A DNA stretch of 64,000 nt from Treponema sp. Its GTDB lineage: Bacteria; Spirochaetota; Spirochaetia; Treponematales; Treponemataceae. Every line of letters begins with the position of its first letter. The stretch's first letter is position 1. Shown piece by piece: positions 1 to 64,000 of this stretch. Location of the stretch: the NCBI GenBank assembly GCA_024690865.1, contig JAILON010000106.1:1-64000 (forward strand), in the 5' to 3' direction. Under the pieces are notes generated by a model. That model did not search any database. It was not told the origin of the DNA and was given only the letters and a program-made list of their open reading frames with translations. Position numbers and translations under genes: made by a program.

Positions 1-779
1 ACATGGCAATCCGCGGGATTGACGCGAACTTCGGCGGGCACCCGGAGGACACCTTCTTCCACGACCTGCATGCAACGCAGAAGTTTGACTTCATCATGGC
101 GAACCCGCCGTTCAACCTGAGCAACTGGGGACAGGACAAGCTGCAGGACGACCCCCGCTGGGCATACGGCCTCCCGCCCGCCGGCAACGCCAACTATGCC
201 TGGATCGAACACATGATTTACCACCTTGCACCCGGCGGAAAAATCGGCCTCGTCCTTGCGAACGGCGCGCTCAGCACCCAGACAAGCGGCGAGGGCGAAA
301 TCCGCAGGCGCATCATCGAAGCCGACCTTGTGGAAGGAATCGTCGCCATGCCGACACAGCTTTTCTACAGCGTGACGATTCCGGTCACCCTCTGGTTCAT
401 CAGCAGGGGCAAGAAGCAGGCGGGCAAGACCCTTTTCATCGATGCCCGCAATATGGGCCACATGGTGGACCGCAAGCACCGCGACCTGAGCGACGAGGAC
501 ATCGCCCGCCTCGCCGACACCTTCACCGAGTTTCAGAAGGGCACGCTGAAAGACCAGAAAGGCTTCTGCGCCGCCGTCAGCACTGCCGATATTGCCGCGC
601 AGGACTACATCCTGACCCCGGGCCGCTACGTCGGCATCGAAGAAAAGCAGGAGGACGACGAGCCCTTTGAGCAGAAGATGACCCGCCTCACCGCCGAGCT
701 CGGCGGGATGTTCGCCAAGAGCCACGAGCTGGAAGACCAGATACGCAAGAACCTCGGGGCGATTGGGTTTACGGTGTAG
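1..779 (+). CDS. hsdM: Type I restriction-modification methylase subunit HsdM, C-terminal part
   Basis: This is the end of a type I N6-adenine DNA methyltransferase; the gene begins before the window. Residues 34-37 of the visible part read NPPF, the catalytic motif IV of adenine methylases, followed by the conserved region with the ANGALS stretch. The C-terminal helices after about residue 215 would contact HsdS. HsdM, HsdS and HsdR together methylate or cleave bipartite DNA sites. hsdS lies about 2.2 kb downstream and hsdR at 7.6 kb, so the operon is split by accessory genes. The first ATG in the window is internal and is not the true start. Confidence 0.93.
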   Translation, partial: MAIRGIDANFGGHPEDTFFHDLHATQKFDFIMANPPFNLSNWGQDKLQDDPRWAYGLPPAGNANYAWIEHMIYHLAPGGKIGLVLANGALSTQTSGEGEIRRRIIEADLVEGIVAMPTQLFYSVTIPVTLWFISRGKKQAGKTLFIDARNMGHMVDRKHRDLSDEDIARLADTFTEFQKGTLKDQKGFCAAVSTADIAAQDYILTPGRYVGIEEKQEDDEPFEQKMTRLTAELGGMFAKSHELEDQIRKNLGAIGFTV

Positions 780-971
780 GGCGCTCCCTGCCTGTCGGCA
801 GGCCGGGCTTTCCGGGGTTCCGCTATCGCTCCATTCTCGCTTCGCGAGAACGGCTACGCCGCCCCTACAATCCCTAGCGCATTAGGGAAGCGCAGGCCGG
901 AACTTTAAACCGGTCGCATATTGTGACCGGTTCGAGAGAGAGAAGTAAAGGAAAACAGGAGTACATTAATT
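780..971. other. Hairpin-rich spacer between hsdM and the ORF6N gene
   Basis: This 192-bp spacer holds several short inverted repeats. They are CCTGCC/GGCAGG near 788-803, TTCTCGC/GCGAGAA near 834-850, TCCCTA/TAGGGA near 872-890, and the operator-like dyad at 908-932. The GC-rich hairpin cluster looks like a REP-type intergenic element rather than a classical terminator, because no T-tract follows. Confidence 0.4.
912..928. promoter_or_regulatory. Operator-like dyad upstream of the ORF6N gene
   Basis: The sequence GGTCGCA-TAT-TGTGACC is a dyad with one mismatch and extends outward as AACC/GGTT, giving 11-bp arms. The same half-sites with the same 3-bp spacer recur inside the ORF6N gene at 1207-1223. 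The matching architecture suggests that one DNA-binding protein recognises both; the ORF6N product is an obvious candidate. Function is inferred only. Confidence 0.45.
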
Positions 972-1910
972 ATGGACAACGAAATAACGGCAAAGGCGAT
1001 AGAATCCAATATTCTCACGATACGAAACCAGCAGGTGATGATTGACCGAGATTTGGCGGAACTGTACGGAGTAGAGACAAAAGCTTTAAATCAGGCGGTA
1101 AAACGGAATATTGAACGCTTCCCCGACGACTTTATGTTTCAGCTAACAAAAGAAGAAGCAGGGGATTGGAAGTCACAGATTATGAACTCCAATGATGATA
1201 TTTCAAGGTCACAAATTGTGACCTTGAAAAAAGATGAAGATAGACGTGGACAAAACATAAAATATCTTCCCTACGCCTTTACCGAACAGGGCGTTGCCAT
1301 GCTTTCGTCTGTTCTCAAAAGCCAGACCGCGGTGGAAGTGAACATCCAGATTATGCGGGCGTTTGTAGCAATGCGCCACTTCTTTCAGAACAATGCGCAG
1401 GTGTTTGCAGAAATCAATACGATAAAGAAGCAGCTCTTGGACACAAATGTTCACCAGAAGGAAACAGATAAAAAGGTTGAAGAATTATTTGAGTTAATTG
1501 ACAAATACAACGTAAAAGAAACCCAGGGCATTTTCTTTCAGGGGCAGATTTTTGATGCTTACGCAAAGTTCGAGAGCTTTATTGCACAGGCTAAGCAAGA
1601 GATAATTCTGATAGACAACTATGTTGATATGAGCATTCTGGAACGCCTTGCGAAGAAAAAGAAAACTGTGACCGTCATCATTTATACCGACCCCAAGACA
1701 AAGCTGACCGCGCAGGATATTCAGAAATTCAATGCTCAGTATCCGACGCTCACCTTGAAACACACGGCAAAGATGCACGACCGATTTATGATAATCGACC
1801 AGAAGATATTGTACCATATCGGCGCATCACTCAAGGATTTGGGTAAAAAATGTTTTGCGTTTGAAACACTGGATGCTTCACTGATAGGACATCTTTTGAA
1901 GAATGCATAA
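972..1910 (+). CDS. ORF6N (KilA-N-like) domain protein, RhuM-like
   Basis: The 312-residue product starts with an ORF6N domain (about residues 10-105), which begins with the typical NQQVMIDRDLAELYGVET stretch. ORF6N is a phage-derived DNA-binding domain often found inside type I restriction loci. A helical linker follows. Residues about 190-312 resemble a degenerate phospholipase-D-like fold, with a single HDRFMIID segment. The gene sits between hsdM and hsdS in the same direction. A perfect 29-bp palindrome lies inside its coding sequence, and a related dyad lies upstream, so autoregulation is plausible. The role in restriction is unknown. Confidence 0.85.
   Translation: MDNEITAKAIESNILTIRNQQVMIDRDLAELYGVETKALNQAVKRNIERFPDDFMFQLTKEEAGDWKSQIMNSNDDISRSQIVTLKKDEDRRGQNIKYLPYAFTEQGVAMLSSVLKSQTAVEVNIQIMRAFVAMRHFFQNNAQVFAEINTIKKQLLDTNVHQKETDKKVEELFELIDKYNVKETQGIFFQGQIFDAYAKFESFIAQAKQEIILIDNYVDMSILERLAKKKKTVTVIIYTDPKTKLTAQDIQKFNAQYPTLTLKHTAKMHDRFMIIDQKILYHIGASLKDLGKKCFAFETLDASLIGHLLKNA
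1207..1223. promoter_or_regulatory. Operator-like palindrome inside the ORF6N gene
   Basis: GGTCACA-AAT-TGTGACC is the core of a perfect 29-bp palindrome at 1201-1229 (14-bp arms around A1215). It repeats the half-site and spacer of the dyad at 912-928. It encodes the conserved SQIVTL part of the protein, so coding constraint may account for some of it. Confidence 0.45.
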
Positions 1911-1912
1911 GG

Positions 1913-1946
1913 GAATGAAAATGGAAGAGTGGAAAGAATATAAGTT
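1913..1946 (+). repeat. 34-bp direct repeat, left copy (duplicated hsdS start)
   Basis: These 34 bases are identical to 2973-3006, which is the start of hsdS. The left copy opens a 15-codon reading frame at 1915 (MKMEEWKEYKLGGTK). Its TGA stop overlaps the ATG of the DUF1016 gene at 1959. The GGAGG that serves that start lies inside the same mini-frame. Confidence 0.9.
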
Positions 1947-1958
1947 GGGAGGGACAAA

Positions 1959-2978
1959 ATGAAAGATGAGCTTGAAAAATCAGAGATGACATTTGTAAAT
2001 GACATTAAGAAAATAATTCAAGACGGACGAAAAGCCGCATACAGTGCCGTGTCCTCTGTTATGATTCAAACTTACTGGAACATCGGAAAGCGCATAGTTG
2101 AGCAAGAACAGAATGGTAAAACCCGTGCAGAATATGGAACTCACCTGATTGATATGCTTGCAAAAGAATTGAAACTGGATTTTGGAGATGGATTTTCTGC
2201 CCGTTATTTGAGACAGTTCAGAAAGTTTTATACTATTTTTCCTGATTCGGAGATTTGGAAATCGCGATTTCCAAATTTGACATGGACACACTACCTTATG
2301 GTTTTGAGAGTCGAAGACACGACTGCTTGCAGATGGTATATAGAAACAGCATCCAAAGAAATGTTGAGCACCCGCACATTGGACAGGAATATCAGCACGC
2401 AGTATTTTGAAAGACATTTTGCCAATCCTGCAATAACAGACAATTCAAAAAAAGAAGTATCTGCACCTGAGATACTAAAGAATCCTTTTATGGCTGAATT
2501 TTTAGGATTTAAAACAGGGGAAGATTTTTCTGAGTCTGATCTGGAAAATTCCATCATTTCGCACCTAAAGGATTTTCTGCTTGAAATGGGCAGAGGATTT
2601 GCGTTTGTTGCAAGACAACAGCATATTCACACAGATGCAGAAGATTATTACATTGACCCTGTTTTTTACAATATTGTATTAAAATGCTACGTACTCATTG
2701 ATCTAAAAAAAGGAAAAATCAGACATCAAGATGTAGGACAAATGGACATGTATGTCCGTATGTACGACGAACTTAAACGGACGGAAGGGGACAATCCGAC
2801 AATAGGCCTGGTTTTATGTTCCGAAACAGACGAAGCAATCGCTAAATATTCCGTTCTAAATAATAATGACCAGTTATATGCTGCTAAACTTATGACTTGT
2901 ATGCCGACAGAAGAACAGCTCAAGTCCGAAATTGAGCATCAAAAAGAGATTTATAGGTTGCAGCATGGCGGAGAATGA
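1959..2978 (+). CDS. DUF1016/YhcG-type PD-(D/E)XK nuclease
   Basis: The 339-residue protein has the DUF1016 layout. A helical N-terminal region (about 10-150) contains the SVMIQTYWNIGKRIVE segment. A C-terminal PD-(D/E)XK nuclease domain carries the Asp of YIDPVFYN and the IDLKKG core (about 228-251). YhcG-like proteins are common beside type I restriction genes, but their exact job is not settled. The start at 1959 follows GGAGGG, and the stop overlaps the hsdS start as ATGA. The gene is bounded by two identical 34-bp copies of the hsdS start, so it looks inserted. A second family member lies at 24344-25435. Confidence 0.88.
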   Translation: MKDELEKSEMTFVNDIKKIIQDGRKAAYSAVSSVMIQTYWNIGKRIVEQEQNGKTRAEYGTHLIDMLAKELKLDFGDGFSARYLRQFRKFYTIFPDSEIWKSRFPNLTWTHYLMVLRVEDTTACRWYIETASKEMLSTRTLDRNISTQYFERHFANPAITDNSKKEVSAPEILKNPFMAEFLGFKTGEDFSESDLENSIISHLKDFLLEMGRGFAFVARQQHIHTDAEDYYIDPVFYNIVLKCYVLIDLKKGKIRHQDVGQMDMYVRMYDELKRTEGDNPTIGLVLCSETDEAIAKYSVLNNNDQLYAAKLMTCMPTEEQLKSEIEHQKEIYRLQHGGE

Positions 2979-3006
2979 AAATGGAAGAGTGGAAAGAATA
3001 TAAGTT
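2973..3006 (+). repeat. 34-bp direct repeat, right copy (hsdS start)
   Basis: This is the right-hand copy of the repeat at 1913-1946. It supplies the functional start of hsdS (MKMEEWKEYKLG). The two copies lie 1060 bp apart and bracket exactly the DUF1016 gene. Confidence 0.9.
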
Positions 3007-4174
3007 AGGTGATATTTGCCTAAAAATAGGAAGTGGTGCAACTCCTTCTGGAGGAAAAGAAGCATATAAAGGTGGAGGCTACAATCTTATTCGTAGCCAG
3101 AATGTTCTTGATTTTTCTTTTTCTTCTGAAGGACTTGTTCAAATAAATGAAGAACAAGCAAGGAAATTAGACAATGTGACACTTCAAAAAAATGACGTCC
3201 TATTGAACATCACAGGAGATTCAGTTGCAAGAGCCTGTATCATTCCCAACAACTTATTTCCTGCTAGAGTAAACCAGCATGTTGCGATACTCAGAGCAAA
3301 CAGTGATATTTTAGATTATCATTATCTTCTTTATTTCCTACAAGTCAAAAAGCCTCAACTATTGGCATTAGCATCGGGTGGGGCCACAAGAAATGCATTA
3401 ACAAAACAAATGCTTGAGAATCTTCCTATAGCACTTCCCCCTCTCCCCACCCAGCAAAAAATCGCCGCCATCCTCTCATCCCTCGACGACAAAATCGAAC
3501 TGAACAACAAAATAAACACCAACCTCGAACAGCAAGCTGGGGCGATTTTCAAAAACTGGTTTGTAGACTTCGAACCATTCGGCGGCAAAATGCCGGAAGG
3601 GTGGAAAGAAAAACCTTTATATGATTATGCAGATTTTATAAATGGAACTTCTTTTAAGGAAGATGAATATGACACAAAAGGGGTTCCTATTATAAAAATC
3701 GCAGAATTAAAAAACGGAATAACGGACGCAACTCAATATTTTAATGGGGAAAAAGATCCAAAATACGATGTAAAAAATGGGGACATACTCTTTTCATGGT
3801 CAGGAAATCCAGAAACATCAATAGATATTTTCATTTGGTCATTAGGAGATGGAATCTTAAATCAACATACATTTAACTTAAAAAGTAATACAGACAGAAA
3901 ATGGTTTACTTATTGTTTATTAAAATATTTCAAACCGGAATTCTGTCATCGAGCAAGCTGCAAACAAACAACAGGTCTCGGACATGTTACGGCAAATGAT
4001 TTGAAGCAGATTACATTCAACTCTGGAGAAAAAGAAGAATCAAATTTTGAAGCATTAATTACGCCTATTATGAATCAGATTTTCAATAATAAACTTGAAA
4101 ATCAAAAATTGGTAAATATACGAGATTCTTTATTACCAAAGTTGATGAATGGAGAAATTGAGTTTATAAAATAG
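2975..4174 (+). CDS. hsdS: Type I restriction specificity subunit HsdS
   Basis: The 399-residue subunit sets the DNA target of the type I complex. It has two target-recognition domains (about residues 5-145 and 205-350). Each is followed by a conserved helical spacer. The first spacer contains PLPTQQKIAAILSSLDDKIE, and the second ends with SLLPKLMNGEIE. The start overlaps the upstream stop as ATGA, giving translational coupling. The recognition domains are AT-rich while the central spacer is GC-rich, so the recognition domains were probably exchanged by recombination. Recognition sequence cannot be predicted. Confidence 0.93.
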   Translation: MKMEEWKEYKLGDICLKIGSGATPSGGKEAYKGGGYNLIRSQNVLDFSFSSEGLVQINEEQARKLDNVTLQKNDVLLNITGDSVARACIIPNNLFPARVNQHVAILRANSDILDYHYLLYFLQVKKPQLLALASGGATRNALTKQMLENLPIALPPLPTQQKIAAILSSLDDKIELNNKINTNLEQQAGAIFKNWFVDFEPFGGKMPEGWKEKPLYDYADFINGTSFKEDEYDTKGVPIIKIAELKNGITDATQYFNGEKDPKYDVKNGDILFSWSGNPETSIDIFIWSLGDGILNQHTFNLKSNTDRKWFTYCLLKYFKPEFCHRASCKQTTGLGHVTANDLKQITFNSGEKEESNFEALITPIMNQIFNNKLENQKLVNIRDSLLPKLMNGEIEFIK

Positions 4175-4189
4175 TGAGGGATATATTAT

Positions 4190-4699
4190 ATGTTTAAAAC
4201 AAATAAAAAAGAACAGTTCAGCATAGCTTATGTATATGCGTTAGCTGCACAATTAGGATTTAACCATTCAAAACCAGACGTAGATGATGAAAGTGTCGAT
4301 ATTGAATTTATTGGAAACTATCCTAAATCAGATCCAAATATAAAGATGTGGAATCCTCGCTTGGAAGTGCAACTAAAATGTACCAAAAATGGTCCTCAAG
4401 CTGATAATTATTTACATTTTTCTTTGCCAGTTAAGAATTATAATGATTTGAGAGAAGTAAGAAGAAGTAGTCCAGCATATTTAATTGTTTTACACGTCCC
4501 AGACAACGAGGATGATTGGATTATTGAAAACTCTGCAGATATTACATTGAAATATAATGCTTATTGGTTTTCACTAAAAAATAGTCCCCCTACAAGTAAC
4601 ACAACAACTGTAACTGTGAAAATACCAATATCAAATCGCCTAACCAAGGATTCTTTTAAGAATCTCATGGATAATTCTAGTAAGGGGATTGCCTTATGA
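4190..4699 (+). CDS. DUF4365-like PD-(D/E)XK family protein
   Basis: The 169-residue protein resembles DUF4365. A conserved acidic position lies in SVDIEFIG (Asp37), followed by the RLEVQLKCT strand with E59, Q61 and K63, as in PD-(D/E)XK nucleases. The family is known from defence loci and predicted to act on nucleic acids. It starts 15 bp after hsdS, and its stop overlaps the next ATG (ATGA), so the two proteins are probably made in fixed ratio. Base composition is strikingly AT-rich compared with the hsdR gene, pointing to recent transfer. Activity is inferred from the motif only. Confidence 0.72.
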   Translation: MFKTNKKEQFSIAYVYALAAQLGFNHSKPDVDDESVDIEFIGNYPKSDPNIKMWNPRLEVQLKCTKNGPQADNYLHFSLPVKNYNDLREVRRSSPAYLIVLHVPDNEDDWIIENSADITLKYNAYWFSLKNSPPTSNTTTVTVKIPISNRLTKDSFKNLMDNSSKGIAL

Positions 4700-5838
4700 G
4701 TTTACGCTTTGACAGGTTTTGTCTGAATTATACATTTTTATCATTTTCTAGATTTTTACTTAAACTTGATTGGGAAGAGGCAAATAATTTAAATGAGTAT
4801 TATAATGTTTGGCATAGCCCGATTATTGATGGAAAGCAAGAAGAGTTAGTTGTTCCTCTAACTAACGAAGTATTTAGACTAGAACGAGATTTAAATAATA
4901 TCATAAAAACACTGATGAGTTTCTATGATAAAAAAGAATATCAGATATTAGATGATTTTGAGAATTCCGTAAAGGATCAAGTAAAATTTCGAGTTAAGAG
5001 TGAAATGACAGAAGATGGCTATATTCCTCTCGTTGAAGGGGTTAGACTTCTTGAAAATACAAAAGAAATGCTAATAGCCTCTTTTCTTTCTGTTAATACT
5101 AAAAAAAAGAATTATACTGGGCCACATCCCGAAAATGTCAATGAAGCAATTAGCAATATTAAAATGGGACAAACTGAGGAAGGAAGTTTCATAATCAATA
5201 TTTATTTACCGAATGATTATTATGAAAACGGACAGCCTTCTCTTCTTGAAGAGGAATCTGATTCATTTACAAGAAAAGCTTTAACAATTATGGAACAAGC
5301 ATCAACCGAGTTAATTACTAAAGCTGAAACATTTGAAGAACAAAGTAATGATCTGTCAGTTTTTGATGATTCATATTTACTTGGGGTTAGTTCAAATTTT
5401 TGTTCAGCAATTTCAGAAATTAGTTCTAACGGTAAAAACGATGTTGAGATTGAAATCATATTAAATAATAAAATTGATGACAAAGAGGATATTCGGAGAA
5501 TAGAAATCAAAAAAGAAATAATTCCAATTATCGACACTGTAAAGGAATATTATAAACAAGATTTAACCACAGAAAACTTTGTTCTTATTGGGCATGTTAC
5601 AAAATTACATCAAGAAGTTGATGATTCGGAAGGTGATATTACTTTAACTTGTGAAATTGATGGAAAGTTAAAAAAGGTAAAATTAGAATTAAATGAGAAT
5701 TTCTATACTATTGCTCAAGAAGCTCATAGGAATAAAAGTTATCTTAGATGTGTTGGTACATTAAAAATTAATGGTAGAGTTACTACATTAACTGATATCA
5801 CTGATGTTTTAATAATTTCTGAAGATGAGATAGAATAA
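4696..5838 (+). CDS. Unknown protein coupled to the DUF4365-like nuclease
   Basis: I do not recognise this 380-residue protein. It has no signal peptide and no membrane segment. The first 110 residues are mostly helical. The stretch around 290-380 is rich in alternating beta-type residues and could be a small OB- or beta-barrel-like domain. Acidic and lysine residues dominate. It overlaps the upstream nuclease gene by four bases, which suggests a functional pair: effector and partner, or sensor. The gene is very AT-rich and sits inside a restriction locus, so a defence role is likely but unproven. Confidence 0.75.
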   Translation: MSLRFDRFCLNYTFLSFSRFLLKLDWEEANNLNEYYNVWHSPIIDGKQEELVVPLTNEVFRLERDLNNIIKTLMSFYDKKEYQILDDFENSVKDQVKFRVKSEMTEDGYIPLVEGVRLLENTKEMLIASFLSVNTKKKNYTGPHPENVNEAISNIKMGQTEEGSFIINIYLPNDYYENGQPSLLEEESDSFTRKALTIMEQASTELITKAETFEEQSNDLSVFDDSYLLGVSSNFCSAISEISSNGKNDVEIEIILNNKIDDKEDIRRIEIKKEIIPIIDTVKEYYKQDLTTENFVLIGHVTKLHQEVDDSEGDITLTCEIDGKLKKVKLELNENFYTIAQEAHRNKSYLRCVGTLKINGRVTTLTDITDVLIISEDEIE

Positions 5839-5910
5839 TCAATAAGCCAGTGTTGCGGGCGGCGCCTGAGCCCGCAGAAGGGGTAGCGGAAAACGCCGCA
5901 GGCAGTTGTA

Positions 5911-5930
5911 GGGAGGGGATGGCCCCTCCC
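5911..5930. terminator. Hairpin between convergent genes
   Basis: GGGAGGGG-atgg-CCCCTCCC forms an 8-bp GC-rich stem between the convergent ends of the gene at 4696 and the antitoxin gene. No long T-tract follows on either side, so termination efficiency is uncertain. Confidence 0.4.
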
Positions 5931-5934
5931 CACC

Positions 5935-7017
5935 CTACATTACCTCATACTTCCGAATCTGTTCTGAATAGTCCGCCCAGTTGAGATATTTTTCTTTTTG
6001 AAGGCGGCCTATCAGGATAGATGGCAGGATATTCTGGCTTTCTGAGAAAGAATTGATTGAATGCAGGGTAAAATCATTTGCCTTAATAAAGCTCTGATAT
6101 GCTGCTTTGTCTATCAAAGTATTCTGGGCAAAAAGGTCAGCCTTTGTTTCTTTTGCATTTTCTACTGACTCAAAATCTATGAATTTCTGTTTTGAGTCAC
6201 CATTGATAAAATGAGCGATTTCATGGAATAAGGTAAACCAGAAAATATCCGCGCGTTTTTGACGGAACGTGAGGCTTATGATTGTTTTCCCTTCCTGATT
6301 TGTTTTTATAAAGCCTTGTACAGGTGCACCCTTAAAAGACGGTGCAATTACAAATGCAATTCCGCATGAAGAAAAGCTTTCCTGAAGCTTCGGGATGAAT
6401 TCTTCCTGTGGCAATACAGACAATGCCTTTATTTGGGGGCAAATTTTCAAGAGTCTGGCTGTCTGGTCTTCATAAGAAAGATTTTCTGTTTCAATTTTTT
6501 CTGCCAGGGATTCACATATCCTTTGCCATGCGAATAAAATACAAGGCTCACAATTTTGTGTTGTCTGCGCTCTGAATGCTCCAGAGGAAACAAGAGACGG
6601 TATGCACGTCAAGTTGCTTACATTAAGATATTTTCGTAATTCAAGAATATTCTGTTCAGTCTGCTTGATTTCAGGAACAAAAGATTTCTCCACGATGAAA
6701 CAGAATGCTTCTTTCATTGATTTGAAAATATTGATTTCGTCCTGTGAAATTGAATGAAGCTCATCAAAGTCAAAAATTTCTTTGTCATATTGATTCTGCA
6801 AATTCATCCAAAAATCCGCATCTATATTCAATGCATACTCGAGTTTTTTTGCAAAATTTACGGAAATATTTCTCTCGCCGCTAAGAATTGTGCTTATGTG
6901 CTTCGGGGTTACACCTGTGCGCAAAGCAAGTTCCAGCTGAGACATGTTTCTTTCTTCGAGGACCTCTTTTAATGTTTCGCCGGGATGAATAATCATTTCA
7001 CGAGACAAGCCACTCAT
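5935..7017 (-). CDS. higA: HigA-type antitoxin fused to an ImmA/IrrE metallopeptidase domain
   Basis: The 360-residue protein begins with a HigA-type XRE helix-turn-helix (about residues 11-75) containing HPGETLKEVLEER. It ends with an ImmA/IrrE-like zinc peptidase domain with HEIAH at about 265-269. The N-terminus should bind DNA and neutralise HigB; the peptidase could cleave a regulator under stress. I chose the ATG at 7017 because GGAGG lies at 7023-7027. An ATG at 7047 is also in frame. The gene overlaps the 3' end of the toxin gene. Single-domain HigA proteins are about 100 residues, so this is the long class. Confidence 0.88.
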   Translation of the reverse strand: MSGLSREMIIHPGETLKEVLEERNMSQLELALRTGVTPKHISTILSGERNISVNFAKKLEYALNIDADFWMNLQNQYDKEIFDFDELHSISQDEINIFKSMKEAFCFIVEKSFVPEIKQTEQNILELRKYLNVSNLTCIPSLVSSGAFRAQTTQNCEPCILFAWQRICESLAEKIETENLSYEDQTARLLKICPQIKALSVLPQEEFIPKLQESFSSCGIAFVIAPSFKGAPVQGFIKTNQEGKTIISLTFRQKRADIFWFTLFHEIAHFINGDSKQKFIDFESVENAKETKADLFAQNTLIDKAAYQSFIKANDFTLHSINSFSESQNILPSILIGRLQKEKYLNWADYSEQIRKYEVM

Positions 7018-7366
7018 TTTTTCCTCCATGATAATCCACGATTCCAATAATCATCGCCTTTTCACAGATTCTTAGAGCTTCGGACGATAAATCTGGTGGA
7101 ACTGGCTGAATTATGAGCCGTGTATGTGCATCTAAATCCACACCATAGTAACCGGACAAATTGCCCTTAAGGCTGTGTGGCTTCCCAATGTTGAAGTTCA
7201 AATACTTTTGAAATGTCGCTGCGGCTTTTATCTGGCTGATTCTTTTTTTCGCAGTTTTCGTAAGCATTGAACCTATTTTCTTCTGAAGTAAATTTCGGGA
7301 GTTGGCGATATCGCATAAATCCGAGAAGTATTCCTGTATTAATTCATTTGCGTATTGCACTTCCAT
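6998..7366 (-). CDS. higB: HigB/RelE-family toxin
   Basis: The 122-residue protein matches the HigB/RelE plasmid-maintenance toxin layout. An N-terminal helix pair precedes a beta-sheet with the KPHSLKGNLSGYYGVDL and RLIIQP segments. Family members are ribosome-dependent mRNA endonucleases. It precedes and overlaps the antitoxin gene, the usual order for higBA. A strong promoter (TTGACA, 17 bp, TAAAAT) and two TTACC-N5-GGTAA operators lie directly upstream. The start codon falls within a perfect 47-bp palindrome. Confidence 0.85.
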   Translation of the reverse strand: MEVQYANELIQEYFSDLCDIANSRNLLQKKIGSMLTKTAKKRISQIKAAATFQKYLNFNIGKPHSLKGNLSGYYGVDLDAHTRLIIQPVPPDLSSEALRICEKAMIIGIVDYHGGKNEWLVS

Positions 7367-7402
7367 TAAAATTACCTATTAGGTAATTTTAATGGAAGTG
7401 CA
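7356..7402. repeat. Perfect 47-bp palindrome over the higB start
   Basis: Two 23-base arms flank T7379 without a mismatch. The right arm is an inverted copy of the higB start region, so ATGGAAGTGCA reads outward in both directions. The centre contains operator 1 (7371-7387). A palindrome this long exceeds what an operator needs. Confidence 0.9.
7371..7387. promoter_or_regulatory. HigA operator 1 (predicted)
   Basis: ATTACC-TATTA-GGTAAT is a perfect dyad that overlaps the -10 and start region of the higBA promoter. Antitoxin binding here would block transcription. Confidence 0.65.
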
Positions 7403-7414
7403 GATGATTGTCAA
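7386..7414 (-). promoter_or_regulatory. higBA promoter
   Basis: On the minus strand TTGACA (7414-7409) and TAAAAT (7391-7386) are separated by 17 bp. The -35 is a perfect consensus. The two operator dyads lie on either side, fitting autorepression by the antitoxin. Confidence 0.75.
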
Positions 7415-7420
7415 GAACAA

Positions 7421-7437
7421 ATTACCTGTTTGGTAAC
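7421..7437. promoter_or_regulatory. HigA operator 2 (predicted)
   Basis: ATTACC-TGTTT-GGTAAC matches operator 1 in both half-sites with one mismatch and has the same 5-bp spacer. It sits just upstream of the -35 box. Confidence 0.6.
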
Positions 7438-7595
7438 AAAATTCTTTTCGATATACCGAACCAAATCGCCAAAAATCGATTTTAGTTCGTTTCAACCGTA
7501 CAAGTCATGCTCTGCGAAATGGGTTTTGTTATAAATCAAGTGCAAAATCCCGTAAATCGTGATAAACTGTATGTAATTGCATGCGAGGAAAGGAT

Positions 7596-10500
7596 ATGTC
7601 ATCTTACAACGAAAGTGCCTATGAGAATGCCCTGATAGAACTGTTCGTAAACATGGGCTGGCAGCACGTGTACGGGCCGGACGTTGAGCGCGACTTGCAT
7701 TCCCCGCTGTACGATTCCGTCCTGGAAGAGTCGCTCCGCCGCCTGAATCCGGATGCCCCGGCACAGGCCCTTTCCGAAGCGCTGCTCAAGCTCCACCACT
7801 TTGAGAACGCCGAGCTGGTGAAAAAGAACGCGCTCTTCATGGACTACCTGCAGAACGGGATTGAGGTCAGCTACAGCGCGGACGGCAAGGCAAAATCCGC
7901 CATCATCTACATTGCCGATTATGAGAACGCGGGGAAAGGCGGCGACAGGAACTCCTACATCATCGCCAACCAGTGGACCTTCATGGAAAACTCCACCAAA
8001 CGGCCGGACATCCTGCTGTTCCTGAACGGGCTCCCGGTCTGCCTCTTTGAGCTGAAGTCCCCGAGCCGGGAGCAGACGGACGCGAGCGAGGCGTACACGC
8101 AGATCCGCAACTACATGCAGGAAATCCCCAGCATGTTCATCTACAACTGCATCTGCGTCATGTCCGACCAGCTGGTGAGCAAGGCGGGAACCATCACGAG
8201 CGGCGAGGACCGCTTCATGGAATGGAAATTGCAACGAAGTTCCCCGCGCAAGACGAAAGACGGCACCGCCGAATCCAAGACCCTCGCGGACTTCACGACT
8301 TTCTTTGAGGGCATCTTCCAGAAAGAACGGCTCCTGGACATCATCAGGAACTTCATCTGCTTCAACAATGACGGCGTGAGCAGCCATAAGATTCTTGCGG
8401 GCTACCACCAGTATTTTGCCGTCCGCAAGGCCGTCGAGCGCACCAAGCTCGCCGTAAGCGGTGACGGCAAAATCGGCGTGTTCTGGCATACGCAGGGCTC
8501 GGGCAAGTCCCTTTCCATGGTGTTCTACGCCCACCTCCTGCAGCAGGCGCTTGACAGTCCGACCATCGTCGTCATCACGGACCGCAACGATTTGGACAAC
8601 CAGCTCTTCGGCCAGTTCAGCAACTGCAAGGACTTCCTGCGGCAGGAAGCGGTTCAAGCGGAAAGCCGGGTGCACCTCAAGACGCTCCTTGAGGGCCGCA
8701 AGGCGAACGGCATCATCTTTACGACCATGCAGAAGTTCGAGGATGAGCCCGGAAAGGCAGAGAAGGCGTTGAGCGACAGGCGGAACATCATCGTCATGGC
8801 GGACGAGGCGCACCGCGGCCAGTACGGACTGAGCGAGAAAATCAAAACATCCCGCGACGGGAACGGCAACCTGATTGCCCGCCGCACGGTCGGCACGGCG
8901 CGGATTATCCGCGACTCCCTTCCCAACGCAAGCTACATCGGTTTTACCGGTACGCCGATTTCACGCGAGGACCGCAGCACCATCGAGGTCTTCGGCGACT
9001 ACATCGACGTTTACGATATGACGCAGGCCGTCCTGGACGGCGCGACCCGCCCGGTGTACTACGAGAGCCGGGTCATCAAACTGAAGCTCGACGATGCGGT
9101 CCTTGCCCGGATTGATGCCGAATACGACCTGCTCGCGCAGAACGCGGACGAGGAAGTCATCGAAAAGAGCAAGCGCGAGCTTGGCAAGATGGAGGAAATC
9201 CTCGGGGCCGAGAAAACAATCAATTCCCTTGTGGACGACATCCTGAAGCACTACGAGGAAGAGAGGCAGTACCTGTACACCGGCAAGGCGATGATCGTCG
9301 CGTACAGCCGCGCCATCGCAATGAAGATTTTTAACCGCATCCTTGAGCTGCGGCCCCGGTGGGCGGGTACGGCCACGACGGTTGCAATCAACAACAGGCA
9401 GATTACTGTTCCCGGCGACGATGCCCGCGTTGCCGTCGTCATGACGGAAAGCAACAAGGACCCGGAGGAATGGCGGGCCATCATCGGGAACAAGACCCAC
9501 AGGCAGGAGCTGGCGGCACGGTTCAAGGACAACGGCAGCCCGCTCAAAATCGCGATCGTCGTCGACATGTGGCTCACCGGTTTTGACGTGCCGTCCCTCG
9601 CGACGATGTACGTGTACAAGCCGATGGAAAGCTATAACCTCATGCAGGCGATTGCCCGCGTGAACCGGGTTTTCAAGGACAAGGAAGGCGGCCTTGTCGT
9701 GGATTACGTCGGCATTGCCAGCGCGCTCAAGCAGGCCATGAACGACTACACGGTGCGCGACCGCGAGAACTACGGCGAGATGGATGTCGCAAAACGAGCC
9801 TTCCCCAAGTTCCAGGAGAAGCTTGAGGTCTGCCGGAACCTCTTCTTTGGCTGTGACTATTCGGCTTTTTACGATGGAACTGCCTTGCAGCGCGGCATGA
9901 CAATCTCCGGGGCAGTAAACTTCATCATGGCCCCCGATAAGGAAGCGCAGAAGCAGGCCTTCATAAAGGAAGCCCTCATGCTCAGGCAGTCGCTCTCGCT
10001 CTGCTCGTCGATGGTCAAGGAGCAGATGCGGATGGAAGCGGCATTCTTCGAGTCCGTCCGCGTCCTTGTCATGCGCCTGATGTACAATGCGGGCGGCAAG
10101 AAATTCTCGCTCAAGGAAATCAATGACAGGATAAACGAGCTCCTCAAGCAGTCTGTAAAATCCGAGGGCGTGATAAACCTCTTCAGCGACGTGGGCGAGG
10201 AGTTCAATCTCTTTGACCCCAAGTTCCTTGCCGACGTTGCCGGGATGAAGAACAAGAACCTTGCCGTGGAAATGCTCAGGAAGCTCATCGACGAGCAGGT
10301 AAAGGTGTACAAGCGGACGAACCTCGTGAAATCAGAAAAGTTCAGCGTGCTGGTCCAGCAGGCCCTGAACCGCTACCTGAACGGCATGCTCACGAACGAG
10401 GAGGTCATTCAGGAAATGCTCCGCCTTGCAAAGGAGATGGCGGCCGCCAGCGCGGAAGGCAACAAGCTGGGCCTGAGCGATGAGGAGCTTGCCTTCTATG

Positions 10501-10850
10501 ATGCGCTCACGAAACCAGACGCGGTAAAGGACTTTTATTCCAACGAGGAGCTTGTCGCCCTGACCAGGGAACTGACGGAAACCCTCCGCAGGAACAAGAC
10601 GATTGACTGGCAGAAGAAGGAATCTGCCCGTGCCAGGATGCGCATGATTGTCAAGAAGCTTCTGAAGAAGTACAAATACCCGCCGGAAGGGCAGGAAGAC
10701 GCGCTCAAGACCGTCATCAGCCAGTGCGAGATGTGGACCGATGCGGCGGACGGCTTCATGGAACTTCCGCCGCAAGATGCAGGCTATGTGATTGACGGGG
10801 AGGCCGGCCTGCGGTACGTCGCGCAGGAAAGCCCGGCATACGGCAGCTAG
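7596..10850 (+). CDS. hsdR: Type I restriction enzyme subunit HsdR
   Basis: The 1084-residue motor and nuclease subunit cuts DNA after translocation. The N-terminal nuclease core has the Asp of RPDILLFLN and FELKSPS (about 137-155). Helicase motif I, TQGSGKS, is near residue 300. Motif II reads DEAH near 401, and FTGTP lies near 449. The C-terminal helical part would bind HsdM/HsdS. I chose the ATG at 7596 because GAGGAAAGG precedes it; an ATG at 7581 is in frame but lacks a ribosome site. The gene is GC-rich, unlike the accessory genes before it, so it belongs to the backbone. Confidence 0.95.
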   Translation: MSSYNESAYENALIELFVNMGWQHVYGPDVERDLHSPLYDSVLEESLRRLNPDAPAQALSEALLKLHHFENAELVKKNALFMDYLQNGIEVSYSADGKAKSAIIYIADYENAGKGGDRNSYIIANQWTFMENSTKRPDILLFLNGLPVCLFELKSPSREQTDASEAYTQIRNYMQEIPSMFIYNCICVMSDQLVSKAGTITSGEDRFMEWKLQRSSPRKTKDGTAESKTLADFTTFFEGIFQKERLLDIIRNFICFNNDGVSSHKILAGYHQYFAVRKAVERTKLAVSGDGKIGVFWHTQGSGKSLSMVFYAHLLQQALDSPTIVVITDRNDLDNQLFGQFSNCKDFLRQEAVQAESRVHLKTLLEGRKANGIIFTTMQKFEDEPGKAEKALSDRRNIIVMADEAHRGQYGLSEKIKTSRDGNGNLIARRTVGTARIIRDSLPNASYIGFTGTPISREDRSTIEVFGDYIDVYDMTQAVLDGATRPVYYESRVIKLKLDDAVLARIDAEYDLLAQNADEEVIEKSKRELGKMEEILGAEKTINSLVDDILKHYEEERQYLYTGKAMIVAYSRAIAMKIFNRILELRPRWAGTATTVAINNRQITVPGDDARVAVVMTESNKDPEEWRAIIGNKTHRQELAARFKDNGSPLKIAIVVDMWLTGFDVPSLATMYVYKPMESYNLMQAIARVNRVFKDKEGGLVVDYVGIASALKQAMNDYTVRDRENYGEMDVAKRAFPKFQEKLEVCRNLFFGCDYSAFYDGTALQRGMTISGAVNFIMAPDKEAQKQAFIKEALMLRQSLSLCSSMVKEQMRMEAAFFESVRVLVMRLMYNAGGKKFSLKEINDRINELLKQSVKSEGVINLFSDVGEEFNLFDPKFLADVAGMKNKNLAVEMLRKLIDEQVKVYKRTNLVKSEKFSVLVQQALNRYLNGMLTNEEVIQEMLRLAKEMAAASAEGNKLGLSDEELAFYDALTKPDAVKDFYSNEELVALTRELTETLRRNKTIDWQKKESARARMRMIVKKLLKKYKYPPEGQEDALKTVISQCEMWTDAADGFMELPPQDAGYVIDGEAGLRYVAQESPAYGS

Positions 10851-10930
10851 GCCGCACCGGGACGGCAAAGGGCTGAATCCGCAAGCTGCGGTCAAGGCCG
10901 AAAGATACGGGAATACAGGAGGAGAATCAC

Positions 10931-11779
10931 ATGGGCGACTGCAACAAAAAGACGAAGCTCTACCATTACACTGACTTCAACGCGATGCGGGGAATCATCA
11001 CCAACGGCGAGATATGGCTCTGGAACCTGCGGAGGATGAACGACAGTCAGGAGATGAAGTACTTCATCAAGGAGCTGAAAATCGCCGTGAGGAAGCGGCT
11101 TTCACGCGCGGAGTCCGACTGCATGGACTCGCTTTTCGCGGAGAACCTCAAGGACTTCGACTCGCTTTCAAGCTATGCGGCGTGCTTCAGCGAATACGCC
11201 GACGATGCGGCGCAATGGGCACGGTACGCCAAGAACGGCATGGGTGTATGCATCGCCTTCAACCGCGGGCTCCTGGCCCAAATCGGAGATGCCGGGCATG
11301 CCCCCCTCTGCCAGGTAAACTATTCCAGCAGCTGCGATGACATGGAAATCGTCCAGGAGCTCTGCCAGCTGATACAGGAATGTGCGGGCGCGGGTCCCCT
11401 CGCGAAAGAGAGCCCGCTGTCGGAGAAAACCAGGGACTTTTTCAACAGGCTGGTGACAAGCTCGCCCCTTTTCAAGCACCCCTCGTTCATCAGCGAGAAG
11501 GAATACCGCCTTGTCTCGCTGCCCTACAACGTGAGCGAATACCTCGGCGAGCCCCGCTTCTTCGTCGAGGAAACGAACATCAAGAAGTATTACGTGCTGA
11601 ACCTGCGCACGGTATGCGAGTTGCTCGGCCACCCCTACAGCGAAATCTTCGAGGAAATCTGCATCGGCCCACAGGCCCGCGTCACCCGGGAAGTCCTCGC
11701 CGACTACTTCGCCGCCACGGGCATCCCAGAACTGTGCGAAAAAATCAAAATCTCGGAATGCCCGCTCAGGAGGTTCTGA
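10931..11779 (+). CDS. DUF2971 family protein
   Basis: The 282-residue protein has the DUF2971 hallmarks. These are the opening KLYHYTDFNAMRGIITNGE, the LRRMNDSQE loop, and CFSEYADDAAQWARY followed by GVCIAFN around residues 75-110. The family is of unknown biochemical function, though several members sit near restriction or toxin genes. It has a strong ribosome site (AGGAGG) and follows hsdR by 80 bp in the same direction. A role in the defence locus is inferred from position only. Confidence 0.82.
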   Translation: MGDCNKKTKLYHYTDFNAMRGIITNGEIWLWNLRRMNDSQEMKYFIKELKIAVRKRLSRAESDCMDSLFAENLKDFDSLSSYAACFSEYADDAAQWARYAKNGMGVCIAFNRGLLAQIGDAGHAPLCQVNYSSSCDDMEIVQELCQLIQECAGAGPLAKESPLSEKTRDFFNRLVTSSPLFKHPSFISEKEYRLVSLPYNVSEYLGEPRFFVEETNIKKYYVLNLRTVCELLGHPYSEIFEEICIGPQARVTREVLADYFAATGIPELCEKIKISECPLRRF

Positions 11780-11783
11780 TTTG

Positions 11784-12278
11784 ATGATTCTGATAAGTAT
11801 CATCGCCATTTTTCTCGCGGCAGGCTATTTCCTTGCCCCAATTGTATTTACGAAATTCGTCATCTTCGGAGGCGCGAAGATGTCCCGTGCCGATCTTGAG
11901 GACATGAAATCCGCTCTGGAGGCCAAGAGCCACATCTGCGGGTGCATGGAGAAGGTCGCTGCGGAGTTTAAAAGCGTCCAGATGAAGCCTTCTTCGGCTT
12001 TCATTCTCTGCAAGGCTTCTGGAAAGATCGAAGAATTCATGGATATCTGTGACAAGCTTTCTGCTGCGATCAACCATACTGCCGGGATAGTTCATAAAAG
12101 CAATACGTGGTGGCTTAAGAGCTTTCGTAAGGCTGGAAGGGACCATGTGCGTTTTATCGACTCAATCCTTCACGATGACATCGTGACATATGGGAAATTC
12201 CATAAGCTTTACGAAGAGATTGGCCTTGCGGAAGTCTCAAAGGTATCTGAGATTTTGGAGAGCAAGGGGATCGTTTGA
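11784..12278 (+). CDS. Small membrane-anchored protein of unknown function
   Basis: The 164-residue protein begins with one hydrophobic segment (about residues 2-25), followed by a helical, lysine-rich domain with no family I recognise. The ATG at 11784 follows AGGAGG in the end of the DUF2971 gene. A TTG just before it would extend the frame by one codon. The 4-bp gap to the upstream stop suggests co-expression with the DUF2971 protein. The helical domain would lie in the cytoplasm or periplasm depending on anchor orientation, which cannot be decided. Confidence 0.7.
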   Translation: MILISIIAIFLAAGYFLAPIVFTKFVIFGGAKMSRADLEDMKSALEAKSHICGCMEKVAAEFKSVQMKPSSAFILCKASGKIEEFMDICDKLSAAINHTAGIVHKSNTWWLKSFRKAGRDHVRFIDSILHDDIVTYGKFHKLYEEIGLAEVSKVSEILESKGIV

Positions 12279-12416
12279 ACGGTTCCTCCATCATAGACCG
12301 TCCCCCCGCCCGCAAAAAAAAGGGCACCGCCCGGACAAGCCCGCAACACGTGGCGGACCATGGCCGGACGGCACCCACAGGACAGGGGAAGGCCGCAGGG
12401 ACTCTGGAGGCTGTCC

Positions 12417-13262
12417 CTACTCCTTCCCTCCCGTTCCTGCTAGCGACATGAGGAGTGCCCGCTGGCCCACCACAAACAGGACGGTAAAGGGAACCGCGAC
12501 CAGAAGGGCACCGGCCGCGAACATCGTGAAGTGGTCCGCCGCGCGGCCGTTTATCATTTCAAAGAGGCCGACCGCGAGGGTCTTCTTGTTGTCGGCCCGG
12601 AGCACCAGGCGCGGGAAGATGAAGTCCATCCAGGGGCCGGTGAAGCTGGTCAGTGCCAGGAAGACTATCTGCGGGCGGGCCGCCGGGACTACGACGCGGA
12701 TGAACGCCCCGAAAGGCGTGGCCCCGTCTATGTAGGCCGCCTCCGCGATGTCGCGCGGCACCGTGTCGAAGTAGCCCTTCATCAGCCATGAGTTGAAGGG
12801 TATGCTTCCCGTCGAATACACGAGGACCAGGCCCCAGAGGGTGTTCAGGGCGTTCAGCTTCCACAGGATGACGTAGGTCGCGATCATCCCGATGAAGCTG
12901 GGGAACATCTGCAGGATTATCATGGAGGCCATGACCGGCTTTTTGAAGGGGAACATGAAGCGGCTGAAGATGTAGCCGCACAGGCTGCACACGGACACCG
13001 TGATGACCATGTTCGCCGTCGCGATGATCAGCGTGTTCAGGTACCAGTGGAAGTAGTTCGTCTGGGTGAACAGCCGCTGGTACTGGTACAGCGACAGCTT
13101 CTGGCCGAAGGGCACGATGCTCGTGGAAGCCAGCGAGTTGGACTCCGAGAAGGATGCGCTCACCGTGAACGCCAGGGGGTACAGGACGGCCACAAGCTGC
13201 ACCAGCAGAACCGCCATCAGAAGGTATGCGACGAACGCGCCGCCGCTCTTGTTTTCTCTCAT
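12417..13262 (-). CDS. malG: Maltooligosaccharide ABC transporter permease, MalG-like
   Basis: The 281-residue inner-membrane permease has about six hydrophobic segments. The EAA loop contacting the ATPase starts at Glu174 (EAAYIDGATPFGAF, Gly180). It ends the operon GH13 enzyme, MalE-, MalF- and MalG-like. The start overlaps the end of the MalF-like gene by four bases. No ATPase gene is present in the window, so a shared MsmX/MalK-type ATPase elsewhere is expected. Maltose or maltodextrin as substrate is inferred from the MalF/MalG type and the GH13 neighbour. Confidence 0.9.
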   Translation of the reverse strand: MRENKSGGAFVAYLLMAVLLVQLVAVLYPLAFTVSASFSESNSLASTSIVPFGQKLSLYQYQRLFTQTNYFHWYLNTLIIATANMVITVSVCSLCGYIFSRFMFPFKKPVMASMIILQMFPSFIGMIATYVILWKLNALNTLWGLVLVYSTGSIPFNSWLMKGYFDTVPRDIAEAAYIDGATPFGAFIRVVVPAARPQIVFLALTSFTGPWMDFIFPRLVLRADNKKTLAVGLFEMINGRAADHFTMFAAGALLVAVPFTVLFVVGQRALLMSLAGTGGKE

Positions 13263-14623
13263 AGCTCACCGTCCTTGAACGCTTTCGTATGCGTAAAGTT
13301 ATACAGTGCGAAGGGAACCAGCACGATGAACACCAGTATGGACAGGACCGAGGCCAGCTGGTACTGGTTGGGCGTGTTCATCGTCAGCTTGTAGATCCAT
13401 GAAATCAGGAGGTCGGTCGCACCCGCCTGCGTGGAAATCGTCAGGTTCTCCTGGCCCAGCATCAGGTTGGGGCCGCCGCTCGTCAGGAAGAAGACCGCCC
13501 CGAAATTGTTGATGTTGCCCGCGAACTGCATTATCAGCGTGGGCTTCAGCTGGTACATCACGAGGGGGAGGGTTATGCTCCTGAACGACTGCAAGCCGGA
13601 AGCCCCGTCAATCTGGGCGGCCTCGTAGAGGGACTGGGAGATTGCGGTCATGGCGCTCGTCGTCAGGATCATGCTGTAGGGGAATCCTATCCAGATGTTC
13701 ACGAGGACGAGGGTCAGCTTGGCCAGCGCCGGATTGGACAGCCAGGGGATGTTCTGGGTTATCAGGCCCAGGTACTGCAGGGTCCGGTTTATGGGGCCGA
13801 AGGTGCCGTTCAGCAGGTTGGCCCAGACGAAGAGCGAGAGCATCTGCGGAATCGCATACGGCAGGATGAAGACTGTCCTAAAGAATTTAGGCAGGATGAT
13901 CCTGCGGTTCTGCAGGATGACCGCAAAGAAAAAGCCAACGAAGAAGCAGCTGAGCGTGGAAAGGAAGGCCCACACGAGCGTCCATACGGCGACCCTGCCG
14001 AACGCCTTGGGCCAGTTGCCGCCCAGCTTGCTTGAGAACATCGTCCTGAAGTTCTCAAACCCCACCCAGTCCACCAGGTTCTTGGGCGGAATGTGGTCCG
14101 GCGAGGAATAGTTGGTGAATGCTATGAGGGCCGAAAAGAGGAGCGGAATCAGCGTGAATATCGAGATCATGATGATTGCTGGGGAGATGGACAGGACGGG
14201 GAAGGTCTTCGTGGCCAGATGGTTCCGCGTCTCACGCATCGTCGGGTAGCTGCCCCGGTCCGCAATCTCGCTCCCGTCCCGGCCCGCGCTCCGTATCTGC
14301 GCAACATAGATGAAAGCGAATATCGCTAGGATGACCAGCGTGAACAGGCCCTCGATGAGCATGAAGACGGAATGGTCCAGCAGCTTTATCGGGGTCCCCG
14401 CAGGCTTGGGCGAACCGAGGGTCACAATTCCCCTAAGGCTTCTAGGTATCGCACATCCCGCAAGGGGCGTGCAGCACAGGATGACAAGCAGCTCGAACAC
14501 AGCCAAAAGCCCTCCCCGCACATACTGGCGCAGGTAGAGCAGCTGTCCCAGGCCCATGAAGCAGCAGGAGGCCGTCTTCGCCTTCCTGCCCAGCATGGGA
14601 TCTATACTTTTTCTATCACTCAT
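13259..14623 (-). CDS. malF: Maltooligosaccharide ABC transporter permease, MalF-like
   Basis: The 454-residue permease is of the long MalF type. An N-terminal membrane hairpin (about 20-110) precedes the transport core. The EAA loop near residue 335 reads LYEAAQIDGASGLQSF. The neighbouring PLVMYQLKP stretch is also typical. It pairs with the MalG-like permease, whose start overlaps its stop. A 317-bp spacer with a 7-bp hairpin separates it from the solute-binding protein gene, a common way to make more binding protein than permease. Confidence 0.9.
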   Translation of the reverse strand: MSDRKSIDPMLGRKAKTASCCFMGLGQLLYLRQYVRGGLLAVFELLVILCCTPLAGCAIPRSLRGIVTLGSPKPAGTPIKLLDHSVFMLIEGLFTLVILAIFAFIYVAQIRSAGRDGSEIADRGSYPTMRETRNHLATKTFPVLSISPAIIMISIFTLIPLLFSALIAFTNYSSPDHIPPKNLVDWVGFENFRTMFSSKLGGNWPKAFGRVAVWTLVWAFLSTLSCFFVGFFFAVILQNRRIILPKFFRTVFILPYAIPQMLSLFVWANLLNGTFGPINRTLQYLGLITQNIPWLSNPALAKLTLVLVNIWIGFPYSMILTTSAMTAISQSLYEAAQIDGASGLQSFRSITLPLVMYQLKPTLIMQFAGNINNFGAVFFLTSGGPNLMLGQENLTISTQAGATDLLISWIYKLTMNTPNQYQLASVLSILVFIVLVPFALYNFTHTKAFKDGEL

Positions 14624-14940
14624 AGGTCTCCCTCTGAATTACGTTTTATGCAGTCCTTGGCGCGGCGCGGCTGCGGGAAGGGCACTTCTGCCGCAGGTCC
14701 GTCGGCCCCTGCGCAAATGCAGCCGGGCTGCAGGACGGGCAGCCCCCACGCAAATGCAACCGGGCGCTGCCCCGCAAAGACAGTTCGGCCCCTGCGCAAA
14801 GCCTTTCCGCGAGGAAAAGGCCCCGCGGGAAAGGGCAGCCGGACCGCAGAAAAATCTCCCGGCCACTCCAGTCGCGTCCGAAACGCCCCCGCGCAAATAC
14901 CCCGCACATTCCCGCAGCTTAGCCTAATACAGCTAGGCTA
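14624..14940 (-). other. Spacer between malE-like and malF-like genes with degenerate repeats
   Basis: This GC-rich 317-bp spacer carries no credible gene, although several frames are open by composition. It contains a degenerate motif, CGCAAATGCA-rCCGGGC, in two good copies (about 14714-14735 and 14749-14770), with shorter CGCAAA echoes near 14795 and 14892. The hairpin at 14920-14940 follows the malE-like stop directly. Confidence 0.5.
14920..14940 (-). terminator. Intra-operon hairpin after the malE-like gene
   Basis: TAGCCTA-gctgtat-TAGGCTA forms a 7-bp stem immediately after the stop codon, with no T-tract. It may stabilise the upstream mRNA or cause partial termination before the permease genes. 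Confidence 0.4.
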
Positions 14941-16119
14941 TTATTTCGCAGCCTCCATCGCAGCGGCGGCGGCGTCCAGGTCGCGCTCCACGTCATCTCC
15001 GTCCCAGATTCCCGCGTAGGCGCTGGCCATAGCGGACCAATAGGTTCCCATCTGCGAGATGGTTGGCATGGGGACCGCGTAGGCGGCCTGGGCAAGGATG
15101 CCCTTGCTCAGGGGATCGCTTATCTCTATGTCCGACCGCGGGGGAATCTGGTTGGTAATCTCGAATCTCTTGGACAGGGCCTCCTTGCTCATCAGGAAGC
15201 GGGCAAAGGCCTCAGCCTCCTTGGGATGCTCGGTATAGGCGCTCACGAAGGCGAGCCTGACGCCGGAGAAGGAAGTCGCTGGCTTGCCGTTTCCAAATCC
15301 GGGCAGGGTAGTTATGCCGTAGTTCTTCACGGTCTTGTTGAAGTCATTGACCTTCCAGGGGCCGGTGATGACCATGGGGGCGGTGCCCTGCTCAAAGGCC
15401 GAGTTGCAGAAGTCGTCGGTCATGTCGGCGGAAGGCACGTCCAGGATCTTCGCCCGCAGGTCCTGGAAATACTTGAGTCCCTTTATGGTCGAAGGGCTGT
15501 TTATGTTGTGCTGGTTCTTGTCGTCGCCCTTGGGGCCGAACAGCTGGGATCCGTAGGCCGTCATGAAAATATATGAGTAGTAGGCGTTGCCGACGCCCCA
15601 GACAAGGGCGTAGCGGTTCTGGTTCTTGTCGTTCCAGCCCTTGGCGTAGTCCACGACCTCGTCCCAGGTCTTGGGCGGGTCCTTGATGATGTCCTTGTTG
15701 TAGAAGAGGGCATAGGTTTCGATGGACAGGGGATAGCCGTACACCGTGCCGTCGTAGCTGGCCGCGGTCTTCGCCGCGTCCACGAAGTCGCCGATGAAGG
15801 CCGGATCGGTCGCCGCCATGACGTGGCCGCCCGCGACGAGGGCTCCGATGTGGTCATGCGGAGCGACGAAGATGTCCGCGCCTACCCCGGCGGGGCCGTC
15901 CAGCTCTATCTTCGCCCGCGCGTCCGGGGCAGCGACGGGCTCGTACTCGATGGTGATGCCGGGATTCTTCTTGCTGTACTCCGCAGCGGCCCATTCCATG
16001 AACTGCCGCTCGGGTCCGTCGGACTCCCACATCTTGAGCGACACTTTCTTGCCGCCACATGACGACAACAGCGCACAGGCACAAACGGCAGCACAGCAGA
16101 TGCCTAAACTTCTTTTCAT
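14941..16119 (-). CDS. malE: Maltooligosaccharide-binding lipoprotein, MalE-like
   Basis: The 392-residue extracellular solute-binding protein starts with a lipoprotein signal and a lipobox ending in Cys21 (LLSSC). The family-1 sugar-binding fold follows, with PLSIETYALFYNKDI, PKTWDEVV and VITGPWKVNDF segments. It would hand maltodextrins to the MalF/MalG-like permeases. I chose the ATG at 16119 because GGAGG precedes it and the signal peptide begins there; the longer frame to 16284 has neither. It follows the GH13 gene by 183 bp in the same operon. Confidence 0.9.
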   Translation of the reverse strand: MKRSLGICCAAVCACALLSSCGGKKVSLKMWESDGPERQFMEWAAAEYSKKNPGITIEYEPVAAPDARAKIELDGPAGVGADIFVAPHDHIGALVAGGHVMAATDPAFIGDFVDAAKTAASYDGTVYGYPLSIETYALFYNKDIIKDPPKTWDEVVDYAKGWNDKNQNRYALVWGVGNAYYSYIFMTAYGSQLFGPKGDDKNQHNINSPSTIKGLKYFQDLRAKILDVPSADMTDDFCNSAFEQGTAPMVITGPWKVNDFNKTVKNYGITTLPGFGNGKPATSFSGVRLAFVSAYTEHPKEAEAFARFLMSKEALSKRFEITNQIPPRSDIEISDPLSKGILAQAAYAVPMPTISQMGTYWSAMASAYAGIWDGDDVERDLDAAAAAMEAAK

Positions 16120-16302
16120 ACTGAACCTCCTGGGCCCCAAGCTTTCGGGTCCCACTTTTATAATTTTGACCAGCTCCAGAAGCCCGGCGCACAAAAAACG
16201 CAAGAACTCCCTGAAGCCGCATTTCCCATGATTCCCGCCGGAAAACGCCGGCATCGGATGACAAGGTCTGGCACCGCCAGGCAAAGCCAGACACCGCCGG
16301 AG

Positions 16303-18150
16303 CTACGCCCGGAAGACCGCGACCCCGTCCGCACGGAGCATGCCGCCTTCCAGCCGGTTGGCAAAAAGCAGCTCCCCGCCGCCGGTCAGGGAGGCGATGT
16401 CCACGTCCCCGCCGCCAAAGTTCGCGAAAAGCCTGATGCCACCGCAGGCAAGCCCGTTGCCACTGCCAGAAGCCACCGTCCCGGCCCCAGGGGCGCCTGC
16501 GTCCAAAATGTCTCCCGCGCCTTCCGCCATCTTCCGGAGCACGAGGAGGCGGGGGCTTCCTGCCTGATGTTCGAATTCCAGCCCCTCGCCCCGCAGCGCC
16601 CCTTCTTCTTTCCGCAGCTTCACCAGCGCCTTGACTAGCGCCAGCGAGTCTGCACAATTCCCGCCCTCTATGTCGTCCCACGGCATGCAACGGCGGCAGT
16701 CCGGGTCCTTCCCCCCCTCAAGGAAGGCTTCCGTCCCATAGTACAGGCAGGGGCTTCCCGGCATGGCAAACATCAGGGCCAGGGCCTGAACCGCCCGGTC
16801 GGAGTTCCCCAGTTTGGTCACCAGCCGTTCCGTATCGTGGCTGTCCATCAGGTTGAACATCACCCGCCGGGTCTGGCTTGGATAGTCCGTCAGGCAGCGG
16901 TTCACGTCCTGCTCAAAGCTGCAGCTGTCCTCGTCTTTCCCTAGGGCAAACTTGTATATGGCGTTCTGCAGGGGATAGTTCATGATTGCGTCAAACTCGT
17001 TGCCCCGCAGCCAGGGCATGGCGTTGTGCCAAATTTCTCCAATAATATAGAAATCTTCTTTCAAAAGCCGCATCCTGTCCTGCAACTCACGGCAGAAGGA
17101 ATGGCACACCTCGTTCGCCACGTCCAGGCGGAGCGCGTCTATGTCGTACTCCCGCACCCAGAACTCGCAGACATCGACGAGGTACTTCCTCAGGCCTGGG
17201 TCGTTCGTGTTGAACTTGGGCATATAGTCGCAGTAGGCGAACGAAAAGAAGCGGCCCTTTTCGGCATTGTCAGCGGGCCTCCCCACAAACTTCCAGTCGT
17301 TCACCATGTACCATGAGGCATACTTGGACTTTTCCCTGTTCTTCAGCAGGTCCTGCCAGGCAAAGAATTCCCAGCCGGAATGGTTGAACACCCCGTCCAG
17401 CATCACGAGGATGCCCAGTTTGTGGGCCTCATGGACCAAGCGTTTCATGTCCTCGCCGGTCCCCAATTCCGGGTCTATCGTATAGTAGTCCGTCGTGTCA
17501 TACTTATGTTCGGTAGTTGAACAGTTAACCGGGTTCAGGTAGATTCCCGTCACCCCCAGGTCCGCAAGATATGCCAGCTTTTCAGTGATGCCGTTCAGGT
17601 TACCGCCGAACTTCTGTTTGTTCGTCACCTTCGTATTGGCAGACGCCCAGTCCAGTATGCCGGCCTGTTCCCCTTCCATGGGCCCCCTGCGGAAGCGGGA
17701 CGGGAATATCTGGTACCAGATGGTGTTTTCGGCCCATGAGGGCGGAGCGGAGATGTCGCTCCGGTTCATCCAAGGGAATATAAAAGCATAGTATGAATCT
17801 TCCCGGCCCCGGAATTCCTCCTCCGGGCACAGGCCGCTCTCCCCGTAGATCCAGGTCCCGCCGTCCCCGCATATCCTGAAGAAATACTTCGCCCTCCGCA
17901 CAGGGGGCCGCACCCGCACCGTCCACCAGAGATGGTTCTGCAGTTCCTTCTTTCCCGTCAGTTCCGTGCTACTGCAGCGCCAGTTGTAATTGCTTGCATC
18001 ACCCGACTTTCCCCAGTCAAAGGGATCCCCCCACAAAAGGAACACCCGTTCCACGTCCTTGCCCGTGCGAAGATTTATCTCAAGCGTCTCCCCGTCAACG
18101 GGGTAGCAGTAGTTGTCAAATGCCCTGTGCTCTATGGCCGCCAGATTCAT
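16303..18150 (-). CDS. GH13 alpha-glucanase (neopullulanase/cyclomaltodextrinase type)
   Basis: The 615-residue enzyme has an N-terminal beta domain (about 1-135), then the GH13 barrel. Region I is DGVFNHSG (252-259). The nucleophile is Asp343 in DALRLDVANE, the acid/base is Glu372 in GEIWHN, and the third acid is Asp439 in DSHDTERL. No signal peptide is present, so it should act in the cytoplasm on imported maltodextrins or cyclodextrins. The N-domain and length fit the neopullulanase/cyclomaltodextrinase subgroup. It heads the transport operon, with GGAGG before the ATG at 18150. Exact substrate cannot be read from sequence. Confidence 0.9.
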   Translation of the reverse strand: MNLAAIEHRAFDNYCYPVDGETLEINLRTGKDVERVFLLWGDPFDWGKSGDASNYNWRCSSTELTGKKELQNHLWWTVRVRPPVRRAKYFFRICGDGGTWIYGESGLCPEEEFRGREDSYYAFIFPWMNRSDISAPPSWAENTIWYQIFPSRFRRGPMEGEQAGILDWASANTKVTNKQKFGGNLNGITEKLAYLADLGVTGIYLNPVNCSTTEHKYDTTDYYTIDPELGTGEDMKRLVHEAHKLGILVMLDGVFNHSGWEFFAWQDLLKNREKSKYASWYMVNDWKFVGRPADNAEKGRFFSFAYCDYMPKFNTNDPGLRKYLVDVCEFWVREYDIDALRLDVANEVCHSFCRELQDRMRLLKEDFYIIGEIWHNAMPWLRGNEFDAIMNYPLQNAIYKFALGKDEDSCSFEQDVNRCLTDYPSQTRRVMFNLMDSHDTERLVTKLGNSDRAVQALALMFAMPGSPCLYYGTEAFLEGGKDPDCRRCMPWDDIEGGNCADSLALVKALVKLRKEEGALRGEGLEFEHQAGSPRLLVLRKMAEGAGDILDAGAPGAGTVASGSGNGLACGGIRLFANFGGGDVDIASLTGGGELLFANRLEGGMLRADGVAVFRA

Positions 18151-18627
18151 AGCTCAACCTCCATACGTGATATGATGGGGGCGGACCGGCGAAAAAGCAA
18201 GAGACGGTCGTATCAAAAAAATATGATTATTTTCACTTTTATGCCTCCGAGGCAGGCGTATCCGGGACCGGCGGCCCGGGACACGCCCAGCCAGCATCCC
18301 AGTCAGCCCCACATGCCCGACCTAGGATGCCTCCGGTATGGCCCCTGCCACTGCCAGCGAGACGGCCCTACTACCGACCCAGTTGCAAAAGCCCACGGCA
18401 CCACAACGCCACGCACTTGCTCGCATTGTGTGTCGCCGTACTTTTTTACTGCCCACCCGCGGGCCGTTTCCATGCTTCTCCCCGTATTTCAATACATTTC
18501 TCTGCATTTTCATATATCTCCACTAGATTTTATTTTTCATATCTGTATAATGGGGAGTTAAGCCGTGCTTACCCACCGGGCATGCCGGCAAATTCGATAT
18601 GAAAAATACTTTCATCTGGAGGTCTGT
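18151..18627. other. Divergent spacer between the GH13 operon and metK
   Basis: This 477-bp spacer contains no gene I can support. It must hold two promoters. On the plus strand TATAAT at 18546-18551 is the best -10 box, with a poor -35 (TAGATT at 18524-18529). I see no SAM-riboswitch-like fold before metK. One AGTTGCAAAAG motif, seen elsewhere in the window, occurs near 18382. Confidence 0.5.
18546..18551 (+). promoter_or_regulatory. Predicted -10 box of the metK promoter
   Basis: TATAAT is a perfect -10 hexamer 77 bp before the metK start. The best -35 candidate (TAGATT, 16-bp spacer) matches only three consensus bases, so the promoter assignment is tentative. Confidence 0.4.
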
Positions 18628-19797
18628 ATGAGTGACAGGCACTATCTTTTCACATCTGAGTCCGTTGGCGAGGGACACCCCGACAAGCTCTGCGACCAGA
18701 TCAGCGACGGAATCCTTGACGAATGCCTTAAGCAGGACCCTGAGAGCCACGTGGCGGCGGAAACCTTCGCCTGCCAGGCCCTGGTCCTCGTCGGCGGCGA
18801 GATTACCACCAAAGCTTACGTTGACGTGCAGCAGGTCGCACGCAACGTCGCCAAGAGAATCGGCTATTCCAACCCGGACTACGGCCTTGACTACAACTCC
18901 ATGGCCGTCCTGAACATGATTCACAACCAGTCCGCGGACATCAACCAGGGAGTCGTCGGCAAGGGCCTTGAGGAATTCAAGGGCCAGCAGGGCGCGGGAG
19001 ACCAGGGAATGATGTTCGGCTTCGCCTGCAAGGAGACCGAGGAGCTCATGCCCGCCCCCATCACCTTCGCGCACAAGCTCATGCTCAAGTCAGCCGAGCT
19101 CCGTAAGGGCGGCAAGGTCACCTGGTTCCGCCCGGACAGCAAGGCGCAGGTCACCATAGAATACGAGGGCCACAAGCCCGTCAGGATTGACACGGTCGTC
19201 GTCTCCCAGCAGCACGACCCGGGAATCGGCTACGCGGAGATCAAGGACACGATCATCAGCAAGCTGATCAAGCCCGTCCTGGAGCCCACCGGCCTCCTCG
19301 ATGACAAGACCAAGTACTTCATCAACCCGACCGGCCAGTTCTGCATCGGCGGCCCCGTCGGCGACTCCGGACTCACCGGACGCAAGATCATCGTCGACAC
19401 CTACGGCGGCATGGGACGCCACGGCGGCGGCGCCTTCTCCGGCAAGGACCCCAGCAAGGTGGACCGCTCGGCGGCATACATGGCCCGCTACATCGCCAAG
19501 AACATCGTCGCCGCCGGCTTTGCCGAACGGTGTGAGGTAGAGCTTGCCTACGCGATCGGCGTTCCCTTCCCCGTGTCCGTCATGTGCGACACCTTCGGAA
19601 CCGGAACCGTCCCCGAGGCCAAGATTGAGGAGGCGGTCAAGAAGGTCTTCGACTGCTCGCCCGCCGGAATCATCTCCACGCTGAACCTCAAGCGGCCCAT
19701 CTACGAGGCGACCGCGACCTACGGCCACTTCGGCCGCCCGGACTTCCCCTGGGAGCAGACCGACAAGGTCAAGGCCCTCCAGGCGGAGATAAAGTAG
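18628..19797 (+). CDS. metK: S-adenosylmethionine synthetase
   Basis: The 389-residue enzyme makes S-adenosylmethionine from methionine and ATP in the cytoplasm. Conserved signatures are all visible: [15 protein letters not shown] near residue 13, the [12 protein letters not shown] stretch, and [19 protein letters not shown] near 270. Length matches the family. I chose the ATG at 18628 because GGAGG precedes it; an in-frame extension to 18565 has no support. A strong hairpin follows the stop. It appears to be a single-gene unit. Confidence 0.97.
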
Positions 19798-19822
19798 AAG
19801 ATTCCTAAAGGGCATCTCCAAA

Positions 19823-19858
19823 AAGTCATCCCCCTCCACGCACGGAGGGGGATGACTT
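19823..19858 (+). terminator. Hairpin after metK
   Basis: A 15-bp perfect stem (AAGTCATCCCCCTCC against its complement) with a 6-base loop (ACGCAC) lies 25 bp after the metK stop. A second small palindrome (19860-19873) follows. There is no clean T-tract, but the stem is long enough to act in both directions. Confidence 0.65.
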
Positions 19859-19932
19859 CATAAAGGCCTTTATTTAAGGCTCATACCGCAGGAAATTTGT
19901 TCCTAATACACTCACAAAAATAGAGAAGGTGT

Positions 19933-20748
19933 ATGTTAACAAAAGAAAACATCCGCACAGTTTTGAAGGCACTTGATTTTTATTCTGTAGCAGGATTTGA
20001 AAACAAGTATCAAGCAACCTATGGCGATTCAACGGATTCAAGTTTTGCTTTGACAGTTGATCTGAAAAACGAAAAGTTTGTCTATCCTGAAGGAATCCAT
20101 TTTGACCGCGGAACTACACTCGATTTTCACCAGCAGGAAAGTTTTGTTGTTTTTGAATGTATTGCCCGACTTTTTGCTGTCGGCTACCGACCTGAAAATC
20201 TTTGGCTCGAAGGAAAAAATTATCAAGGACAGGATTTAGGCTGGATAGACATTCTTGTAAAGGACAACATAGAAACTGAATACCTTATTATTGAATGTAA
20301 AACTTCTGATTCAACTATAAAAGAGGACGAGTTTTCTAAGCATTGGAAGCGGACTCTTGCAAATGGCGACCAGCTTTTCCGATATTTCAACACTTATTCA
20401 AAAGCGCAGTATCTTTGTCTTTATACGGCAGATTTTGTAGATGAAAAACTTACCGATACATATCACTTGATTACACTCAAAGACAATGAAGAATATTTGC
20501 GTTCTGACAAACGGCTTAAAAGTTACAAATCTTTGCGCGAAAATCAGGGAAGTGCAGAAGAATTCTTTGAAGTTTGGAAAAACACTTACGGCTCTGATTT
20601 CAGTACCAACGGCATGATAGAAAAGGACTCAAAGCCGTTTTACATCGGGCAGAAAAAATACAGCATTGACGACCTTTGCAGGACAGATTGCAGGGCTTGT
20701 ACAAAAAAGGAATGGAAGATTTCTTTAAAGACACCGTTGCCTATGTAG
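19933..20748 (+). CDS. N-terminal nuclease part of a split restriction-methylase gene
   Basis: The 271-residue frame resembles the N-terminal nuclease region of single-chain restriction-modification enzymes. It has GWIDILVKDN and LIIECKTSDS, a D-ExK pattern of the HsdR_N/PD-(D/E)XK type near residues 100-125. After SIDDL (about 248) it reads into unrelated residues and stops. The matching continuation lies in the -1 frame from about 20676. The overlap contains the heptamer A-AAA-AAG at 20703-20709 in the right phase for -1 slippage. Either the gene is broken, probably by an internal deletion, or frameshifting restores part of the fusion. Confidence 0.7.
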   Translation: MLTKENIRTVLKALDFYSVAGFENKYQATYGDSTDSSFALTVDLKNEKFVYPEGIHFDRGTTLDFHQQESFVVFECIARLFAVGYRPENLWLEGKNYQGQDLGWIDILVKDNIETEYLIIECKTSDSTIKEDEFSKHWKRTLANGDQLFRYFNTYSKAQYLCLYTADFVDEKLTDTYHLITLKDNEEYLRSDKRLKSYKSLRENQGSAEEFFEVWKNTYGSDFSTNGMIEKDSKPFYIGQKKYSIDDLCRTDCRACTKKEWKISLKTPLPM

Positions 20749-23708
20749 AAAACAACGAGATTGAAGCAGCGTTTTCATTCCTCAAATCAAAGGCAGACGA
20801 GGCAAAATCAACGATTCTTTCTTATTTCCGCACACTCAAATATTACAACAACAATCCGTTTGCATTCCTTGATGTGCATAACGAGGCTCTTTTCTATCAA
20901 AATGCGGTTATCTTGAAAGACATCGTGAACATGATTCAGGGCATCAAGATTAAAACAGAAAATCAAAACCAGTTTCTCGGCGATTTGTTTGAGGGCTTCC
21001 TTGACCAAGGAATTAAGCAGAGTGAAGGTCAGTTCTTTACGCCGATGCCGATTGTGAAATTCTTGATATCTTCTCTTCCTCTTGAAAATCTTATTGGCGA
21101 ATCTGCCGAACTTCCTAAAGTGATAGATTATGCCTGTGGTGCAGGCCACTTTTTGACGGAGTATGTAAAGCAGATAAAGCCATTTATCGAAAAATACAGA
21201 AAAGCCGAGCTTGCAAAGTACTACGAGCAGATTCACGGAATCGAAAAAGAATACCGTCTTTCAAAAGTAAGTCAGGTAAGTGCATTTATGTACGGTCAGG
21301 ATGGAATCCACATTTTTTACAAAGACGCGCTTTCACGAACGCCAGACATTCAGGAAAATACTTACTCGGTTTTGATTGCAAATCCTCCATACAGCGTAAA
21401 AGGATTCTTGCAGACTTTGGATGAAAAAAACCGTGAGCAGTACGAGCTTTTTAACGACGACATAAATCTTGACTCAAACAATTCAATAGAAACCTTCTTT
21501 GTTGAACGCGCAAAGCAGCTTTTAAAGCCTTCTGGAATTGCGGCTATTATTCTGCCTTCTAGCGTTTTGAGCAAGGGAAACATTTATACCCATTGCCGTG
21601 AAATCATCTTCAAGTATTTTGACGTAATTGCCATTTTTGAAAGCGGGAGCGGCACTTTTGGCAAGACTGGCACGAACACTGCTACTCTTTTTCTGCGTAA
21701 AAAAGCAGAGATGCCTTCAATTTCTGAGCATTACAAGAACAGAGTTGCTGCATGGTTCGGAGGCAATTTTGATGATGACAAATATTATGAAGATTTTGAT
21801 TTGGTTGAGCGTTACTGCGCTCATATCGGCGTAAGTGTTGACGACTACAAAACGCTTTTGAAAAACGAGCCGAACGAAAGTCTCTTGAAAAATGATTTGT
21901 TCGCTTCTTATCTTGATACTCTTGATGTTTATTCTCAAAAAGGCAAGTCCAGCACAAACACAAAGGGCATGAACGAATCTGCAAAGAAAATACGGGCAGA
22001 CATCAGAATCCGTGTCTCAAAGCCGGCATTCAAAAAACTCAGCGGAGAGGAGCAGAACGCAGCCGTCAAAAAAACGACCGTTGACTTCATTTGCGAAATC
22101 GAAAAAGAAAAGCTTTATTATTTCATGCTGCTTTCCGCAAATCCTCAAAATGTAGTGTGCGTAAAGTCTCCGGAGAAAAAGGCGATAAAAGAATTCTTGG
22201 GTTATGAATGGAGCGACACGAAAGGCAACGAGGGGATAAAGTACATTAATGTGCAGGTCAAAAAGAGCGATGACGACGATGAAGAAGCGGACGACACGAT
22301 TGCCCAGATAAAGGGAATCGACGGCATCCAGACCCCACTTTTTAACCCGAAAGATTTTGATGATTCAACAAAAATAAATACAATTATTCGTTCAAATTTT
22401 GAAGGAAAAGCGGTAACGATTCCAGAAATGCTGTCTGAATATGTCAAAACTGTCCGCCTAGTTGATATGGTAGATTTTAGCCGGGCAAATTTTGACAAGG
22501 CGATAAAAACGAGCATGCAAGGTGAAAACGGAAAGTTGAAAATTGAGAGCAAATGGCCGCTGGTGAAGTTGGAAAGCGTTGTTTTTGTGAATCCGTCAAA
22601 AGAGGAAATCAAAAATATTCCTGATGATACAACTGTTTCTTTTGTGGAAATGTCATCTGTCAGCAACAATGGATTTATTGAAACAAAAATCGACAAGCCC
22701 TTAAAAGATTTGCGGAAAGGCAGTTACACATATTTTGCGGAAAATGACATTATTGTCGCAAAGATTACGCCATGTATGGAAAACGGAAAATGTGCCATTG
22801 CAACCGGATTGACAAACAAAATTGGAATGGGAAGCTCTGAATTTCATGTTTTCAGATGTTCCGACAAAATCATCTCTGGATATTTTTTTTCTTTGTTGAA
22901 TCGAGAGAATGTGCGAAAAGTTGCGGAATTAAACATGACAGGAGCAAGCGGTCATCGCAGGGTTCCAGAGAATTTCTATAAGGAAATGCAACTTCCCCTT
23001 CCACCTCTCGATGTTCAGAAAAGCATTGTGGACGAGTGCGAGCAGATTGACGGCGAATATCAGACGGCAGAAAAGACAATAGGAATTTTAGAAAACGAAA
23101 TTTCTGGGATTGTTGGAGCAATCCAAGGGAAAGAAACAAAGCTTTCCGACATTGTTGAGCTTAAGAATGGTCTGAATTACACAAAGAGCAGCACAGGTGA
23201 TGTTATCAAAATTGTAGGTGTAAAGGATTTTCAAAATTATTTCTCTCCAAAAATTGACGAGCTTGAATCAGTTCAAATTGATGGAAAGCTTAGTTCAGAT
23301 TATCAATTGAGGAACGATGACATTCTTGTAGTCCGTTCTAACGGCTCTAAGAATCTTGTTGGAAGATGTATTCTCATTGCAGGTCTTGAAAAACAGCCAA
23401 CTTCTTTCTCAGGATTCACAATTCGTGTTCGTGTAAAAACTGAAAATGTTCTTCCAGTTTTCTTGTGTTATCTATTGCGTTCTGAATCAGTTCGTACAAA
23501 AATGATGACCGATAGCAAAGGTTCAAACATTCAAAGTATAAGCCAAGATGCAATTCTTAGATTAAAATTCCCTCTTCCTCCTCTCGCAAAACAACAAGAA
23601 ATCGTCTCTAAAATCACTGCCATTGAATCAAAAATCGCGGATGCAAAAAAAGTCATGGAAGAATGTTCTACAAAGAAGCGGCGAATTCTGGACAAGTGGC
23701 TGAGGTAG
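20676..23708 (+). CDS. Adenine methylase plus specificity part of the split restriction-methylase gene
   Basis: This frame encodes an N6-adenine methyltransferase followed by an HsdS-like part. SEGQFFTPMPIVKFL (near residue 120), the SAM-binding YACGAGHFLTEY and catalytic NPPY (near residue 230) identify the methylase. Two HsdS-type recognition segments follow in the last 380 residues, ending with PLPPLAKQQEIVSKI. Start is uncertain: TTG at 20676 or ATG at 20712, neither with a good ribosome site. That favours continuation from the upstream nuclease frame. In relatives, as I remember them, about 80-90 extra residues lie before LQDRLQGLYKKGME, so an internal deletion is likely. Confidence 0.8.
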   Translation: MQDRLQGLYKKGMEDFFKDTVAYVENNEIEAAFSFLKSKADEAKSTILSYFRTLKYYNNNPFAFLDVHNEALFYQNAVILKDIVNMIQGIKIKTENQNQFLGDLFEGFLDQGIKQSEGQFFTPMPIVKFLISSLPLENLIGESAELPKVIDYACGAGHFLTEYVKQIKPFIEKYRKAELAKYYEQIHGIEKEYRLSKVSQVSAFMYGQDGIHIFYKDALSRTPDIQENTYSVLIANPPYSVKGFLQTLDEKNREQYELFNDDINLDSNNSIETFFVERAKQLLKPSGIAAIILPSSVLSKGNIYTHCREIIFKYFDVIAIFESGSGTFGKTGTNTATLFLRKKAEMPSISEHYKNRVAAWFGGNFDDDKYYEDFDLVERYCAHIGVSVDDYKTLLKNEPNESLLKNDLFASYLDTLDVYSQKGKSSTNTKGMNESAKKIRADIRIRVSKPAFKKLSGEEQNAAVKKTTVDFICEIEKEKLYYFMLLSANPQNVVCVKSPEKKAIKEFLGYEWSDTKGNEGIKYINVQVKKSDDDDEEADDTIAQIKGIDGIQTPLFNPKDFDDSTKINTIIRSNFEGKAVTIPEMLSEYVKTVRLVDMVDFSRANFDKAIKTSMQGENGKLKIESKWPLVKLESVVFVNPSKEEIKNIPDDTTVSFVEMSSVSNNGFIETKIDKPLKDLRKGSYTYFAENDIIVAKITPCMENGKCAIATGLTNKIGMGSSEFHVFRCSDKIISGYFFSLLNRENVRKVAELNMTGASGHRRVPENFYKEMQLPLPPLDVQKSIVDECEQIDGEYQTAEKTIGILENEISGIVGAIQGKETKLSDIVELKNGLNYTKSSTGDVIKIVGVKDFQNYFSPKIDELESVQIDGKLSSDYQLRNDDILVVRSNGSKNLVGRCILIAGLEKQPTSFSGFTIRVRVKTENVLPVFLCYLLRSESVRTKMMTDSKGSNIQSISQDAILRLKFPLPPLAKQQEIVSKITAIESKIADAKKVMEECSTKKRRILDKWLR
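20703..20709 (+). promoter_or_regulatory. Slippery heptamer A-AAA-AAG in the overlap of two frames
   Basis: In the upstream frame the codons are ACA AAA AAG, which is the dnaX-type -1 slippery heptamer. A -1 shift continues as GGA ATG GAA into the methylase frame. I do not see a clear downstream stem-loop; a weak CAGGG lies about 10 bases upstream. Functional frameshifting is therefore only possible, not shown. Confidence 0.4.
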
Positions 23709-23714
23709 TGGAAA

Positions 23715-24335
23715 ATGAAAATATTTAATTTCGAGTTAAAGACCCTTAAAGATATTCCAAAACAAGTTACTGTGTCTCTTATAGTCCTTTTTGTTGTTGA
23801 TATATTCAGGAAGCTAAAGAACTATCTACCAGCAGCAGGTTCTAATCTGCTTAAATATATTTCGCATACTATAATCCGAAATGCAGCAACTAGGACAGGG
23901 GTATCTCTCATCGATTTTTTCTATGTGCTTATAATTCTGCCTGTTTTACTAGTGTTCATTTTTTTACTTTTCGTTAGCTCATACAATTGGTATAAACAGA
24001 GCAAACAGATGAAGAAATTAGATGGCTCTGATAATATTCTTTATAGCAAAACAAAAAAAGAAATTAAAGATTGTAAGAAAAACGCAATTAGTACCTTGGT
24101 TACCGCTTTTATCGGCATTTTCTGTCTTTTGGAAATATCATTCATCAGCTACTTTCCTGTAGCTTTGAGAGAACAGTTTGATTTAAAACTAAAAAGGATA
24201 GCTCCTTATACAACAGAAGAGACTATTCAAAAATTGGAATCAGATTGGACTATTATGAAAACCAATGAGGATTATTCCGCAATAGATTCTGTTATCTCAG
24301 AAATTGAAGAAGAAAATAATCTAAGGAGGGACTAG
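23715..24335 (+). CDS. Membrane protein of unknown function
   Basis: The 206-residue protein has two to three hydrophobic segments: about residues 18-34 (weak), 73-98 and 132-160. A charged C-terminal tail carries ETIQKLESDW. I recognise no family. It starts 6 bp after the methylase gene and ends 8 bp before a DUF1016 nuclease gene, so all appear to be one transcription unit. It is AT-rich like the methylase gene and unlike the nuclease gene after it. A role linked to the restriction island, such as membrane sensing, is only a guess. Confidence 0.7.
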   Translation: MKIFNFELKTLKDIPKQVTVSLIVLFVVDIFRKLKNYLPAAGSNLLKYISHTIIRNAATRTGVSLIDFFYVLIILPVLLVFIFLLFVSSYNWYKQSKQMKKLDGSDNILYSKTKKEIKDCKKNAISTLVTAFIGIFCLLEISFISYFPVALREQFDLKLKRIAPYTTEETIQKLESDWTIMKTNEDYSAIDSVISEIEEENNLRRD

Positions 24336-24343
24336 AATAATCC

Positions 24344-25435
24344 ATGCAAAATGAAATCAAACAGGATAACTTCAATCAGGTCTACTCGATAATAGAGCTT
24401 CACCGCACGCGGGCTCTGCAGGAAGTGAACAACAATTCCCTTTTCATCGCATGGAACGTCGGCGGTTATGTTTCCAGGAAACTAGAGGCATCCGAATGGG
24501 GCAGTTCCGTCGTGACCGAGCTTTCAGAATATCTGCGCACAAAAGATCCGAGCCTGAAAGGCTACAGCAGAAGGACCTTGTACAAGATGGTCCAGTTTTA
24601 TGAAACCTATTCTGATTTGGCTTTTACCCAGGTGCTGAACCAGTTCAAGCTGAACGAAACGTATCTGCTGCCAGAAAATATCGAAAACCGGGAGAAGCAA
24701 ATTGTGCCATTCCAAATGGCACAAATGCCAAAAGTCCTCCTGCTCATCAACTGGACCTGCCATCAACAGATTTTGAACAGCTGCAAACTCAATGAGCAGC
24801 GTCTCTTCTATATCCTGTACGCCCAGAAAGAACGTCTTGAAGTCAAGGAACTGCAAAGGGCAATCAAAACAAACGCCTACGAGTCCATTCTGGGCAGCCG
24901 TGATTTCCAGTCTGCAGCCCTTCAGGAGACCTATCCCAGCTCATCCCTCATGTTCAAGGACACGGCATACCTTGAGTTTCTGGGACTGCACGGCAGCTAC
25001 AAAGAAAGCAGGCTCTGGAAGGGAATCGTCCAGCACATGAAGGATTTCATCCTTGAACTTGGTAAAGATTTCATCTTTATGGATGAAGAGCACAAGCTAA
25101 AGGTAGGAGGAAAGACATTCAGCATTGATTTGCTGTTCTACCACCGCGGCTTGCAGTGCCTTGTGGCGATTGAGCTGAAAACCGTGGAGTTTGAACCCGG
25201 CTTTATGGGCCAGCTGGAATTCTATCTGGAGGCCCTTGACCAGACAGAAAAACGAAGCAATGAGAATCCGAGCATCGGCATACTGCTCTGCAAGGAAGCA
25301 AACCGCGAGGTCGTGAAATATGCCTTGAACCGCAGCATGAGTCCGACAATGGTAGCTGAGTACCGGGAAAAGCTCATACCTCAGGAAACCTTGCAGCACA
25401 GCCTGGAAGAATTCATAGCTGCGCCCCATGCGTAA
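24344..25435 (+). CDS. DUF1016/YhcG-type PD-(D/E)XK nuclease
   Basis: The 363-residue protein has the DUF1016 helical N-domain (SLFIAWNVGGYVSRKL, about 28-45) and a C-terminal nuclease domain. The nuclease core reads FSIDLLFYHRGLQCLVAIELK near residues 264-285 and supplies the D and E-x-K residues. It is a clearer example of the family than the paralogue at 1959-2978. GGAGGG before the ATG gives a good ribosome site. It is GC-richer than its upstream neighbours. A strong terminator follows at 25509. Confidence 0.9.
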   Translation: MQNEIKQDNFNQVYSIIELHRTRALQEVNNNSLFIAWNVGGYVSRKLEASEWGSSVVTELSEYLRTKDPSLKGYSRRTLYKMVQFYETYSDLAFTQVLNQFKLNETYLLPENIENREKQIVPFQMAQMPKVLLLINWTCHQQILNSCKLNEQRLFYILYAQKERLEVKELQRAIKTNAYESILGSRDFQSAALQETYPSSSLMFKDTAYLEFLGLHGSYKESRLWKGIVQHMKDFILELGKDFIFMDEEHKLKVGGKTFSIDLLFYHRGLQCLVAIELKTVEFEPGFMGQLEFYLEALDQTEKRSNENPSIGILLCKEANREVVKYALNRSMSPTMVAEYREKLIPQETLQHSLEEFIAAPHA

Positions 25436-25819
25436 GACAAACGCCTGATGCTGTTCCCCTTCAGGACACCGGGCGGGCTTGCCGCCCGACTCCAGCCTAA
25501 TAGCACTAGCCCCCTTCCCCGCGGAAGGGGGCTTTTCATATGATAAGGCCCTGCGTCCTGGCAGCTTTGCGGCACTCCTCCTCTTTCCGCCCTATCTTCG
25601 CACGCACGGCGGAAAACACCTCGCCATGGGTAAGCCTCACAGGATTTTCTTTTCCGGGCCTGCACCGGAAGCACCGCCTCCCCCGCCGGGGAGGGAAATC
25701 CTACATTCATTAGGGATACCGCCAGCCGCCTCATCGACGAGCCTCTGATACGGGAGACTTCCCCCGCCCCGCAAAATATGGTAGAATCGCGGCATACCTA
25801 TGCTAAGGAGGCATTTGCC
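25436..25819 (+). other. Spacer with terminator, no gene seen
   Basis: This 384-bp spacer contains a CGGGCGG/CCGCCCG hairpin near 25469-25487, the strong terminator at 25509-25536, and the leader of the lipoprotein gene with a possible TAGAAT -10 near 25789. Open frames here look like GC-rich repeat sequence, not genes. Confidence 0.5.
25509..25536 (+). terminator. Rho-independent terminator after the DUF1016 gene
   Basis: GCCCCCTTCC-ccgc-GGAAGGGGGC forms a 10-bp perfect stem followed by TTTT. It closes the second restriction island. Confidence 0.8.
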
Positions 25820-26473
25820 ATGAAAACATTCGTAAGAAAGTTCGGGGGATTACTGCCCCTGCTCCTGCTGCCGTTCCTACTCACGTCCTGCTTCGACTAC
25901 GTGCAGTCCGTCGGCAATAAGAACGGGAGGCAGCAGATTTACTACAAGGTGACCTTTTCCAAACCCCTTATGGAAATGATCGGCGAGAACACGCAGGAAT
26001 CGTGGCTCGATGATGAGACGCTGGAAAGCTTCGGCAACAAGGCCAGCCTGCGGAACATCGACACGGACCTGGAGTTCGGGGCGGAAATTTCCGCGGATCT
26101 GGATCCCAAAAGCCTGAACCCGGAGACGGATGGGGAGCTCATGGACCTGCTTCCACGGGTCTCGGGCAAGAAATGCCTAATACCATTCATGCCCGGAGAA
26201 AAGAGCGATGCCCTGGACGGCATGGCTGATTCGGCAGGCGAGGAGACCGGGGCAATGATGATTGCGATGCTGTCCACGCTCAAGGCCCGCGTCTTGGTGG
26301 ACAAGAGCCTCGTGCCTAAGATGAAATCCGCATGTTTTATCGGCAATGGAGTGGAGGACTACCAGATTCCTTTCTACGACTACGGTCCCGCCTGGTGCCT
26401 GGAGATCCCGCTCAACGTCCTGCTGGAACGGGAGTCCTACCAGCTGGGCACAATCGTCGTCACGAAAAAATAG
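25820..26473 (+). CDS. Predicted lipoprotein, paralogue of 41205-41846
   Basis: The 217-residue protein starts with a signal peptide and a lipobox ending in Cys (LLTSCFDYVQS). The ATG at 25820 has AAGGAGG in front. The body resembles the lipoprotein at 41205-41846. Both share DYVQSxGxKNG, the YYKxTxSK segment, xxRxxDTDLExGxE, the VPFxPG/IPFMPG segment and the C-terminal YPLPVFDYG/YQIPFYDYG. It would be anchored in a membrane facing the periplasm or cell surface. The family is not one I can name. Confidence 0.8.
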   Translation: MKTFVRKFGGLLPLLLLPFLLTSCFDYVQSVGNKNGRQQIYYKVTFSKPLMEMIGENTQESWLDDETLESFGNKASLRNIDTDLEFGAEISADLDPKSLNPETDGELMDLLPRVSGKKCLIPFMPGEKSDALDGMADSAGEETGAMMIAMLSTLKARVLVDKSLVPKMKSACFIGNGVEDYQIPFYDYGPAWCLEIPLNVLLERESYQLGTIVVTKK

Positions 26474-26572
26474 CAGGCCGCAGACGAAGCGCAGGCAACG
26501 GACAAAAAGACTAATGCAATTAGCTACGTCCGCATTTGCAATGTGGCCAGCCGCCCCTACCCGACAATCCCA

Positions 26573-26601
26573 TTGCAAAAAACCTGCCGGACGACTATAC
26601 T
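26573..26601 (+). promoter_or_regulatory. Promoter of the 26645-27536 gene group
   Basis: TTGCAA and TATACT are separated by exactly 17 bp, 43 bp before the ATG at 26645. The same -35 and spacing are used at 27645-27673. Confidence 0.65.
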
Positions 26602-26644
26602 ACCCTATAGACACACGCAGAACCGGGATGTTCGGGAGGAAATC

Positions 26645-26881
26645 ATGTCAAACGCAAAGAAGAAATGCGGTGCACTCGCCACGGCAGTAGTGTTCTGCCT
26701 GTTCATGGGCGGGTTTCTGACATTCATTTTTTTTGCAATCCTCAACTGCAGGGAGGTGCTCTTCCTGCTCGCCGTCTATGCGGTGGGAATCGCCTGCGCA
26801 ATCATCGGCACAATCGTAGCCCTCATTCTGAGGTTCAAAGAAATAGATTCAGGAGAAGAAGATGAAGCTCGTAAGTATTGA
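26645..26881 (+). CDS. Small membrane protein of unknown function
   Basis: The 78-residue protein has two hydrophobic segments (about residues 10-32 and 37-60) and an acidic C-terminal tail (IDSGEEDEARKY). GGAGG before the ATG at 26645 sets the start. Its end overlaps the YbjQ-family gene by 20 bp, so translation is probably coupled. No known family is evident. Confidence 0.72.
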   Translation: MSNAKKKCGALATAVVFCLFMGGFLTFIFFAILNCREVLFLLAVYAVGIACAIIGTIVALILRFKEIDSGEEDEARKY

Positions 26882-27179
26882 AAGCTACCCGGGAAAGGAA
26901 TACGAGGCCCTGGGACTGGTTCGGGGAACCGTAGTGTACTCCAAGAATTTCGGCCGTGACTTCATGGCCGGACTCAAGACGCTGGTCGGCGGCGAGATAG
27001 CGGGCTACACCGAAATGCTCAACGAGGCACGGCAGATAGCGACCAAACGCATGGTGGACGATGCAGAACGGCTTGGTGCGGACGCCATCATTGGAATCCG
27101 CTATGGCTCAGCCGCCGTCATGCAGGGGGCCGCCGAAATCGTGGCCTACGGAACCGCCATCAAGTTCAAGAACGCCTGA
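26862..27179 (+). CDS. YbjQ/UPF0145 family protein
   Basis: The 105-residue protein matches the UPF0145 (YbjQ) family in length and in the ending LGADAIIGIRYGSAAVMQG...EIVAYGTAIKF. The family forms ring-like oligomers and is called heavy-metal-binding by annotation, but its function is not established. The gene starts inside the end of the small membrane protein gene and is followed 9 bp later by a NifX-like gene. Confidence 0.88.
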   Translation: MKLVSIESYPGKEYEALGLVRGTVVYSKNFGRDFMAGLKTLVGGEIAGYTEMLNEARQIATKRMVDDAERLGADAIIGIRYGSAAVMQGAAEIVAYGTAIKFKNA

Positions 27180-27188
27180 GGAACACGA

Positions 27189-27536
27189 ATGAAGATAGCA
27201 GTTACTTACGACAAGGAGCACGGGACCGTTTTCCAGCACTTCGGCAAAACCGAATGGTTCAAGGTTTTTGAAATCGAGGATGGGAAAGTCGTTTCGTCGG
27301 AAGTAGTCGGCAATGGGGGGAACGGCCACCACGCCCTGCCCCCCTACCTGAAAAGCCTCGGTGTCCAGACCCTCATCCTAGGCAACCGGGGACAAGGGGC
27401 CATAGACGCAATCGCCGCCGCAGGGCTTCAGGAAGTACCGGGCATAACAGGAAGCGCAGACGAAGCGGCACGGCTTTTCGCAGCCGGGGAACTGAAAGGC
27501 AACCCCACTGCCCGTTGCATGCACCACGAACACTAA
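27189..27536 (+). CDS. NifB/NifX-type dinitrogenase cofactor-domain protein
   Basis: The 115-residue protein has the single NifX-like alpha/beta domain. It has MKIAVTYDKE at the N-terminus, FQHFGKTEWF, then LGVQTLILGNRGQGAIDAI near residues 57-75. These small proteins bind Fe-S or Fe-Mo cofactor clusters, or are of unknown use in organisms without nitrogenase. A histidine-rich end (CMHHEH) could bind metal. It is the last gene of the 26645-27536 group, with GAGGAA before the ATG. Confidence 0.88.
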   Translation: MKIAVTYDKEHGTVFQHFGKTEWFKVFEIEDGKVVSSEVVGNGGNGHHALPPYLKSLGVQTLILGNRGQGAIDAIAAAGLQEVPGITGSADEAARLFAAGELKGNPTARCMHHEH

Positions 27537-27644
27537 CCAAACATCATTAGGTCCACCCTAAAGCAAAATTCCGCCTGGAAACCTGAAATTGTGACACAGC
27601 CGGCCGGTCCGGCACGGGAGTACAGGCGGCCCGCAAAAAATTCA

Positions 27645-27673
27645 TTGCAAAAAGCCCCAGCCGGACTTATAAT
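27645..27673 (+). promoter_or_regulatory. Promoter giving a probable leaderless mRNA
   Basis: TTGCAA (27645-27650) and TATAAT (27668-27673) are separated by 17 bp. The ATG of the methyltransferase gene follows only 6 bp after the -10 box, so transcription would begin at or next to the start codon. Confidence 0.65.
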
Positions 27674-27679
27674 GTACCC

Positions 27680-28417
27680 ATGTACTCAATACAAAATATT
27701 GTGGAATACTATGATGAGCTGTTTCCCGTCACAACGGCCCAGAAGAAATTCTACGATGAATTAGTAAAAAATTATGCGGATCCCGTCAAAATCCTCTGCA
27801 TACAGTGCGGCACAGGAGTATTCGAAAGCATCCTCGCCCGCGAAGGCTTCGATGTCACTGGCATCGAGTTCCATGCCGACCTGCTGCACGCGGCCAGCAT
27901 GAGGAAGCGCAGCCAGCTCATGTCCATCCGCTTCTTCCAGATGGGCTACCAGGACATTGCCCGATTCTTGGGCAAGAGCTTCTACAACATAATTTCGATA
28001 CTCGACGACCAGATAATGCTCATTCCCGATGAGGAGCTGATGCTCCAGTTCTTCCGGGACGTCCGCGGACTGCTTACAGAAGGAGGCAGCTTCATCATCA
28101 GCATGCCCAACTTCGAAATAATGAAGCAGGGAATCCCCATGCAGCAGCTGCCCACCAGGGCCAGCATGAGGGCCAGCCTCTTCACCGAACTGTGGAAGAA
28201 CGACAACGGACATTTTTACATCAAGCAGAACCTTGAAACAGGAAACGGCAGCCTGCTCCCCATATTGGAGGACGAGCGCTCATATCCCCTCACCAGCAGC
28301 CAGCTGAAGGAATTCGCCGAAACCGCAGGCTTCAAGAACGTAGACCTGTTCGCAGGATTCGACAAGACACCATTTACCGGCCAGGAAGACGGCCTGATTG
28401 CCCTCTTGAAGGCGTAA
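27680..28417 (+). CDS. Class I SAM-dependent methyltransferase
   Basis: The 245-residue protein has a Rossmann-type methyltransferase fold. Motif I appears as VKILCIQCGTGVFESILA (about residues 35-52). Motif II appears as VTGIEFHADLLHAA with the acidic residue. A FYNIISILDDQIML strand follows near 110. The substrate is unknown. No ribosome site precedes the ATG, and the promoter lies 6 bp upstream, so the mRNA is probably leaderless. A start further downstream would remove motif I. Confidence 0.82.
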   Translation: MYSIQNIVEYYDELFPVTTAQKKFYDELVKNYADPVKILCIQCGTGVFESILAREGFDVTGIEFHADLLHAASMRKRSQLMSIRFFQMGYQDIARFLGKSFYNIISILDDQIMLIPDEELMLQFFRDVRGLLTEGGSFIISMPNFEIMKQGIPMQQLPTRASMRASLFTELWKNDNGHFYIKQNLETGNGSLLPILEDERSYPLTSSQLKEFAETAGFKNVDLFAGFDKTPFTGQEDGLIALLKA

Positions 28418-28486
28418 TCCCGACGGCGAAGTCCATTGACGCAACACAAACATGGCCGTCGCCGTAAACCCGGGCATGACTGGACA

Positions 28487-28981
28487 ATGGACGCGACGGA
28501 GCGGAGGCGGCTGGTCATCAGGACGCTGTGCCTGCTGGAAGAGAAGGGGCGCATCTCACTGGAAAAGAGTTTCATGCAGCACGGACGCTGCTCGGTCTAC
28601 CGGCACAGCGTCGCCGTCGCGCGGACGAGCCTGGACATGGCGGAACGCCTGCATCTCCGCGTCAACGCCCCGGAACTCGTGCGGGGGGCCCTGCTCCACG
28701 ACTACTTCCTCTACGACTGGCACACGGGCTACCCCGGCCCGCCCTGCACCCACGGCTTCACGCACCCCTTCATCGCGCTCAGGAACGCCGCGGCCGACTT
28801 CACGCTGACGGGACGAGAGAAGGACATCATATCCCGGCACATGTTCCCGCTCGTCCCCATTCCCCCGATGACCCGGGAAGGCTGGCTGGTCTGCCTCGCC
28901 GACAAACTCTGCGCCCTCCACGAGACCTTGTTCCAAAGGGGCGGTCGGCAGAGGTGGCAGGGGAAGAAGCCCGGCTTATGA
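28487..28981 (+). CDS. HD-domain phosphohydrolase-like protein
   Basis: The 164-residue protein carries an HD-type metal site. An N-terminal His lies in SVYRHSVAVA. The HD pair is in ALLHDYFLYDWH, and later H residues lie in THPFIALRN and SRHMFP. Such proteins hydrolyse nucleotides or phosphate esters; the substrate is unknown. The ATG at 28487 lacks a strong ribosome site, and a TTG at 28436 would add 17 residues. The 3' end overlaps the convergent CPBP protease gene by 6 bp. Confidence 0.78.
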   Translation: MDATERRRLVIRTLCLLEEKGRISLEKSFMQHGRCSVYRHSVAVARTSLDMAERLHLRVNAPELVRGALLHDYFLYDWHTGYPGPPCTHGFTHPFIALRNAAADFTLTGREKDIISRHMFPLVPIPPMTREGWLVCLADKLCALHETLFQRGGRQRWQGKKPGL

Positions 28982-29839
28982 CTCGCCGTACCTCGTCTCG
29001 AGCAACCTGCCGACATGGCCCGTCCCGAAGAACATCTCCCTGTTCATCAGCACAATCACCGCTGCGACAGCGGTCACGACAAGCGTCTCCACGCATTTCG
29101 TCTCGGGCGTCATGGCAATCTTTTCCTGCATGAAGTTCACGAACAGATGATATATCATGCACGCCAGTATGGAACGGTCACTTGCCAGGTACACCCACGT
29201 AATGATGAACCCCAGCGGTATGCCGCTCACGAAGAAGTTGACCACATACAGGGGGCTGACCATCAGGCCCGCCTGATAGGTACCCGGAATAAAAAGCAGC
29301 GGCAGATGCCACAATGACCATACGGTGCCAAAAATCATGGACTCCCAGAACCAGTTCATGTACGCGCCGATCGAGTCCTCGCAGTATCCTTTCCAGCCGA
29401 CTTCCTCTATAATCGAAGCGACCGTCACGGTCAGAAACGCACCTGCAATCCCGACACCGGTAAACGAAAAGTCCTCGGTAAACGAAAACTGGCTGAGCGG
29501 CTGCCCGAACAAGAGCGAGAGCAGTATCGAGCATGCCACTATCCCGGCAAACTGAAGGACGGCCAGCAGCACGTTGAGCCACTTTACCTTGTATAATCCG
29601 ATAAGCTTGATTTTCAAATCCTTCTTGAGCAGCTCGGATTTGGACATAAGCACGAACATGGTCGAAACGACTGCCGGGGCAAGAAGCCCGATCAGCATCA
29701 GCACGGCCCCGGGATTCCCCGGTACGAAGATTGCCGGAATCCAGAACATCCACGTGAACAGGTATGCCAGCACGAAGAACAGCACCGGCCGGTAGCGGTA
29801 GGGCTCAGCCCCGCTTTTCGTCAATTCGTTTGCTTTCAT
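28976..29839 (-). CDS. CPBP-family intramembrane metalloprotease
   Basis: The 287-residue membrane protein has about eight hydrophobic segments. The CPBP (Abi/Rce1-like) active site is present: Glu145-Glu146 in IIEEVGWKGY, and His178 in SLWHLPLLF. A further FVSGIPLGFIITW segment follows near residue 205. Family members cleave membrane proteins and often act in bacteriocin self-immunity or prenyl-protein processing. The target here is unknown. It has no obvious partner gene and a weak ribosome site. Confidence 0.88.
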   Translation of the reverse strand: MKANELTKSGAEPYRYRPVLFFVLAYLFTWMFWIPAIFVPGNPGAVLMLIGLLAPAVVSTMFVLMSKSELLKKDLKIKLIGLYKVKWLNVLLAVLQFAGIVACSILLSLLFGQPLSQFSFTEDFSFTGVGIAGAFLTVTVASIIEEVGWKGYCEDSIGAYMNWFWESMIFGTVWSLWHLPLLFIPGTYQAGLMVSPLYVVNFFVSGIPLGFIITWVYLASDRSILACMIYHLFVNFMQEKIAMTPETKCVETLVVTAVAAVIVLMNREMFFGTGHVGRLLETRYGES

Positions 29840-29859
29840 GGGAACACCATATCAAGGAT

Positions 29860-30297
29860 TCACGGCAACGGCAACGCTCCGCCCTCAATCCACTGGCACA
29901 TCCCCGCGCCGTGGTCTTCGGTCGGCCGTACTGTGAAGCCGAACTTTTTGTAGAAGTCCTCCTTGCCCGTGGCGGACATGAGACTGACCATGACCTTGTG
30001 GCCGGGCTTCAGTATGCTTTTGATGTAGGCCATCGCATCGTCCATCAGGGCGCGGCCGAGCCCCTGCCCCTGGAACTCCGGGCGGACAATCACGTCGGCG
30101 ATGTAGACGACGTAGCCGTGGTCCCAGAGCACGCGGAGGAAGGCGACAAGCTTCCCCTCCTTCCTGAACGCGCGCAGGTAGCTCGCGTGCTTGATTCCCT
30201 CGGCGGCCTGCTCCAGCGGGAACACGCCCCAGCCCACGAGCTTCCGCATCTCCATGAATTCTTCCGCCGTCACGTAATCCGTAATCTCATATTCCAT
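29860..30297 (-). CDS. GNAT-family N-acetyltransferase
   Basis: The 145-residue protein has the GNAT fold. Beta4 reads VYIADVIVRPEFQGQGLGRALM (about residues 69-90) with the acetyl-CoA pyrophosphate loop Q/RxxGxG. The FYKKFGF end strand is also typical. The acceptor is unknown. The ATG at 30297 begins the conserved domain; a much longer open frame upstream is composition only. It follows the ACT gene by 67 bp on the same strand. Confidence 0.88.
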   Translation of the reverse strand: MEYEITDYVTAEEFMEMRKLVGWGVFPLEQAAEGIKHASYLRAFRKEGKLVAFLRVLWDHGYVVYIADVIVRPEFQGQGLGRALMDDAMAYIKSILKPGHKVMVSLMSATGKEDFYKKFGFTVRPTEDHGAGMCQWIEGGALPLP

Positions 30298-30364
30298 CGT
30301 TCCAGTATGACAGAAAGCGGCAACTGATTCAACCGTCCGTGGGGCGGCAAGAGAGGAAGCCCGG

Positions 30365-30730
30365 TCAGACAACAGCGTATCCGGCGGCAGAGAGCGCATC
30401 CGCCGCCCGCGCGAAGTCCGCATCCCTGACCAGCACGTAGTCCGTGTCGTAGGTGGACACCGCGAAAAGCCCGATACCCCCGTCCGCCAGAAGCCCCGTA
30501 ATCCGCGAGAGGATTCCGACCAGCGAGAAGTCCAGCGTCCCCGCAATGCGGAAGGCACGCCAGCCGTCTTCCCAGGCGATGGTGCCCGCAGGGACTTCCT
30601 CGGTCCTACAGACGAGCGAGAGCTCCGTGTCCGTCCGCGCGGCAAATAAGAAGCTGTAGGGGCGCGACAGATCCCCGGCACCGGAAAGCTTGCAGACGGA
30701 GAGCGCATACGGAAGCCGTTCCAGCGTCAT
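30365..30730 (-). CDS. ACT-domain protein
   Basis: The 121-residue protein resembles stand-alone ACT proteins of the CASTOR/ACT_7 type. It has an N-terminal beta-rich half, then WRAFRIAGTLDFSLVGILSRITGLLADGGIGLFAVST (about 53-90). Such domains bind amino acids and regulate other proteins. The start overlaps the stop of the YitT-like gene as ATGA, so they are coupled. Its first residues (MTLERLPY) are present in a second, truncated copy at 31558-31587 because of the 113-bp duplication. Confidence 0.82.
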   Translation of the reverse strand: MTLERLPYALSVCKLSGAGDLSRPYSFLFAARTDTELSLVCRTEEVPAGTIAWEDGWRAFRIAGTLDFSLVGILSRITGLLADGGIGLFAVSTYDTDYVLVRDADFARAADALSAAGYAVV

Positions 30731-30820
30731 GGCTGACTGCCCTCCGGGGATTCCTGCGCGGGCTTCTCCGGCCCGGGAGCGGCATCCTCCGGTCCGAGAA
30801 GGGGGCGGGCGATTTTTCTG
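30708..30820. repeat. 113-bp direct repeat, copy A
   Basis: This copy spans the 3' end of the YitT-like gene and the first codons of the ACT gene. It matches 31558-31670 at 110 of 113 positions; the start points are 850 bp apart. Confidence 0.92.
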
Positions 30821-31449
30821 TTGAAGAGGTCGATCAGAGGCCCCATGAAGAAGGCAGTGATTATCGTACCCGCCCCCGCTATCGTCGGGATTTTCCCGGG
30901 CGCGTTCCCCGCCAGTACAAAGAGGGCACAGCCGGCGGCGACGCACACGAGGTCGGTGATGATCCTGATGTACTTGAACTTGCCCCAGTGCCATTTTTCG
31001 GACATGACGATAGCAACCGCATCGTAGGTGGAGACGCCGAGGCTCGCCGTCATGTAGAGGGATGAGCCGAAGCATATCACGACGATCCCGATGACCAGGC
31101 AGGCAATGCGGACGGGCAGCGAGGGGTCGGGGAGCAGCCCCTGCAGGAACGCGTAGCTGAACTGCGTGATGTAGCCCAAAAGGAAAAGGTTGATGAAGGT
31201 TGCAATCCCGATGTTGTGCCGGTCCGCGACAAGGCTGAACACGAGCAGCACCGCATTGACAATGACGTAGAGCGTACCGAACTCAATCGGAATCAGCGCG
31301 TCCAGACCGCTCATCAGCGACTGGAAGGGGTCAACTCCCAGGGCCGCCAGCTTGAACACGCCCACGCTCACCGCGCAGATGATTACGCCCGCGAGCGACA
31401 TGGCTATCCGCCGTTTCCTCGCGTTCAGGAATTCGATTATCTTTGACAC
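30727..31449 (-). CDS. YczE/YitT-like integral membrane protein
   Basis: The 240-residue protein has five to six membrane segments. Conserved glycine-rich ends include SVGVFKLAALGVDPFQSLMSGL near residue 25 and YMTASLGVSTYDAVAIVMSE near 125. This fits the YczE/YyaS/YitT-like family of unknown transport function. I chose the GTG at 31449 because GAGGAGAGG precedes it. The last 30 residues (RKIARPLLGPE...EGSQP) are shared with the Nudix protein through a DNA duplication. The stop overlaps the ACT gene start. Confidence 0.82.
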   Translation of the reverse strand: MSKIIEFLNARKRRIAMSLAGVIICAVSVGVFKLAALGVDPFQSLMSGLDALIPIEFGTLYVIVNAVLLVFSLVADRHNIGIATFINLFLLGYITQFSYAFLQGLLPDPSLPVRIACLVIGIVVICFGSSLYMTASLGVSTYDAVAIVMSEKWHWGKFKYIRIITDLVCVAAGCALFVLAGNAPGKIPTIAGAGTIITAFFMGPLIDLFNRKIARPLLGPEDAAPGPEKPAQESPEGSQP

Positions 31450-31557
31450 ATCCTCTCCTCGCGGCCGGGCGGACCCCCAGCCACCAGGCCCATTATGCGC
31501 ACAAAGGCAGGGCCTTGTAAATGGAAGAACGGCGGGATAACAGGAATTTACCCGCCG

Positions 31558-31670
31558 TACGGAAGCCGTTCCAGCGTCATGGCTGACTGCCCTCCGGGGC
31601 TTCCTGCGCGGGCTTCTCCGGCCTGGGAGCGGCATTCTCCGGTCCGAGAAGGGGGCGGGCGATTTTTCTG
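31558..31670. repeat. 113-bp direct repeat, copy B
   Basis: This copy supplies the final codons of the Nudix gene and a dead fragment of the ACT gene start. Differences from copy A are three single-base changes. Confidence 0.92.
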
Positions 31671-32074
31671 CTTGCAAGCAGGGCCGCCACCTTGTCCAGA
31701 ATCAGCAGGTCCGCCGGGAGCCATTTGACCGACCGCAGGCTTTCCGCCGAAAGCCATGCCGCGCTCTCGTGCTCAAGCAGTTCCGGCTCCCCGCCCGCAA
31801 GCGAACAGGCATAGCAGCGCATGGAAAGGTGGAAGGCCGGGTAGTCGTACTCTATCGTGTCCAGATACTCCCCTACCCGTATCTCGCAGGCAAGCTCCTC
31901 CCGTATCTCACGCTCAAGGGCGGCCTCGGGAGACTCTCCCTCCTCCACCTTGCCGCCGGGGAATTCCCACCAGCCCTTCCAGTCCCCGTAGCCCCGCTGG
32001 GTCGAAAGCACCTGCCGCCCCGCGTCCGCACCCTCCCTGAGTATGATTGCCGCGACGACGCTGATTGTCTTCAT
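31577..32074 (-). CDS. Nudix hydrolase with a borrowed C-terminal tail
   Basis: The 165-residue protein is a MutT-like (deoxy)nucleoside triphosphate pyrophosphohydrolase. The Nudix box spans about residues 40-62 (GKVEEGESPEAALEREIREEL). The fold should end near residue 134 (LLILDKVAALL). The last 30 residues copy the tail of the YitT-like protein and come from the 113-bp repeat. The start overlaps the stop of the WYL regulator gene as ATGA and follows GGAGGAGG. The added tail probably replaced the original stop and terminator. Confidence 0.87.
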   Translation of the reverse strand: MKTISVVAAIILREGADAGRQVLSTQRGYGDWKGWWEFPGGKVEEGESPEAALEREIREELACEIRVGEYLDTIEYDYPAFHLSMRCYACSLAGGEPELLEHESAAWLSAESLRSVKWLPADLLILDKVAALLASRKIARPLLGPENAAPRPEKPAQEAPEGSQP

Positions 32075-33018
32075 GCCGAACCTCCTCCAGTTTCATACAG
32101 GCGCAAGAGACTCCGGGCCCTGCGCCTCAGCTCCGCACGGACATGGGGCGGCGAAAGGCATTCGCACTTGTCCCCGAAGCCCAGGAGCATATCATAGTAG
32201 TAGTCCCGCTCAATGAACGGATACGCCACGCGGTAATATCCTTCCCCGTCCGGCGCAACGCGGTCATAGGAACAGAACTCAAGCACCCTGTCAAGGATGG
32301 ACTCATGTATGCGGAGCTGGATCGTCACCTGCATGCGCCCAGCAGTTTCCTCGAAGTCAAGGACAGGCTTCTCATATTCCCTCGGGGTAAAGCGTTCCTC
32401 CAGCAGCCTCAGTTCCGTCATCCGCGACAGGCGGAAGAGGCGGAAGCCGTTCCTGACCCGGCAGAACGCCAGGACATACCAGCTGCGCCCCTTGAGGACG
32501 AGCTGGCACGGCTCCGCAGTCCGCTCCGTCCTGACGCTGTGCCCGTCGATATAGGAAAAAGAAATCACTTTGCTTTCCTGCAGGGACTTTTTGACAAGCT
32601 CCAGCGCACGGGTGACGCTGCCGTTCCCCATCCACGGATTCAGGTCTATGAGGATTTGGCTTGCCTTGAACTCAACCGCCCGTGCCTGCTCCGGCGGGAC
32701 GAAACTCCTTAGCTTTGCAAGCGCACGGTCCGCCTCCTTGCCGTGGACCAATCCAGAAAGATTCGTCAGGCCCGTCAGAAGGGCAGAAAGCTCATCCGCC
32801 GAGAAGACCTTCTTGTCAAGCTTGTACTGTGGCATAATCTCGATGCCGCCGCCCGTGCCCGCCGTGGCGCGGACGGGAACGCCCGCCATGCCGATGGCCT
32901 CGATGTCGCGGTATATCGTGCGCGGGGAAACCTCAAACAGGTCCGCAAGCTCCCGTGCGCTCACCCGCTCTTTTTCCAAGAGAAGCATGATGATGCCGAC
33001 AAGACGATCAATTTTCAT
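32071..33018 (-). CDS. WYL-domain transcriptional regulator (YafY type)
   Basis: The 315-residue protein has an N-terminal DeoR-type helix-turn-helix (ARELADLFEVSPRTIYRDI, about residues 21-39). A WYL domain follows, with RSWYVLAFCRVRNGFRLFRLSRM near 182-205, and a C-terminal WCX part. WYL regulators sense nucleic acids or other ligands and often control defence or repair genes. The ATG at 33018 is preferred over the TTG two codons earlier. It is the first gene of a run through Nudix, YitT-like and ACT genes and diverges from the DJ-1 gene. Confidence 0.88.
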   Translation of the reverse strand: MKIDRLVGIIMLLLEKERVSARELADLFEVSPRTIYRDIEAIGMAGVPVRATAGTGGGIEIMPQYKLDKKVFSADELSALLTGLTNLSGLVHGKEADRALAKLRSFVPPEQARAVEFKASQILIDLNPWMGNGSVTRALELVKKSLQESKVISFSYIDGHSVRTERTAEPCQLVLKGRSWYVLAFCRVRNGFRLFRLSRMTELRLLEERFTPREYEKPVLDFEETAGRMQVTIQLRIHESILDRVLEFCSYDRVAPDGEGYYRVAYPFIERDYYYDMLLGFGDKCECLSPPHVRAELRRRARSLLRLYETGGGSA

Positions 33019-33153
33019 CCGCAAAAAACTTCCACCCGAATTTTATATTCTTGCCATACAGTTGTCAACAATCAGGCGCTAGCATGGGCAAAGACAACTG
33101 CGCCGCCGTCTGCCATGCGGATGCGAACGGCGACGAATGTACAGGAGGAAGCT

Positions 33154-33777
33154 ATGTTTACGATGTATGTGTATGTGCTTGACACCCTTGCGGACTGGGA
33201 AACCGCCCCCGTCATGGCCGAACTGAACTCACGGCGTTTTTTCAGGAAGGGAGCACCGGAAGTCGCCGTAAAGACGGCCGGCCTCTCAAGGGAACCCGTC
33301 AGGACGATGGGCGGACTGTCAATCATCCCCGACTGCGTGCTGGACGACATCTCGCCGGATGACAGGACGCTGCTCCTTCTGCCGGGCGCGGACAGATGGG
33401 CCGAACCGGAACACGCCGCCGCCATCGGAAAGGCCCGGGACCTGCTTTCCTGCGGAGGAATCGTCTGCGCAATCTGCGGGGCAACGGTCGCGCTGGCACA
33501 CGCGGGAATGCTGAACGACCGCCCGCACACGAGCAACGGCAGGGGATTTCTGGAAAGCTTCTGCCCGAACTACAGGGGGCAGCACCTGTATGTCGATGAG
33601 CCCGCCGTCGCGGACGGCAACATGATTACCGCAGCGGCCACGGGAGCCCTGCCGTTCGCGCGGAAAATCATCGAAAAGCTCGGCGTGTTCAGCCCCGAGA
33701 CGCTCAAAGCGTGGTACGCCTATTTCAGCAGCGGCAGGCCGGAGCACTTCTTCGCCCTGATGCAGAGCGTACAGTAA
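33154..33777 (+). CDS. DJ-1/PfpI-family protein
   Basis: The 207-residue protein has the class-I-glutamine-amidotransferase-like fold. The nucleophile elbow AICGATVALA places the reactive Cys at 108. An acidic residue lies early (Glu16) as in DJ-1. Members act as deglycase/glyoxalase, chaperone or protease; the activity here is unknown. The ATG at 33154 follows AGGAGGA. The last 80 bp of the gene exist as a second copy at 41044-41127. Confidence 0.88.
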   Translation: MFTMYVYVLDTLADWETAPVMAELNSRRFFRKGAPEVAVKTAGLSREPVRTMGGLSIIPDCVLDDISPDDRTLLLLPGADRWAEPEHAAAIGKARDLLSCGGIVCAICGATVALAHAGMLNDRPHTSNGRGFLESFCPNYRGQHLYVDEPAVADGNMITAAATGALPFARKIIEKLGVFSPETLKAWYAYFSSGRPEHFFALMQSVQ

Positions 33778-33781
33778 AAGC
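33698..33781 (+). repeat. 84-bp repeat, parent copy (end of DJ-1 gene)
   Basis: This segment matches 41044-41127 at 82 of 84 positions, in the same orientation and about 7.3 kb apart. Confidence 0.9.
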
Positions 33782-33917
33782 TACGGCAAGGACAAATCGC
33801 AATCGAATACACACCCACCCCGAATCCAAGGGGGAGTGTTGAAAAGAAGACGTTTCAATGCTATTAATAGCCTCACTTTATATTTTGCTTTTTGCAGGAA
33901 AAACTGCAACTAACTAT

Positions 33918-34667
33918 CTATATCTCCTCGATATGGGACACATAATCCAATGTAGACAGGGCCTTGATTATTTCGCCGTGTGTCTTGTACTTCTTAAGTT
34001 CCCCGCTCGAAATGGAAATCGCAATCGAATACACGCTCAACCCGGAATTCGCGTATGCCGTGTTCATCTCGATGGCATCTATCCGAAGCCCCAGCCGTCG
34101 GATTGTGGTGACGAAGTTCTGCAAGTTGAGGCTGTTCCGCAACTCCAGATGAATCTCAAAATGATTGGAACGGTTCTTGAAATAAAACTCAAGGGCAGGG
34201 AGCTTGGAGAGGCAGAAAATCATGGTCAGGAAAGCGACCATAGAAATGCTGTACAGACCGGCACCGATGGCCATCCCCAAGAAGCAGCTGGCCCACAAAG
34301 CGACGGATGTAGTCAGTCCCATTATCTGATTCCGTGAGGAGAAAAACAACGTGTGGGTCGCAATCCGTGACGATGAAACGATTGCCGCTGCGGACAGCAG
34401 GAAAAGCCTGCACCCGTACCGGCTGGTAATGCAGATGTCAAGGAGCATCGCGAGCGTTCCTGACAGCGTAACCAAAATGAAAGTCCTGAACCCAGCGGAA
34501 TGCCGTTTGCTTGACCGCTCCCAGCCGATTATCGCGGACAGGAACAACGAGAGCAAAACCCGCAATATTACGGAGCCGACGGTAAGCTCCCCTGCCCATG
34601 AACCAATATATTTCAGCAGGGGGTCGCTCGTGGACAAGAAAAACCCTGTGACTGTATCTCCGCTCAT
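33918..34667 (-). CDS. MgtC/SapB-family membrane protein
   Basis: The 249-residue protein has the MgtC N-domain: four to five membrane helices including LLSLFLSAIIGWERSSKRHSAG and FRTFILVTLSGTLAMLL near residues 38-80. A C-terminal ACT-like cytoplasmic domain (about 165-249) follows. MgtC proteins tune membrane ATP synthase or cope with low magnesium. The start overlaps the upstream antiporter stop as ATGA, suggesting a joint role in ion homeostasis. Confidence 0.87.
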   Translation of the reverse strand: MSGDTVTGFFLSTSDPLLKYIGSWAGELTVGSVILRVLLSLFLSAIIGWERSSKRHSAGFRTFILVTLSGTLAMLLDICITSRYGCRLFLLSAAAIVSSSRIATHTLFFSSRNQIMGLTTSVALWASCFLGMAIGAGLYSISMVAFLTMIFCLSKLPALEFYFKNRSNHFEIHLELRNSLNLQNFVTTIRRLGLRIDAIEMNTAYANSGLSVYSIAISISSGELKKYKTHGEIIKALSTLDYVSHIEEI

Positions 34668-36109
34668 CGATTCCTCCGTTTTTTCTTTATCTTGTGGAAT
34701 TTGACCCGATCCTTGTGGGCCTCCGCTTCCGCACGGTCATGATTTTCGGCAGCCTCAGTGTAAGCGGCCTCCTCCTCATTCACAGTGTGGCTCGGAAGCT
34801 CCACCTGTATCTGCTGGATGCGCTCTATCAAAAGCTCAAGCTCGCTCTTTTTCATTCCGTTTTCTCCGGTTTCCTCCACGGAAACCAAATCCTCAAGCTT
34901 GTTCGAGTAGGACTTGGACAGGAACAAAGAAAGCTTCGCACAGCCGGGACCAACAAGCTCATACAGGATGCTCGAGGCAAGAATTATGGTCTGGAGCGCA
35001 CTGCCCGTGTCCCCGCCCAAAGTTCTCGCCCCCATGGCGGCAAGTCCGATGGCTACACCCGCCTGAGGAATCAGCGCGAGCCCCAGATAATTCCTGATAA
35101 GACGATTCTTTCCTGTGATTGCGCAGCCCATGAATGCCCCTGCATACTTCCCGCCAATCCTGACAAGAAAATATGTTATGCCTATCACAATCAGCGGAAC
35201 AGAGCCCACGCTTGCCGACCGGGAGACAAGGGAACTGAGGTCAAACGACACCCCCGAGCGGACAAAGAAAAGCAGCAGGATTGGGGGAGAAAAATACCCC
35301 AGCTGCTTGAACAGTTTCTTGTCATCCGTAAGATTTATGTAGGCGGTCCCCATCGACATGCATCCCAGAAGGGGCGACACGTCGAACACCGTGCAGATGG
35401 CGCAGAAGGAAAACAAGAACGCGACGGAGATAATCAGCCTGTTGTCAGAGCTGTGTCCGGGAGCAAGAAACAGTTTCAATACGAGACCGAACGCAAAGCC
35501 CAGCAGAAGAACCACGGCATTGGAAAGCAGAGGCACAAGAATCCGTGACACGGAAAATGTTTCCCCGACAGACGAAGACAGGGCCACGGATATCGTGATG
35601 CTGTATGCGAGGAGCCCGACGATATCATCAAGGGCAACGACCTGCAGCAGGGTCTCAACGAAGTCTCCTTTTGCCCCGGTCTGCCGGATTGTCATCATGG
35701 TCGAAGCCGGAGCGGTGGCGGAGGCAAGTGCCGCGAGCACTATGGAAAAGGCGAGGTCCAGCTTCATCATGAAGAACAAGACGGCAAAGACCGCAACGGA
35801 TGCAACAAGGGCTTCCAAAAGCGTTATGATGATGACCTTCGCGCCGTTCTTCTTTATGACATCCAAGCGGAAGAACTCTCCCGTCCCGAAGGCAATGAAC
35901 GCGAGCGCGATGTCGGGGAGGAAGTCCGTTGACTGAACGATTTGCGCCGGGATAAGGTTCAGGCAGAACGGGCCTATCAAAATTCCCGCAACGATGTACG
36001 CGGTGACATTGGGAAGACACAGTCTCCTCGTAACCCGCGTCATCAGGAAACCGGAAAGGAGGATTATCGCAATGGAAAGAATCACAGAATCCGCGTGAAC
36101 CTGAGCCAT
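34664..36109 (-). CDS. Cation/proton antiporter (CPA2/KefB type)
   Basis: The 481-residue protein has about twelve hydrophobic segments of the Na+/H+ exchanger fold. Conserved parts are PNVTAYIVAGILIGP near residue 33, FIAFGTGEFF near 71, ASATAPASTMMTIRQ near 126 and VVALDDIVGLLAYS near 158, which carries the paired Asp residues. A soluble C-terminal tail (about 405-481) is helical and charged, and no TrkA-N domain is present. It heads the antiporter-MgtC unit. The ion is not predictable. Confidence 0.88.
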   Translation of the reverse strand: MAQVHADSVILSIAIILLSGFLMTRVTRRLCLPNVTAYIVAGILIGPFCLNLIPAQIVQSTDFLPDIALAFIAFGTGEFFRLDVIKKNGAKVIIITLLEALVASVAVFAVLFFMMKLDLAFSIVLAALASATAPASTMMTIRQTGAKGDFVETLLQVVALDDIVGLLAYSITISVALSSSVGETFSVSRILVPLLSNAVVLLLGFAFGLVLKLFLAPGHSSDNRLIISVAFLFSFCAICTVFDVSPLLGCMSMGTAYINLTDDKKLFKQLGYFSPPILLLFFVRSGVSFDLSSLVSRSASVGSVPLIVIGITYFLVRIGGKYAGAFMGCAITGKNRLIRNYLGLALIPQAGVAIGLAAMGARTLGGDTGSALQTIILASSILYELVGPGCAKLSLFLSKSYSNKLEDLVSVEETGENGMKKSELELLIERIQQIQVELPSHTVNEEEAAYTEAAENHDRAEAEAHKDRVKFHKIKKKRRNR

Positions 36110-36187
36110 GATAAACTCCTGCCCGTCCCCTTCAACTGCATCCTGCAGAAGACACAGTAACAGGACATAGGTCAGTCCGCTGTTTCC

Positions 36188-36973
36188 TTAATAATCGTCG
36201 TCGTCGTCGTCATCATCTTCTTCGTCGTCATCCCAGAACTCAATCCAGTCATTCACAAGTTCTCTGTATTCATCATCATCATCTATGCTGTCATCCTCAA
36301 ACCACTCGACATCATCATCGTCAAAGAATTTCTCGAGTGCCCATCTACTGGGATGAAACTTTTTCTTGATTACATCCTCTGCATCGCCATAACCTTTATT
36401 TTCTTCGTTACCATTAGAGCTGGGGGTGGGCTGGTTCTGAGTGATATTCTCTGCATTTTCGGCGGCACGCAGTTTTTCTTTCAGTGAGTTGATTTCATTA
36501 TTCAGGACGATTATTTTGTTCCGCATAGCATCCAGTGAATATTCTGGCAACTTTTTCCCACACGACTTATATTCCCGGGACAAAAAGGAGCGTATCTTTC
36601 CCTGTACCTGCGTAAACTTGAGCTGCTCTATGGGGGTACATTCCTTCCCTTTAAGTTTGATTTTAATTATACTGTCCAGAAAATCACAGCAATCCCTGAA
36701 CTCCGACATGGCGAAATTCGGGACATATTGCGCCGATTCATTGAGCGTCTGAAAACAGGATTCAATATCTGAGAAGCGTGTTATATCATAATATTCGCCC
36801 TTGTTCATGGAATTCGCAAGGCTGTTCACAAGCTGCTTGAAGGTGTCAACCTTGCGGCATATCTCATCCTGCTTCTCGATGATGCGCTTGACATCTTCCA
36901 TTTCGCGGTTTGCCTTATAAAGCTCATACTGCTTGGCAGCAAGATGTTTTCTCAGTTCATCACTGTCTGACAT
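36188..36973 (-). CDS. Unknown coiled-coil protein with shared acidic C-terminal domain
   Basis: The 261-residue protein begins with coiled-coil-like helices (about 5-60 and 150-175). A low-complexity linker leads into a C-terminal acidic domain (about 195-261). That domain reads YGDAEDVI, then FFDDDDVEWFEDD, then YRELVNDWIEFWDDD, and ends in an Asp run. It is clearly related to the C-terminus of the 119-residue protein at 37653. The Asp run is coded by GAC/GAT repeats that could vary in length. It is the last gene of a five-gene operon and overlaps the gene before it by 14 bp. No known family is recognised. Confidence 0.75.
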   Translation of the reverse strand: MSDSDELRKHLAAKQYELYKANREMEDVKRIIEKQDEICRKVDTFKQLVNSLANSMNKGEYYDITRFSDIESCFQTLNESAQYVPNFAMSEFRDCCDFLDSIIKIKLKGKECTPIEQLKFTQVQGKIRSFLSREYKSCGKKLPEYSLDAMRNKIIVLNNEINSLKEKLRAAENAENITQNQPTPSSNGNEENKGYGDAEDVIKKKFHPSRWALEKFFDDDDVEWFEDDSIDDDDEYRELVNDWIEFWDDDEEDDDDDDDDY

Positions 36974-37568
36974 ATTCTATCATTCCTCCCTGTAGATTTG
37001 CGGACGGAAGCTCAAGCCGTGCGTTCGATGCCGCCACCTGAAGATTGAACATCAGTTCTTTGTAGTCCCTATTGCACTTATCCAGGCTCGTCCTCAGACC
37101 TCCCAGACGGCTTATGCCTGCATCATACTCCTTACCAGTGCAGGAGCTCGCCTTACACGAGTATTCCGTCTGCTCGATGAGGGTCAAGAGCTTGTCCCGC
37201 AAGGGAACAAAATAGTCCTGTACGTTCTTCTGGAGCATTTCCAGATAATCAAATTTTCTGTTGTATGCCCGCTCAGCGGTTTCCAGCAGTTGCTTCCTGA
37301 GCTCATTTTCCTGCGATTTCAGCCTTTCCATCGCCTCAATCCGAGCCATTTCCTCCTCATGGGTATCTGCCATCCGTTGCCGCATGAGAGCTTTCTGGGC
37401 GGAAATTCTTTCCATCTCCGCTTCATGCTCACGCCGGGACCACAAATCACTGGCACGCAAGTCAGCGGAGCTGGAATCATACTTTGCGATTTCCGATATT
37501 ACCCCTCCTACAGCAGTCACAAAACCAGTAATCGCAACAAGAGAGTCATCAGTGTACCTATCTGCCAT
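36960..37568 (-). CDS. Unknown coiled-coil protein
   Basis: The 202-residue protein has a short hydrophobic N-terminal stretch (VAITGFVTAVGGVISEI, about 10-26). A long charged helix follows (about 45-115, rich in E, R, M, K), then a second helical bundle with two Cys residues (CKASSC). The ATG at 37568 follows GGAGG. It could associate with membranes through the N-terminus and form a coiled-coil oligomer. It lies between the two acidic-domain genes of the operon. I recognise no family. Confidence 0.75.
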   Translation of the reverse strand: MADRYTDDSLVAITGFVTAVGGVISEIAKYDSSSADLRASDLWSRREHEAEMERISAQKALMRQRMADTHEEEMARIEAMERLKSQENELRKQLLETAERAYNRKFDYLEMLQKNVQDYFVPLRDKLLTLIEQTEYSCKASSCTGKEYDAGISRLGGLRTSLDKCNRDYKELMFNLQVAASNARLELPSANLQGGMIEYVRQ

Positions 37569-37652
37569 ATAGAGCACCTCCTTTTTTACTTTTTGATTTT
37601 GGGGCATCCAAAAACACAGTCTCCAGATGCTCCAGTTGTTTTCTATTTCTGC

Positions 37653-38012
37653 CTATTCCCAATCCTCATCTTCCTCTTCATCGTCATCATCTTCGTCCTC
37701 ATCATCTGGGTCAGCATATTCCACTTCGTCGTCATCATCCCAATAGGAGTTCCAGTCCTTCAAGAGCTTGCGGTATTTCTTCTTGCTGTCAATGCAGTCA
37801 TCATTGTCCCATTTGACATCACCATCCTCGAAGAATTCATCGAGCTCTTCTTCTGCGGGGTCATATTCGTACCGTATGACATCTTCCGCTTCTCCATACG
37901 TGTCGTCATCGTAGTCGCCCCGATTAAGCCGCCGCTCATATTCCTTACGGGCAATCGCAATGCCCTTCTTCAATCCTTCATAATATCCGTTCCACCATTG
38001 GTCTCTGCTCAT
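37653..38012 (-). CDS. Unknown small protein with shared acidic domain
   Basis: The 119-residue protein starts with a short helical segment holding WWNGYYEGLKKGIAIA. The acidic domain follows: YGEAEDVI, FFEDGDVKWDNDD, YRKLLKDWNSYWDDDDE, then an Asp/Glu run to the end. The domain is shared with the protein at 36188-36973. The ATG at 38012 has AAGGAG upstream. The strong negative charge could mimic DNA or bind cations; this is speculation. Confidence 0.75.
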   Translation of the reverse strand: MSRDQWWNGYYEGLKKGIAIARKEYERRLNRGDYDDDTYGEAEDVIRYEYDPAEEELDEFFEDGDVKWDNDDCIDSKKKYRKLLKDWNSYWDDDDEVEYADPDDEDEDDDDEEEDEDWE

Positions 38013-38085
38013 TTTTTTCTCCTTGCGATTTACGCATCGCATATCTGTATTCTATCTGATAGATAGCCGCCGTCTTTTGTCTCAG

Positions 38086-38307
38086 CTATTCATCAAATCC
38101 ATCCCAAAATTCCTTGCAGCCCGCGTGGTAGCCACGTTCATATCCTTTTTGATAGGCCCGCGCAAACAAATCCTTGTCCAGCGGCATACCGCCATTCCTT
38201 AAAACGTGGGCGGCCACATTATAGGGATTGTTCTCGTTCCCATCCTCATAGCCAGCCTTGAACCCGGCATCATAACCGAGGAGAAAAACATCAGGTTTCA
38301 GCTTCAT
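38086..38307 (-). CDS. Small protein with repeated G-aromatic motif
   Basis: The 73-residue protein has two similar segments, GYDAGFKAGYEDG (about 11-23) and AYQKGYERGYHAG (about 51-63). Each follows the pattern G-aromatic-x-x repeated, resembling deca-GX3 helices of Yae1-like proteins. The start lies 17 bp inside the end of the LRR gene, so translation is probably coupled. The related segment at the start of the 119-residue protein suggests a common interaction partner. No function is known. Confidence 0.65.
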   Translation of the reverse strand: MKLKPDVFLLGYDAGFKAGYEDGNENNPYNVAAHVLRNGGMPLDKDLFARAYQKGYERGYHAGCKEFWDGFDE

Positions 38308-39548
38308 TTTTATACAGATATGCCTTTATGAACCTGCCGTTTATGGCGGCAAAATCAGCCACAGCTACGGATGACACGTCTATTTCTGTCCCGCGGTTTT
38401 TCGCCCTCCAGTTGAACTCATCATCCGTCATATACCAGCCGTCGGTGTCCGCAATTGCAAAATGCGTCAGCGCGTTGCACATATATACGACGGAGGCTCC
38501 TATTTCAAATACAGAGGAAGGGATATCAAGGCTCCCGAGACCTGTGCAGTACGAAAATGCTCCAGAATCAATCGTTTTCAAACCCTCCGGCAGTACAATA
38601 GATTTTATCGCGCAACTGCGGAATGCGCTTACCCCAAGCTGTGACAGGCCGGCAGGAAGCGGTATGTTCTCCAGGCTTTTGCACCCGGCGAACGCCCATG
38701 CTCCTATGGAAGTGACGGTAGACGGTATGGAAACGGATTTCAGCTCCACGCAGTTTTCAAAGGCATTGGCATTTATGGAAGTCACGCCTTCAGGAATCGA
38801 GACAGCCGTCACCGCAGTCTCGGCAAGAGCATACGCCTCTATTCCTTTCAACCCATCGGCAAGATGTATCTCCCCTGTCGCAGTGGGATATGCAAGGAGC
38901 CTCGTTTTGTCCTTGTTATACAGGATTCCTCCTTCCGAGCTGTAAGCGTAGCTTGTCCCGATGGAAAAATACGTCAGCTTCGCGCATCGCCCAAAAGCCT
39001 GATCCCCTATGAAAATGCACATGTCGGGAATATTGATTGACTCCAGCGAGAAGCATCCGTAGAAAGCAGACTTTCCTATCGAGCAAAGTTTCGGGGGCAG
39101 CTCTATGGAAGAAAGCGAGCTGCATTTCTTGAACGCTTTCTTGCCGATTTCCGTGAGCATCTGGGGAAGGATAACGGATTTCAGCGACTTGCACTTGCTG
39201 AACGTCTTCTTTCTTATTTGGGAAACCTTCACGGGGACCACGAAAGAAGTCAATGCCGTGCATTTTGAGAACGCTTTCTTCCCTATGGATTCAACGCTGT
39301 CGGGAAGAATGACGGCTTTGAGGGCCTCACATTCCAGAAACGCCTCATCCTTCAGTTCCTTCCAGACCTACAGTCTTTGACAAATCAAGCGAGACAAGGC
39401 AATCCTCATCGCCCGCAAGAATTGCATCCCTAAGACGTGCGATATCATCAGCTTTTATTTCTCCCGCTACCTTTGCGGAAAGGGAATTTTTCCTGTTTCT
39501 TATTGTGTCTATCGCCTCTCCGACAGAAAGGACACCTTCGTCATTCAT
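38291..39548 (-). pseudogene. BspA-type leucine-rich-repeat gene with a one-base frameshift
   Basis: The downstream frame (stop at 38291) encodes about twelve BspA-type LRR_5 repeats, such as SLESINIPDMCIFIGDQAFGRC. The upstream frame, starting at ATG 39548, encodes an N-terminal part ending SLDLSKTVGLEGTEG and stops at about 39351. The LRR frame is open further upstream (EAFLECEALKAVILPDSVESIGKKAFSKC) as far as a TAG near 39370. One extra G in GAAGGATGAG around 39355-39362 would explain the break. BspA-like proteins mediate binding to surfaces or host proteins. No signal peptide is visible. Confidence 0.75.
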
Positions 39549-39583
39549 TCTACCCACCACCGACAAGGAACAACTGTGCTCTC

Positions 39584-39601
39584 GAGACACAATAGTGTCT
39601 C
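39584..39601. promoter_or_regulatory. Operator-like dyad at the LRR operon start
   Basis: GAGACAC-AATA-GTGTCTC is a perfect dyad that covers the predicted transcription start of the LRR operon. It shares ACAC-N4-GTGT with the dyad at 39647-39660. Confidence 0.55.
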
Positions 39602-39608
39602 TTCTATC

Positions 39609-39637
39609 AGTATAAAACACAATATTGAAGAAGTCAA
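39609..39637 (-). promoter_or_regulatory. Promoter of the LRR/acidic-protein operon
   Basis: On the minus strand TTGACT (39637-39632) and TATACT (39614-39609) are separated by 17 bp. Operator-like dyads flank it on both sides. Confidence 0.7.
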
Positions 39638-39646
39638 CGCAGAAAA

Positions 39647-39660
39647 AACACTTTTGTGTT
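39647..39660. promoter_or_regulatory. Operator-like dyad before the XRE gene
   Basis: AACAC-TTTT-GTGTT has the same half-sites and 4-bp spacer as 39584-39601. It lies 12 bp before the XRE start codon. Confidence 0.5.
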
Positions 39661-39671
39661 AAATTCCTGCC

Positions 39672-40028
39672 ATGAATTTCTGGGAAACCGTGGACTCGGA
39701 GAGGGAATACAAAAACTTATCGCGCAAAGAGCTGGCATACCGCGCGAACTTTTCGCTCACAAGCCTTTCCACGGGCATCAAGCGCAACAGCGTCCCCGCC
39801 GCCGATGTCGCACTCCGCATTGCGAAAGTCCTCGGTGTCTCCGTGGAATACCTCCTGACGGGGGTGGAGCCGGAAGCCAGCCCTCGGCGGACAATGCCCG
39901 ATGTGATGCAGAAGTACCAGAAGCACCGCCTGCTCATCGACGAGCTCGACTCCCTTCCGCCGAACGTTCAGGAATCCATCGGGAATATGATACGGGAAGT
40001 CAAGCAGGCATGCACGGAATCGGCATGA
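39672..40028 (+). CDS. XRE-family transcriptional regulator
   Basis: The 118-residue protein has a helix-turn-helix domain (about residues 14-66) with LSRKELAYRANFSLTSLSTGIK and VALRIAKVLGVSVEYLLTG. A helical C-terminus is suited to dimerisation. It diverges from the LRR operon, and two matching dyads lie in the shared 124-bp region, so it probably represses itself and the operon. No good ribosome site precedes the ATG. Confidence 0.85.
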   Translation: MNFWETVDSEREYKNLSRKELAYRANFSLTSLSTGIKRNSVPAADVALRIAKVLGVSVEYLLTGVEPEASPRRTMPDVMQKYQKHRLLIDELDSLPPNVQESIGNMIREVKQACTESA

Positions 40029-40113
40029 CGGACCTCTCCCGAGCCTTGTATCCCCTGGCGGATTCATGTATAATCGTGGAAAGAGCAAATCTTCACTTTG
40101 GAGGAGGAACGCC

Positions 40114-40347
40114 ATGTTCGAGACGGAGACTGCGTTTTACAATGCCCACAAGCAGGAATTCAGGGCGAAATACCTCAACAAGCGCATCGTCATACAGAAC
40201 GAGACGCTGAAAGGTGTTTACGACACGGATACGGAGGCCTATGCCGAAGCCACGAGGACAATGAGGCCCGGCACGTTCGCCATCAAGGTCGTGACCTCCA
40301 CCGATGCGGATGAAATCGCCCACTTCACGAGCAGAGTCTATGCCTAA
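40114..40347 (+). CDS. DUF5678-like small protein
   Basis: The 77-residue protein has the compact layout I associate with DUF5678. A helix is followed by KYLNKRIVIQNETLKGVYDT, then TEAYAEATRT and PGTFAIKVV. Such proteins are often found next to retropepsin-like aspartyl protease genes, as here. GGAGGA before the ATG at 40114 sets the start. The end overlaps the likely protease start. The family assignment is from memory of pattern and is moderate. Confidence 0.65.
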   Translation: MFETETAFYNAHKQEFRAKYLNKRIVIQNETLKGVYDTDTEAYAEATRTMRPGTFAIKVVTSTDADEIAHFTSRVYA

Positions 40348-40843
40348 AAACATGCATACGGCCTTCAGGACAGAATATCCTGCGGCTGCAAAAGAGCTTG
40401 TGAACCAAGTTGGGATAGCTCCTGCAGGTGAAGCCGATAAGATGCAGGAATACAGAGCCGTGTGGGATACCGGGGCCACGCTGACTGTAGTAACACCAAA
40501 AGTCCAGTCAGACCTCGGACTTGCCTCCATAGATGAGATGCAGATTATGGGCGTAAACAGCAGGTCTATTGTCCCCGTAGTTCTCATAGACGTTGTTCTG
40601 CCAAACCGCGTCATAGTGACGGGCGTAAGGGCGGCGGTCGCGGAACTTGGCAGCGAGGACATGCTGCTTGGCATGAACATAATCACACTGGGTGATTTGT
40701 GCCTGTCGAACAAGGGTGGGAAAACGGTCATGTCCTTCGCATACCCCCCGTTCGACAACCCCTGCGACCTGCTTGAGAAAGCCGAGGCTGTTAATGCCCG
40801 GAAGAAAAGACAAGTCGTTAACTGGACAAAAAAGAATCCGTAA
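40340..40843 (+). CDS. Retropepsin-like aspartic protease
   Basis: The 167-residue protein has the single-lobe aspartyl protease signature WDTGATLTVVT with catalytic Asp43. The flap-like LGLASIDEMQIMGVNSRS and the hydrophobic VLLGMNIITLGD-type segment (here DMLLGMNIITLGD) complete the fold. It should work as a homodimer. The ATG at 40340 overlaps the end of the DUF5678-like gene; an ATG at 40304 is in frame but lies deep within that gene. The substrate is unknown. Confidence 0.85.
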   Translation: MPKNMHTAFRTEYPAAAKELVNQVGIAPAGEADKMQEYRAVWDTGATLTVVTPKVQSDLGLASIDEMQIMGVNSRSIVPVVLIDVVLPNRVIVTGVRAAVAELGSEDMLLGMNIITLGDLCLSNKGGKTVMSFAYPPFDNPCDLLEKAEAVNARKKRQVVNWTKKNP

Positions 40844-41204
40844 CATAGTTACTTCGACGCCCCCGGGCAGACTCATGTATAACCGGAGGTAAGACAGCCA
40901 GCCGCCCGCCCTTCACTAGCTGACAACCGCCCCTTCTTTTCAACACTCAAAGATGTAGTCACGGGACTAGTAGAAAAATCAGTGTTATAGTTGGAAATCG
41001 CCTTGTCCATCCACGACGTATAGCCGCATAGATATCCTCGATAAGACGCTCGAAGCGTGGTACGCCTATTTCAGCAGCGGCAGGCCGGAGCACTTCTTCG
41101 CCCTGATGCAGAGCGTGCAGTAAAAGCGTCCTAGGGAGGGGATGATGCAGGTCGTACCGATATACTCCCCTCCCCATACCGCATGAATGTGAACACTCCC
41201 GATT
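40844..41204. other. Spacer with gene debris
   Basis: This 361-bp spacer holds the DJ-1 gene fragment (41044-41127) and a GGGAGGGG/CCCCTCCC hairpin with a 25-base loop (41134-41174). That hairpin may separate convergent transcription. I see no intact gene. Confidence 0.55.
41044..41127 (+). pseudogene. Fragment of a DJ-1/PfpI gene (3' end)
   Basis: These 84 bases copy the last codons and stop of the DJ-1 gene (33698-33781) with two differences. The frame encodes LxAWYAYFSSGRPEHFFALM and a TAA stop, but nothing of the rest of the gene is present. Confidence 0.85.
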
Positions 41205-41846
41205 CTACGGCAGGGACACCACAACCCGGTCGAACTTGTACTTGCCCTTCTCCGTAAGAAGAATCACAGGAATTTCGATGCAGAACGTTTCCCCATAGTC
41301 AAAGACAGGTAGCGGGTAGTCCTGACCTTCCAGCCCCTCGAAATACACCGTCCCCACCGCAGGGAGCATCTTCTTGCTGAGCAGTATGCGGCATTTCGCA
41401 GAGGAAAGCATCGCCTTCGCCATCGCCGATGTCATGTCGTCGTCGCTCTCGGTGATGTCCGAGAGGTCCCCGGGCATAACACCCTCTCTACCGGGGAGGA
41501 AAGGCACGTACATTCTGTTCCCCACGGAGACGGGAAGCATCTTCTTGTCATCCTCATCCGCGGTCTTCGGGTTAATCTCGCCAGAGAGCTCGATTCCCGC
41601 CTCAAGGTCGGTATCCACCTTCCTGAATACAGCCCCCGGCGGCAAATCCGCTCCATCCATATTCATTTCTTGGAAAAACGCCTCGGAATCTTCCCCCGCC
41701 ATGGCAAGCACCATCTTGGACAATGTTATCTTGTAGTACAGCTGGTACTTCCCGTTCTTGTAGCCGATTGACTGGACGTAGTCCACGCAGGACATGAACG
41801 AAAGGAAAACAAACAAAAGCGGCAGCAGCCTGAAAAAACGCCTCAT
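41205..41846 (-). CDS. Predicted lipoprotein, paralogue of 25820-26473
   Basis: The 213-residue protein has a signal peptide and lipobox ending in Cys (SFMSCVDYVQS). GGAGG lies before the ATG at 41846. Its body aligns with the lipoprotein at 25820-26473 over nearly full length: DYVQSIGYKNG, FRKVDTDLEAGIE, MYVPFLPG, SSAKCRILLSKKMLPA, LPVFDYGETFCIEIP. The pair suggests a lineage-specific lipoprotein family with more than one copy per genome. Function is unknown. Confidence 0.8.
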   Translation of the reverse strand: MRRFFRLLPLLFVFLSFMSCVDYVQSIGYKNGKYQLYYKITLSKMVLAMAGEDSEAFFQEMNMDGADLPPGAVFRKVDTDLEAGIELSGEINPKTADEDDKKMLPVSVGNRMYVPFLPGREGVMPGDLSDITESDDDMTSAMAKAMLSSAKCRILLSKKMLPAVGTVYFEGLEGQDYPLPVFDYGETFCIEIPVILLTEKGKYKFDRVVVSLP

Positions 41847-41888
41847 ACAGCCTCCTTCATGCAAGGCTAGCACAATTCGGACAGGCTT

Positions 41889-42845
41889 TCAACCAAGGAA
41901 ATACCGTTCCCCCTCCTTGCGGATAAGGCCCTCGGCAAGAAGGCCCGCCGCAGCCTTCTCAAGGCGGTCCGCGTCGATGCCCTCGCCCGCACCGATGTCC
42001 CCCAGGCCCAGGCCTCCTTTCTGCCGGGACAGCTGGCGGAGGATTGCGCCCCGCGCCTCTCGGAGGGAACCTCGGAAGGCCGACTGCCGCGCATAGGACG
42101 CGCTTTTCCGGGACGGGTTCGCCGCCGTCTTCTTGAGATGCGAGCCATAATCCATCAGCGCGTAATACCAGGTCCGGGGATCTTCCGCATCGAGCGTCTG
42201 TTCTACTAACGGAAGGATGTCGCTGTCGGGAACTGCGGGTGAAGCGGCCCCGGCGTCCCTGCCAGTCCCGCTGCCTCCGCCAGCACCGCCGTTCTTGTTC
42301 TTGTCGCCATCGCCGTCCGCAGCTTCCCCTGCAAAGAAGCAGTGGATGAACACCGCGCGGATATTCGTCTCGACGAAGACTTCCGCCTTGCCGAACGCGA
42401 ACGCGCAGATTGCCCGCGCCGTGTACGCGCCGATTCCGGGGAGCGCGTCCAGCGTCTCCGCATCGTCCGGTACGATGCCGCCGTATTCAGTGCAAATCCG
42501 TTTGCAGGCCTCGTGCAGGAACTTCGCACGCCGGTTGTAGCCAAGCCCGTTCCACAGGGAAAGAACGTCGGAACGCGCCGCCTGCGCCAGCGACCGCACC
42601 GTGGGAAAACGTTCCAGCCAGGCCGCGTACTTTTCCGTGACCCGCGAAGCCTGCGTCTGCTGCAGCATGAACTCGCTCACCATGACCGCATACGGGTCGC
42701 GCGTCTCGCGCCAGGGGAAGGTCCTCCCCTGCTCGCGGAAGAATTCCATCACTTCCCTGCGGAAGCCCTCCACCCTGTCCGGAGAGAGGATGATGCCGGC
42801 CTGCCGTTCCTGTCTCGTCAGCGGAAGTTTCGTCCCTGATTCCAT
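41889..42845 (-). CDS. mutY: MutY-like A/G-specific adenine glycosylase without Fe-S cluster
   Basis: The 318-residue protein has the HhH-GPD fold. It has EFMLQQTQASRV (about 52-63), the LPGIGAYTARAI hairpin, and VETNIRAVFIHCF where the catalytic acid sits. The catalytic position is Glu, not the Asp of E. coli MutY (LDGN). The four-Cys Fe-S loop is missing; instead the YALMDYGSHLKKTAANPSRKSA end is present. A Gly/Asp-rich insert (about 35 residues) follows FFAGEA. Removal of adenine opposite 8-oxoguanine is the family role. GGGGGAGG precedes the ATG at 42845. Confidence 0.82.
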   Translation of the reverse strand: MESGTKLPLTRQERQAGIILSPDRVEGFRREVMEFFREQGRTFPWRETRDPYAVMVSEFMLQQTQASRVTEKYAAWLERFPTVRSLAQAARSDVLSLWNGLGYNRRAKFLHEACKRICTEYGGIVPDDAETLDALPGIGAYTARAICAFAFGKAEVFVETNIRAVFIHCFFAGEAADGDGDKNKNGGAGGGSGTGRDAGAASPAVPDSDILPLVEQTLDAEDPRTWYYALMDYGSHLKKTAANPSRKSASYARQSAFRGSLREARGAILRQLSRQKGGLGLGDIGAGEGIDADRLEKAAAGLLAEGLIRKEGERYFLG

Positions 42846-42855
42846 ATCCTCCCCC

Positions 42856-44430
42856 TCACAACATCCGCAGTTCGCCGCTATCCCCGGCGCGGACGGCAAT
42901 GATGTTCGTTCCGGCGATTTTCTCAAGGAATGCCTTGTCGTGGCTTATCACGATCATCGCGCAGTCCAGCGCGGCCAGGGCGTTCTCCAGCGCAAGGACG
43001 CTCGTGATGTCCATGTGGTTTGTCGGCTCATCCAGGACCAGAAGTGAGAGCGGCTTTTGTACCGCGAGCGCAATCATCAGCTTCCGCATCTCGCCGGGGC
43101 TTATCTGCAGGGCCGCGCTTTTTTCCGCCGCAGGATTCCTCAGTTCCGCAAGGTGCTCCGGCTCGCTCCCCAGCCGGTACAAGGTGGAAAGCACCTCGCC
43201 CCGCTCGTCCTCCTCCAGCGCGCGGAAGGCCGACAAGACCGCCCGCCTCCCTTCCTCCGGGATTTCCTGCGGCAGGTAGAGCATCTCGTCCGCACGGCCC
43301 GCCTGCTCCATACGGGAGATGACATGGCGGACAAAGAGCGTCTTGCCCGCACCGTTCTCGCCGGTCAGCGCGAGCTTGCTCCCCCTCCGTATTTCGATAT
43401 GGGGAACTTTCAGCCGGTAGGAGCCTGCCTGCAGCACCGTCTCTTCGATGACGACGGGCTTCATAGCATCCGTCCCGGACAGGGAAAAGCCCTCCTTCCG
43501 CCGCAGGGCTTTCTTCACGCCGTCACGTTCGCTTTCCGTCCGGCTTATCTGCGTCTCAAGCCGCGCCTTCGCGTCGCCCGTCGTCCGGTCCTTGCCGCTG
43601 ATCCGCGCCACGTCGATTTTCGCCTGCGTGTCGTGGTCGCGCGGGTCCACCGCCTTTTTGGAAAGCCGCGCCCGCGCCTTCTGGTTCTGCGCCTCAAGCC
43701 GTGCGCCCCGCTCCCTCTCGCGGGAAGCCTTCGCGTTCAGCTTCTCCCATTCGCCGCGCGAGCTCTCGCCCGCGCTCTGTCTGAGTTCCAGCGCCTTTGA
43801 AAGCCCGCAGGGGTATGAATCAAAGGCGATGCAGTCCCGACCGCCCGCGAAAGACGCCGCCTCGTTGTATAGGAACACCGTCCGCGTGCAGAGCCCGTCC
43901 GTAAACGCGCGGTCATGGCTCACCATAATCCCCGTCCCGGTAAACTCCTGCAGGGCGGCCGCAATCATCGAGGAAGTCTTCGCGTCCAGGTGGTTCGTCG
44001 GCTCGTCAAGCAGGAGGACGGCGGGCTTTTCCGCAAGGGCACAGGCAAGCTGAACCCGCTTCTTCTCCCCGCCCGACAGGCTGTCGTAGCGGTCGAGCAT
44101 TTCCGCCGTCACGCGGAGGCGGGAAAAGAACTTCCGAACCTCGTTGTCGTCCGACCAGAAGGCCGTATACAGGTTCTCTGGCATTTCGGCGCATTCCTGC
44201 GGGCAGTATACGGAGCCGCCCGCACCGCTGCCAGCCCCCGGCCCGCAGGAAAGCTTCCCGCCGTCGGGAATCAGGATTCCCGCGAGGAGTTTGAGCAGGG
44301 TGGACTTCCCGCAGCCGTTGCTTCCCGCAACGCAGGTCCAGCCCTCCGCGAACTGGAGGGAGAAATCCTCGAACAAACGAACGGTCGAGGATGGATAAGA
44401 AAAACTAAGATTCGTTATTTGAACAGACAT
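42856..44430 (-). CDS. ABC-F family ATPase
   Basis: The 524-residue protein has two fused ABC domains and no membrane segments. Domain 1 has GSNGCGKST and the signature LSGGEKKRV, then LLLDEPTNHLD. Domain 2 has GENGAGKT, a degenerate signature ISPGEMRKL and LVLDEPTNHMD. A basic, highly charged linker (about 215-300) would reach into the ribosome. ABC-F proteins act on translating ribosomes or protect them from antibiotics. It ends 11 bp before the mutY-like gene, on the same strand. Which subgroup it belongs to is not clear. Confidence 0.87.
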   Translation of the reverse strand: MSVQITNLSFSYPSSTVRLFEDFSLQFAEGWTCVAGSNGCGKSTLLKLLAGILIPDGGKLSCGPGAGSGAGGSVYCPQECAEMPENLYTAFWSDDNEVRKFFSRLRVTAEMLDRYDSLSGGEKKRVQLACALAEKPAVLLLDEPTNHLDAKTSSMIAAALQEFTGTGIMVSHDRAFTDGLCTRTVFLYNEAASFAGGRDCIAFDSYPCGLSKALELRQSAGESSRGEWEKLNAKASRERERGARLEAQNQKARARLSKKAVDPRDHDTQAKIDVARISGKDRTTGDAKARLETQISRTESERDGVKKALRRKEGFSLSGTDAMKPVVIEETVLQAGSYRLKVPHIEIRRGSKLALTGENGAGKTLFVRHVISRMEQAGRADEMLYLPQEIPEEGRRAVLSAFRALEEDERGEVLSTLYRLGSEPEHLAELRNPAAEKSAALQISPGEMRKLMIALAVQKPLSLLVLDEPTNHMDITSVLALENALAALDCAMIVISHDKAFLEKIAGTNIIAVRAGDSGELRML

Positions 44431-44940
44431 GTGGCCTCCATAAAAGAAGCCAGCCGCAGCGGATGAAGCACCTGCCGACCCGAAAAGAACAAAACTGCAA
44501 CTGACTTCCAGAACAAGATTATGCGGAAATCAGCGTTACAGTCTCATCGGCGATGCGTCTCCTCTCAGAAAAGATTGATTATGAAAGACATAGTATAAGC
44601 TCCGGGGAGATTTGTCAAGCGGGCGCTTTTACACCCTACAGGCCGGCATGCTTGAGAGCCGCATGTCCATTCTTAGGTGTGAAGAATGGACATTCTCGGG
44701 TGTGAGGAATGGACATTCTCGGGTGTGAGGAATGGACATTCTCTGGTGTGCACGCCGGGGAAGGGGCTGGCCAGATTAGGGCCCGTCATACACAAGCCAC
44801 AGGACATTCACCTTGTCGCTCGCATCGTAGTGGTCCGTTCCGTCCCAACACATCCGTCGGGCCACACGGCAGACAGGGACGGTAAAAGCCCCGTCCCACA
44901 CCATCTGGACTTTCCTACCCATCCCGCCTATACTGTTCCC
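44431..44940. other. Divergent spacer between ABC-F and ttcA
   Basis: This 510-bp spacer contains no gene I can support. It holds the hairpin and 23-bp tandem repeats at 44664-44750. A GGGACGG/CCGTCCC hairpin near 44876-44897 lies just before ttcA. On the minus strand a reading frame ends at 44776, but it is mostly antisense to ttcA. Confidence 0.5.
44664..44750. repeat. Tandem 23-bp repeats preceded by a hairpin
   Basis: Three full 23-bp units start at 44676, 44699 and 44722 (GGTGTGAGGAATGGACATTCTCG, split here as GGTGTGAGG plus AATGGACATTCTCG), plus a partial fourth. Just before them TGTCCATTCTT (44664-44674) is the inverse of AAGAATGGACA (44682-44692), giving an 11-bp stem with a 7-base loop. 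Confidence 0.9.
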
Positions 44941-45648
44941 ATGCCGCAGCCACTCTTGTTTAGGATCATCGACAAGGCCGTATATGACTACACCATGATA
45001 GAAGGCGGAGACAGGCTTCTGGTGGGGGCTTCCGGCGGGAAGGATTCCACCGCGCTCATCCACTACCTTGCCTTCCGGCGCAGGCGGCCCGGCGCAGACT
45101 TTTCCTTCACGGCCCTCCACGTGCAGAGCGAGATTACCCCGCCCCTGTCCCCGGAACTGGAGGCCCTGTACGCGGACTGGGGCGTCGCCCCGATCGCACT
45201 GGACGTAAACGTGCTGGGCAGGCTCAAGCCCGGACGCAAGATGAACTGCTACTGGTGCTCTACGCAACGGCGGACGGAGCTGCTGGATTACGCGATAAAA
45301 AACGGCTACAACAAGCTGGTCCTGGGCCACCACCTGGACGACATGCTTGAGACCCTTCTTATGAATATGATTAACAAAGGCGAGCTTTCCACCATGGCCC
45401 CCAAGATGACATACCGCGACTACCCGCTTGCCGTAATCCGCCCGCTCTGCTATGCGGACGAGGGAACCATCATCGCGCACGGGAAGGAGCAGGGCTACAT
45501 GAGCGGAACCTGCACCTGCGGCTACCAGGACAACTCCGGCAGGAAGGAAGCCCGCCGCAAGCTGGAGCAGCTGACGGATGGCGACGTGCAGAAGAAGAAA
45601 CGCCTGCTTTCCGCCCTCAAGAATATATACCCCGAGTACCTGCCCTAG
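44941..45648 (+). CDS. ttcA: TtcA-like tRNA 2-thiocytidine synthase
   Basis: The 235-residue protein is an ATP-dependent tRNA sulfur-transfer enzyme of the TtcA group. It has the PP-loop SGGKDST (31-37), the CxxC of NCYWCSTQRR (about 103-106), the LGHHLDDMLETLLMN segment, and a C-terminal Cys pair in GTCTCGYQD. TtcA uses a labile [4Fe-4S] cluster on these Cys residues to thiolate cytidine 32. The ATG at 44941 begins the conserved domain; the longer open frame runs through tandem repeats and is not coding. Confidence 0.9.
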   Translation: MPQPLLFRIIDKAVYDYTMIEGGDRLLVGASGGKDSTALIHYLAFRRRRPGADFSFTALHVQSEITPPLSPELEALYADWGVAPIALDVNVLGRLKPGRKMNCYWCSTQRRTELLDYAIKNGYNKLVLGHHLDDMLETLLMNMINKGELSTMAPKMTYRDYPLAVIRPLCYADEGTIIAHGKEQGYMSGTCTCGYQDNSGRKEARRKLEQLTDGDVQKKKRLLSALKNIYPEYLP

Positions 45649-45738
45649 GGCCGGGCCCCATACAGCACAGGCCCGGATACCCCGGACCTGCTACAGCTTT
45701 CCCCGCCCCGGTCAGGCCTCCGCGAAAAAGGCCGCGCC

Positions 45739-46680
45739 CTAGAAGTCGTCCGACTCGCCGCCCTGCACGCTCTCCAGATAGTTGTCCATATAGCCCTTGT
45801 CCAGGAACATCGTGAGGACCAGCTGGTCCAGGTAGGGCACCTGGCAGTCGTACTCCCCGAAGGCCTCCTTGTATTCGGCAAGGAGCTTGTCCGGCAGCAC
45901 CATCCAGGCGATGGACAGGCCCTTGCAGAGGAGGTTCGAGAAGGAGTTCATGTAGATGACCTTGCCCTGCGTGTCCGCGTTCTTGAAGGTGGTGTCTATG
46001 CTGATGTTCATGGTGTCGTCGTTCTCGATGATGTAGCGGTAGTCCGCCTCAGAAGCCCAGTCCAGTATGCCCTGCCGCCGTTCCGCCGGGTCGTCCAGCG
46101 TGAACTCAGGAGGTTCCACGGGAGTGACGAATAGGATTGTCGTACCGGAAGTAAGCAGGGAATCCAGCGAGACGCCCAGGTCATCGACGGCGACCTTCTT
46201 GACCCCGAAGCCCGCGTTCTTGAACAGACGCTCCGTGGTGGTGCTCACGTCCTCGGGGATTGCGACGACCGGAGAGATGGAACGGCGAACCTGCTCCGCA
46301 TAGGTCAGGAGGCTGCCCGACTTCTTCTCGCCGGAAGGATGGCGCAGGGTATGCAGCTGCATCAGCCTGAACATCAGCGCGCCCATGCCCGGACCCACGA
46401 CGATGTTGTCCACCGGGGCCTCCACCTTGTGGAAGCGGAACATGAAGGCCGACAGGGCCTTGCGGAAGGCCGGATCGCCAAAGCGGTCCCCCCTCTGGTT
46501 CAGGTCCACCGTCTCGTCGTTCAGCACGCTGTTGTAGCAGCGGGCCAGAAATTTCTCAAAATACTCTGCGTTGGGCACTATGACAGGACGGCTGCTTCCA
46601 CTGCCCTCCTCACCGTCGATGAAGGTAGGCACGCTGGTCAGCGACCCCGACTGATTAAAAAACTGGTCTACACTGTTCAT
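45739..46680 (-). CDS. PLP-enzyme fold protein lacking the usual lysine
   Basis: The 313-residue protein resembles the aminotransferase half of MocR-type proteins. The GDPAFRKALSAFMFRF region, the VVGPGMGALMFRLMQL segment and YRYIIENDDTMNI are all present. The motif that normally holds the PLP lysine (GTFSK) reads NSFSNLLCKG, and the following Arg is also absent. No helix-turn-helix domain is present. It is therefore likely to have lost classical PLP catalysis or use a shifted Lys. GAGGAA lies before the ATG. It stands alone between ttcA and a membrane protein gene. Confidence 0.78.
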   Translation of the reverse strand: MNSVDQFFNQSGSLTSVPTFIDGEEGSGSSRPVIVPNAEYFEKFLARCYNSVLNDETVDLNQRGDRFGDPAFRKALSAFMFRFHKVEAPVDNIVVGPGMGALMFRLMQLHTLRHPSGEKKSGSLLTYAEQVRRSISPVVAIPEDVSTTTERLFKNAGFGVKKVAVDDLGVSLDSLLTSGTTILFVTPVEPPEFTLDDPAERRQGILDWASEADYRYIIENDDTMNISIDTTFKNADTQGKVIYMNSFSNLLCKGLSIAWMVLPDKLLAEYKEAFGEYDCQVPYLDQLVLTMFLDKGYMDNYLESVQGGESDDF

Positions 46681-46840
46681 ATCTGTTCCTCAATGCCATC
46701 CGGCAACTTGCCTCGGACTAAATCAATACTATAATTATGGACTATATTTCTGTATTTATCAAGAAGGAAATCCACCCCCGCCCCGGCCACAGGCAGCCAG
46801 GGCGGGGAAAACTATCCCAGGAGGGGCCGTCCGCCCCACG

Positions 46841-46931
46841 ACGCCCCAACGGGCCCGGGCAACGCCCCAACAGGCCCGGGCGACGCCCCAACGGGCCCGG
46901 GCGACGCCCCAACGGGCCCGGGCAACGCCCC
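46841..46931. repeat. 21-bp GC-rich tandem repeats
   Basis: Units beginning ACGCCCCAAC recur at 46841, 46862, 46883, 46904 and 46925, exactly 21 bp apart (four full copies and a part). The array starts at the stop codon of the zinc-ribbon membrane protein gene and runs downstream of it. Confidence 0.9.
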
Positions 46932-47503
46932 TATTCGGCGACCTCCTCACCTCCACCAGCTTCATCATCTTCACCATACTCGCCGTCCCCGCCATCCTCT
47001 TCGTCCGGCGGCACGGCAAAACCGAAGAGCTTGCCAAAAAGCCAGAAGCCGAACTCCAGCAGCACGTGGCGGACTATGAAGACGGCGGCAATCCCGAGGA
47101 AAACCCCGTCCAGCGACCGGAGGAAGAAGAACCCCGCCGCCGCCCCCAGGGGCAGGAAAACCGGCCCGCTCCTGAACTGGTGGACGCCCAGCGCCAGCTG
47201 CATCAGGAACACCAGCAGGCATATCCCCGTCAGGATGCGGAGGCCCCAACTCCAGTGCAGGAAGAACGCCCCTACGCCCAGAAGCGAAAGCAGGGCAAAA
47301 AAAACGAAGCCGATGCGGACAAGCACCAGGAGCATCAGGCCAAGGGACATATCCACGCCCCCCTCGTCCGGCTCCTCCAGCGGCCTGCGGCTGTTCCTGT
47401 CTATCTTGCATCCACATTCTGGGCAAACCAGGTCATCCAGATCCTCAATGCTCTTTATGGCAAAGTCAAATTCCTTACGGCAGTTGGGGCAGTATCTAAT
47501 CAT
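46931..47503 (-). CDS. Zinc-ribbon membrane protein of unknown function
   Basis: The 190-residue protein begins with a zinc ribbon (CPNC at 5-8 and CPEC at about 27-30). Four hydrophobic segments follow (about 53-78, 83-108, 114-135, 136-160), then a Gly/Glu/Asp-rich tail. Zinc-ribbon membrane proteins of this kind are widespread and uncharacterised. The start has no strong ribosome site. The stop codon adjoins the 21-bp repeat array. Confidence 0.75.
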   Translation of the reverse strand: MIRYCPNCRKEFDFAIKSIEDLDDLVCPECGCKIDRNSRRPLEEPDEGGVDMSLGLMLLVLVRIGFVFFALLSLLGVGAFFLHWSWGLRILTGICLLVFLMQLALGVHQFRSGPVFLPLGAAAGFFFLRSLDGVFLGIAAVFIVRHVLLEFGFWLFGKLFGFAVPPDEEDGGDGEYGEDDEAGGGEEVAE

Positions 47504-47627
47504 GCTAGCTTAATTTTCGGAATTCTCGGACAAAAAGTGAAAGAGGCTGTTTCAAGAACTGCCGCCTCCTTGTGGACTAAAATCTACAAAAAGCCCCCCT
47601 CCACATCCTGTACATTTGCAGCAACAG

Positions 47628-47763
47628 AGCCAGTTGCAAAAGTTGGTTACTTTTGCACTGGCTCACGAGGGCCTGTGCAACGCACGACGCACATTCGTGC
47701 AATTGTGGCCCTCGCAGTGTGATTTGGACCAGTTTCAAAAGTCCGTCTGGGTCTTTTGAAACT
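47628..47763. repeat. Run of inverted repeats before the lysis-like cassette
   Basis: Three dyads follow one another. AGCCAGTTGCAAAAGT (47628-47643) pairs with ACTTTTGCACTGGCT (47649-47663) with one bulge. CGAGGGCC near 47667 pairs with GGCCCTCG near 47707. AGTTTCAAAAG (47731-47741) pairs perfectly with CTTTTGAAACT (47753-47763). They could act as terminator and processing signals or be copies of a small dispersed element. Confidence 0.7.
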
Positions 47764-47790
47764 GCCACAACAGGTTTGCAGGAGGTAAAT

Positions 47791-48228
47791 ATGCAGACGG
47801 AAGAACTTTTGACGGGGGTCTACGGGCAGCTGCACGAGCTGCTCGGCGACCACAAGGCTTTCAAGCGGGAGACGCTGGACAGGCTGTCCACGCTTGAAAA
47901 GGAAGTAAAGGATGCTCCGGGAGCCAGGACGGCGCGCCTGTGCGCAATCATTTCGGCCCTTTCGGGTGCCGCGTCGCTGTTGGGCAGCCTGGGGCTCAAG
48001 CTGGCGGCCTCGTTCGGACCGCTGTGCAGAGGTGCGCAGGCCCTGACGGAACCAACGGCCGCGACAATCGTACGGACGGCAGCCCGGCTTGCACAGCTTG
48101 TGGCGACAGCGGTGCCGGCGGCCACAGCGGTGCCGGCGGCCACGGTAGTGCCGGCGGCCACGGTAGTGCCGGTGACAGAGGCACTGGCCTGGCTTGCAGC
48201 CGGACCGCTGTGCGGAGGTGCCGCATGA
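47791..48228 (+). CDS. XhlA-like coiled-coil/membrane protein of the lysis-like cassette
   Basis: The 145-residue protein opens with an amphipathic coiled coil (about 5-42, LHELLGDHKAFKRETLDRLSTLEKEV). A hydrophobic segment follows (about 50-72, LCAIISALSGAASLLGSLGLKL). This is the layout of XhlA-type phage haemolysin/holin helpers. The C-terminal half is Ala/Val/Pro-rich with a repeated PAATxV hexapeptide coded by 18-bp repeats (48112-48165). AGGAGG sets the ATG at 47791. The stop overlaps the next start as ATGA. Confidence 0.62.
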   Translation: MQTEELLTGVYGQLHELLGDHKAFKRETLDRLSTLEKEVKDAPGARTARLCAIISALSGAASLLGSLGLKLAASFGPLCRGAQALTEPTAATIVRTAARLAQLVATAVPAATAVPAATVVPAATVVPVTEALAWLAAGPLCGGAA

Positions 48229-48701
48229 ACACGGGACCGCTCGCATCCATCGCACACATCATGAAGGACCGGGGACGGCCCCCCGCGGAAATCTACGGAA
48301 CCCTGCTGGGCCTCTTCCTTGGAACGCCCTACGTCTGGGGCGGCTCCAGCATACTGGGCACGGACTGCTCGGGATGCGTCTCGACCTGCCTTTCGCATGC
48401 GCTGGGACATCCACTCAGGACCACGGCAGACGGACTGTACCGGGAGCACTTCACGAGGAACGCCGGCAGGGTGGAAGAACTGGAAGGGAAGATCGGAGCC
48501 GCCTTCTTCCTGGACAAGACCGGCAGGGCCGTTCACGTCGCGGGCTACATGGGCACGGGCCTGTTCGCCAACGCATCCAGCATAGAGCGGGACAGGCGGA
48601 CCATGCCCCGCCGCCTGGACGAGCTTTTGTCCATGTACAGTGACTTCGTTCCACGGCTCCGCACGCTGGAAGGAAAAACCGGCAGGGAGGCTGACCGATG
48701 A
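48225..48701 (+). CDS. NlpC/P60 cell-wall peptidase
   Basis: The 158-residue protein is a minimal NlpC/P60 cysteine peptidase. The active-site Cys48 lies in GTPYVWGGSSILGTDCSG, and His104 in AVHVAGYMG. No signal peptide is visible, as expected for an endolysin exported through a holin. The ATG at 48225 follows GGAGG; a much longer open frame upstream is antiparallel to the first gene's frame and unsupported. It overlaps both neighbours by four bases, which ties it tightly to the cassette. Confidence 0.82.
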   Translation: MNTGPLASIAHIMKDRGRPPAEIYGTLLGLFLGTPYVWGGSSILGTDCSGCVSTCLSHALGHPLRTTADGLYREHFTRNAGRVEELEGKIGAAFFLDKTGRAVHVAGYMGTGLFANASSIERDRRTMPRRLDELLSMYSDFVPRLRTLEGKTGREADR

Positions 48702-49339
48702 AAGGAAGCGTATACGAGGGAGGGATTTCCTCCTGCCTGGGCTACCTTGCCAAGCGGGCGGTCCTGCTGGCGGCGAAGCTCCTGGGCTTCAAAGGCTTCT
48801 GCCTGTTCCTTGCCACCGCGCTCCTGGGACTTGGCAGGATTGGAGAGGACGTCTGGCTGACCCTGGCCATAACGCTCGTGTGCAGCGCGAGCGGAATCCG
48901 CGTGCTGGATTCCTTCAAGGAAGGGACGGACGCGCTGGATGCAAAAAACGCAATCGCGGCCCGGCTGGGAGGCCCCGCCGCCAAAGAGGAGGTATCCTAT
49001 GAAACATCTTGGAAAGGCAATCCTATTGCCGCTGCTGGCTGGACTGCTCCTGCACTGCCCTGCCCCGGCGGAAGCCGCGGCCCGGAAGAAGGCCCCGGTA
49101 CGTCCGGAACAACTGGCACGCGGCCCGGCACCTGGTTCGGCACGCCCGGAACGCAACAAGGCTCAGGCGGCACGCGGCCGGGAGGCGTCGGCGGCCAGTC
49201 CGGCACAAGCGGAGCAGCAGAACGCGCCGCATCCCGCAGGGGAGCAAGAGCCAGTTCCGCCGCCGCAAAGGGACAGGGAAAAAGAGGCCGGCAGCGGATC
49301 CGCGCCATCCTTGAAGAGGCCGTCCAACAGGACGGCTGA
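48698..49339 (+). CDS. Holin-like membrane protein with a long out-of-frame overlap
   Basis: The 213-residue frame begins with about 100 residues that look holin-like. Hydrophobic segments span about 20-45 and 48-72, followed by a charged SFKEGTDALDAKNAI helix. From about residue 101 to 213 it is Gly/Thr/Pro/Ala-rich and overlaps the next gene by 341 bp in another frame. The overlap tail may be real or an open frame kept by GC-rich composition. It starts with a four-base overlap on the peptidase gene. No named holin family is assigned. Confidence 0.6.
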   Translation: MKGSVYEGGISSCLGYLAKRAVLLAAKLLGFKGFCLFLATALLGLGRIGEDVWLTLAITLVCSASGIRVLDSFKEGTDALDAKNAIAARLGGPAAKEEVSYETSWKGNPIAAAGWTAPALPCPGGSRGPEEGPGTSGTTGTRPGTWFGTPGTQQGSGGTRPGGVGGQSGTSGAAERAASRRGARASSAAAKGQGKRGRQRIRAILEEAVQQDG

Positions 49340-49553
49340 CGGCCTGGACCTTGACGCGCTGGAAGAGGAGCTGGGGAGGATTCTGGACGAAAGCGTCCAG
49401 GAAGCCCTTGCGAAACAGCGCACGTCGTTTGAACGCGACTACTCCCGCCTCTGGGACTCTCGGAGCTTCTGGAGGCGCGCCGCAATCGGAGAAGGCGGAG
49501 CCATTGTGGCCTGCCTCCTTGGAGGAATCTTCATCTGGAACCTGGCGAAATAG
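48999..49553 (+). CDS. Secreted/anchored protein ending the lysis-like cassette
   Basis: The 184-residue protein has a signal peptide (MKHLGKAILLPLLAGLLLHC, cleavage near APAEA). A basic, Pro/Ala-rich linker leads to a charged helical part (LDLDALEEELGRILDESVQEAL, about 118-140). A C-terminal hydrophobic segment (about 160-181, GEGGAIVACLLGGIFIWNLA) completes it. A periplasm-spanning role like phage spanins is conceivable but not shown; the Cys of LLLHC is not a good lipobox. GAGG precedes the ATG at 48999. A terminator follows at 49583. Confidence 0.62.
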   Translation: MKHLGKAILLPLLAGLLLHCPAPAEAAARKKAPVRPEQLARGPAPGSARPERNKAQAARGREASAASPAQAEQQNAPHPAGEQEPVPPPQRDREKEAGSGSAPSLKRPSNRTADGLDLDALEEELGRILDESVQEALAKQRTSFERDYSRLWDSRSFWRRAAIGEGGAIVACLLGGIFIWNLAK

Positions 49554-49582
49554 CCGGGCCATGTAAAAAACACACAGTGCAG

Positions 49583-49616
49583 GGCGGGCCCGTCTGTTGG
49601 CGGGTCCGCCTTTTTT
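49583..49616 (+). terminator. Rho-independent terminator of the lysis-like cassette
   Basis: GGCGGGCCCG (49583-49592) pairs with CGGGTCCGCC (49601-49610), a 10-bp stem with one G-T pair. TTTTTT follows. This closes the four-gene unit. Confidence 0.8.
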
Positions 49617-49620
49617 CGTC

Positions 49621-50490
49621 CTACGCCCCCGCACTCCCGTAGTGCCTGAGCCCGAACTTCCAGAACGACCAGGCGGCAGTCCCGGCTATGAGCGCGACGA
49701 GGGGCGGGGCATAGCACAGGGCCGGATGCCCCACGCTCTTCCCCAAAAGGAGGGCGACCGGGTAGTAGCCGGTAAAGGCATAGGGGACGACGAAGGTCAG
49801 GATTGCCTGCATCCCCGTGGAGTAAATCGGGAGCGGGTAGTCCGTATAGTTCTTGAGCCCGTAGTTGTTGTTCGTCAGCAGGGAGACGATTTCCTCGCTC
49901 TTTATGGTCCAGAAGCTTACCGTGCCCGTGAAAACCGTGATGGCGGAAAATATCACGAACGCAGAAAGCATGTTCAGCGCATACAGGACAAGGGATGTGG
50001 CCGTCCACGCAATCGGAAGCCTGCCCATGCTGTAGAGCCAGAATCCCAGCGAAAGGACAAGGCGCGGTATGAAGGTGTACTGGAACTGCTGCAGGACCAT
50101 GTACAGGAGGGGGCTGATGGGCCGGGTCAGGTACAGGTCGAACTTTCCCGTCCGCACAAGCTCGCCCATGTCCTTCATCGGGCTCCAGAAGAAAAAGCAG
50201 CTGAAGCTGTAGCTGACCCAGCTTGTCGTAAACATGAAGAGGACTTCGTATTTGCTCCATCCGGCGATGCTTTCAAAGTTGTGGAAGATGACCATGAAGC
50301 CCGCGAAATATACGCCGATGAGGATCGTGTTGGCAATCAGCTCGAACAGGAGCGCGCCGTGGTAGGCCATCTTCCCCTTCACGTATATCACAACGAAATG
50401 CCGGTAGATCCGAGCCAGTTGCAAAAGCCGGTTGCAGCCGCACCGGCCCACGGGTTCTTTTTGAAACCGCCCTATTTTGAACAGGTTCAT
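49621..50490 (-). CDS. ABC-2 type exporter permease (DUF990-like)
   Basis: The 289-residue protein has six hydrophobic segments and the permease features of the ABC-2 group with two dissimilar subunits: MKDMGELVRTGKFDLYLTRPISPL near residue 110 and TGYYPVALLLGKS near 245. GGAGG lies before the ATG at 50490. Residues about 8-25 (FQKEPVGRCGCNRLLQL region) are coded by a small inverted-repeat element inserted in frame. It works with the next permease and the ATPase at 51268. The substrate is unknown. Confidence 0.87.
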   Translation of the reverse strand: MNLFKIGRFQKEPVGRCGCNRLLQLARIYRHFVVIYVKGKMAYHGALLFELIANTILIGVYFAGFMVIFHNFESIAGWSKYEVLFMFTTSWVSYSFSCFFFWSPMKDMGELVRTGKFDLYLTRPISPLLYMVLQQFQYTFIPRLVLSLGFWLYSMGRLPIAWTATSLVLYALNMLSAFVIFSAITVFTGTVSFWTIKSEEIVSLLTNNNYGLKNYTDYPLPIYSTGMQAILTFVVPYAFTGYYPVALLLGKSVGHPALCYAPPLVALIAGTAAWSFWKFGLRHYGSAGA

Positions 50491-50492
50491 GC

Positions 50493-51284
50493 TCAGCCTC
50501 CTTGGACGACGAGTTTCTTTGTTCCGGTTTTCCATGTCACTTTCATCAGGACGAACAAAAATGCGAGCCAGAAGACCTGCACCGCAAGCTTTGAGACGAT
50601 GCTTTTCCCGTCCATCGGAAGGGTGATGATGCTAACGGGAATCTCATAGATTGCCCGGAAGGGAAGGAACGAGTTCAGCTTCCTGAGGGCATCCGGGAAC
50701 ATCGCGGCGGGAATCCACGAGCCGGACAGGAGCTTGTAGATTGCGCCCAGAAGCATGTTCAGCGGCCAGGTCACGATGAGCCAGAAAGCCATGAGCCCGA
50801 GTATGAGCGAATAGAGGAACTGTATCAGATACGCGAGCACGACGGAAATCAGGGCGAACGGCAGCTGCGGCGGGCAGCAGAGGGGACTCCCGAAAAAGAG
50901 CGCGGAAACGAGCGCGAGGGGAAGGCCGTAGAGCAGGAGCCGTACCGCGCTCTTCCCGACGTGCCTGGCAAAGACCATCGCGCCAAAACCTATGGGCCGT
51001 ATGAGCTGCACCGCGATGTCCCCGCTCTGAATCTGGCTGTTTATCCACTGCACCGCATCGCACTCGATGAAGGTGGAAATGATGGTCGCCACAATCACGT
51101 AGCGGAGCGTGTCCTCCCTGCCCATCGCAAGGCCCGCCGCCGTCTGCGAGGAAAAGAGCGCGGACCATAGGCAGAACTGCATGTACAGGTAGATTATCCG
51201 GGACAGGAAGGTTGCCCAGATGGAACTCCGGTACGCAAGGTGCTCCTTTATCCCGATGCACATATAGTCAATATACTTCCGCAT
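50493..51284 (-). CDS. ABC-2 type exporter permease
   Basis: The 263-residue protein is the partner permease. Six hydrophobic segments are seen, and the conserved INSQIQSGDIAVQLIRPIGF stretch (about 80-100) is the hallmark of this permease type. The gene ends 2 bp before the start of the second permease and overlaps the ATPase gene by 17 bp. The three genes form one operon, ATPase first. Confidence 0.87.
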   Translation of the reverse strand: MRKYIDYMCIGIKEHLAYRSSIWATFLSRIIYLYMQFCLWSALFSSQTAAGLAMGREDTLRYVIVATIISTFIECDAVQWINSQIQSGDIAVQLIRPIGFGAMVFARHVGKSAVRLLLYGLPLALVSALFFGSPLCCPPQLPFALISVVLAYLIQFLYSLILGLMAFWLIVTWPLNMLLGAIYKLLSGSWIPAAMFPDALRKLNSFLPFRAIYEIPVSIITLPMDGKSIVSKLAVQVFWLAFLFVLMKVTWKTGTKKLVVQGG

Positions 51285-52050
51285 TGACAGCCTCCTGCGG
51301 CCCGGCCATTCCGTTCAGGTAAATCTGCTTGATGATGTCCTCAAGGTCCGTCGTCCGGTAGCGTTCCTTCAGGGCACCCAGAGTCCCGTCGTACAGAAGG
51401 CTTCCTTTGTCGATTATCAGCATCTTCTCGCAGAGGGTCTCAAGGTCGGAAACATCGTGGGTCGTGAGGATGACCGTCGTGTGCCGCTCGCGGTTCACCG
51501 CGAGGATGAAGTTCCGTATCCGCTCCTTGGAAAGCACGTCGATTCCGATTGTCGGCTCGTCCAGAAAGAGGATGCCGGGATTGTGCAGGAGAGATGCGGC
51601 AAGGTCGGCCTTCATCCGCTGGCCCAGGCTCAAAAGGCGCGGCGGCTGCCCGATGAACTCGTCCAGCCCCAGGATATCCGAAAAAAGCTCCATGTTCTCC
51701 CTGTACACCGCGTCGGGAACGCCGTACATGTCCTTGAAAAGGCGCAACGTGTCCAGCACGGGTATGTCCCAGCAGAGGACGCTCTTCTGCCCGAACACGA
51801 TTCCGATTCCGAGCATGATTTTCCTGCGGTCCTTGGGATAGCTCAGGCCGTTTATGGAAACGCTCCCGCCGTCCGGGGTGAGGATGCCCGTGAGCATCTT
51901 TATCGTCGTGGACTTGCCCGCCCCGTTCGGGCCGACGAATCCGACGATTTCCCCGTCCGGGATCGAGAAGGAGATGCCGTTCACGGCGGTCTTGTAGACC
52001 TTCCGTTTGAGCCGGTAGTTTTTGGTCAAATTGCTCGCGGTCACTGCCAT
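51268..52050 (-). CDS. ABC exporter ATPase
   Basis: The 260-residue ATPase has Walker A GPNGAGKST (about 39-47), the signature LSLGQRMKADL, Walker B ILFLDEPTIGID, and the switch His in TTHDVSD. The LSLGQRM signature is typical of the ATPases that serve this two-permease exporter class. GAGGAGG precedes the ATG at 52050. The operon diverges from a LysR regulator gene, which is a likely controller. Confidence 0.92.
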   Translation of the reverse strand: MAVTASNLTKNYRLKRKVYKTAVNGISFSIPDGEIVGFVGPNGAGKSTTIKMLTGILTPDGGSVSINGLSYPKDRRKIMLGIGIVFGQKSVLCWDIPVLDTLRLFKDMYGVPDAVYRENMELFSDILGLDEFIGQPPRLLSLGQRMKADLAASLLHNPGILFLDEPTIGIDVLSKERIRNFILAVNRERHTTVILTTHDVSDLETLCEKMLIIDKGSLLYDGTLGALKERYRTTDLEDIIKQIYLNGMAGPQEAVNAEVY

Positions 52051-52089
52051 GGCATGAACCTCCTCTTGCAGCGTTTGTGAAGATGCCAT

Positions 52090-52118
52090 ATACTAGCAGA
52101 AAAGTGGCAATTGGTAAA
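52090..52118 (-). promoter_or_regulatory. Promoter of the ABC exporter operon
   Basis: On the minus strand TTTACC and TAGTAT are separated by 17 bp, with an extended -10 TGC before TAGTAT. CAATTGGTAAAATTG-like symmetry around 52108-52123 could be a LysR site. Confidence 0.5.
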
Positions 52119-52315
52119 ATTGAATTATTTGAACGGTACCATCATAAAATTCGATGGTAGAAAACGGATGTGCCGGCACCAGCAGGGGGAACCGAAGACA
52201 GCGGCACCAACAGGGGAAACGCAGGTGGCATCATGGACGCGGCACGACGGATTTCCCGACCGTGGCGCGAATCTGCCTGCAACAGAACGAAACGAGCGGC
52301 ATGGAGGAAGGGAAC

Positions 52316-53200
52316 ATGAACATTTTCCAGCTGGAGACATTCCTAAAGATTGCGGAGACCAAAAGCTTCACGGCCGCGGGGAACATCCTGGGCTACGCGC
52401 AGTCAACGGTCACCACCCAGATAAAACAGCTTGAGGACGAGCTGGGCTGCCTCCTGTTCGAGCGATTGGGGAAATCCATCGTGCTGACGGCGGAAGGCGA
52501 AAAGCTGTGTGGCTACGCGGAAAAGATGCTCCAGCTCAAGCGGGAAATCTTTCTGGAAGTTCCCTCATCCAAGGAGCCTGCGGGAATCATAAAGCTCGGT
52601 GTCTCGGAATCCCTCTGCTACGAGCAGTTCCCGAAGCTGCTTTTGAAATACCGCAAGAAATACCCCAAGGTTGACATTCTGATTCAGTTCATAACCCACG
52701 AGACGATTCCCGCCATGCTCAAAAACGGCGCGCTCGACCTGGTGTATACGCTCAACCCGCTCATCGAGAACCCGGAGCTGACCCTCATTGAGAAAAAGCG
52801 GGAGTTCCTGGGCTTCTTCGCAAGTCCCGCCCACCCGCTCGCAGAAAAAAGCGGCGTGACCGAAAAGGACCTGCAGGACGTGCCGCTCCTGCTGACTTCC
52901 CACAACTGCAACTTCCGCGCCATGCTTCTGGAGGATTTGAAGAGACATTCGCTCGTCCCGTCGGTCGCGCTGGAAACGAGCAGCAAGGAAATCCTGAAGC
53001 AGTTCGCGGCGAACCAGCTCGGTGTCGCCTTCATGCCGGAAATGGCGGCACGGGCAGAGCTGAAGGCGCGGAAGCTCAGGCAGCTCGACTGGAAGGGAAC
53101 GGACTTCCCGATTTACTCGCAGCTTTTGATTTACAAGGGAAAGAGCCTCAGCAAGGCAATCGACGCGCTCGTAAAGATGATAGCCGGCGGAAAGGACTGA
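52316..53200 (+). CDS. LysR-family transcriptional regulator
   Basis: The 294-residue protein has the LysR winged helix (MNIFQLETFLKIAETKSFTAAGNIL... STVTTQIKQLEDELG, residues 1-60). A two-lobed effector domain follows (about 90-294) with IIKLGVSESL and ANQLGVAFMPEMAA. GGAGGAAGGG precedes the ATG at 52316, and the longer open frame upstream is not coding. It diverges from the exporter operon and probably regulates it. The ligand is unknown. Confidence 0.93.
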   Translation: MNIFQLETFLKIAETKSFTAAGNILGYAQSTVTTQIKQLEDELGCLLFERLGKSIVLTAEGEKLCGYAEKMLQLKREIFLEVPSSKEPAGIIKLGVSESLCYEQFPKLLLKYRKKYPKVDILIQFITHETIPAMLKNGALDLVYTLNPLIENPELTLIEKKREFLGFFASPAHPLAEKSGVTEKDLQDVPLLLTSHNCNFRAMLLEDLKRHSLVPSVALETSSKEILKQFAANQLGVAFMPEMAARAELKARKLRQLDWKGTDFPIYSQLLIYKGKSLSKAIDALVKMIAGGKD

Positions 53201-53343
53201 CGGCAAGGCCGGGACAATGCGTGTTCCCGCACTGCCCAGAACGGCTTCCCGGCCCAGCGAAAGCTAGCAAGAGTCCTGAAGATGTGATAGAGTTATGAGG
53301 CAGTTTCAAGAAGCCCTCGCGGCTTCACCGCAAGGAGAAAACA

Positions 53344-54933
53344 ATGGCGATTATGGAAAGGCCAAAGGTAACGGCCCTGGATGATGGCGGAAAGTACTGG
53401 GAACATGAGTACGAGGATTTCTACCTGAAGGCCTATGTCCCTGCTTCAAAGATTGACGGCAGCGTGAACAATTATACGTTCAAGCAGCCTTTGCTCACAA
53501 TCTTTGAAGAAACAAGACAGACCAAGGATGAAGCCATTGCGTTCGCGAATAAAAATGGCTTTGCGGAAATTGCGTCGGCGTATGACTCGTCGGTTCTGTT
53601 TGTGTATCCCACATGCAGCGGCGGATGGGAAAACGCGACGGAAAAACTGTACGCATCTTTTATCGCGGAAGTAAAGATGACGCCGGAATACAAAGACGGC
53701 ATCACGGAATATACCGATTTTTTCACGCACGAGTTCATGGGCTATTCAATCCGCGGGGCAATTTTCCGCGCAGACATTTACAGCTACGGAAAATCCGCGG
53801 ATTTCGTCGCGAAAAAGCTTCTGAAAAAGATCGACGGGGTATACCTGTGGGGCCCCGGTGAAATTACCCCAGCGATGTGCTCAATGGAAAGACTGAGCGT
53901 GATTCCCCAGATTGAGCGGAAAGATATCGCGATTATCAGCGTCGGAAATTCCGAGGGCATAAACGCGGCTTTTAAGGACTGCCAGCATGTGCTCGTCAAA
54001 GATAAAGCTGACTACAAAGCCGATTACGAAAACTTCGTATGGAAATACAAGATCTGGTGCGGGGTCCAGCAGATTGAGCCGGACTTCAAGACTCTGGACA
54101 TGACGGAAGAGGCCTCGTGTGCGGAAGTAAAGACTTCAAAGGACAACAAGGCCGTCAAAACCCAGACGCACAGAATCGGTTATTTTGCATACTACAACAA
54201 CACTCTTTTTAAGGACGGCCCCGTTCCTCTTTTGCTGGGATTCCATGGCGGCGGAGACTCCTCCATGTATCTTACCTACGTTGCCGAATGGTGGGAAATT
54301 TGCCACCGCTACGGTTTCTTGTTCGTCTCGCTGGAAAACCATCAGTTCATTCCCGCTACCGAAGTCGCGGAGCTTATCGAAGAATTGAAAAAGAAATACA
54401 GCATCGATGAAAAACGCATCTATGCCACGGGGTTCTCTATGGGAAGCTGCAAAACCTGGGAGCTGTATCAGGAATACCCGGAAATCTTTGCGGGCCTGGC
54501 ACCTGTCAGCGCGATGTTCCCGGTGCGGAACAATTTTCTGTCCCAGTCAAACAGCGGAAGGCTGAACAGGGACGTTCCCGTCCCCTTGTTTTATTCCGGC
54601 GGTGAATGTTCCTTCGTCACGGAATTGCCCTGCAAGGACGAAAGCGGCTTGGAACGGATACAATACATTGCGGAGGTAAACAAGCTGAAGGCAAAGTTCG
54701 ATATTACTTTCGCAGAAAAAGACACATGGCCGGACCCAATCTGGGGCGTCGGCGGCGAAACAGTGGAAGTAGTTCACGACGATTCCAGGGACAGCGACCT
54801 GACGATTCAGTATTACGAAAGCGAGGACGGAATTTGCAGGACCGCGTTTGCCAGCGTGAGCGGCCAGGTGCATGAATGCCGCCATCATTCCTGCGAGGAA
54901 GCCTGGAAATTCATTTCCAGATTCTCCAAATAG
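53344..54933 (+). CDS. Alpha/beta-hydrolase, PHB-depolymerase/esterase-like
   Basis: The 529-residue protein has an unusual N-terminal half (1-275) that I cannot name. An alpha/beta-hydrolase domain follows. The oxyanion loop is FHGGGDSS (300-307), the nucleophile Ser365 lies in [10 protein letters not shown], and a His lies near the C-terminus (VHECRHHSC). The pattern resembles polyhydroxybutyrate-depolymerase and feruloyl-esterase-like enzymes. No signal peptide is present, so it probably acts inside the cell. It has a GAAGCC/GGCTTC hairpin and AAGGAG just upstream. The substrate is unknown. Confidence 0.82.
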
Positions 54934-54949
54934 TGCCGCCCCCCGGCCC

Positions 54950-54974
54950 GTGTACAGGCTCCCGCCCTGTGCAC
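54950..54974. terminator. Hairpin between convergent genes
   Basis: GTGTACAGG pairs with CCTGTGCAC (one T-G pair) around a 7-base loop, between the esterase-like gene and the convergent MBL-fold gene. No T-tract is present. Confidence 0.35.
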
Positions 54975-55017
54975 CGCCCCCGCCAGCCGTTCCGCACGGC
55001 TCGCCCTGTGCCGGTCG

Positions 55018-55809
55018 TCAGTGCTGCTCCCCGGCTTTATAGCAGATTACGCTGTCGGCCTGGCTGTACTGCTTGCCAGCTTCCAGCGCGAAGGGATGCT
55101 GCATGTCCACGCCGCCGAACCACTTGTAGGGGCGGTCGTTTTCCGTCCTGCCCTCGCATATCTCGACAGCCCCCTGCCTGAGGCAGCGCATCAGCGATAT
55201 GTCGTCAAAGCCCCGCGCGTGCCCGTGCAGGATATAGTCCGCCTCGTTCTCAAGGAACAGAAGCTTGTCCAAGCTCTGCACGAACTCGTCCATCTTCGGG
55301 CATCCGTCCAGCTGCATCCACAGGTGGTGATTGATGGAATCCCCCGTGAACAGAATCCGCTCCTCTTTGAGCAAAAGGAGAATGCTTCCCTTCGTGTGGC
55401 CGGGAATGTCGTATACCGCAAGGGTCTTCCCTCCCAAGTCCAGCAGGTCGCCGCCCTTGAGGGGCTTGAACGGCGGCATGGACAGGCCGTATTTCTTGCA
55501 GCTCTCCGCGAACTCCAGGATGTTCACAAACTGGGCGGCCAGCTCGTTGTCGGCCGGATTCATGTAGGCTTCCTCAAAATAGATGTTCCCGAATATGTGG
55601 TCGGGGTGTCCGTGCGTGTTCACGACGACGATCGGCTTGTCCGTGATTTCGCGCACGGCCTTGTGGAGGTCGTTGTAGCCGTTCATCGTGTCGATGACGC
55701 AGACCTTCTCCTCGCCGACGACTATATAGCCCGACGCCTCATGCGCCTCATCCATCAGGTAGATATCCGGCCTCAGCTGCGTAATGAACAATTGCTTCGT
55801 GTGGTTCAT
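55018..55809 (-). CDS. MBL-fold metallohydrolase
   Basis: The 263-residue protein has the metallo-beta-lactamase fold. The metal motif is THGHPDH (His66, His68, Asp70, His71). Further ligands lie in DIPGHTKGSI, LFTGDSINHH and ILHGHARGF. The substrate is unknown. GGAGGAGGG precedes the ATG at 55809, and a good promoter (TTGAAC, 17 bp, TAGTAT) lies at 55847-55875. Confidence 0.92.
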   Translation of the reverse strand: MNHTKQLFITQLRPDIYLMDEAHEASGYIVVGEEKVCVIDTMNGYNDLHKAVREITDKPIVVVNTHGHPDHIFGNIYFEEAYMNPADNELAAQFVNILEFAESCKKYGLSMPPFKPLKGGDLLDLGGKTLAVYDIPGHTKGSILLLLKEERILFTGDSINHHLWMQLDGCPKMDEFVQSLDKLLFLENEADYILHGHARGFDDISLMRCLRQGAVEICEGRTENDRPYKWFGGVDMQHPFALEAGKQYSQADSVICYKAGEQH

Positions 55810-55846
55810 ATTTTCCCTCCTCCCGGTGTCATGACAACGCAGCTTT

Positions 55847-55875
55847 ATACTAGCACAAACCAGAGTGCTGTTCAA
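55847..55875 (-). promoter_or_regulatory. Promoter of the MBL-fold gene
   Basis: On the minus strand TTGAAC (55875-55870) and TAGTAT (55852-55847) are separated by 17 bp. TGC precedes the -10, as in the exporter promoter. Confidence 0.65.
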
Positions 55876-55936
55876 TGATGAACAAAAATTCTACGTAATG
55901 GCACCCCGTCAGCCTGATGTTCACGGAATTCCAGAA

Positions 55937-56050
55937 GTCCAGAAATATGCACTTTTCCCCCTTCCGATGGTCCAAAAATATGCAAAAAAGCAAGATATGA
56001 CAGTCCAGAAATATGCATTTTTTGAACTTTTGACCGTCCAAAAATATGCA
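55937..56050. repeat. Four 15-bp repeats at exact 33-bp spacing
   Basis: GTCCARAAATATGCA occurs at 55937-55951, 55970-55984, 56003-56017 and 56036-56050. The third base of the R position alternates G, A, G, A. The 18-bp intervals differ from each other. The array lies in the divergent spacer between the MBL-fold gene and the secreted protein gene. Read as protein it gives VQKYA every 11 residues on the plus strand and CIFLD on the minus strand, but neither frame has a convincing start. Confidence 0.9.
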
Positions 56051-56146
56051 TTCCTCTTGAACAGCATAATTCCCGCCCCAGCCCCCCGCCTTGTCCGCCC
56101 TACCTATGCCCCGCCTGCCCGACTTTCCTTTTTCGCCCATCCGTGC

Positions 56147-56152
56147 TACAAT
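56147..56152 (+). promoter_or_regulatory. Predicted extended -10 box before the secreted protein gene
   Basis: TGC-TACAAT lies 19 bp before the ATG at 56171. The -35 region is poor (TTTCCT), as is usual with an extended -10. Confidence 0.4.
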
Positions 56153-56170
56153 TCCCCATGGAGGCTAACA

Positions 56171-56809
56171 ATGAAAAAATGCATCGCGGCCTGTGCCGCA
56201 CTCGCCGTGCTCCTGCTCGCGGCGGCCGCCGGCAGCAGGCGGGACCGGGCGGACGAACTGCGCTTCATACGGAAGAACCAGATACGCTACAAGAACTTCA
56301 ACGGGACACCCAGGAACACCGTCATATTCTACGGCGGCTTCCACGGCACGGGAAACGATTTCGTCTTCCGGCAGGTGGACCCGGAGCACGAGGTCGAAGT
56401 CCAGGCGACCAGCGACGAGGAGTTCTTCATTTCCAAACCCGTCAGGTTCGGCACCCGCTACGTGCTGGAATACTGGTACTGGACCGACAGCGACGAAAAC
56501 TACGAGGGCTTTTCCGCCGCCCGCAACTACCATGAAAACAGCAGCCCCCTGGTCATAGACATCCCCTACGAGCCCGGCTTCTACTACTTCGGCTACTACG
56601 ACGGGCGCCCCTCCATAACGACGGGCGAACTGGTGGAATGGAACAAGAACAGCTCAATCGAAATGAAGCCCGCCGCCCTCAAGAAGGCCATCAGCTGTTA
56701 CCGGGGAACCGAATGGGAGCCGCTGCTTAGGGAAGAATACAGGAAGGCAAAGGAAGAGGCAAAGGAATACAAGGCGCAGCGCAGGGCCAGCAGGAAGGCC
56801 AAGGACTGA
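56171..56809 (+). CDS. Secreted protein of unknown function
   Basis: The 212-residue protein starts with a signal peptide (KKCIAACAALAVLLLAAAAG). A beta-rich domain follows with many aromatic residues (LEYWYWTDSDENYEGF, PGFYYFGYYDG). A highly basic and acidic helical tail (about 175-212, EEYRKAKEEAKEYKAQRRASRKAKD) ends it. The lone Cys residues do not make a clear lipobox. GGAGG sets the ATG at 56171; the frame is open far upstream through the 33-bp repeat array, but that part is unlikely to be translated. No family recognised. Confidence 0.75.
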   Translation: MKKCIAACAALAVLLLAAAAGSRRDRADELRFIRKNQIRYKNFNGTPRNTVIFYGGFHGTGNDFVFRQVDPEHEVEVQATSDEEFFISKPVRFGTRYVLEYWYWTDSDENYEGFSAARNYHENSSPLVIDIPYEPGFYYFGYYDGRPSITTGELVEWNKNSSIEMKPAALKKAISCYRGTEWEPLLREEYRKAKEEAKEYKAQRRASRKAKD

Positions 56810-56932
56810 CCCCGCACGGGCGGTGAGGACGCGCGGGGCAACACGTACGCCAGCACACAGGAGCACCGTGAAACACGTACAAGCCGCATGGTGCAACACG
56901 CGGTGCGGGCGCACAGTGCCGGTCGCCGGTGC

Positions 56933-56966
56933 AAAAAAAAGGACCCTGCCCCGAAAGGCAAGGTCC
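56933..56966 (-). terminator. Rho-independent terminator of the outer-membrane barrel gene
   Basis: On the minus strand GGACCTTGCC pairs with GGCAGGGTCC (one T-G pair) around a 7-base loop. A run of eight T follows. It lies 22 bp after the stop codon. Confidence 0.85.
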
Positions 56967-56988
56967 CCATCATCCAAGCCGCACGGGC

Positions 56989-57810
56989 CTAGAACATATA
57001 CACGTAGTTGAAGCCGAGCGTCAGGCCGCGACGGGTCATGATATCCCAGTCCCAGCTCGTTCCAAGGAACTTCCATTCGCCCTTTGTCGGAGTGAAGTCC
57101 AAGAGGTAGCGCAAGTCGCCCATAATCATATTGTGTGAATCGAACTTGTAGCCGAAGCCAACACCTACGATAGCACCGGGATTGAGCGAGGTCTTGACGT
57201 CCAAGGTATAGGAATCATCGTCATCGTCATCCCTATAGGAAACCTTATCCGTCTGGTTCCCATCATAATACGTAGTGACATTTCCAGATGCTTTGCCACT
57301 GGAAGTGCTGAACGAGCCGACCGGAACGGAAAGGCTCAATCCCGCGAAGGGAGAAATGACCATTCCGCTGCCCACCTCAAAGTCGTAGCCCACCAGGATG
57401 GGGAAGTCTATGGAGTTGTAGGCGATACTGCTCTCATAGTCATATTCAGTTACAACTTTGTTTGTATGAGTAACTCTAGTACCATTAGTATATGTATAGG
57501 TTTCCCATATGTCGGTATCGGAATACTCCGTCTTATAGCCCAAGCGGTTGTGGGAGTAGCCGAACTCCGGCTGGATAAACAGGCCGGGGACCGCGTCAAA
57601 GCTAATCCTTCCTATAATCGCACCGCCTGCCAGGAAGCTCTTGAAGGGCTGGGTAGAGTATGAGTAATTGTCACCACTTGTCATATCACTGGCAAGGCTT
57701 GACCCCAGCCCAAATCCGAAGGTTCCCCTCGCTCCTATTCCAAAATGTACCTGTGCGGAAAGCATACCCGCCGCAAGAAGAGCAAGCGCGGACGCAATCA
57801 ACTTTTTCAT
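56989..57810 (-). CDS. Outer-membrane beta-barrel protein
   Basis: The 273-residue protein has a signal peptide (MKKLIASALALLAAGMLSAQ, cleavage after SAQ). Alternating strands of a small beta-barrel end in the aromatic residue Phe (LGFNYVYMF), the usual outer-membrane signature. A loop near 205 contains a run of six Asp. Barrels of this PorT/OmpA-like kind are structural or adhesive. GGAGG precedes the ATG at 57810; a consensus promoter lies at 57851-57879 and a terminator follows. It is a single-gene unit. Confidence 0.88.
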   Translation of the reverse strand: MKKLIASALALLAAGMLSAQVHFGIGARGTFGFGLGSSLASDMTSGDNYSYSTQPFKSFLAGGAIIGRISFDAVPGLFIQPEFGYSHNRLGYKTEYSDTDIWETYTYTNGTRVTHTNKVVTEYDYESSIAYNSIDFPILVGYDFEVGSGMVISPFAGLSLSVPVGSFSTSSGKASGNVTTYYDGNQTDKVSYRDDDDDDSYTLDVKTSLNPGAIVGVGFGYKFDSHNMIMGDLRYLLDFTPTKGEWKFLGTSWDWDIMTRRGLTLGFNYVYMF

Positions 57811-57850
57811 AAGCTTACAAGCCTCCTTTTGTGCATAACAGCTTTTTTTC

Positions 57851-57879
57851 AATGTAAGGCAACAAATTAGTTTTGTCAA
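57851..57879 (-). promoter_or_regulatory. Promoter of the outer-membrane barrel gene
   Basis: On the minus strand TTGACA (57879-57874) is a perfect -35 box. It is followed after 17 bp by TACATT (57856-57851). Confidence 0.75.
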
Positions 57880-58108
57880 GACACAATACATCCAAAAACT
57901 CCATTTCACGCGAATTCACGCAAAAATATGGAGCCTTTTGCCCTACAAATTCCCTATCGGAAACCGCCACAGGCAAATTAAGTTTTTTCAAACAAACTTT
58001 TATACCCCGCCGCCCCTGCCTGTTTCCCAGGCCACCCATCGGGAGCCTCCGGCACCGCCTCCCAGCCGTCCCAGGGCCGTTCCAAGGTGTCGCCACGGAC
58101 GGCAGAAT

Positions 58109-59140
58109 TCAGTCCGCCCGCTGGCCGTCCGCGGCAATCCGGTCCAGCTCCTCCAGGCCCAAGCCCGTCGCCTGGGCTATCTGCCCGCGGGTCAGCACGC
58201 CCATCGCCAGCAGCTTGCGCGCGGTCTCCTCCTTCTCGGCCCTCTGTACCTCCTTCTGGACCTCCATCTCTATCTCCTTCCGGGCCTCCTTCAGTTTCTT
58301 CCGCAGTTCCCGCCTCACTCCCTTCTCAATCCCGAGCCTCAGCTCGTTTTTGTAGTCCGCCTCGGCCCTGTCCATCGACAGGTGGTAGGCCCACGCCCTT
58401 TCTTCATCCGTAACCTTGTTGTACGACCTCATCGCCATGACCAACTCCTCCCTCCATTCCGGCTTGCTGCCCAGCTCGGCAAGAACATATTCATCCGTGC
58501 TCCCCGCTATGAATTTACACCAGTTCGCCGCCTTTTTCAAGCTTGGATCCACTTCCCCCAAGCCGTCCGCGGTGTCCTTCAGGCTGAAGAACAGGATCTG
58601 CAGCCGGTCCGAAAGCAGCGTCCCGTCGTCCAGCCTCATCATCGCACGGTGGAAAAACTTCCTGTCAGCGAACAAGTCGAAGTCTATGAGGAAAATCTGG
58701 TACACGAAGGGCACCGTCCTGTAGTCCTCCCCCTCCTTGAGCGTCCCGGCCAGCAGCTTGCTGCCGTAGTACAGGGCCCGGACCTTCTGGTTGTCGTTCG
58801 CCCTGGTCAGCTGCAGCTCTATGTCCGCCCGCTGGCCGCCGTCGAACTCGCAGTTGATGTCCAGCCGGGGCTTCTTCTTGCCCACGATGTCGGGCAGGAG
58901 CTCGGGGTTCCTCACGCTTGCCCACCGCACCTTCCTCCCGGTCACCGCAGAAAGGAAGTAGCGCAGGCAGGTCTTCGATTCCCTGGTGTCGCTGGCAAGA
59001 AAAAGCTTGAAGGGGACGTCGCTCTTCAACGATATCCTCCGCCCCTGCGCAACCATGCGAGCCGCAAGCTCCAGGACCTCACGTCCAAAAAACTCCTCTT
59101 CCCCCGCAGACGGAAAGGCATGCTCCGTGTTGTGATTCAT
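58109..59140 (-). CDS. Rpn-family PD-(D/E)XK nuclease/transposase-like protein
   Basis: The 343-residue protein matches the Rpn/PDDEXK-transposase family. The core is LKSDVPFKLFL near residue 38, then Asp94 in PRLDINCEF and Glu108-x-Gln110 in ADIELQLTR. Helical and coiled-coil regions follow (about 240-320), with a short C-terminal helix resembling those that contact DNA. E. coli Rpn proteins promote recA-independent recombination. No terminal inverted repeats are visible, so it is a resident gene rather than a recognisable insertion sequence. Confidence 0.9.
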   Translation of the reverse strand: MNHNTEHAFPSAGEEEFFGREVLELAARMVAQGRRISLKSDVPFKLFLASDTRESKTCLRYFLSAVTGRKVRWASVRNPELLPDIVGKKKPRLDINCEFDGGQRADIELQLTRANDNQKVRALYYGSKLLAGTLKEGEDYRTVPFVYQIFLIDFDLFADRKFFHRAMMRLDDGTLLSDRLQILFFSLKDTADGLGEVDPSLKKAANWCKFIAGSTDEYVLAELGSKPEWREELVMAMRSYNKVTDEERAWAYHLSMDRAEADYKNELRLGIEKGVRRELRKKLKEARKEIEMEVQKEVQRAEKEETARKLLAMGVLTRGQIAQATGLGLEELDRIAADGQRAD

Positions 59141-59266
59141 CTAATGCACCTCTGTACACCTTATCTCCGTACAGGGCAGCATTTTTGTCACTTTTCCACG
59201 AAGAAATCTGAGAAAAAACGTAAGCTTGTTTCAAAATTCGGGTATTTTTAAAACTGCATCACTATT

Positions 59267-59392
59267 TTAGTGTTTGCAGACACTATCCTGCCTTATGGAG
59301 CGTGCCACATGCTGGCCGCCGCTGGGATTGGCTATCCTGACGAAGTATGTGACCTCGTTCTCGCTGACAATCCCGCCGCCGTTGTACGGCAT
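59267..59392 (-). CDS. Possible small ORF after the MBL-fold gene
   Basis: A 41-residue frame starts with ATG 6 bp after the stop of the MBL-fold gene and ends at TAA (59267-59269). GGCGGGG lies just before the ATG. It contains GGGIVSENEVTYFVRIANP, which looks like normal coding sequence, but I know no relative. It may be the remnant of a larger gene. Confidence 0.28.
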   Translation of the reverse strand: MPYNGGGIVSENEVTYFVRIANPSGGQHVARSIRQDSVCKH

Positions 59393-59398
59393 CCCCGC

Positions 59399-60049
59399 CT
59401 ATATCGTCTTGAACCTGTTCGCCGTCGCCTTCCCGTGTCCGTAGTGGAGCGTCCGCTCGCCCAGGGATGTGATTCTTTCCGCGCTTTTCCGTATTGCGTC
59501 CAGGTTGCTGTAGAGGTGGCCCGTCGCGGGACTCAGCCAGTTGTCGAGGGCATCGCCGACGAGGAGGTCTTTCCCGGCGACGTCTATGCCGATGGAACCG
59601 GCCGTGTGTCCCGGAAGCTCCATGACCTTCGCATCGATTCCATACGGGGAAAGGTCATCGCCTTCTTTGACGTATATCAACTTTTCCGGCTTTTCAACTT
59701 TCCTGTCCCGCAGGTCGTTCAGGGACAGGCCGAGCACGACGCGTCCCACCAGCCCGTATGACATGAGGGGTTGCCTGTCATAGCTGTCGAACAGTTCCAG
59801 GTCCGCCTGATGGACGGCGACGGGGATGCCGAAGTGCTTCGCAAGCCGGGCAGCGTTCTCCGCGTGGTCAAAGTGCACGTGCGTCAGCACGATAAGCTTC
59901 ATCGTGTACGCGCCGCATTCCGCAAGGACCTTTTCGTAGCCCGCCGCGCTCCCCGTATCGACGAGGATTGCATTGCTCCCCTTCGCGACAAGATAGCAGT
60001 TGTCAGTTCCGCCCTGTATCCGGCGTACCGTGTGCGCAGTCTGTTCCAT
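59399..60049 (-). CDS. MBL-fold metallohydrolase
   Basis: The 216-residue protein is a compact metallo-beta-lactamase-fold enzyme. The metal motif is THVHFDH (His57, His59, Asp61, His62). PGHTAGSIGIDV, LLVGDAL and LHYGHGKAT supply the other ligands. This resembles the glyoxalase-II-like group. The gene starts 2 bp after the methyltransferase stop, so the two are co-expressed. The substrate is unknown. Confidence 0.92.
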   Translation of the reverse strand: MEQTAHTVRRIQGGTDNCYLVAKGSNAILVDTGSAAGYEKVLAECGAYTMKLIVLTHVHFDHAENAARLAKHFGIPVAVHQADLELFDSYDRQPLMSYGLVGRVVLGLSLNDLRDRKVEKPEKLIYVKEGDDLSPYGIDAKVMELPGHTAGSIGIDVAGKDLLVGDALDNWLSPATGHLYSNLDAIRKSAERITSLGERTLHYGHGKATANRFKTI

Positions 60050-60051
60050 CG

Positions 60052-60696
60052 TTATTCCTCCTCGGTTTTATGCTCAAAGTCCAGCCTGAGCAGCTCCTTG
60101 CCGTTCGGCAGGGGAAAGGCCTCCCGCAGTATCCGCGCATAGCCGATGCCACGCATCACGTCCGTCAGTGCCTGCTCTTCCATCTGATGGTGCACCTCGT
60201 CCAGCCGGTCAAAGGCGTGCAGGTAGGGCGAGTCGGAAACCCACTGCGCCTCGTCCCTGTTGATTTGTATCGCGCAGGAAACGTAGTCCGGCTTTACCTG
60301 ACGGATGACCTTCTGGAATGCCGGGTAGCCGATGTATTCAATCAAGAGGTTCGCAATGACAAGCTCGGACGCGGGAAGCTTCTCGCATTCGTTCGCCACA
60401 TCGACGCAGAGGCACTGCAATATGCCCGCGAGGTTTGCATGCCGTTCTGCCGCCGCCGCAAGGTACTGCCCGTTTATGTCGATGCCGTAGACGGCCGTGT
60501 ACTTTTCGGGACGCACGTGCTCAAGCCCGTTCCCCCCCGCGACGCCGAGGACCATCGCGCTTGTGACCGGGTAGGCCTCGAACTGCCCTTTCATCATGGC
60601 GTTCATCGTCTGGAGCTGGTTCACGGAGCTCAGGCTCATGTGCTTCTCGTAGTCGTCAAGGGATATACCCGTCCACGGATTGTCATACTCGTTCAT
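60052..60696 (-). CDS. SAM-dependent methyltransferase
   Basis: The 214-residue protein has a methyltransferase-like Rossmann fold. Motif I is present as AMVLGVAGGNGLEHV (about 48-62), then VYGIDINGQYLAAA, and SELVIANLLIEYIGY near 110. The HMSLSSVNQLQTMNAMM start is typical of a group acting on small molecules. The substrate is unknown. GGAGG sets the ATG at 60696. It overlaps the upstream EamA gene by 14 bp. Confidence 0.82.
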   Translation of the reverse strand: MNEYDNPWTGISLDDYEKHMSLSSVNQLQTMNAMMKGQFEAYPVTSAMVLGVAGGNGLEHVRPEKYTAVYGIDINGQYLAAAAERHANLAGILQCLCVDVANECEKLPASELVIANLLIEYIGYPAFQKVIRQVKPDYVSCAIQINRDEAQWVSDSPYLHAFDRLDEVHHQMEEQALTDVMRGIGYARILREAFPLPNGKELLRLDFEHKTEEE

Positions 60697-61669
60697 TATT
60701 TCCTCCATTTTCCTCCCCCATCGGCGCGCCGGGAACGGCAGCGGACTCCGGAATGGTCGGATTGTCCTGTGCCTTCATTTTTCCTCCCATCTTTCCTCCC
60801 GTTGCCTTGTTCCAGCGGACAAACGCCACGCCGATGATGAGCACATAGCCGACGATGCTTGACGGGAGCGGCATTTCATGCAGGAACAGGAAGCCCCACA
60901 AAGTTGCGAACAGCACCTGCGTATAGTCAAAGACGGACAGGTTCTTCGCCGGGGTGAACTTGTACGCGCTCGTTATGGAGAACTGACCGAGCGCGGCGGA
61001 TGCCCCTGCCAGAACCAGCATGAGCCACTGGGCCGCGCTCATCGGCACGAAGTGTGCCAGCATGAAGGGCAGGGTCAGCAGGCAGGAGAAGAGCGAGAAG
61101 CATATCACGATGACGGGAGTCTTCGCGCCTTTCCCGGTTGCCCTGCGGACGAACACATACGCGGTGCCTGCCCCGAACCCGCCGTACAGGCCTGCGAGGG
61201 ACGGGACGAGCGCCATGTTGCTGCCCGTCGGCCGTATGATGAACAGGGCACCGATGAACGCGATGAGCGTGGCGATGATGTCCGTCCGAGAGGGCTTTTC
61301 CCGCAGCAGGGGAATGGACAGGACAATCGCGAAGAAGGGCGACAGCTTGTTCAGCATGTTCGAGTCCGCCAGCACGAGCTTGTCGATTGCATAGAAGTTC
61401 GCGATGACCGCCGTCGTTCCAAAGAGGCAGCGGAAGAATATGTCCGGGCCGTATGCCTTCGTTATGACGAACTTTTCCCGCTTGCTGAGCAATGTGCCGG
61501 CTGCTATTACAAGTGCGACGGCATTGCGGAAAAAGGCTTTCTGCATGGTCGGAAGCTTCCCCGAAAGGCGCACGAAAAAGGTCATCAGCGAGAAACCAAT
61601 ACCCGCAAGGATGATGCATACAATGCCCTTTATCTGCTCGTTCCTGCCGCCTGTGCTGGCAGCGTCCAT
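60683..61669 (-). CDS. EamA/DMT-family transporter
   Basis: The 328-residue membrane protein has ten hydrophobic segments in two EamA repeats (about 12-145 and 158-290). The GIGFSLMTFFVRLSG and FRCLFGTTAVIANFYAI segments are characteristic. Such proteins export amino acids or metabolites. The C-terminal 40 residues are soluble and Gly/Met-rich. GGAGG lies before the ATG at 61669; the longer frame upstream is GC-rich repeat sequence. It heads a unit with the methyltransferase and MBL-fold genes. Confidence 0.87.
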   Translation of the reverse strand: MDAASTGGRNEQIKGIVCIILAGIGFSLMTFFVRLSGKLPTMQKAFFRNAVALVIAAGTLLSKREKFVITKAYGPDIFFRCLFGTTAVIANFYAIDKLVLADSNMLNKLSPFFAIVLSIPLLREKPSRTDIIATLIAFIGALFIIRPTGSNMALVPSLAGLYGGFGAGTAYVFVRRATGKGAKTPVIVICFSLFSCLLTLPFMLAHFVPMSAAQWLMLVLAGASAALGQFSITSAYKFTPAKNLSVFDYTQVLFATLWGFLFLHEMPLPSSIVGYVLIIGVAFVRWNKATGGKMGGKMKAQDNPTIPESAAVPGAPMGEENGGNNERV

Positions 61670-61724
61670 ATCGAACCTCCCTTTGTGCCCATCATACCGC
61701 ATCCCGGCGGGAATTTCCAGAGCC

Positions 61725-61822
61725 GGGCCCCGGAAGCGCGGGCCGCCACATGCCGCCTCATGTCGCCACCACAGACGGGAGCAATTGGGGCCCCGGAAGC
61801 GCGGCCGCCACATGCCGCCACC
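61725..61822. repeat. Two-copy 33-bp GC-rich direct repeat
   Basis: GGGCCCCGGAAGCGCG followed by GCCGCCACATGCCGCC occurs at about 61725-61757 and again at about 61788-61819, with a one-base indel. It lies between the divergent EamA and unknown genes. Confidence 0.75.
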
Positions 61823-61883
61823 TGCGGCCGCCCCCGAGAAGGCGGCCCTTCCCATTCCCCGCGGAATATGGGATACTGGGGGT

Positions 61884-62747
61884 ATGAAGAACATGCCGAC
61901 CTATAAACAGCTCGATGAAATGATGGAAAGTGACTTCTGCCTCTTCGTTTTCATACTGACGGATATGCAAGGGATTCTGGAGGACGACCAGAAAACTGTG
62001 GAAAAGCAGTTGTATTCCGACGAACTGGCGGTCCTGGCCGACACCAACGCACAGATTGTGGAGATGTTGCAGGATAAGGAATTCTTCTTCGGGAAGAGCG
62101 AAGAGGAACTTATCATCAGCATGTTCGAGCGGCTTCCCGAAAAGAACCGGGATAGCGTTGCATTTGCCATGGACACGTTCGTCAAGCTGATCCAGGCGAA
62201 CTTGGAGAAAACGAAGGGGAAACACCGCAAAAAGCAGGAGGACCTGCTGGCCAGGTGCCTTTACATCACGGAGCTGCTGTACCTCCTGTTCAATCAGATT
62301 GATTCGGACACTCCCTACCGGGAGGCTTTCTCCATAGGGCTGGATGCCGCAGAGGAGATGCTCGACACCGATTTATGGAAAGAAGACAACGAAGAGCTGT
62401 GGGGCAAGGACTGTGCGGAGAACCGAAGGGCTTTCATCAAGGGACTTCGTGACAAGCTGGAGCAGGCGGACAAGAAGGAAGCCCTGGAAAAGACCCTCTG
62501 CGGCATTCTGGACGGCCTCGGCACGGATGACAGGAACTATATCTGCTGCGAGGTGATGGACTATGCGGAACTAGACACGCTGGACAAGCTGGACGAGATG
62601 CGGGGGGAATACGGAGGAACGGAAGTGGACCTGTCCGCATATATGGACAGGGCCGCAGCCGCCAAGCAGATGGCACGGAACTTGCGCAAGAAGTACGCCC
62701 CACCCGCAGACAATTCCGATACGGAGGACACCGACACGGAAGAATAA
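61884..62747 (+). CDS. Unknown acidic helical protein
   Basis: The 287-residue protein is predicted to be almost entirely helical and acidic, with no signal or membrane segment. Repeating leucine-rich helices include RCLYITELLYLLFNQID (about 126-142) and LEKTLCGILDGLG. It ends with an Asp/Thr/Glu-rich tail (SDTEDTDTEE). I recognise no family. GGGGG before the ATG at 61884 serves as ribosome site. It is a single gene followed by repeats and a hairpin. Confidence 0.75.
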   Translation: MKNMPTYKQLDEMMESDFCLFVFILTDMQGILEDDQKTVEKQLYSDELAVLADTNAQIVEMLQDKEFFFGKSEEELIISMFERLPEKNRDSVAFAMDTFVKLIQANLEKTKGKHRKKQEDLLARCLYITELLYLLFNQIDSDTPYREAFSIGLDAAEEMLDTDLWKEDNEELWGKDCAENRRAFIKGLRDKLEQADKKEALEKTLCGILDGLGTDDRNYICCEVMDYAELDTLDKLDEMRGEYGGTEVDLSAYMDRAAAAKQMARNLRKKYAPPADNSDTEDTDTEE

Positions 62748-62778
62748 GGACTTCTGGCCGCAGCCGGACGGCCCTACG

Positions 62779-62831
62779 AATTGCCTGCCGGCCCGACTCA
62801 ACCGGCCCTGCCAATTGCCTGCCGGCCCGAC
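62779..62831. repeat. Two-copy 19-bp direct repeat
   Basis: AATTGCCTGCCGGCCCGAC occurs at 62779-62797 and 62813-62831, 34 bp apart, in the spacer between two convergent genes. Confidence 0.85.
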
Positions 62832-62860
62832 GCGGGACGTAGGCCGGGTGCTAACTCGAC

Positions 62861-62880
62861 TCAGTCCGGGTACGGACTGA
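62861..62880. terminator. Hairpin between convergent genes
   Basis: TCAGTCCG-ggta-CGGACTGA forms a perfect 8-bp stem between the unknown gene and the convergent DUF6920-like gene. There is no T-tract. Confidence 0.4.
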
Positions 62881-62917
62881 ACGCGGGCCGATGCTGACCT
62901 CCTCGGAAGCGGGAACG

Positions 62918-63793
62918 TCAGTCCGCAGCCGCAGGCTGGCCCGCCGTGCCCGCTTCCGCCCCGTCAACGCTCGTGATAGTGCCGTCAAAGTATACGAAAT
63001 CCGCATCCGGATATTTCCAGACCGCGCGGAATATGGTGGGCCGCTTTATGCCGTCCGAATAGACCGCGTAGCCTTCGCAGCGGGCTTCCCAGGGAATGTA
63101 TTCGACCGTTCCGTCAGAGGAAGCCTGCCCCCGTTCATCCGTCGAAAAGCAAACCATCTCTCCCCCATCGTTGAAATGGAAGCGGCCGGCAGCGCGTACC
63201 CCCTCGTTCTCTATGCGGGCCTCCACGGTATACACGTCAATCTGCGTGAAGCTCACGCAATCCTGCAGGAGCGCTTCCGGCAGGAATATGCTTTCCGCAA
63301 GATAGGTAACGAGGCACGCCTTGTCCATCTCGGAGCCGGTCTGGTCAAACAGGGTCAAAAGCTTCGCGAGCACGCCCTTCATGCCGCCTTTTCCGCCCGT
63401 ATAATAGTCATAGCCCTGGAAAGGCACTCCGAACATCCTCGCGTCAATGAAGGCAAGCCGTGACGGGGTATCCGCAAAATCCATCTGCGTATAGTCAATC
63501 TGGAGATTCGGCCGGTTCCTTCCCAGCGAGAACGCGATATCCCTGTATTCCATCGCCAGCACGGATTTCCGCTCCCTGCCGATATAGCCGCAGGCTTCCA
63601 TATACTTCTGGAGCAGGGGCGGCAGCCTTTCAAAATCCTCCTTTGCATACAGGCCGCCGTTCGTACGCAGCTGTGCGGCCTGCGCCCGTGCCGCGGCATC
63701 CCGCAGGAACTGCCTCTTGAACGGAGAATAGGGTATGCCGAACCATACCGCCACTAAAAGAACAAGGACCGCAACGCCCGCCAGAATTTTCAT
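62918..63793 (-). CDS. DUF6920/DUF6544-like membrane-anchored protein
   Basis: The 291-residue protein has an N-terminal hydrophobic anchor (about 2-20). It follows the DUF6920/DUF6544 pattern: ERLPPLLQKYMEACGYIGRE (about 53-72), RLAFIDARMFGVPFQGYDYYTGGKGGMKG near 115-145, and CLVTYLAESIFLPEALL near 163. The family's function is unknown. GGGAG lies before the ATG at 63793. It ends a unit with the partial cyclase gene upstream, 30 bp apart. Confidence 0.82.
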   Translation of the reverse strand: MKILAGVAVLVLLVAVWFGIPYSPFKRQFLRDAAARAQAAQLRTNGGLYAKEDFERLPPLLQKYMEACGYIGRERKSVLAMEYRDIAFSLGRNRPNLQIDYTQMDFADTPSRLAFIDARMFGVPFQGYDYYTGGKGGMKGVLAKLLTLFDQTGSEMDKACLVTYLAESIFLPEALLQDCVSFTQIDVYTVEARIENEGVRAAGRFHFNDGGEMVCFSTDERGQASSDGTVEYIPWEARCEGYAVYSDGIKRPTIFRAVWKYPDADFVYFDGTITSVDGAEAGTAGQPAAAD

Positions 63794-63823
63794 CTCTTTC
63801 TCCCTACCAAAATCTGATTCCAA

Positions 63824-64000
63824 CTACAGGAAATACGTCCGCATCTCGCCCTTGCCCTTGACGGAGACTTCCACACCCTCCCCGTAGCTGAACGCGTCCC
63901 TGGTCTGCTCCCAGGTCGCCTCGCTCACGTGGATGCGCATGGGCATGCCGGTGCTCTCCATGCGGCTCGCGACGTTGACGGTGTCGCCCCAGAGGTCGTA
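63824..64000 (-). CDS. Class III adenylate/guanylate cyclase, C-terminal end
   Basis: The last 58 residues of this gene are in the window; the rest lies beyond the right edge. They read [16 protein letters not shown], then [10 protein letters not shown], and end [12 protein letters not shown]. This is the end of a class III nucleotidyl cyclase catalytic domain. The Asn and Arg of [10 protein letters not shown] are the transition-state-stabilising residues. The enzyme makes cAMP or cGMP; which one cannot be decided from this part. Confidence 0.88.

What the first reader, a model, noticed from the sequence alone, without database searches (positions are those of the whole stretch)
19933..23708. 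Nuclease-methylase-specificity gene split into two frames with an A-AAA-AAG slippery site in the overlap
The nuclease frame ends at 20748, and the methylase frame is open from 20670 in the -1 frame. The heptamer at 20703-20709 is in exact phase (ACA AAA AAG) for -1 slippage into KGMEDFF. No good start exists for the second frame. Either a deletion at about 20672-20676 broke the gene, or slippage still yields a low level of fusion together with a free nuclease-like fragment.
Basis: partly seen in the sequence, partly recalled or inferred. Interest (0 to 1): 0.65.

Follow-up and report, generated by a model that had tools for sequence, protein, structure and literature searches.

The report
Restriction-modification gene broken by a deletion
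A single large gene for a combined DNA-cutting and DNA-methylating defence enzyme has lost about 190-200 bases in its middle, which puts its two halves in different reading frames; this is ordinary gene decay, and the ribosome-slippage motif nearby is most likely a coincidence.

Summary
A nuclease frame (19933-20748) overlaps a methylase-specificity frame (open 20670-23708) in -1 register, and A-AAA-AAG sits in phase at 20703-20709. Together they are one single-chain R-M-S Type IIG/IIB gene: PADLOC profile PDLC03624 (1271 positions) is matched at 1-240 by the first frame and 302-1269 by the second. In 16 relatives with a complete junction the gene is one continuous frame, with 62-66 extra residues exactly where the window's frames part. 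These include 12 invariant columns and correspond to part of BsaXI's multi-helical connector. So a deletion of about 187-199 bp, breakpoint about 20674-20676, broke the gene. The slippage alternative is not supported: no relative is split or has the heptamer, downstream RNA is not unusually structured, a tRNA-Lys(CUU) is present, and a slip would not restore the lost helices. Chance puts an in-phase A6 heptamer in such an overlap about 11% of the time. The rest of the gene shows no further decay, so the event looks recent. Caveat: one draft genome, no reads.

The parts
19933..20676 (+). 5' part of the broken gene: PD-(D/E)xK nuclease domain and the start of the connector, in the 0 frame
   Evidence: PDLC03624 positions 1-240, E 5.5e-66; aligned to 16 relatives
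20248..20301 (+). Nuclease signature D106 ... E121-C-K123 (IDILV ... IIECKT), retained
   Evidence: aligned with relatives; matches the catalytic D and ExK of BsaXI reported in PMC11997821
20674..20676 (+). Deletion breakpoint: about 187-199 nt (62-66 codons) present in all relatives are missing here
   Evidence: relatives L003, L050, L056 (187 nt) and L054, L055 (199 nt)
20677..20748 (+). Out-of-frame tail of the nuclease ORF (CRTDCRACTKKEWKISLKTPLPM) to its stop
   Evidence: no counterpart in relatives in this frame
20703..20709 (+). A_AAA_AAG heptamer, in phase for -1 slippage; probably incidental
   Evidence: no relative has Lys-Lys at this place
20676..23708 (+). 3' part of the broken gene: rest of connector, N6-adenine methylase, two target recognition domains, in the -1 frame
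   Evidence: PDLC03624 positions 302-1269, E 1e-285; N6_Mtase and Methylase_S
21126..21152 (+). Methylase motif I (DYACGAGHF), intact
   Evidence: read from sequence; D457, G461, G463, H464 and F465 of it are invariant in alignment A1
21381..21392 (+). Methylase motif IV (NPPY), intact
   Evidence: read from sequence; invariant in alignment A1

Best explanation
This is a recently broken single-chain R-M-S (Type IIG, AloI/BsaXI-like Type IIB) restriction-modification gene. Shown: relative to all homologues a stretch of about 187-199 bp (length 1 mod 3) is missing, which removes 62-66 residues of the multi-helical connector between nuclease and methylase and puts the downstream part in the -1 frame. 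Inferred: translation from 19933 ends at 20748, giving a nuclease domain with a short nonsense tail; the methylase-specificity part has no good start and lacks conserved connector helices, so the enzyme is most likely inactive for both cleavage and methylation. The slippery heptamer is a Lys-Lys-Gly AAA AAA G that came into phase because of the deletion.
For: One Type IIG profile is split 1-240 / 302-1269 between the two frames. Sixteen relatives are continuous through the junction and carry the missing 62-66 residues; both size estimates are 1 mod 3 as the -1 register requires. Of 10 genomes of the family with this enzyme only this one is split. The missing stretch holds 12 invariant columns and aligns with about BsaXI 207-275, inside its helical connector 193-348 (PMC11997821). 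No recoding signals: no heptamer in relatives, no unusual downstream fold, z -0.32, tRNA-Lys(CUU) present.
Against: The methylase-specificity frame is otherwise fully open (1012 codons, none of the decay expected of an old pseudogene), so continued use of that half cannot be excluded. One draft assembly; no reads. The BsaXI alignment over the connector is weak on its own (8.7 bits).
Confidence: 0.88

Rival explanations
1. Slippage at A-AAA-AAG (programmed, or adventitious rescue) yields a functional low level of nuclease-methylase-specificity fusion.
For: The heptamer is in exact phase; an AGGG lies 7 nt upstream (20692-20695), which could act as a Shine-Dalgarno-like stimulator.
Against: No relative is split and none encodes Lys-Lys there. 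Downstream RNA folds no better than shuffles. A second lysine tRNA, CUU, is present, and the high shiftiness of this heptamer in E. coli is tied to its sole tRNA-Lys (PMC5009743). The fused chain would still lack 62-66 conserved residues.
Confidence: 0.04
2. The gene has become two working parts: a solitary methylase-specificity protein started inside the overlap (ATG 20713 or TTG 20676, perhaps by coupling to the upstream stop) and a dispensable nuclease fragment.
For: The 3' frame is fully open with intact motifs I and IV and both recognition domains.
Against: No good ribosome site before either start; the lost connector residues are among the most conserved of the junction; a recent deletion explains the open frame equally well.
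Confidence: 0.06
3. The gap is an assembly artefact or a strain mixture, and the real gene is intact.
For: Draft assembly of 194 contigs with 7.65% contamination; only one assembly was seen.
Against: No long repeat at the junction to mislead an assembler; the junction is about 20 kb inside its contig; no second version of it in the genome.
Confidence: 0.08

Closest known systems
Single-chain RMS Type IIB/IIG enzymes (AloI, PpiI, CjeI, TstI); PADLOC PDLC03624 REase_MTase_IIG
   Same: Domain order nuclease - connector - N6-adenine methylase - two recognition domains; both halves match the one profile (PMC4081073)
   Different: Here the chain is split into two frames and part of the connector is missing
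BsaXI RM subunit (PDB 8w0p), Type IIB
   Same: Best solved relative of the methylase part (E 2.3e-24); nuclease and connector align collinearly through relative L054
   Different: BsaXI has a separate S subunit and a complete connector
dnaX-type programmed -1 frameshift
   Same: Same heptamer A_AAA_AAG in the correct phase
   Different: Not conserved, no supported 3' stimulator, two lysine tRNAs; the frame offset arises from a deletion
Phase-variable Type IIG genes (Campylobacter and others)
   Same: Type IIG gene out of frame
   Different: No long homopolymer or repeat tract at the break; lost codons are not recoverable by a tract change

Membership tests
Single-chain RMS Type IIB/IIG restriction-modification enzyme | N-terminal PD-(D/E)xK nuclease domain | tested here: met
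   PDLC03624 1-240; D106, E121, K123 kept, although an invariant His of the relatives' GH motif is Gln here
Single-chain RMS Type IIB/IIG restriction-modification enzyme | Gamma-class N6-adenine methylase with motif I and NPPY | tested here: met
   Pfam N6_Mtase 2.5e-27; motifs at 21126-21152 and 21381-21392
Single-chain RMS Type IIB/IIG restriction-modification enzyme | Two C-terminal target recognition domains | tested here: met
   Methylase_S, two stretches
Single-chain RMS Type IIB/IIG restriction-modification enzyme | One continuous chain with a helical connector | tested here: not met
   Two frames; 62-66 connector residues missing: a disrupted member, not a working one
Single-chain RMS Type IIB/IIG restriction-modification enzyme | Cleavage on both sides of a bipartite site, and m6A methylation | not testable with these tools
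   Needs enzyme assay and methylome
Programmed -1 ribosomal frameshift (dnaX type) | In-phase slippery heptamer in the overlap | tested here: met
   20703-20709
Programmed -1 ribosomal frameshift (dnaX type) | Stimulatory structure downstream | tested here: not met
   z -0.32 against 200 shuffles; pseudoknots were not tested
Programmed -1 ribosomal frameshift (dnaX type) | Shine-Dalgarno-like stimulator upstream | tested here: inconclusive
   AGGG at 20692-20695, 7 nt before the heptamer
Programmed -1 ribosomal frameshift (dnaX type) | Conserved split and shift site in relatives | tested here: not met
   16 of 16 relatives continuous, none with Lys-Lys there
Programmed -1 ribosomal frameshift (dnaX type) | Single tRNA-Lys(UUU), the condition linked to high shiftiness of A_AAA_AAG in E. 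coli | tested here: not met
   tRNA-Lys CUU (contig C100) and UUU (C130) both found; binning contamination of either contig not excluded
Phase-variable Type IIG gene | Hypermutable repeat tract whose length change alone switches the frame | tested here: not met
   Only A6 at the junction; 62-66 codons are missing, so a tract change would not rebuild the family sequence

The most novel reading that the evidence does not exclude
A Type IIG enzyme tolerates loss of part of its connector and works as two separately made pieces (free nuclease, solitary methylase-specificity protein) plus a rare slippage-made fusion, so that the deletion tuned restriction down while keeping modification.
Probability: 0.03. 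Interest if true: 0.5.

Novelty: new member of a known kind. Interest (0 to 1): 0.08.

Why it matters
It is mainly a corrective result. A frame break next to a slippery heptamer was shown, by homologues, to be a sizeable deletion rather than recoding. It should be annotated as a disrupted Type IIG R-M gene, and the host probably lacks this activity. Such losses are common in restriction-modification systems (general knowledge, not tested here).

Tried and rejected
Programmed frameshift: rejected on conservation, folding, tRNA content and incompleteness of the product. Single-base sequencing error: rejected because 62-66 codons are missing. Recombination with another copy, or cassette switching: no second copy of the junction in the genome and no long repeats near it. 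A short direct repeat as cause of the deletion: TTGCAGG occurs at 20676-20682 and 20688-20694, but homology to the relatives' LQDRLQ already accounts for both copies, and no relative is close enough in DNA to show the ancestral upstream side, so the deletion mechanism cannot be read. Plasmid (nuclease part) and phage (whole gene) searches gave no match; a viral contig scan with the nuclease found no relative. AlphaFold of L054 1-650 gave low confidence in the connector (pLDDT about 30-47): helices are predicted there but the packing is not usable. A permissive Pfam scan of the connector gave no meaningful family. A dN/dS test was not tried: the closest relatives are only about 35-42% identical in protein.

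Full report
What is there. The nuclease ORF runs from ATG 19933 to the stop ending at 20748. The methylase frame is open from 20670 to the stop ending at 23708 and lies in the -1 register. AAAAAAG at 20703-20709 is read ACA AAA AAG in the nuclease frame and AAA AAA GGA in the methylase frame. A fair Shine-Dalgarno (AGAAGG) precedes 19933; none is well placed before TTG 20676 or ATG 20713.

What gene it is. The 3' frame matches N6_Mtase, Eco57I and two Methylase_S stretches. PADLOC's Type IIG model PDLC03624 matches the 5' frame over positions 1-240 and the 3' frame over 302-1269 of 1271. The two frames are thus one gene for a single-chain R-M-S enzyme of the AloI kind, related to BsaXI (PMC4081073; PMC11997821; PDB search). 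Together they score about 219 + 949 bits, comparable with intact members of the same bacterial family, so apart from the junction there is no sign of decay. The nuclease keeps D106, E121 and K123 of the D...ExK signature, although the relatives' invariant His in the GH motif is Gln here.

What the relatives show. Sixteen homologues with a complete junction come from the same genus (L049, L050, L051, L052, L053, L004), the same family (L054, L055, L056), another family of the same phylum (L058) and Campylobacterota such as Sulfurimonas (L032-L037). All are one open frame through the junction. L050 and L052 look near-identical and L054/L055 are 89% identical over the first 650 residues, so the independent number is somewhat lower. 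Within the window's family, ten genomes carry the enzyme and only the window's is split. In each relative, about 62-66 residues lie between the window's last nuclease-frame match (IDDL, to 20676) and its first methylase-frame match (LQDRLQ, from 20676). The DNA missing is 187 nt by comparison with L003, L050 and L056, and 199 nt by comparison with L054 and L055. Both are 1 mod 3, as a -1 register requires. The missing residues (L054 241-306) include 12 invariant columns and align to roughly residues 207-275 of BsaXI (that stretch of the alignment is weak by itself), inside the multi-helical connector (193-348) seen in its cryo-EM structure (PMC11997821). An AlphaFold model of L054 1-650 puts helices there but with low confidence.

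Is slippage likely? The heptamer encodes Lys-Lys-Gly in the methylase frame, and any AAA AAA G in that frame automatically falls in phase once the frame is offset by -1. The methylase frame has five such A6N sites, so a 24-codon overlap would catch one about 11% of the time. No relative has Lys-Lys at that place, so none can have the heptamer there. Downstream RNA is not unusually stable. The assembly has tRNA-Lys(CUU) as well as tRNA-Lys(UUU), whereas the shiftiness of A_AAA_AAG in E. coli is linked to its sole lysine tRNA (PMC5009743). Even perfect slippage would make a chain without the connector helices. A low rate of slippage cannot be excluded from sequence; a functional role for it is unlikely.

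Setting. The gene lies in an A+T-rich stretch (35-42% G+C from about 20000 to 24500) between more G+C-rich genes (54-64%), as expected of a horizontally acquired defence locus, and is followed by a DUF1016/YhcG PDDEXK nuclease gene.

Limits. This is one draft genome (91.33% complete, 7.65% contamination), and no reads or second assembly of the species were available. No long repeats flank the junction and no other version of it is in the genome, which argues for a real deletion. Whether the methylase half is still made and active needs a methylome. Verdict: an ordinary, probably recent, deletion-disrupted restriction-modification gene.

Noticed in passing
window 19900-24500: The R-M gene sits in an A+T-rich island (35-42% G+C) between more G+C-rich chromosomal genes (54-64%), suggesting horizontal acquisition.
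   Followed up: partly
window 24344-25435: Downstream gene encodes a DUF1016/YhcG PDDEXK nuclease that matches PADLOC candidate defence models PDC-S02; with 23715-24335, a predicted protein of 206 aa without a family match.
   Followed up: partly
L053 3800-5000 (G013): In this relative the specificity region is disrupted: the main frame ends early and further C-terminal specificity fragments follow in another frame, with a 76-nt repeat 83% identical, perhaps remnants of specificity-domain exchange.
   Followed up: partly
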